Origin: an uncultured Actinomycetes bacterium
Lineage (GTDB): Bacteria > Actinomycetota > Acidimicrobiia > Acidimicrobiales > RAAP-2
Assembly (NCBI GenBank): GCA_903830745.1
Contig: CAIKVF010000046.1
Location: 1 to 15,478, forward strand
Reading direction: 5' to 3'
DNA: 15,478 bases
Shown: positions 1 to 15,478 of the stretch, in pieces
Position numbering within the stretch: position 1 is the first letter of the stretch
Layout: each line of letters opens with the position of its first letter
Notes under the pieces: generated by a model
The model's input: the letters and a program-made list of their open reading frames with translations, nothing else
The model's database searches: none
What the model was told of the DNA's origin: nothing
Translations under genes and position numbers: made by a program

Positions 1-492
1 ATGCAGGACTTCAGAGATGGAGAGATCCAAGTTCTCGTGGCAACAGTTGTTATTGAAGTTGGTGTTGACGTTCCTGAAGCCAGCGTGATTGTTATTGAGG
101 ACGCGTGGCGATTCGGGCTCGCGCAACTACACCAACTTCGTGGACGTGTCGGGCGAAGTGGTGATCAGAGCTACTGCTACCTACTGGGTGAACCATCAAC
201 TCAAGATGGCTTAAAGAGAATTGAAGCACTGGTGAATTCAAATGATGGTTTTGCACTTGCAGAAATTGATCTTGACATCAGAGGAGAGGGCACAATCCTT
301 GGATCTCGCCAACGTGGGCGAAGTGATTTGCAGTTAGCTTCGCTAAAGAATGATGAAGATCTACTCCTCGCGGCACAAGAAGTAGCAAAGTCCATGGTGA
401 GTGCAAATGGACTAGATGCAGAGCCCGAAATGGTTGATGAACTTCGATTATTCGTGGAACCTGAAGAAGCAGACTTCCTATTTAAATCGTAG
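1..492 (+). CDS. recG: ATP-dependent DNA helicase RecG, C-terminal part
   Basis: RecG is a superfamily 2 helicase that remodels stalled replication forks and Holliday junctions. Only the last 163 residues are here and the 5' end lies outside the window. The Met at base 1 is probably internal, because RecG normally has a residue pattern like M-x-x-F-x-x-G-E just before motif V. Visible are motif V (VIEVGVDVPEA), the IEDAWRFGLAQLHQLRGRVGR stretch carrying motif VI with its arginines, and the wedge-proximal tail pattern (GFALAEIDLDIRGEGTILG). The C-terminus has the usual length after that motif. The homologous tail in transcription-repair coupling factor Mfd differs in what follows (Mfd has a D7 domain), so RecG is favoured. 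It precedes rsmD, as is common in actinobacteria, with a 26-base gap. Confidence 0.95.
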   Translation: MQDFRDGEIQVLVATVVIEVGVDVPEASVIVIEDAWRFGLAQLHQLRGRVGRSGDQSYCYLLGEPSTQDGLKRIEALVNSNDGFALAEIDLDIRGEGTILGSRQRGRSDLQLASLKNDEDLLLAAQEVAKSMVSANGLDAEPEMVDELRLFVEPEEADFLFKS

Positions 493-506
493 TGACAAAA
501 AACGCC

Positions 507-512
507 TACCCT
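507..512 (+). promoter_or_regulatory. putative -10 box TACCCT of leaderless rsmD promoter
   Basis: TACCCT fits the actinobacterial TANNNT -10 consensus and ends 6 bases before the GTG at 519, so a transcript starting about 7 bases downstream would begin at the start codon. There is no clear -35 hexamer at 17 bp. The same 6-7 base geometry recurs before smc, ffh, DUF2469 and nfo. The sequence AGAGG directly abuts the GTG and is too close to act as a normal ribosome binding site. Confidence 0.4.
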
Positions 513-518
513 TAGAGG

Positions 519-1046
519 GTGCGTGTAATTGGTGGAACAGCTCGAGGACGAGCACTTAAAGCAAAAATTCCGCCAACGGTGCGTCCAACTACCGACTACG
601 CCCGTGAGGCTATTTTCTCAATGCTCGAAAGCCGCGGGGGACTGTATGACCTCGTCGTTGCAGACCTCTACTGCGGAACTGGTGCAATGGGAATTGAAGC
701 ATTGTCTCGTGGCGCCGCGAAGGTGTACTTCGTTGACTCCGATCCAGAATGCTTGGCCGCTGCAAAATTCAACCTCGAACCACTTAACCTCGAAGGCGAA
801 GCGGTGTACATTCGCTCGACGTTGCCGGTCTGGCAGCCACCAAGTGACCTCGACCTGATTCTCGCGGACCCACCGTATGGCCCCTTTGATTTACCTGGTG
901 TTTTGAAAGACGTAACTGCCACAAGGGCTGTAATTGAGAACGATCGCCACATGGATGCGCCCGAAGGATGGGTCGTTACGAAAACCAAGCGATACGGCAC
1001 TACGCTCGTAACGTTGTTAGAAACACAGGAAGGCGACGTCGAATGA
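519..1046 (+). CDS. rsmD: 16S rRNA (guanine966-N2)-methyltransferase RsmD
   Basis: RsmD methylates G966 of 16S rRNA using S-adenosylmethionine during small-subunit assembly. The 175-residue product has the family N-terminus (MRVIGGTARGRALK), the VRPTTDYAREAIFSML segment (usual form VRPTxDRxREALF), the SAM-binding loop DLYCGTGAMGIEAL at residues 49-62, and the catalytic DPPY motif at 117-120. The GTG at 519 is the most upstream usable start: a stop at 513-515 lies in the same frame just before it. Length is typical (about 180 residues). The stop overlaps the coaD start as ATGA, and the rsmD-coaD pairing is widespread in bacteria. Confidence 0.95.
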   Translation: MRVIGGTARGRALKAKIPPTVRPTTDYAREAIFSMLESRGGLYDLVVADLYCGTGAMGIEALSRGAAKVYFVDSDPECLAAAKFNLEPLNLEGEAVYIRSTLPVWQPPSDLDLILADPPYGPFDLPGVLKDVTATRAVIENDRHMDAPEGWVVTKTKRYGTTLVTLLETQEGDVE

Positions 1047-1531
1047 CCACAGTTGGACTAATTCCTGGATCATTTGATCCTTTTCATAACGGTCACCTAG
1101 AAGTGGTGGAGCGCGCCTCTCACATCTTCGATGAAATTGTTGTCGCCGCAATCCGTAACCCACAAAAGTCGGAAGCACTTTTCGATCTCGATGAACGTCG
1201 CGACATGATTATTGAATCATGCGCTCACATTAAAAACGTCAGAGTTGTTTCAATTTCAACCTTGCTCGTAAACGTTGCGCGTGACGTAAACGCCACCGCA
1301 ATCGTGAAGGGCCTTCGCGCCGTTTCTGACTTTGAGAGCGAACTGCAGATGGCTCAGATGAACCGTTCACTTTCTGGCGTAGAAACACTCTTCATTCCAA
1401 CAAGCTCAAGTCACTCCTTTATTGCCTCCAAGCTTCTGCGTGAAGTAGCTCGCTACGGCGGAGACGTTGCAGCATTTGTTCCAGCAAACGTAAAGAAACA
1501 ACTCGACATCAAGTTTCCAAAGGGGTCATAA
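1043..1531 (+). CDS. coaD: phosphopantetheine adenylyltransferase (PPAT)
   Basis: CoaD transfers AMP from ATP to 4'-phosphopantetheine, the penultimate step of coenzyme A synthesis; CoA in turn supplies the prosthetic group of the ACP encoded downstream. The 162-residue length is standard. Motifs: GSFDPFHNGH at residues 9-18 (nucleotidyltransferase HxGH box), KGLRAVSDFE at 89-98, and SHSFIASKLLREVA near 124-137 (usual form YSFISSSLVREVA). An in-frame start at 968 would add 25 residues inside rsmD and is rejected, because the family begins a few residues before GSFDPF. The ATG overlaps the rsmD stop (ATGA), and the stop shares one base with the next ATG (TAATG), implying translational coupling. 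Confidence 0.97.
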   Translation: MTTVGLIPGSFDPFHNGHLEVVERASHIFDEIVVAAIRNPQKSEALFDLDERRDMIIESCAHIKNVRVVSISTLLVNVARDVNATAIVKGLRAVSDFESELQMAQMNRSLSGVETLFIPTSSSHSFIASKLLREVARYGGDVAAFVPANVKKQLDIKFPKGS

Positions 1532-2184
1532 TGACATCATTTGAGGACTACAACATGGGCGATGATTTTTTGCAACCCGAATCGAATAACGCTCAATACG
1601 ACATTGAAGCGAGTCTTCGCCATCTCGAAGAAATGATCATTCACGCTAAGCAGATGCCCCTATCAAGCTCTGCACTAATTCAGCGTGAAGAAGTTCTCTC
1701 AATTATTCAAGATGCACTCAGCAATCTGCCTGATGAAATTCGCCAAGCTCGCTGGGCACTTCGTGACCGCGAAGAACTCATGGCTACTGAACAGCAGAAG
1801 GCCCAACAGTTAATGGATCAGGTGCGCGCTGAAGCAGCTCGCATGGTTGATAAAACTGAAATTGTTCGCCAGTCGCGAATTCAGGCCGACAAGATCATTT
1901 CTGATGCGCAAGCAACTGCTCGAAAGATGATCAACGAATCTGACGATTTCATTGACGGCAAACTTGGTGGCTTCGAAATTGTGCTCGACCGACTACTTAG
2001 AACTGTTCAGTCAGGTCGCGAGCGCATGGCCTCACAAGGCATGCCTCTTTCAGTTGCTGGTGAAGAGCCAGGACCTGATGAGTTCTTTATGCCACCGCCA
2101 GCAGCGCCGCCAGTGCAAAGCAACGACCCGTATGCAGAGTCGTATGAATCAGGTCAGTCCTATTTCGATCAGGACTCCTTTTAA
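1531..2184 (+). CDS. SepIVA/DivIVA-like coiled-coil division protein
   Basis: A 217-residue, highly charged protein. Residues about 22-175 are predicted by eye to be helical coiled coil, rich in Glu, Gln, Arg and Ala, including an AEAARMVDKTEIVRQSRIQA stretch resembling ATP-synthase b-subunit or DivIVA-type helices. A Pro-rich, acidic, Tyr/Ser-containing tail follows from about residue 185. No membrane segment is visible. In Mycobacterium the SepIVA gene neighbours the DUF177 gene, and in Streptomyces a similar protein lies between coaD and DUF177, so context supports a septum/elongation-associated DivIVA-family protein. Automatic annotation may call it ATP synthase subunit B. The start at 1531 has AAAGGGG five bases upstream; a second in-frame ATG at 1555 also has a fair site (TGAGGA), so the true start could be eight codons later. 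Confidence 0.7.
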   Translation: MTSFEDYNMGDDFLQPESNNAQYDIEASLRHLEEMIIHAKQMPLSSSALIQREEVLSIIQDALSNLPDEIRQARWALRDREELMATEQQKAQQLMDQVRAEAARMVDKTEIVRQSRIQADKIISDAQATARKMINESDDFIDGKLGGFEIVLDRLLRTVQSGRERMASQGMPLSVAGEEPGPDEFFMPPPAAPPVQSNDPYAESYESGQSYFDQDSF

Positions 2185-2189
2185 CGATC

Positions 2190-2744
2190 GTGGCATCACC
2201 GTTTCTCGTCCCAGTGGCGTTACTACTACGCGACGTTCCTTCTTCGATTGATATTTCTGTAGAAGCTCCATTCGACGAAAAGAAAGAGTTCCTGCCACGT
2301 GGTCGTGCAGAATCAGACGTCAACAGTGACGCGCCACTGAAAGTAAACGTGAAGCTACAAAGCTTTAGTGGTGGACTACACGTTCGCGGTTCAGTCGAAG
2401 CTCCGTGGCACGGCATCTGTCGCAGGTGTTCTATTGAAGTCCTGGCGGTTTCGAAGGTCGAGGTAAGTGAGCGCTACGTCGATGAACGCGCTCCTGGAGA
2501 TGAAGACGCGTACTTAATCGAGAATGATTTTATTGACCTAGCGCCGATGGCCCATGACGCAATTTTCCTTGATTTACCGCTGGCTCCGCTCTGTAAAGAG
2601 GACTGCAAGGGACTCTGCCCGTACTGTGGAATTGACCGAAATGAAGCCACTTGTGAGTGTCAGGGCCCAGTGGACCCGCGCTGGGCTACACTAGACAACC
2701 TGCGATTCATTGACTTTCCGTCTGATGAGTCCAAAGAAAATTGA
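2190..2744 (+). CDS. DUF177 (YceD family) protein
   Basis: A 184-residue member of the DUF177/YceD family, nearly always encoded just before rpmF. In plants and bacteria family members have been linked to 23S rRNA and large-subunit biogenesis; the mechanism is not settled. Visible features: an internal CRRC at 77-80, an acidic middle (VDERAPGDEDAYLIENDFIDL), and the family C-terminal block LPLAPLCKEDCKGLCPYCG at about 129-147, followed by CEC at 155-157 and DPRWATLDNL. The cysteines could bind zinc, as in other actinobacterial members. It starts with GTG five bases after the previous stop, has no clear ribosome binding site, and is probably translated by coupling. Confidence 0.9.
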   Translation: MASPFLVPVALLLRDVPSSIDISVEAPFDEKKEFLPRGRAESDVNSDAPLKVNVKLQSFSGGLHVRGSVEAPWHGICRRCSIEVLAVSKVEVSERYVDERAPGDEDAYLIENDFIDLAPMAHDAIFLDLPLAPLCKEDCKGLCPYCGIDRNEATCECQGPVDPRWATLDNLRFIDFPSDESKEN

Positions 2745-2777
2745 CGGTTAGCCCGTTAACGTTGAAAGAGAAGATCG

Positions 2778-2957
2778 ATGCCAGTTCCAAAGAGGAAGAC
2801 CAGTAAAGCCAAGGGGCGTTCACGCCAAGCTGCTGCGTGGCGTCTAGACCGTCCTTCACGCTCCGTATGCCCTCAGTGTGCAACTTCTAAGTTGCCACAC
2901 ATCGTGTGCCCTAACTGCGGTTGGTACAAGGGTCGCGTAGCAGTCGAGGTCAACTAA
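2778..2957 (+). CDS. rpmF: 50S ribosomal protein L32, zinc-binding form
   Basis: L32 is a small large-subunit protein. The 59-residue product begins MPVPKRKTSKAKGRSRQA and continues with the family pattern; CPQC and CPNC pairs form the zinc ribbon (C+ form) ending in GWYKGRVAV. Some actinobacteria keep a zinc-free (C-) paralogue under Zur control; this copy is the zinc-dependent type and I see no Zur-like operator in front of it. A purine-rich site (GAAAGAGAAG) precedes the ATG. The 33-base gap upstream contains TTGACG at 2741 and the perfect palindrome CGTTAACG at 2754-2761, but no convincing -10. DUF177-rpmF-plsX order is highly conserved. Confidence 0.97.
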   Translation: MPVPKRKTSKAKGRSRQAAAWRLDRPSRSVCPQCATSKLPHIVCPNCGWYKGRVAVEVN

Positions 2958-2958
2958 T

Positions 2959-3942
2959 TTGACTCTTCCCATCGCTCTTGATGCGATGGGTGGTGACTTT
3001 GCACCCAGTGAAATCATTGCTGGTGCTCGACGCGCCGTCGATGAACTTGGTTTAGAAGTCATACTCGTCGGAGTTCCTGAACTCATGGGAGACCCACTCG
3101 GTCTCGAAGTATTTGCATGCACTGAAGTAATTGCCATGGACGACGAACCTGGTGGAAGTGTTCGAAAGAAAAAAGACTCCTCACTTGTTCGTGCCGCTGA
3201 ACTTGTTCGAGATGGAAAAGCCAGTGCAATGGTCTCTGCTGGAAACACCGGAGCCACTATGGCTTCAGCGCTACTTCGCATGGGGAGACTTCCTGGTGTA
3301 GTTCGTCCTTGTATCGCAACTCCAATTCCTAACCCGGGCGGATCACCATGCATATTGGTAGACGCTGGTGCGAACTCTGAGTGCACACCAGAGATGCTTG
3401 TTCAGTTCGCTCAAATGGGATCAGCGTTTGCAAAAGCTCGCTACAAAATTGAAAGTCCCAAGGTTGGACTTCTCTCAATTGGTGAAGAGTCAACCAAGGG
3501 AACACCACTCGTAAAAGAAACGCACGAGCTCCTCGCAGCACTTAGTGACTTCAATTTCTTTGGAAATGTTGAAGGACGCGACTTGATTCCTTCTCCAGTT
3601 GATGTTGTTGTCACCGACGGCTTCACTGGAAACGTTGCACTTAAGACTCTTGAAGGCGCACTTAAATACATCTTCGGTGCAGTGCTCGGCGTCATCAATA
3701 CCAATGACGCAACAAAAGCTGCTGGTGATGTGCTTTTTGAACATTTACTTCCTATCGCCGGAGAATTAACTCCCGACAAGCAAGGCGGCGCAATGCTGCT
3801 CGGACTTGATGGAATTTGCATCATTAGCCACGGATCTTCTAATGCCACGGCCATCATGAATGCACTTCGTGTGGCTTCAGAAATGGACAAAGCCGGAGTC
3901 GTTGAGAAACTACGCCTTACTATTCGCCCTGATCAGGGTTAA
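2959..3942 (+). CDS. plsX: phosphate acyltransferase PlsX
   Basis: PlsX converts acyl-ACP and phosphate to acyl-phosphate, which PlsY uses to start glycerophospholipid synthesis; it is a peripheral membrane enzyme. The 327-residue product has the N-terminal signature IALDAMGGDFAP, the SAGNTGA motif near residue 93, ILVDAGAN near 133, VVTDGFTGN near 216, and the closing GGAMLLGLDG and SHGSSNA motifs. The start is an unusual TTG at 2959, one base after the rpmF stop. It is chosen because the family has only about five residues before LDAMGGD, and the next ATG lies inside that motif. The TTG and tight spacing suggest translation depends on coupling to rpmF. The gene order matches the partner ACP gene downstream. 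Confidence 0.95.
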   Translation: MTLPIALDAMGGDFAPSEIIAGARRAVDELGLEVILVGVPELMGDPLGLEVFACTEVIAMDDEPGGSVRKKKDSSLVRAAELVRDGKASAMVSAGNTGATMASALLRMGRLPGVVRPCIATPIPNPGGSPCILVDAGANSECTPEMLVQFAQMGSAFAKARYKIESPKVGLLSIGEESTKGTPLVKETHELLAALSDFNFFGNVEGRDLIPSPVDVVVTDGFTGNVALKTLEGALKYIFGAVLGVINTNDATKAAGDVLFEHLLPIAGELTPDKQGGAMLLGLDGICIISHGSSNATAIMNALRVASEMDKAGVVEKLRLTIRPDQG

Positions 3943-3947
3943 TAATC

Positions 3948-3964
3948 TTCGTACTACGTACGAA
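3948..3964 (+). promoter_or_regulatory. 17-bp palindrome between plsX and acpP, candidate operator
   Basis: TTCGTAC-TAC-GTACGAA is a perfect inverted repeat with 7-bp arms and a 3-bp centre. It lies six bases after the plsX stop and covers the place where the -35 of the acpP promoter would sit, relative to a TATCCT -10 at 3972. It could be an operator for a dimeric repressor of lipid genes. As RNA it would be a short hairpin without a following U-run, so a terminator is less likely. The regulator is unknown; Bacillus FapR also uses a 17-bp palindrome near plsX, but the sequence differs and FapR is not expected here. Confidence 0.4.
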
Positions 3965-3971
3965 TTCTCGG

Positions 3972-3977
3972 TATCCT
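3972..3977 (+). promoter_or_regulatory. putative -10 box TATCCT of acpP promoter
   Basis: TATCCT matches TANNNT. With a start site near 3984 the leader would be about 20 bases and would contain the strong ribosome binding site AAGGAG (3993-3998), spaced 5 bases from the ATG at 4004. A dedicated promoter is plausible because ACP is needed in far larger amounts than PlsX. Confidence 0.4.
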
Positions 3978-4003
3978 TTAGTAGCAACATTTAAGGAGTG
4001 GCC

Positions 4004-4294
4004 ATGTCCGCTGACGCTGGAAGTTCAACACCGCTCGATCGAGCAGCAATTTTGAACATTGTTAAAGAGCAATTAGCTGAAATCTTGGAGAAAACACCAA
4101 GTGAAATTTCAGAGACAGAAGCATTCACTGAAATGGGTGCAGACTCTCTTGCACTAATTGAACTCGTAGAAGCCTTGGAAGAAAAGCTTTCAACATACGT
4201 TCCTGGATTTCACATTGACGACGAAGACCTAGAGAACTTGGGCTGCGTAAATGACGCCGTTGATTACGTTGCCGCCAAGCTTCAGGGCGCGTAA
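4004..4294 (+). CDS. acpP: acyl carrier protein
   Basis: ACP carries growing acyl chains on a 4'-phosphopantetheine arm and supplies acyl-ACP to PlsX and other acyltransferases. The 96-residue product has the attachment motif GADSLALIELV with modification serine Ser48, a strongly acidic character (DDEDLENLG), and the C-terminal helix DAVDYVAAKL. The ATG at 4004 is preferred over an in-frame GTG at 3998, because the GTG overlaps the excellent ribosome binding site AAGGAG, which is correctly spaced from the ATG. Relative to the roughly 78-residue E. coli ACP it has an N-terminal extension of about 13 residues and a longer loop after helix II. It lies between plsX and rnc, as often seen in bacteria. 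Confidence 0.95.
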   Translation: MSADAGSSTPLDRAAILNIVKEQLAEILEKTPSEISETEAFTEMGADSLALIELVEALEEKLSTYVPGFHIDDEDLENLGCVNDAVDYVAAKLQGA

Positions 4295-4302
4295 CGAGGT
4301 CT

Positions 4303-4992
4303 GTGAGTCTTTTGACCTCAACTCTTGAGGCACTGGCAAATCACTTAGGGATAAGCCCTGAGAGTGAACTGCTTCATGTCGCCCTCACACATTCGAGCTA
4401 CGCCGCAGAACACGACTGCATCTCTAACGAGCGTCTCGAATTCTTAGGCGACGCAGTTGTCGATCTCGCTGTTGCTGACCTCATCACACGCGAGTATCCG
4501 GAGTTGAACGAAGGAACTGGATCGTTAGTTCGCTCTCGAGTTGTGAATGAAGGATCGCTCGCATCACTGGCGCGTCGCCTTGAACTTGGATCTTGCATCA
4601 AAGTAGGTAAGGGTGAAATCAAGTCGGGTGGAACTGACCGTGACTCACTTCTCGCTGATGCATTTGAAGCTGTTGTCGCAGCTCTCTATTTAGAGAATGG
4701 CTTTCAGTCTGCGTGTGACTTTGTACAAGCCATGCTGGCTGACGATGTTTCTGACGCCTCATTAGCCCCCGATGAAGTTGATCCAAAGACGCAACTTCGC
4801 CAGTGGAGTGAACAACTTGGACACGGCACACCGATCTACGAAGTAACTGGTAGTGGGCCACTTCACGCCACAACATTTGAAGCAACAGTTCGAGTTGGAT
4901 CATTGCTCGTTGCGAGTGGCCATGGCCGTTCAAAAAAGAGTGCAGAATCGCAAGCTGCAAAAGCTGCGTTGGAAAGGCGAAGCAATGCCTGA
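4303..4992 (+). CDS. rnc: ribonuclease III
   Basis: RNase III cleaves double-stranded RNA, processing the rRNA precursor and regulating mRNAs. The 229-residue product has the signature NERLEFLGD at residues 42-50 (Glu43 and Asp50 among the metal-binding set), LLADAFEAVVAALYLE at 116-131 (Asp119 and Glu122), and a C-terminal double-stranded-RNA-binding domain from about 160 (PKTQLRQW) to the KKSAESQAAKAALE motif near 211-224. All expected acidic catalytic residues are present. The start is GTG with GAGG three bases upstream, a slightly short spacing. Its end overlaps mutM by 8 bases. Confidence 0.97.
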   Translation: MSLLTSTLEALANHLGISPESELLHVALTHSSYAAEHDCISNERLEFLGDAVVDLAVADLITREYPELNEGTGSLVRSRVVNEGSLASLARRLELGSCIKVGKGEIKSGGTDRDSLLADAFEAVVAALYLENGFQSACDFVQAMLADDVSDASLAPDEVDPKTQLRQWSEQLGHGTPIYEVTGSGPLHATTFEATVRVGSLLVASGHGRSKKSAESQAAKAALERRSNA

Positions 4993-5887
4993 GTTACCAG
5001 AAATAGAAACAATACGAGCATCACTTTCACGCGACTTGGTTGGTAAAAAAATCAAGGGTGCGGCGGTGACCTCTGGCAAGATCGTTCGACGTCATAAGAC
5101 CGCTAAAGATTTTCGCACTGCGGTTGAAGGCCACACGATTAAGTCAGCGCAACGTCTCGGAAAGAATTTGATCTTCGGACTCGACAACGGGACAAGTCTC
5201 GTGATTGATCTTGACGTCAGTGGCCGCATTCTTCGTTCGCAAGGACCAAAGGACGAGAAGCCTAAGCACACGCACGTTGTCTTTACGTTCACCCAGGGCG
5301 GAGAGATTCGCTACGTGGATGCACTGTCAAAGGGGGAGCTCTACGTTTCAACACCTCCACCAGAAGGCACTGAAGTAGAGATCTCCAAGTTCGCTCGACT
5401 CAGCGTTGGCGGTGACGGCCTCGGACTTCGCAAGCAAATCCCTGAGATGACAGCGCTCGGAATTGACCCGTTTGAAGACCAAATTGGCTGGGACCGATTC
5501 GCAGCGATTTTGCGCAGTCGAACCACAGATTTGAAGTCAGTTTTGACCGACCAAAACATCTTGGCTGGCCTCGGCGAAATTTATGCGGACGAAGCTCTTT
5601 TTGCAGCTGGACTCGGGCATGACCGTGAAGCTGAGTCACTTTCAACTATTGAAATTCGACGCCTTCACCGTGCAATTACTGAGATTCTTCAAGAAGCAAT
5701 TAAGTACGGTGGAACTTCATTAGAGAAGGACCCATTCCGTGACCCTGACGGAAAAGAAGGTAATTATCAGCAATACCTTCAGGTCTATGACCGCGAAGGT
5801 CTCCCTTGCATGCAGTGTCGCCAGCCCATCAAAAAAGCAGTAAATAAGAGTCAGGCAACTTTCTACTGTGACAAGTGCCAGAGCTAA
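4985..5887 (+). CDS. mutM: MutM/Fpg-family DNA glycosylase, divergent active site
   Basis: Fpg excises oxidised purines such as 8-oxoguanine and nicks the site by beta/delta elimination. The 300-residue product begins MPELPEIET (catalytic Pro2, Glu3), keeps the lesion-facing Lys60 in RLGKN, and ends with a four-cysteine zinc finger (C275, C278, C295, C298). Several near-invariant positions differ by eye-alignment with E. coli Fpg. The void-filling Met of HLGMSG is Val78 (DLDVSG), the DPRRFG loop reads DALSKG (112-117), the phosphate-binding Asn of GNIYA is Glu198 (GEIYADE), and the zinc-finger Arg before ATFYC is Gln290. Chemistry could persist, but lesion recognition is likely altered. The ATG overlaps rnc by 8 bases; a longer in-frame reading from 4853 inside rnc is rejected because PELPE must be N-terminal. 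Confidence 0.88.
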   Translation: MPELPEIETIRASLSRDLVGKKIKGAAVTSGKIVRRHKTAKDFRTAVEGHTIKSAQRLGKNLIFGLDNGTSLVIDLDVSGRILRSQGPKDEKPKHTHVVFTFTQGGEIRYVDALSKGELYVSTPPPEGTEVEISKFARLSVGGDGLGLRKQIPEMTALGIDPFEDQIGWDRFAAILRSRTTDLKSVLTDQNILAGLGEIYADEALFAAGLGHDREAESLSTIEIRRLHRAITEILQEAIKYGGTSLEKDPFRDPDGKEGNYQQYLQVYDREGLPCMQCRQPIKKAVNKSQATFYCDKCQS

Positions 5888-5912
5888 ACGCCTTTTAACC
5901 TCAGAAGATTGC

Positions 5913-5918
5913 TAGCGT
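5913..5918 (+). promoter_or_regulatory. putative -10 box TAGCGT of leaderless smc promoter
   Basis: TAGCGT (TANNNT) ends 6 bases before the smc GTG at 5925 in the 37-base gap after mutM. There is no ribosome-binding-site-like purine run next to the GTG, so translation from a leaderless transcript is the simplest explanation. No good -35 is visible. Confidence 0.45.
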
Positions 5919-5924
5919 CTCAGC

Positions 5925-8453
5925 GTGTTTCTTAAGCGATTAACCATGAAGGGCTTCAAGTCCTTTGCCGACAATACGGTCATTGAGTTCGAGCCGGGCG
6001 TCACTGCAGTTGTGGGGCCAAACGGATCTGGAAAGTCCAATGTTGTTGACGCAGTTGTTTGGGTACTTGGTGCTCAGGGAACAAAAATTCTTCGAAGTGC
6101 AAAAATGGATGACGTCATTTTCGCTGGTACTACCAACAAGGCAGCACTTGGACGCGCTGAAGTTTCTCTAACACTTGATAACTCAGATGGTCGTCTCACC
6201 GTTGACGGTGCCGAAGTAACAATTTCTCGCACACTGTTTCGCAATGGTGACTCCGAATACGCAATCAACGGAACCACATGTCGCTTGCTCGATATCCAAG
6301 AACTTCTTTCTGACTCTGGTGTTGGACGTAACCAGCACATGATTATTGGTCAGGGACAGCTCGACTCAATTTTGCAATCAACCCCAGAACATCGACGTTC
6401 AGTAATTGAAGAAGCCGCAGGTGTTTCAATTCACCGTCGACGTAAAGAACGATCTGAACGACGTCTTGCACAGACGCAAGAAAATCTTGAACGACTTGGC
6501 GACCTCGTGCGCGAAGTTCGTCGTCAAATGCGACCACTGGAGCGTCAAGCACAATCAGCTCGCAGTTTTGCTGAAGTTGAAGCGGAGCTCCGTGCAGCGC
6601 GTCACGCACTCTTTTCAAATCGTGCTGCAACCTTTGAATCGCGTCAGGTTGAGCTTGGAAAAGAACTCGCGGAGTTCTCATCTAAGGAGCAGGAAGTTCG
6701 AAATGAAATTCTGACTCTTGACGCCAGAGCTTCAGCAACAGCATCAGAAATGACGAGTCGCCGTGAAGAAACACTCGCTTCAACACTTGGAACGTTGCAA
6801 GGACTTGCAGAGCGTGCTCGAGGAACTGCGTCGATTATTCAAGAGCGCGAGCGCTCACTCAAGATCGCACTCATTGCATCAGCTGACGAAAACGTAATTG
6901 CAACGCTTGAAGCAGACGCCGCGAAGCTTGAATCAGACCTCGTTGGTCTTGGTGCAGAAGAAGCGCTATTGAGCGGACAGCGTGAAGCACTCGAGAGTGT
7001 TCGTAATGAACTGAAAACCGCAGAGAACGACTTCGTCACTGCATGGGGTGCAGGTTCTGGAGATGACCTTGAACTTCTTAATCACGAAATCAGTCGACTT
7101 GGTGAACTGATCGCAGAACTCGAAAATGTTGTGAACTCAATGACCAATGACAGTGGAGAGCTTTCTGGTCAAGTGATCCTCATTAATGAAGAGCTCAACG
7201 CTCTTCGAGCACAACTTCCTGTTCTCGAACAAGCAGTCAACAATGCGGCAGAACACCGTGCAGTTCTTGATGAATCTCGCGAGAAACTTGAAGGTCAGCG
7301 AAATCGTGTTGGCGACCTTGCGACAGAGCTACTCACTCGTGAAGTTGAGTTTGGTGAGCGCCGCCGTCTTATCGAACAACGTCAAAACGAAATTGAACAG
7401 CGACTTGAAGGTCGCTCTAGTGAGCGTGCTGAAGCTGCGAGCCGTCGTGGGTCTCTTGAATTTGACCTTCAGGTTCTTGAGCGACTTGCTGCGCTCGTTA
7501 CTCGTGCATCTAGTGAGATCCGCACATCACAAGAAGCAATGGACTCAACGTACCGCGAGCAACTTGAAGCTTCACGTGCTGGTGCTGAACGCCTCGAAGA
7601 AGTTCGCCGTGCCCGCAGTAACGCTGAGCGCCGCTTAGGCGAAGTCTCCGACCTCGTTCGTACTCGTGAGATTGAACAAGCTGAGCTTGCGATTAAGACA
7701 ACAAACCTGCTCGAACTAATTCACCGTGACCTTGGAATCTTCCCGCACGAACTAGGTGCTCCATCACACATTGATCTACCCGATGGTGTTTCACTTGAAC
7801 AGCGGGTGGGTGAACTTGAGGCTCGTATTACGTCACTTGGGCCAATCAACCCTCTTGCGCTTGAGGAGCTAACAGTTCTAGAAGAGCGCTACAAGGAACT
7901 TGATGCACAGGTCACAGACGTTCGAAACGCTCGTCGTGAACTTCAAGAAGTCATTCGAGCAGTCGACAAAGAAATCATGGAGACGTTCTCAAGTGCAGCA
8001 GCAGACGTTAATGAGCACTTCTCTACGCTGATCTCTACGCTGTTTCCAGGTGGACATGGTCGACTTGTTCTCACTGATCCAGAAGACCCACTTAATACTG
8101 GTGTTGAAATTGAACTTCGCCCAATGGGACAGAACGTACGACGCATGTCACTTCTTTCAGGTGGACAGCGTTCAATCGCTGCACTGGCGTTTTTGTTCGC
8201 GATCTTCCGCTCACGCCCTTCGCCCTTCTACATGCTTGACGAAGTTGAAGCAGCACTTGACGACGTCAACCTGCAACGTTTCTTGGGACTCGTAGACGAA
8301 TTCCGTGACGAAGCTCAGTTGCTTATTGTTACGCACCAAAAGCGCACTATGGAATCCGCTGACGCTCTTTACGGAGTCACCATGGTTCCAGGATCATCAT
8401 CAAAGGTTGTTAGCCAGCGGGTAAAGCGCACTGAGGGCGCCACGACCTCGTGA
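5925..8453 (+). CDS. smc: chromosome-segregation SMC protein, apparently hinge-less
   Basis: SMC dimers with ScpA and ScpB extrude DNA loops and organise the chromosome. Both ATPase head halves are intact. Walker A GPNGSGKS is at residues 31-38, the IIGQGQ segment at 140-145, and the signature LSGGQ at 744-748. Walker B/D-loop FYMLDEVEAALDD is at 768-780 (usually DEVD), and the C-terminal THQKRTME...GVTM is present. The C-arm junction LGPINPLALEEL (638-649) is typical. The total is 842 residues, against roughly 1150-1200 for bacterial SMCs. Between the heads (about 166-690) there is only charged coiled-coil sequence with short breaks (373-381, 405-416, Pro432) and the usual joint-like insert near 600-622. 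There is no 150-residue globular hinge, and the single cysteine (119) excludes a Rad50-type CxxC hook. The start is GTG; the stop overlaps ftsY as GTGA. scpA and scpB are not in the window. Confidence 0.93.
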   Translation: MFLKRLTMKGFKSFADNTVIEFEPGVTAVVGPNGSGKSNVVDAVVWVLGAQGTKILRSAKMDDVIFAGTTNKAALGRAEVSLTLDNSDGRLTVDGAEVTISRTLFRNGDSEYAINGTTCRLLDIQELLSDSGVGRNQHMIIGQGQLDSILQSTPEHRRSVIEEAAGVSIHRRRKERSERRLAQTQENLERLGDLVREVRRQMRPLERQAQSARSFAEVEAELRAARHALFSNRAATFESRQVELGKELAEFSSKEQEVRNEILTLDARASATASEMTSRREETLASTLGTLQGLAERARGTASIIQERERSLKIALIASADENVIATLEADAAKLESDLVGLGAEEALLSGQREALESVRNELKTAENDFVTAWGAGSGDDLELLNHEISRLGELIAELENVVNSMTNDSGELSGQVILINEELNALRAQLPVLEQAVNNAAEHRAVLDESREKLEGQRNRVGDLATELLTREVEFGERRRLIEQRQNEIEQRLEGRSSERAEAASRRGSLEFDLQVLERLAALVTRASSEIRTSQEAMDSTYREQLEASRAGAERLEEVRRARSNAERRLGEVSDLVRTREIEQAELAIKTTNLLELIHRDLGIFPHELGAPSHIDLPDGVSLEQRVGELEARITSLGPINPLALEELTVLEERYKELDAQVTDVRNARRELQEVIRAVDKEIMETFSSAAADVNEHFSTLISTLFPGGHGRLVLTDPEDPLNTGVEIELRPMGQNVRRMSLLSGGQRSIAALAFLFAIFRSRPSPFYMLDEVEAALDDVNLQRFLGLVDEFRDEAQLLIVTHQKRTMESADALYGVTMVPGSSSKVVSQRVKRTEGATTS

Positions 8454-9502
8454 CCATTGCACTCATTGCTGTTGCAGTCCTCGTAGTACTCCTTGTTTTG
8501 GTTTCGCTTCGACGTCGCTCGCGTAGACAAAAGTTCATTGCACCCCAGCAAGTCCGTAAGGCAATGCCGGACGTTCTTGTAAAAGACGTTGCTCCACGAC
8601 CATCAATTGAACCTGCTGCTTCGCTAGACCTTTCGCAGCGTCTCGGATCTTCTCGAAGCATTTTCGAACGTGTCCGTTCTATTTCAAGTACCGGCTCATT
8701 AAGCGACGATCAGATTGACACGGTAGAAGAAGTACTGCTTCGAAGCGATGTGGGCGTCAAAGTAACGAATGAAATCTTGCAAGACCTCAAGACGAATGGT
8801 GCGCCAAACGGCGTTGCGAGCGCAGTTCGTGCAGCTCTACTTGGAAGTCTTGGTGGTGACCGTTCGGTAACGACGAGCGCAGATGCTGGTCGAGTCCCAG
8901 TGTGGCTATTTGTTGGTGTCAACGGTGTTGGCAAAACAACAACTATTGGAAAACTCTCACAGCGTTTTGTTTCAGATGGCAAGAAAGTCGTCCTCGCCGC
9001 AGGAGACACATTTCGTGCTGCTGCGTCAGAGCAACTTCAAATGTGGGCCGAGCGTACTGGCGCGGACATTGTGCGTGCGGGTGAAGGCGCGGACCCGAGT
9101 TCTGTTGTTCATGATGCAATTGGTCGCGCTAGTGCCAGAAAGAGCGACATAGTTCTTGCAGATACCGCTGGTCGACGTGCGAATAGTTCTAACTTGCTCG
9201 ATGAACTCAGCAAAGTGCGCCGAGTGGCTGACCGCGAACCTGGGCAAGTCGTTGAGACCTTCATGGTCCTTGATGCAACAACGGGCCAAAATGCGTTGAC
9301 GCAAGCACGTGAATTCTTAGGTGCTGCATCAGTGACAGGGATTGTTCTTACCAAGCTTGATGGAACCGCACGAGGTGGCATTGTTGTCGCCATTGAGCGC
9401 GAGCTTGGTATTCCGGTGAAGTTCGTAGGAGTGGGCGAAGGCGTTCAAGATCTCATTGTTTTTGAGCCTGTGGCCTTTGTTGATTCGCTCCTCGACGCCT
9501 AA
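8450..9502 (+). CDS. ftsY: signal recognition particle receptor FtsY
   Basis: FtsY is the membrane-associated GTPase that docks the SRP-ribosome complex at the translocon. The 350-residue product starts with a hydrophobic segment (residues 3-19) followed by RRRSRRQK, giving a signal-anchor as in other actinobacterial FtsY proteins. A short linker follows, then the N domain (about 65-135) and the G domain: G1 GVNGVGKTTTIGKL (156-169), DTFRAAASEQL (186-196), G3 DTAGR (238-242), G4 TKLDGTARGG (301-310), and GVGEGVQDL (327-335). The residue after DTAGR is Arg rather than the common Leu. The GTG start overlaps the smc stop by 4 bases. The smc-ftsY-ffh order places both SRP GTPases together. Confidence 0.96.
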   Translation: MTIALIAVAVLVVLLVLVSLRRRSRRQKFIAPQQVRKAMPDVLVKDVAPRPSIEPAASLDLSQRLGSSRSIFERVRSISSTGSLSDDQIDTVEEVLLRSDVGVKVTNEILQDLKTNGAPNGVASAVRAALLGSLGGDRSVTTSADAGRVPVWLFVGVNGVGKTTTIGKLSQRFVSDGKKVVLAAGDTFRAAASEQLQMWAERTGADIVRAGEGADPSSVVHDAIGRASARKSDIVLADTAGRRANSSNLLDELSKVRRVADREPGQVVETFMVLDATTGQNALTQAREFLGAASVTGIVLTKLDGTARGGIVVAIERELGIPVKFVGVGEGVQDLIVFEPVAFVDSLLDA

Positions 9503-9505
9503 AGG

Positions 9506-9511
9506 TAGCCT
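9506..9511 (+). promoter_or_regulatory. putative -10 box TAGCCT of leaderless ffh promoter
   Basis: TAGCCT (TANNNT) lies in the 15-base ftsY-ffh gap and ends 6 bases before the ATG at 9518. AAAGG at 9501-9505 could instead act as a distant ribosome binding site, 12 bases from the ATG, which is too far to be efficient. Confidence 0.42.
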
Positions 9512-9517
9512 TCAAGC

Positions 9518-11008
9518 ATGTTTGATGCACTCAGCGAACGCCTAGAACGACTCGGATCGTCTCTTCGCTCTAAGGGAAGACTCACTGACGCTGACCTTGA
9601 TGAAGCGTTACTAGAAGTACGAAGCGCACTTCTAGAAGCAGACGTTGAACTCGGAGTTGTTAGAGCGTTCCTCGACGCAGTTCGCGAGCGTCTCAGTGGA
9701 ACTGCGCTCAGTCAGAGTCTCTCTCCAGGACAACAAGTCATCAAGGCAGTGCACGAGCAACTCATTGAAGTTCTCGGTGGCGCGCCGTTGAAGGTCACCT
9801 ACGCCTCGAAGCCACCAACAGTTATTCTTCTCGCGGGTCTTCAGGGTGCGGGTAAAACAACTACCGCAGCCAAACTCGCATCATGGTTTAAGCAGCAGGG
9901 AAGAAACCCGTATCTCATCGCAGCAGACTTACAGCGCCCCGCTGCAGTTGAGCAACTACGAGTTCTCGGTGCACAAATTGGTGTTGATGTTTTCAGCGAC
10001 ACATCTAACCCAGTGAAGGTCGCCAAGCGCGGTCTCGCTGAAGCTGCTCGCATTGGTAGAGACATTGTCATTATTGACACCGCTGGTCGACTCGCAATTG
10101 ACAAAGAACTCATGAAAGAAGTTCGCTCTATCAGTGATGCAACTTCTCCTCACTACACATTCTTGGTAATTGATGCAGTAACTGGACAAGATGCTGTGCT
10201 CACCGCTCGTTCATTCCACGAGACATTGGCGCTGTCAGGAATCATTGTCACCAAGCTTGACTACGACGCACGTGGTGGAGCGGTGCTCTCGGCACGTGGC
10301 GTTGTTGGAAAGCCAGTGGTCTTTGCATCAACTGGTGAAAAGATTGCGGACTTTGATTTATTCCACCCAGACCGCATGGCGTCACGAATCTTGGGAATGG
10401 GCGACATGTTGTCACTCATTGAACAAGCTGAGCGCACCATGGACAAAGACGTTCTCGCTGAGTCGTCTGGACGAATGCTCAGTGGAACGTTCACCCTCGA
10501 TGACTTCATGGCGCAACTGAATCAAGTTAGGAAGATGGGCTCAATGGGTGGGCTTATGAAGTTGATGCCGGGTGTGACCAAAGAGATGCGCCAAGCCGCA
10601 GACAATGTCGACGATGGTCAACTCAATCGCGTTGAAGCAATCATCAAGTCCATGACTCCGAAAGAACGTCGTGATCCAAACCTTCTAGATAGTTCACGTC
10701 GAACTCGAATCGCTAAAGGATCAGGCACCAGCGTTAATGCTGTCAATCAACTCATGAAGCAGTTTGGCGACATGAAGAAAATGATGCGACAGATGAGCGG
10801 TGGGGGCATGCCAAACCTTCCTGGCGGCATGGGCAAAATGGCCCAAATGGCTGCTCGTTCCGGTGCCTCACGAGGCGATGATCTGCCTCCTGGCTTTGAA
10901 GCCTTAGGCGCTGGCATGCAGGCGGGCACGTCAGCACCACGACCCGGTGGCGGCGGAAAAAACAAGAAGAAAAAGGGTGGGAGAGTTACCCCACCAAAAC
11001 AACGCTAA
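9518..11008 (+). CDS. ffh: signal recognition particle protein Ffh
   Basis: Ffh binds 4.5S/SRP RNA and emerging signal sequences and delivers ribosomes to FtsY. The 496-residue product has an N-terminal four-helix domain (MFDALSERLE...), G1 GLQGAGKTTTAAKL (107-120), ADLQRPAAVEQL (136-147), G3 DTAGRL (187-192), VIDAVTGQDA (217-226), and G4 TKLD (245-248) followed by YDARGG. The TGEK and FHPDRMASRILGMGD stretches lead into the methionine-rich M domain (about 325-450) with RIAKGSGTSVNAVNQLMKQF at 397-416. Tyr249 replaces the usual Gly of the DGDARGG loop. The C-terminal tail is Gly/Lys-rich (GGGGKNKKKKGG). The ATG start gives the exact family N-terminus. Confidence 0.97.
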   Translation: MFDALSERLERLGSSLRSKGRLTDADLDEALLEVRSALLEADVELGVVRAFLDAVRERLSGTALSQSLSPGQQVIKAVHEQLIEVLGGAPLKVTYASKPPTVILLAGLQGAGKTTTAAKLASWFKQQGRNPYLIAADLQRPAAVEQLRVLGAQIGVDVFSDTSNPVKVAKRGLAEAARIGRDIVIIDTAGRLAIDKELMKEVRSISDATSPHYTFLVIDAVTGQDAVLTARSFHETLALSGIIVTKLDYDARGGAVLSARGVVGKPVVFASTGEKIADFDLFHPDRMASRILGMGDMLSLIEQAERTMDKDVLAESSGRMLSGTFTLDDFMAQLNQVRKMGSMGGLMKLMPGVTKEMRQAADNVDDGQLNRVEAIIKSMTPKERRDPNLLDSSRRTRIAKGSGTSVNAVNQLMKQFGDMKKMMRQMSGGGMPNLPGGMGKMAQMAARSGASRGDDLPPGFEALGAGMQAGTSAPRPGGGGKNKKKKGGRVTPPKQR

Positions 11009-11011
11009 ACT
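11003..11011 (+). promoter_or_regulatory. putative -10 element CGCTAAACT upstream of rpsP
   Basis: The nine bases CGCTAAACT, containing the -10-like TAAACT (11006-11011), overlap the ffh stop and recur exactly before rplS (12923-12931), each preceded by an AAAAC run. A start site near 11018 would give an rpsP leader of about 60 bases. No good -35 is seen at the right distance here. Confidence 0.35.
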
Positions 11012-11033
11012 TGGACCTCGGGTATTTTGCCCA

Positions 11034-11051
11034 GTTCCGGTGGACCGGGAC
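11034..11051 (+). other. hairpin in the rpsP leader
   Basis: GTTCCGG and CCGGGAC (one G-U pair as RNA) form a 7-bp stem closed by the tetraloop UGGA, within the 70-base ffh-rpsP gap. A weaker GGGT/GCCC stem with an AUUUU loop lies just before it (11020-11032). The sequence after the stem (AAATAAAGG) is not U-rich, so this is not a standard intrinsic terminator; an attenuator-like or translational control element is possible. Confidence 0.35.
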
Positions 11052-11078
11052 AAATAAAGGTTTGAAGGGAATTACGAC

Positions 11079-11375
11079 GTGACTGTGAAACTTCGTTTGG
11101 TACGAATGGGTAAGAAGAAGCAACCGACCTACCGTGTTGTTGCTGCTGAGAGCCGCCGTGCCCGTTCAGGTGCATTCCTCGAAATCGTTGGCACATACCA
11201 ACCTCGTGGTATCTCACTTGCTCAGCCAGAACTCGTTTACAACATCGACAACGACAAGGCTGTTGCTTGGTTGATGAATGGCGCTCAGCCAACTGAGCGT
11301 GTGGCAAAACTGCTTAAGGGCAGTGGTGCACTCGACCAGTTTGCGGCTGCAAAGGCTGCAAAGGCCGCCAAGTGA
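11079..11375 (+). CDS. rpsP: 30S ribosomal protein S16
   Basis: S16 is an early-binding small-subunit assembly protein. The 98-residue product starts TVKLRLVRMGKKKQPTYRVV, continues with the ESRRARSGAFLEIVGTYQP motif, and has NDKAVAWLMNGAQPTERVAKLL. The last residues form a small Ala/Lys tail (AAKAAKAAK). The start is GTG with GAAGGGA eight bases upstream. The stop overlaps khpA as GTGA. rpsP-khpA-rimM-trmD-rplS is a standard actinobacterial ribosome-maturation operon. Confidence 0.98.
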   Translation: MTVKLRLVRMGKKKQPTYRVVAAESRRARSGAFLEIVGTYQPRGISLAQPELVYNIDNDKAVAWLMNGAQPTERVAKLLKGSGALDQFAAAKAAKAAK

Positions 11376-11701
11376 GCGACGTCAACGACGACTACGTCGC
11401 CGGTGACATCAATACAATCGACGAAGTAGCTGAAACTCGTAGCGACTTCAATGCTGAAAGTGCTGCGACGGCAACTGCTGCGCTTACTTTCATTGCTAAG
11501 TCACTTGCTGAAGACCCAAACGATGTTTCGGTTGCTGTAGCTGAGCGCAACGACAAGGTTGTTCTTTCGCTCACCGTTGGTCCAAACGACATGGGCCGCG
11601 TTATTGGTCGTCGTGGCCGCACCGCACAAGCCATCCGCGCACTCGTTGCTGCTGCTGGTTCACGTGACGGTATTACGACTTCTGTCGACATCGTCGACTA
11701 G
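11372..11701 (+). CDS. khpA: KH-domain RNA-binding protein KhpA with acidic N-terminal extension
   Basis: KhpA is a small KH-domain protein that binds RNA, in several bacteria together with KhpB, and influences cell-division or wall genes. The 109-residue product carries the KH core from about residue 36 (TAALTFIAKSLAEDPNDVSV) and the GxxG RNA-binding loop as GRRG (79-82) in DMGRVIGRRGRTAQAIRAL. About 35 acidic residues precede the core (many Asp/Glu and only one Arg), making it longer than the usual 75-80. No ATG, GTG or TTG occurs in frame between the GTG at 11372 and the core, and the start overlaps the rpsP stop by GTGA, so the extension seems real. Confidence 0.92.
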   Translation: MSDVNDDYVAGDINTIDEVAETRSDFNAESAATATAALTFIAKSLAEDPNDVSVAVAERNDKVVLSLTVGPNDMGRVIGRRGRTAQAIRALVAAAGSRDGITTSVDIVD

Positions 11702-11703
11702 TT

Positions 11704-12192
11704 GTGAGCGCTTCAGAGCGCCCTACGCTCGAAGTCGGGCGAATCATCAAGGCCCAGGGTCTCAAGGGTCAAGTTCTTGTCGATTTCTGGACCGACCGCG
11801 TTTCAGAACGCATTACGCCTGGAACTGAACTACGTACCGAACGTGGTGTGCTTGTAGTCAAAGCTGGTGCCAAACACCAACAGCGCTACATAGTTTCCTT
11901 TGAGGGAACAACCACTCGTGAACAAGCCGAAGCATTACGAGGGCTCGTGCTTTCTGCTCCTGGACTTGATGATGATGACGCAATCTGGATTGATGAGTTG
12001 TTCAATGCACAGGTATACGACCAAGACGGCATTCTGCGAGGCAAAGTTATAGAAGTAGAAGAAAACCCAGCGAGTGACATTTTGATTCTCGACACTGGCT
12101 TTCTTGTGCCGCTGGCGTTTGTTGTAGAAGTTGAGGCGAACACTCGCATCGACATTGAGGCACCGAAGGGACTATTCGAAGATGAGAATTGA
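11704..12192 (+). CDS. rimM: ribosome maturation factor RimM
   Basis: RimM assists maturation of the 30S head and binds S19. The 162-residue product has an N-terminal barrel with the family start LEVGRIIKAQGLKGQVLVDF, a YIVSFEGTTTREQAEALRG segment, and a C-terminal PRC-barrel domain (IWIDELFNAQVYDQDGILRGKVIEVEENPASDILIL) ending in the LVPLAFVVEVE pattern. The GTG start lies two bases after the khpA stop, with no distinct ribosome binding site, and is probably coupled. The end overlaps trmD by 11 bases. Length and order are typical. Confidence 0.95.
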   Translation: MSASERPTLEVGRIIKAQGLKGQVLVDFWTDRVSERITPGTELRTERGVLVVKAGAKHQQRYIVSFEGTTTREQAEALRGLVLSAPGLDDDDAIWIDELFNAQVYDQDGILRGKVIEVEENPASDILILDTGFLVPLAFVVEVEANTRIDIEAPKGLFEDEN

Positions 12193-12910
12193 TGTCCTAA
12201 CGCTGTTCCCAGAAGCAATCGCTCAGTACGCGAACACTTCTGTACTCGGACGCGCGGCAGAACGAAATATTTGGGAACTACATGTGCATGATCTTCGAGA
12301 TGAAACAACTGACGTTCACCGCAGTGTTGATGACACTCCTTACGGCGGGGGAGCAGGCATGGTGCTTCGTGCAGAACCCATTGTTGCGACAATGGAGAAG
12401 AACCCGTTAATTAAGAAGCCTCTCATTGCACTCAGCCCATCGGGCCGACCATTCACTCACGAAATAGCACGAGAGCTAAGTGCTCTTGACGGCTTCTCAC
12501 TTCTTTGTGGTCGCTACGAGGGTTTTGACCAACGAGCACTAGACCTTGTCGTTGATGATGAAATCTCGCTCGGTGACTTTGTGCTTGCTGGTGGGGAGTT
12601 AGCTGCACTGTGTGTCATTGAGTCAGTTGTTCGATTACTTCCAGGTGCGCTCGGAAACGATGAATCAAGTGTTGAGGAGTCATTCGGAGATGGCCTGCTG
12701 GAATATCCTCACTACACCAAGCCCGCAGAATTTCGAGGTCTCGAAGTTCCAGAGGTGCTGCGCTCAGGTGACCACGCAAAAATCGCTAGGTGGCGCCACG
12801 CACAGGCCCTCAGACGCACCATAAATCGCCGTCCTGACCTCATTGAGCGACGAGGCGGACTCAGCTCCAGTGATCAGGAAATCTTGGCTGAATTCCCTCC
12901 TTTGGATTAG
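12182..12910 (+). CDS. trmD: tRNA (guanine37-N1)-methyltransferase TrmD, Glu at catalytic Asp position
   Basis: TrmD methylates G37 next to the anticodon and prevents +1 frameshifting; it is a knotted SPOUT dimer. The 242-residue product has MRIDVLTLFPE, VDDTPYGGGAGMV (49-61), LSPSGR (84-89, usually LSPQGR), LLCGRYEGFDQR (107-118), and DEISLGDFVLAGGELAAL (126-143). Arg151 stands in VVRLLPG and PHYTKPAEFRG at 176-186. Aligned by eye with E. coli TrmD, catalytic Asp169 (EDSF) corresponds to Glu166 (EESF). The LLE in GLLEYPHY is, as I recall, common in actinobacteria. The ATG at 12182 is used because the family begins exactly there; a longer reading from 12131 overlaps rimM and is rejected. Confidence 0.95.
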   Translation: MRIDVLTLFPEAIAQYANTSVLGRAAERNIWELHVHDLRDETTDVHRSVDDTPYGGGAGMVLRAEPIVATMEKNPLIKKPLIALSPSGRPFTHEIARELSALDGFSLLCGRYEGFDQRALDLVVDDEISLGDFVLAGGELAALCVIESVVRLLPGALGNDESSVEESFGDGLLEYPHYTKPAEFRGLEVPEVLRSGDHAKIARWRHAQALRRTINRRPDLIERRGGLSSSDQEILAEFPPLD

Positions 12911-12931
12911 ACCGCTAAAACCCGCTAAACT
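12902..12931 (+). promoter_or_regulatory. putative rplS promoter with 10-bp spaced repeat
   Basis: TTGGAT (12902-12907) and TAAACT (12926-12931), separated by 18 bp, resemble -35 and -10 elements overlapping the trmD stop. CGCTAAA occurs twice with a 10-bp period (12913-12919 and 12923-12929), one helical turn apart. A start near 12938 would give a leader of about 29 bases containing the ribosome binding site GAAAGGG (12951-12957). Confidence 0.45.
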
Positions 12932-12966
12932 CTTAAAGCCTCAGTGATCCGAAAGGGACCGCTCTC

Positions 12967-13323
12967 ATGAATCCGACCGACCTAATTGACCGCGACTCAC
13001 TTCGCGACGACATTCCAGCATTCCGCCCAGGTGACACCCTCGTCGTACACGTACGTGTTGTTGAAGGTACCCGTGAGCGTATCCAGCTCTTCAAGGGCAT
13101 CGTAATTCGCCGCCAGGGTTCTGGTCTTCAGGAAACCTTCACCGTTCGTAAGGTGAGCTTCGGTGTTGGTGTTGAGCGTACGTTCCCAGTTCACGCTCCA
13201 ACAATCGCAAAGATTGAAGTTGAGTCATTCGGTGACATTCGACGCGCCAAGTTGTACTACCTCCGTGACCTACGTGGAAAAGCCGCGAAGATCAAGGAAT
13301 TGCGCGTTACCGAAAAAGCTTAA
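12967..13323 (+). CDS. rplS: 50S ribosomal protein L19
   Basis: L19 sits at the interface of the 30S and 50S subunits. The 118-residue product has the family patterns [59 protein letters not shown] and [20 protein letters not shown]. Start ATG with a purine-rich site upstream. Overuse of CGT, GGT and similar optimal codons fits high expression. It follows trmD by 56 bases with its own probable promoter. Confidence 0.98.
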
Positions 13324-13326
13324 TCT
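13321..13326 (+). promoter_or_regulatory. putative -10 box TAATCT of leaderless DUF2469 gene
   Basis: TAATCT, whose first three bases are the rplS stop codon, ends 6 bases before the ATG at 13333. No ribosome binding site precedes the ATG, and the geometry equals that before rsmD, smc and ffh. Confidence 0.4.
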
Positions 13327-13332
13327 GCCTAC

Positions 13333-13632
13333 ATGGCTGATGAAGAGCTTGATGACTACGAGTCGACACTCGAACTCGCACTAGTTCAGGAATACAAAGC
13401 TGTAGTCGGCATGTTCGACTTCGCAATCGAAACTGATCGTCGTTTCTATCTCGCTAATGATGTTGCCGTTGACGTTAAGTCGAGTGGCAATCCAACACTT
13501 CTAGAAGTAAACCTCACTGATGCTTGGGTGTGGGACATGTACCGCTCAGCTCGTTTCGTTCCTTCGGTACGAATTCTGACCTTTCGCGATGTCAATATTG
13601 AACGTCTTCCCAAGGAAGACTTACAGCCCTAA
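13333..13632 (+). CDS. DUF2469 protein, actinobacteria-specific
   Basis: A 99-residue protein of the DUF2469 family, whose function is unknown. Recognisable conserved stretches are DDYESTLELALVQEYKAVVGMFDF, ETDRRFYLAND, and LTDAWVWDMYRSARFVPSVRILTFRDVNIE. In most actinobacteria this gene follows rplS-lepB-rnhB, for example Rv2901c in Mycobacterium tuberculosis; here it follows rplS directly, without lepB or rnhB between. It is a useful lineage marker. No transmembrane segment or catalytic motif is visible. Confidence 0.9.
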   Translation: MADEELDDYESTLELALVQEYKAVVGMFDFAIETDRRFYLANDVAVDVKSSGNPTLLEVNLTDAWVWDMYRSARFVPSVRILTFRDVNIERLPKEDLQP

Positions 13633-13635
13633 GTA

Positions 13636-14094
13636 ATGCCACTTACGCACCGGAAATTTTCATTAGCCGAACTTCATGATGCACCGGGCGCGCTTAACGC
13701 CGGGAACATTCTTTTCTCGTGCAGTGACGCTGACAGTGTGATGTGCTTGGCATCACTTCGTGGAGACCTTTCATCATCTGTTGGGATCTGGCTCGAGGTG
13801 GGTAACGACTATCCAGCCGCACTCTGCGCCAGAGACATTGCAACCCTCAGCTGGCTCGTAGATCTGCGAGAGGTTGTAATTTCTGGCGATGATGCAGATG
13901 CTCAGGCAGAAGTTGTTCGAGCAATGTTGAGCGACGAAGAAATTACGTTCTCAAATAAAGTTGCAAACATTGTTGGTGCGTACAACCGACCACCACCACC
14001 AAACCCCATTCGGGTATGGAGCTATGAAAATGGCTCACTGCACTGTGGCACTGACGTTCTTTCGCCAGACCCCTCAGGCAATACGTTCGCCTAA
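13636..14094 (+). CDS. small protein resembling part of a luciferase-like monooxygenase
   Basis: A 152-residue protein I do not recognise with certainty. Two segments resemble luciferase-like (F420- or FMN-dependent) monooxygenases: YPAALCARDIATLSWLVDLR (59-78), like the family's ARDxATLDxLSGGR turn, and AEVVRAMLSDEEITF (91-105) through RPPPPNPIRVW (118-128), like its EVVRALLTGEPVTF...RPPPxxPPIWV segment. A complete enzyme is over 300 residues, so this would be a fragment or a minimised fold without most of the TIM barrel; catalysis is doubtful. The ATG follows the DUF2469 stop by three bases. Its last 21 bases overlap the convergent PPOX gene. Confidence 0.6.
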   Translation: MPLTHRKFSLAELHDAPGALNAGNILFSCSDADSVMCLASLRGDLSSSVGIWLEVGNDYPAALCARDIATLSWLVDLREVVISGDDADAQAEVVRAMLSDEEITFSNKVANIVGAYNRPPPPNPIRVWSYENGSLHCGTDVLSPDPSGNTFA

Positions 14095-14496
14095 TTCTTG
14101 GGGCTGCATTGAAATGCGGTCTGGCTGAATGCGAACGGTCACTCGAACTTCAGTTTCACTCCTAAACGGGTAGGAATCCACGCCTAAGTATTTCTTCGCC
14201 AGTTGGTCAATCATTGCGTCAGCGCCATCGGTGGTGAACTGAGTGACTGTTCCCATAACTGCAATGCAGACGTACGGATCATCAGGATCGGTCAGTGACA
14301 CTGCAACGCGAGCGTCGGTTGCAAGGTTTCGCGCCTTTGATCTTCCAAGAGCGGTATTGATGATTATGTCGTTTCCATCGAGCATTACCCACACCGGCGT
14401 AACGTTTGGCGAACCGTCAGGCATAAGGGTCGCGACGTGTGCGAGCACCTTTTTCTCAAAGATTGCGTGGGATGCGGGTGTGAATGTGTCAGTCAT
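14074..14496 (-). CDS. PPOX-class F420-dependent oxidoreductase family protein
   Basis: A 140-residue split-barrel flavin-fold protein of the pyridoxamine-phosphate-oxidase superfamily, resembling the F420-binding group typified by mycobacterial Rv1155. Visible features: VLAHVATLMPDGSPNVTPVWVMLDG (the first beta hairpin of the cofactor site), IIINTALGRSKARNLATDARVAVSLTDPDDPY (phosphate-contacting Arg/Lys stretch), and IDQLAKKYLGVDSYPFR (family helix and loop). The substrate is not predictable; relatives reduce biliverdin, quinones or aflatoxin-like compounds with reduced F420. Start ATG with AGGAG five bases upstream on the minus strand. It is divergent from nfo and its 3' end overlaps the preceding plus-strand gene by 21 bases. 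Confidence 0.88.
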   Translation of the reverse strand: MTDTFTPASHAIFEKKVLAHVATLMPDGSPNVTPVWVMLDGNDIIINTALGRSKARNLATDARVAVSLTDPDDPYVCIAVMGTVTQFTTDGADAMIDQLAKKYLGVDSYPFRSETEVRVTVRIQPDRISMQPQELGERIA

Positions 14497-14530
14497 TACT
14501 GCTCCTGTCGAGATTGCTGCTTTTGGCTAC

Positions 14531-14536
14531 TAGTTT
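14531..14536 (+). promoter_or_regulatory. putative -10 box TAGTTT of leaderless nfo promoter
   Basis: TAGTTT (TANNNT) lies in the 47-base divergent gap between the PPOX gene and nfo and ends 7 bases before the ATG at 14544. There is no ribosome binding site before that ATG. The minus-strand promoter for the PPOX gene must share this short gap or reach into nfo; I see only a weak TACAGT (14538-14543 reversed). Confidence 0.42.
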
Positions 14537-14543
14537 TACTGTA

Positions 14544-15478
14544 ATGAACATTGGTGCACATGTACGCGGTGGAGGGAAACTTACACCCTCGCTTGACGCT
14601 GGGGTGGAGATTGGGGCTACCTCAATTCAAATCTTTACCCAGAGTCCTCGAATGTGGAAGCCGTCTCTCTATGAGGACAAAGTCCTAGCCAACTTCCGCG
14701 AAGTTCAGGCAGCTCACCCAACCATCAAAGACACCTTCTGTCACGCCACCTATCTCATCAATCTCGCGAGCCCGAACAAAGAGCTCTATGAAAAATCAAT
14801 TCTCTGTCTCACCACCAACCTCACCGTAGGTAGGGGAATGGGCGCAAAGGGTGTTGTTGTCCACACGGGTAGCCACATGGGTGAGGGTTTTGAAAAAGCG
14901 TTGCCACAAATCGCTGAAGCATTTATGCGCGCACTTGACGGCGCTGGCAAGTCTCCTAAGGGCGTAGACGACTGTCCCATCTTGATCGAGAACACTGCTG
15001 GTGCTGGCGGCACGGTTGGAAGAAGTTTCGACGAAATTGAAGCAATGATCAATGCGTGTGGAAAAGATGAACGACTCGGACTCTGTATTGACACCCAGCA
15101 CCTCTGGGCGAGTGGATTTGATTTCTCGACACTCGAGGGAGCGAAGCAATTGGTGAAAGAAGTTGATTCACGCATTGGTATGGACCGACTCAAGTGTTTT
15201 CACCTCAATGACTCAAAGATTGAACTCGGTGGCAACAAAGATCGCCACGCGAACATTGACGAGGGAACCATTGGCTCAAAGGGTCTCGCTGCACTTATGG
15301 GTCACCCAAAGATCCGTAACATTCCAATGCTGCTCGAAGTTCCTGGCGACGGAGACGGTCCACGCGCTGTGGACGTTAAAAAAGCTGAAAAGACATACGC
15401 ACAGGGACTTGCGATGTATGGGGTTACCGCAAAACCCGCAAGTTCAAAAGTAAAGTCTGCAACGAAGAAGGCTGCGCC
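14544..15478 (+). CDS. nfo: deoxyribonuclease IV (endonuclease IV), 3' end outside window
   Basis: Nfo is a zinc AP endonuclease that cleaves 5' to abasic sites and removes blocked 3' ends, acting after glycosylases such as MutM. The reading frame stays open to the right edge (311 codons seen). It begins MNIGAHVRGGGKLTPSLDAG and matches the family throughout. All expected metal-ligand motifs are present: CHATYLINLAS, VVHTGSH, LIENTAGAG, CIDTQHLWASGFD, FHLNDSK, DRHANIDEG and LLEVPG. These hold the His, Glu and Asp residues of the three-metal site. The catalytic domain ends near AMYGV; after it a Lys/Ala/Ser-rich tail (AKPASSKVKSATKKAA) runs off the window. ATG at 14544 is the only start giving the family N-terminus. 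Confidence 0.95.
   Translation, partial: MNIGAHVRGGGKLTPSLDAGVEIGATSIQIFTQSPRMWKPSLYEDKVLANFREVQAAHPTIKDTFCHATYLINLASPNKELYEKSILCLTTNLTVGRGMGAKGVVVHTGSHMGEGFEKALPQIAEAFMRALDGAGKSPKGVDDCPILIENTAGAGGTVGRSFDEIEAMINACGKDERLGLCIDTQHLWASGFDFSTLEGAKQLVKEVDSRIGMDRLKCFHLNDSKIELGGNKDRHANIDEGTIGSKGLAALMGHPKIRNIPMLLEVPGDGDGPRAVDVKKAEKTYAQGLAMYGVTAKPASSKVKSATKKAA

Follow-up and report, generated by a model that had tools for sequence, protein, structure and literature searches.

An SMC protein encoded in the window (the whole 15,478-nucleotide stretch analysed here, contig C46 of genome G000) truly lacks a hinge, and the hinge-less form is fixed in a lineage. The hinge is regarded as the defining dimerisation domain of SMC proteins. 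On balance, this is probably an ordinary chromosomal SMC that recently lost its hinge and distal arms and that would act as a core Smc–ScpAB motor, its tip closed by residues 382–432.

An intact SMC frame without a hinge

The smc gene occupies positions 5925–8453 (stop codon included; all coordinates are on the forward strand), and its 842 codons are read without interruption from a GTG that gives the usual SMC start, MFLKRLTMKGFK...; the database gene calls of 835 amino acids begin at Met8. The earlier note had described a single frame with both ATPase heads complete, and this is borne out by Pfam matches to the SMC_N and AAA domains and by the presence of the Walker A, signature and Walker B motifs. 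The N-terminal head covers residues 1–180 (5925–6464, boundary approximate), with residues 1–218 aligning one to one to the Smc heads of 3zgx and 5xg3 and the Walker A motif GPNGSGKS at residues 31–38 (6015–6038). The C-terminal head, delimited by Pfam and by alignment to Smc heads, covers residues 641–842 (7845–8450, boundary again approximate) and contains the ABC signature LSGGQ at residues 744–748 (8154–8168) and the Walker B stretch FYMLDE at residues 768–773 (8226–8243). The protein scores 710.2 bits against the bacterial SMC equivalog TIGR02168 (cut-off, 567.35) and falls below the Rad50 equivalog cut-off, the best such model (NF002572, NCBIfam) giving 75.6 bits against 1087.

No match to the SMC hinge (PF06470) was found in the protein by Pfam, even at E ≤ 10. 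A genome-wide search for a hinge domain elsewhere in G000 was also negative, with controls matching in 12 of 14 genomes (10 over the cut-off). A hinge profile trained on the genus left the window SMC unmatched as well; because this profile also misses hinge-size frames from distant actinobacteria (L101–L103, L105 and L107) and from the Acidimicrobiales group f32 (L219 and L220), its negatives are valid inside the genus only. A CxxC hook is absent from the window SMC and from all 28 listed hinge-less proteins, and Cys119 is the sole cysteine of the window SMC. The lack of hinge and hook and the single cysteine, all claimed from the sequence beforehand, therefore stand.

Aligned with 92 full-length relatives (P0029–P0120), the protein has a single block of 322 columns missing, which falls between its residues 380 and 381; apart from this, gaps of more than three columns occur only where longer rows extend at the C-terminus. 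In the relatives this block comprises the hinge (PF06470 at residues 500–612 of P0029) and the distal arms. Measured from the hinge glycines 496 and 646, it holds about 115 residues of the distal N-arm and about 55 of the distal C-arm, so the deletion is asymmetric. It starts in a stretch that is non-helical in relatives (Gly375 in 66% of rows, Gly381 in 49%), and the C-arm segment is kept down to Pro432, which is Pro754 of the relatives and is conserved in 96% of rows.

What remains between the heads begins with an N-arm coiled coil, assigned from sequence (residues 181–371, 6465–7037). It is followed by the deletion junction and a flexible linker, TAWGAGSGDD, placed by alignment with relatives (372–381, 7038–7067), and then by an orphaned distal segment of the C-arm (382–432, 7068–7220), the proposed new tip, in which a heptad core precedes residues 405–416 and Pro432. 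The C-arm coiled coil and joint, delimited by the relatives' alignment, complete the series (433–640, 7221–7844, boundaries approximate). Breaks in the coil that had been noted at 373–381, 405–416 and Pro432 do appear as helix-unfavourable points.

An assembly deletion, raised beforehand as an objection to the hinge-less reading, is ruled out by the equal length of near-identical proteins and by a second genome. Among the 120 matches listed in a protein search (of 7,684 above threshold; 8,000 scored), 28 near-identical proteins (P0001–P0028) are all 835 amino acids long and without PF06470. They form two clusters, six at 99–100% and 22 at 95–96% identity; P0001–P0006 are listed without a source, and P0007–P0028 come from public sources. 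The longest contigs that carry a hinge-less protein reach 697 kb (P0002) and 557 kb (P0007). PF06470 is present in each of the remaining 92 listed matches, whose identity is 75% at most, over 51–57% of the query. A second species genome, G279, carries a hinge-less smc with the same junction as G000 (contig C169, CAIKFN010000169.1); the two genes share 94% DNA identity, and the G279 copy lies in a collinear 11-kb block with 92.7% DNA identity to G000.

Hinge loss in the genus and in a marine lineage

The collection represents the genus by 99 species genomes, and an SMC match was obtained in all but one of them (98). A single full-length match (E of 0) is confined to G000 and G279; the 96 others give part-matches, with best E values of at least 1.9e-207 (match places are listed in part). 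Among 29 named loci (L033–L059, L064 and L084), 25 frames have both heads, and all 25 contain the hinge; complete SMC frames of the genus are mostly 1,155–1,198 amino acids long. PF06470 was present in 17 of the 19 genus members listed in a class-wide search, the exceptions being G000 and G241, whose SMC is split into two pieces on two contigs. The closest SMCs of the genus share 71–77% identity with the window SMC in matched stretches (53–77% across those listed) and have the hinge.

In a tree of the head domains, the hinge-less rows fall among the genus rows (82/87), on a stem of 0.13 compared with end branches of 0.012–0.092 for nine other rows of the group; L036 (0.075) and L061 (0.15) lie just outside it. 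The earlier note had named close relatives with matching arms around a normal hinge as grounds for refuting the hinge-less reading. This condition needs rephrasing, as the closest relatives do carry the hinge; because all 28 listed near-identical proteins lack it, the pattern suggests a recent loss, nested in the genus, and not an artefact. The window SMC thus resembles the canonical Smc–ScpAB of its genus in the identity of its closest members and in the ScpB of the sister genome G279, and differs in the 322 missing residues and in 19 conserved positions that are changed in six hinge-less rows.

Two further ideas within the genus were rejected. A hinge-bearing SMC of 1,125 amino acids (L059, G223:C16), considered as a second arm deletion, contains a run of Ns and reflects an assembly gap. 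Genome reduction as a sufficient cause of hinge loss is not supported, as the relatives G193, G277 and G289, with assemblies of 1.4–1.5 Mb, keep the hinge. Some smc-carrying loci from public MAG records have titles that seem misplaced, namely ‘Bifidobacterium breve’ for L073 and L092 and ‘Candidatus Saccharibacteria’ for L035, which agrees in contig number and length with G168:C45, from the genus of the window itself.

A hinge-less SMC is already in print for one marine lineage. SMCs without hinge or CxxC were reported in 2025 from abundant marine Actinobacteria, the lineage being left open, and in the available sections of that paper the clade was not found beside a regular SMC (PMC12153180). 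This was the only natural hinge-less SMC that we found in the literature, and the string ‘acidimicrob’ occurs 0 times in the available text.

Across the class, 330 of 395 genomes have a PF06470 match, none of these being of family code f65. Among 20 listed of the 65 genomes without it, 12 belong to f65 (G294, G299, G304, G310, G313, G316, G319, G322, G326, G329, G333 and G336; 0.9–1.1 Mb; loci L175–L180, L183–L187, L191–L192 and L216–L218). Their SMC frames are 881–899 amino acids long in 11 of the 12, the twelfth being cut by a contig end, and the one examined with Pfam (G329) had no hinge match. The GC content is 30–31% in three loci, and ScpA, although diverged, is matched in 11 of the 12 genomes (10 over the cut-off). 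A homologue from the database, at 67% identity, is named Candidatus Actinomarina (P0237), a genus placed in the class Actinomycetes by NCBI, with which the annotation in the available part of PMC12153180 agrees. We infer that f65 is Candidatus Actinomarina and the clade of that paper, which would put a name on the lineage left open there.

The Actinomarina SMC and the window SMC are alike in having SMC heads and coiled arms with no hinge, no CxxC and no regular SMC found beside them (PMC12153180, available sections). The window SMC differs in belonging to the Acidimicrobiales, in its length (842 amino acids) and in its breakpoints; identity to the f65 SMCs is 31–59% in matched stretches, and the missing segments are not the same. 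That the window gene was transferred from Actinomarina, or that its form is an assembly collapse, is scarcely credible, the least likely of the readings weighed here. The assembly is fragmented (272 contigs), another hinge-less SMC does exist in the class, and a single joint hinge-less clade is only weakly rejected (p-AU 0.046), the f65 rows being long branches with an odd letter make-up. Against these points, the length is equal in the 28 listed proteins, the junction is the same in two genomes and the hinge-less rows sit among genus rows; transfer is ruled out mainly by identity, which is 71–77% to the closest genus members and 31–59% to Actinomarina, the tree test alone being weak. From these comparisons, two independent hinge losses are apparently the simplest reading. 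The window provides the second, younger and better-bracketed case: because the loss is nested in a genus in which the hinge is retained by the other members sampled, the states before and after are both available.

Other genomes of the collection showed unusual SMC or ScpA profiles. Three f32 Acidimicrobiales (G032, G148 and G562; L219 and L220) have full-size but very divergent SMC frames of 1,115–1,166 amino acids with a hinge unmatched by PF06470 and no ScpA match, though G032 is a single contig and 99% complete; a fourth, G564, has ScpA and no SMC match. This group possibly carries a remodelled condensin. ScpA is also present in G129 (94% complete) and G303 (91%), neither of which has a match to the window SMC at E ≤ 1e-5.

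Presumed partners, selection and altered heads

ScpA was found in 91 and ScpB in 94 (93 over the cut-off) of the 99 genus genomes. Neither was found in G000 (89% complete), which fits an assembly gap: the syntenic contig G000:C42 (3,072 bp) breaks off at what is position 1464 of the G279 contig, 0.8 kb short of where the scpB stop codon would lie. The first 26 codons of G279 contig C97 resemble the ScpA C-terminus of G168 and are followed by an intact scpB; ScpB is therefore certain in this lineage and ScpA very likely. A complete ScpA was seen in neither hinge-less genome, the tail in G279 lying at a contig end. The search for scpA and scpB that the earlier note had proposed came back empty in G000 and gave a complete ScpB and a ScpA tail in its sister genome, and the idea that ScpAB was lost jointly with the hinge was dropped on this evidence. 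The SMC presumably works with ScpAB. A second full-length SMC was likewise sought in G000, and none was found at its 89% completeness; the one other match (E of 0.026) spans residues 3–47 only.

The smc genes of G000 and G279 differ at 9 of 842 amino acids and by 139 synonymous changes (dN 0.0053, dS 0.263, ω 0.020). By region, ω is 0.022 in the N head, 0.006 in the N arm (181–372), 0.028 in residues 373–460, 0.051 in the C arm and 0.013 in the C head. Eight neighbouring genes (coaD, rpmF and mutM were left out) range from 0.014 to 0.101: rsmD 0.059, ORF1531 0.032, DUF177 0.020, plsX 0.014, acpP 0.101, rnc 0.028, ftsY 0.048 and ffh 0.031. The gene is under strong purifying selection. It is very hard to regard it as decaying towards loss: a domain has already gone and the genome is smallish (1.28 Mb at 89% completeness), but the low ω, the few amino-acid differences beside many synonymous ones and the equal length of all 28 listed proteins argue against decay.

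Of the genes tested, the SMC heads alone evolved faster in this lineage, by about 1.9-fold. The distance of the window SMC to its relatives, divided by the mean distance among the relatives, is 1.89 for the N head (n = 29) and 1.95 for the C head (n = 25); distances this large occur in none of the relatives (0 of 29 and 0 of 25). The same ratio is 1.07 for FtsY, 1.09 for Ffh, 1.09 for Rnc and 0.92 for PlsX and, measured for G279, 1.02 for ScpB (n = 20) and 1.00 for RluB (n = 21); RpsP, TrmD, RplS and Fpg were left out because the G279 contig used lacked a copy or the rows were too few. Twenty positions that are at least 97% conserved in the 92 full-length rows differ in the window SMC, and at 19 of these the change is shared by the six hinge-less rows used. 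When full-length rows were left out one at a time, such positions numbered 1.8 on average and 9 at most, a control that favours these rows because their near kin are often in the set. In the ABC signature, Glu748 (92 of 92 full-length rows) is replaced by Gln (E748Q, LSGGE to LSGGQ), and L168S/K169I are notable changes near the head–arm boundary.

Fast head evolution could also reflect changed partners or a changed job. The protein could have been repurposed as a hinge-less ATPase resembling Rad50/SbcC or RecN, its condensin role gone, and the accelerated heads, the changed signature motif and the lack of a whole ScpA in either hinge-less genome would agree with this. We consider it improbable, given the score above the SMC equivalog cut-off, the missing zinc hook, the usual gene order, the single SMC found in G000, the intact ScpB of G279 and the retention of a ScpA match in most hinge-less Actinomarina genomes (11 of 12, 10 over the cut-off). 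Rad50 and SbcC do share the long antiparallel coil and the absence of an SMC hinge, but the window protein has no zinc hook, and its head sequence is that of an SMC. An ordinary SMC working with ScpAB is still the favoured reading, and the fact that ScpB has no acceleration matching that of the SMC heads counts against it.

Proposed closure of the shortened arms

On this reading the SMC, having lost 322 residues (966 bp) in frame in a recent ancestor, would have stayed functional. Its two ATPase heads, bridged by ScpA and ScpB, would work as a core motor of reduced length, capable of DNA loading and of extrusion or translocation; the hinge gate, and hinge-based obstacle bypass, would be gone. 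Closure of the ring at its far end would most likely involve the distal C-arm helix 382–432, with residues 372–381 as a turn: as the old partner helix was deleted, the hydrophobic face of 382–432 could pair with its counterpart in a second protomer. The heads would have been remodelled after the hinge was lost, for example from LSGGE to LSGGQ.

Within residues 224–640, the heptad signal peaks in the tip segment (amplitude 1.79 at 399) and is exceeded only by that of the head-proximal coil near 196–203. The core of the tip segment (L385, I389, L392, I396, L399, V403 and M406) is invariant in the 28 listed hinge-less proteins, among which 1 of 25 sites varies in 382–406 compared with 24 of 180 in 461–640. 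All seven core positions are hydrophobic in hinge-less proteins; this is true of 15 of the 92 full-length rows, and at least five are hydrophobic in 78. The face at 385–406 is therefore largely ancestral, and its conservation may be inheritance. B. subtilis coil structures gave no match by sequence for the distal arms, and the register of the arms is approximate because it was taken from B. subtilis construct numbers in the available parts of PMC5344682 and PMC5526789. By this estimate, the partner of N-arm residue 380 should lie at about C-arm residues 432–449, which would leave about 50–65 C-arm residues, from 381 onwards, without their old partner. Judged from sequence, a coil-tip dimer of the window SMC is plausible.

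Engineered proteins offer a comparison. B. subtilis Smc is non-functional when hinge dimerisation is lost, a Rad50 zinc hook can stand in for its hinge, and shorter arms are functional at some lengths (PMC5344682, available sections). In Wadjet, a JetC in which a linker of nine residues takes the place of residues 348–686 still supports plasmid cleavage when its tip is cross-linked; obstacle bypass is abolished in this JetC core, and so is cleavage once the tip is opened with DTT (PMC12647877, available sections). The JetC core and the window SMC both have a short Gly-rich linker in place of the elbow-to-hinge segment. The former is an SMC that was engineered, belongs to a defence complex and carries an introduced cross-link, whereas the window SMC is natural, presumably acts with ScpAB and has arms without cysteine.

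The same experiments bear on a ScpAB-partnered SMC with no far-end dimer contact, in which ATP-dependent head engagement, the kleisin bridge and contacts between rods lying side by side would suffice and 382–432 would fold back onto the arm to which it belongs. This seems unlikely, though it is the most serious of the alternatives. Bridging of the heads by ScpA and ScpB is established for Smc–ScpAB, hinge-less and hydrolysis-deficient (EQ) Smc5/Smc6 sub-complexes associate with ATP (PMC8327961, available sections), and residues 405–416 and Pro432 could allow an intramolecular hairpin of 382–432. The JetC core, however, needed its cross-linked tip, and B. subtilis Smc does not function without hinge dimerisation. 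We continue to prefer a core motor closed at its tip by 382–432. A fuller claim, that Smc–ScpAB was naturally pared to its core motor independently of Actinomarina, with closure through the orphaned coil, retuned heads and no bypass gate, is possible but somewhat short of probable.

Two hinge losses within one class, apparently independent of each other, suggest that cells can do without the hinge under some conditions, and a minimal chromosome motor may have arisen naturally. Because one lineage lacks the hinge and its closest relatives have it, before and after can be compared in nature, a comparison that the deeply divergent Actinomarina does not allow. Through this genus it becomes testable whether the hinge serves extrusion or obstacle bypass only, as do alternative SMC ring closure and compensating changes in the heads. 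If the core-motor reading is true, chromosomes are organised here without the obstacle-bypass gate of the hinge.

One hinge-less protein, P0028, is alone among the 28 listed in having any cysteine beyond Cys119, with two at positions 390 and 713 in window numbering; residue 390 falls within the proposed tip helix.
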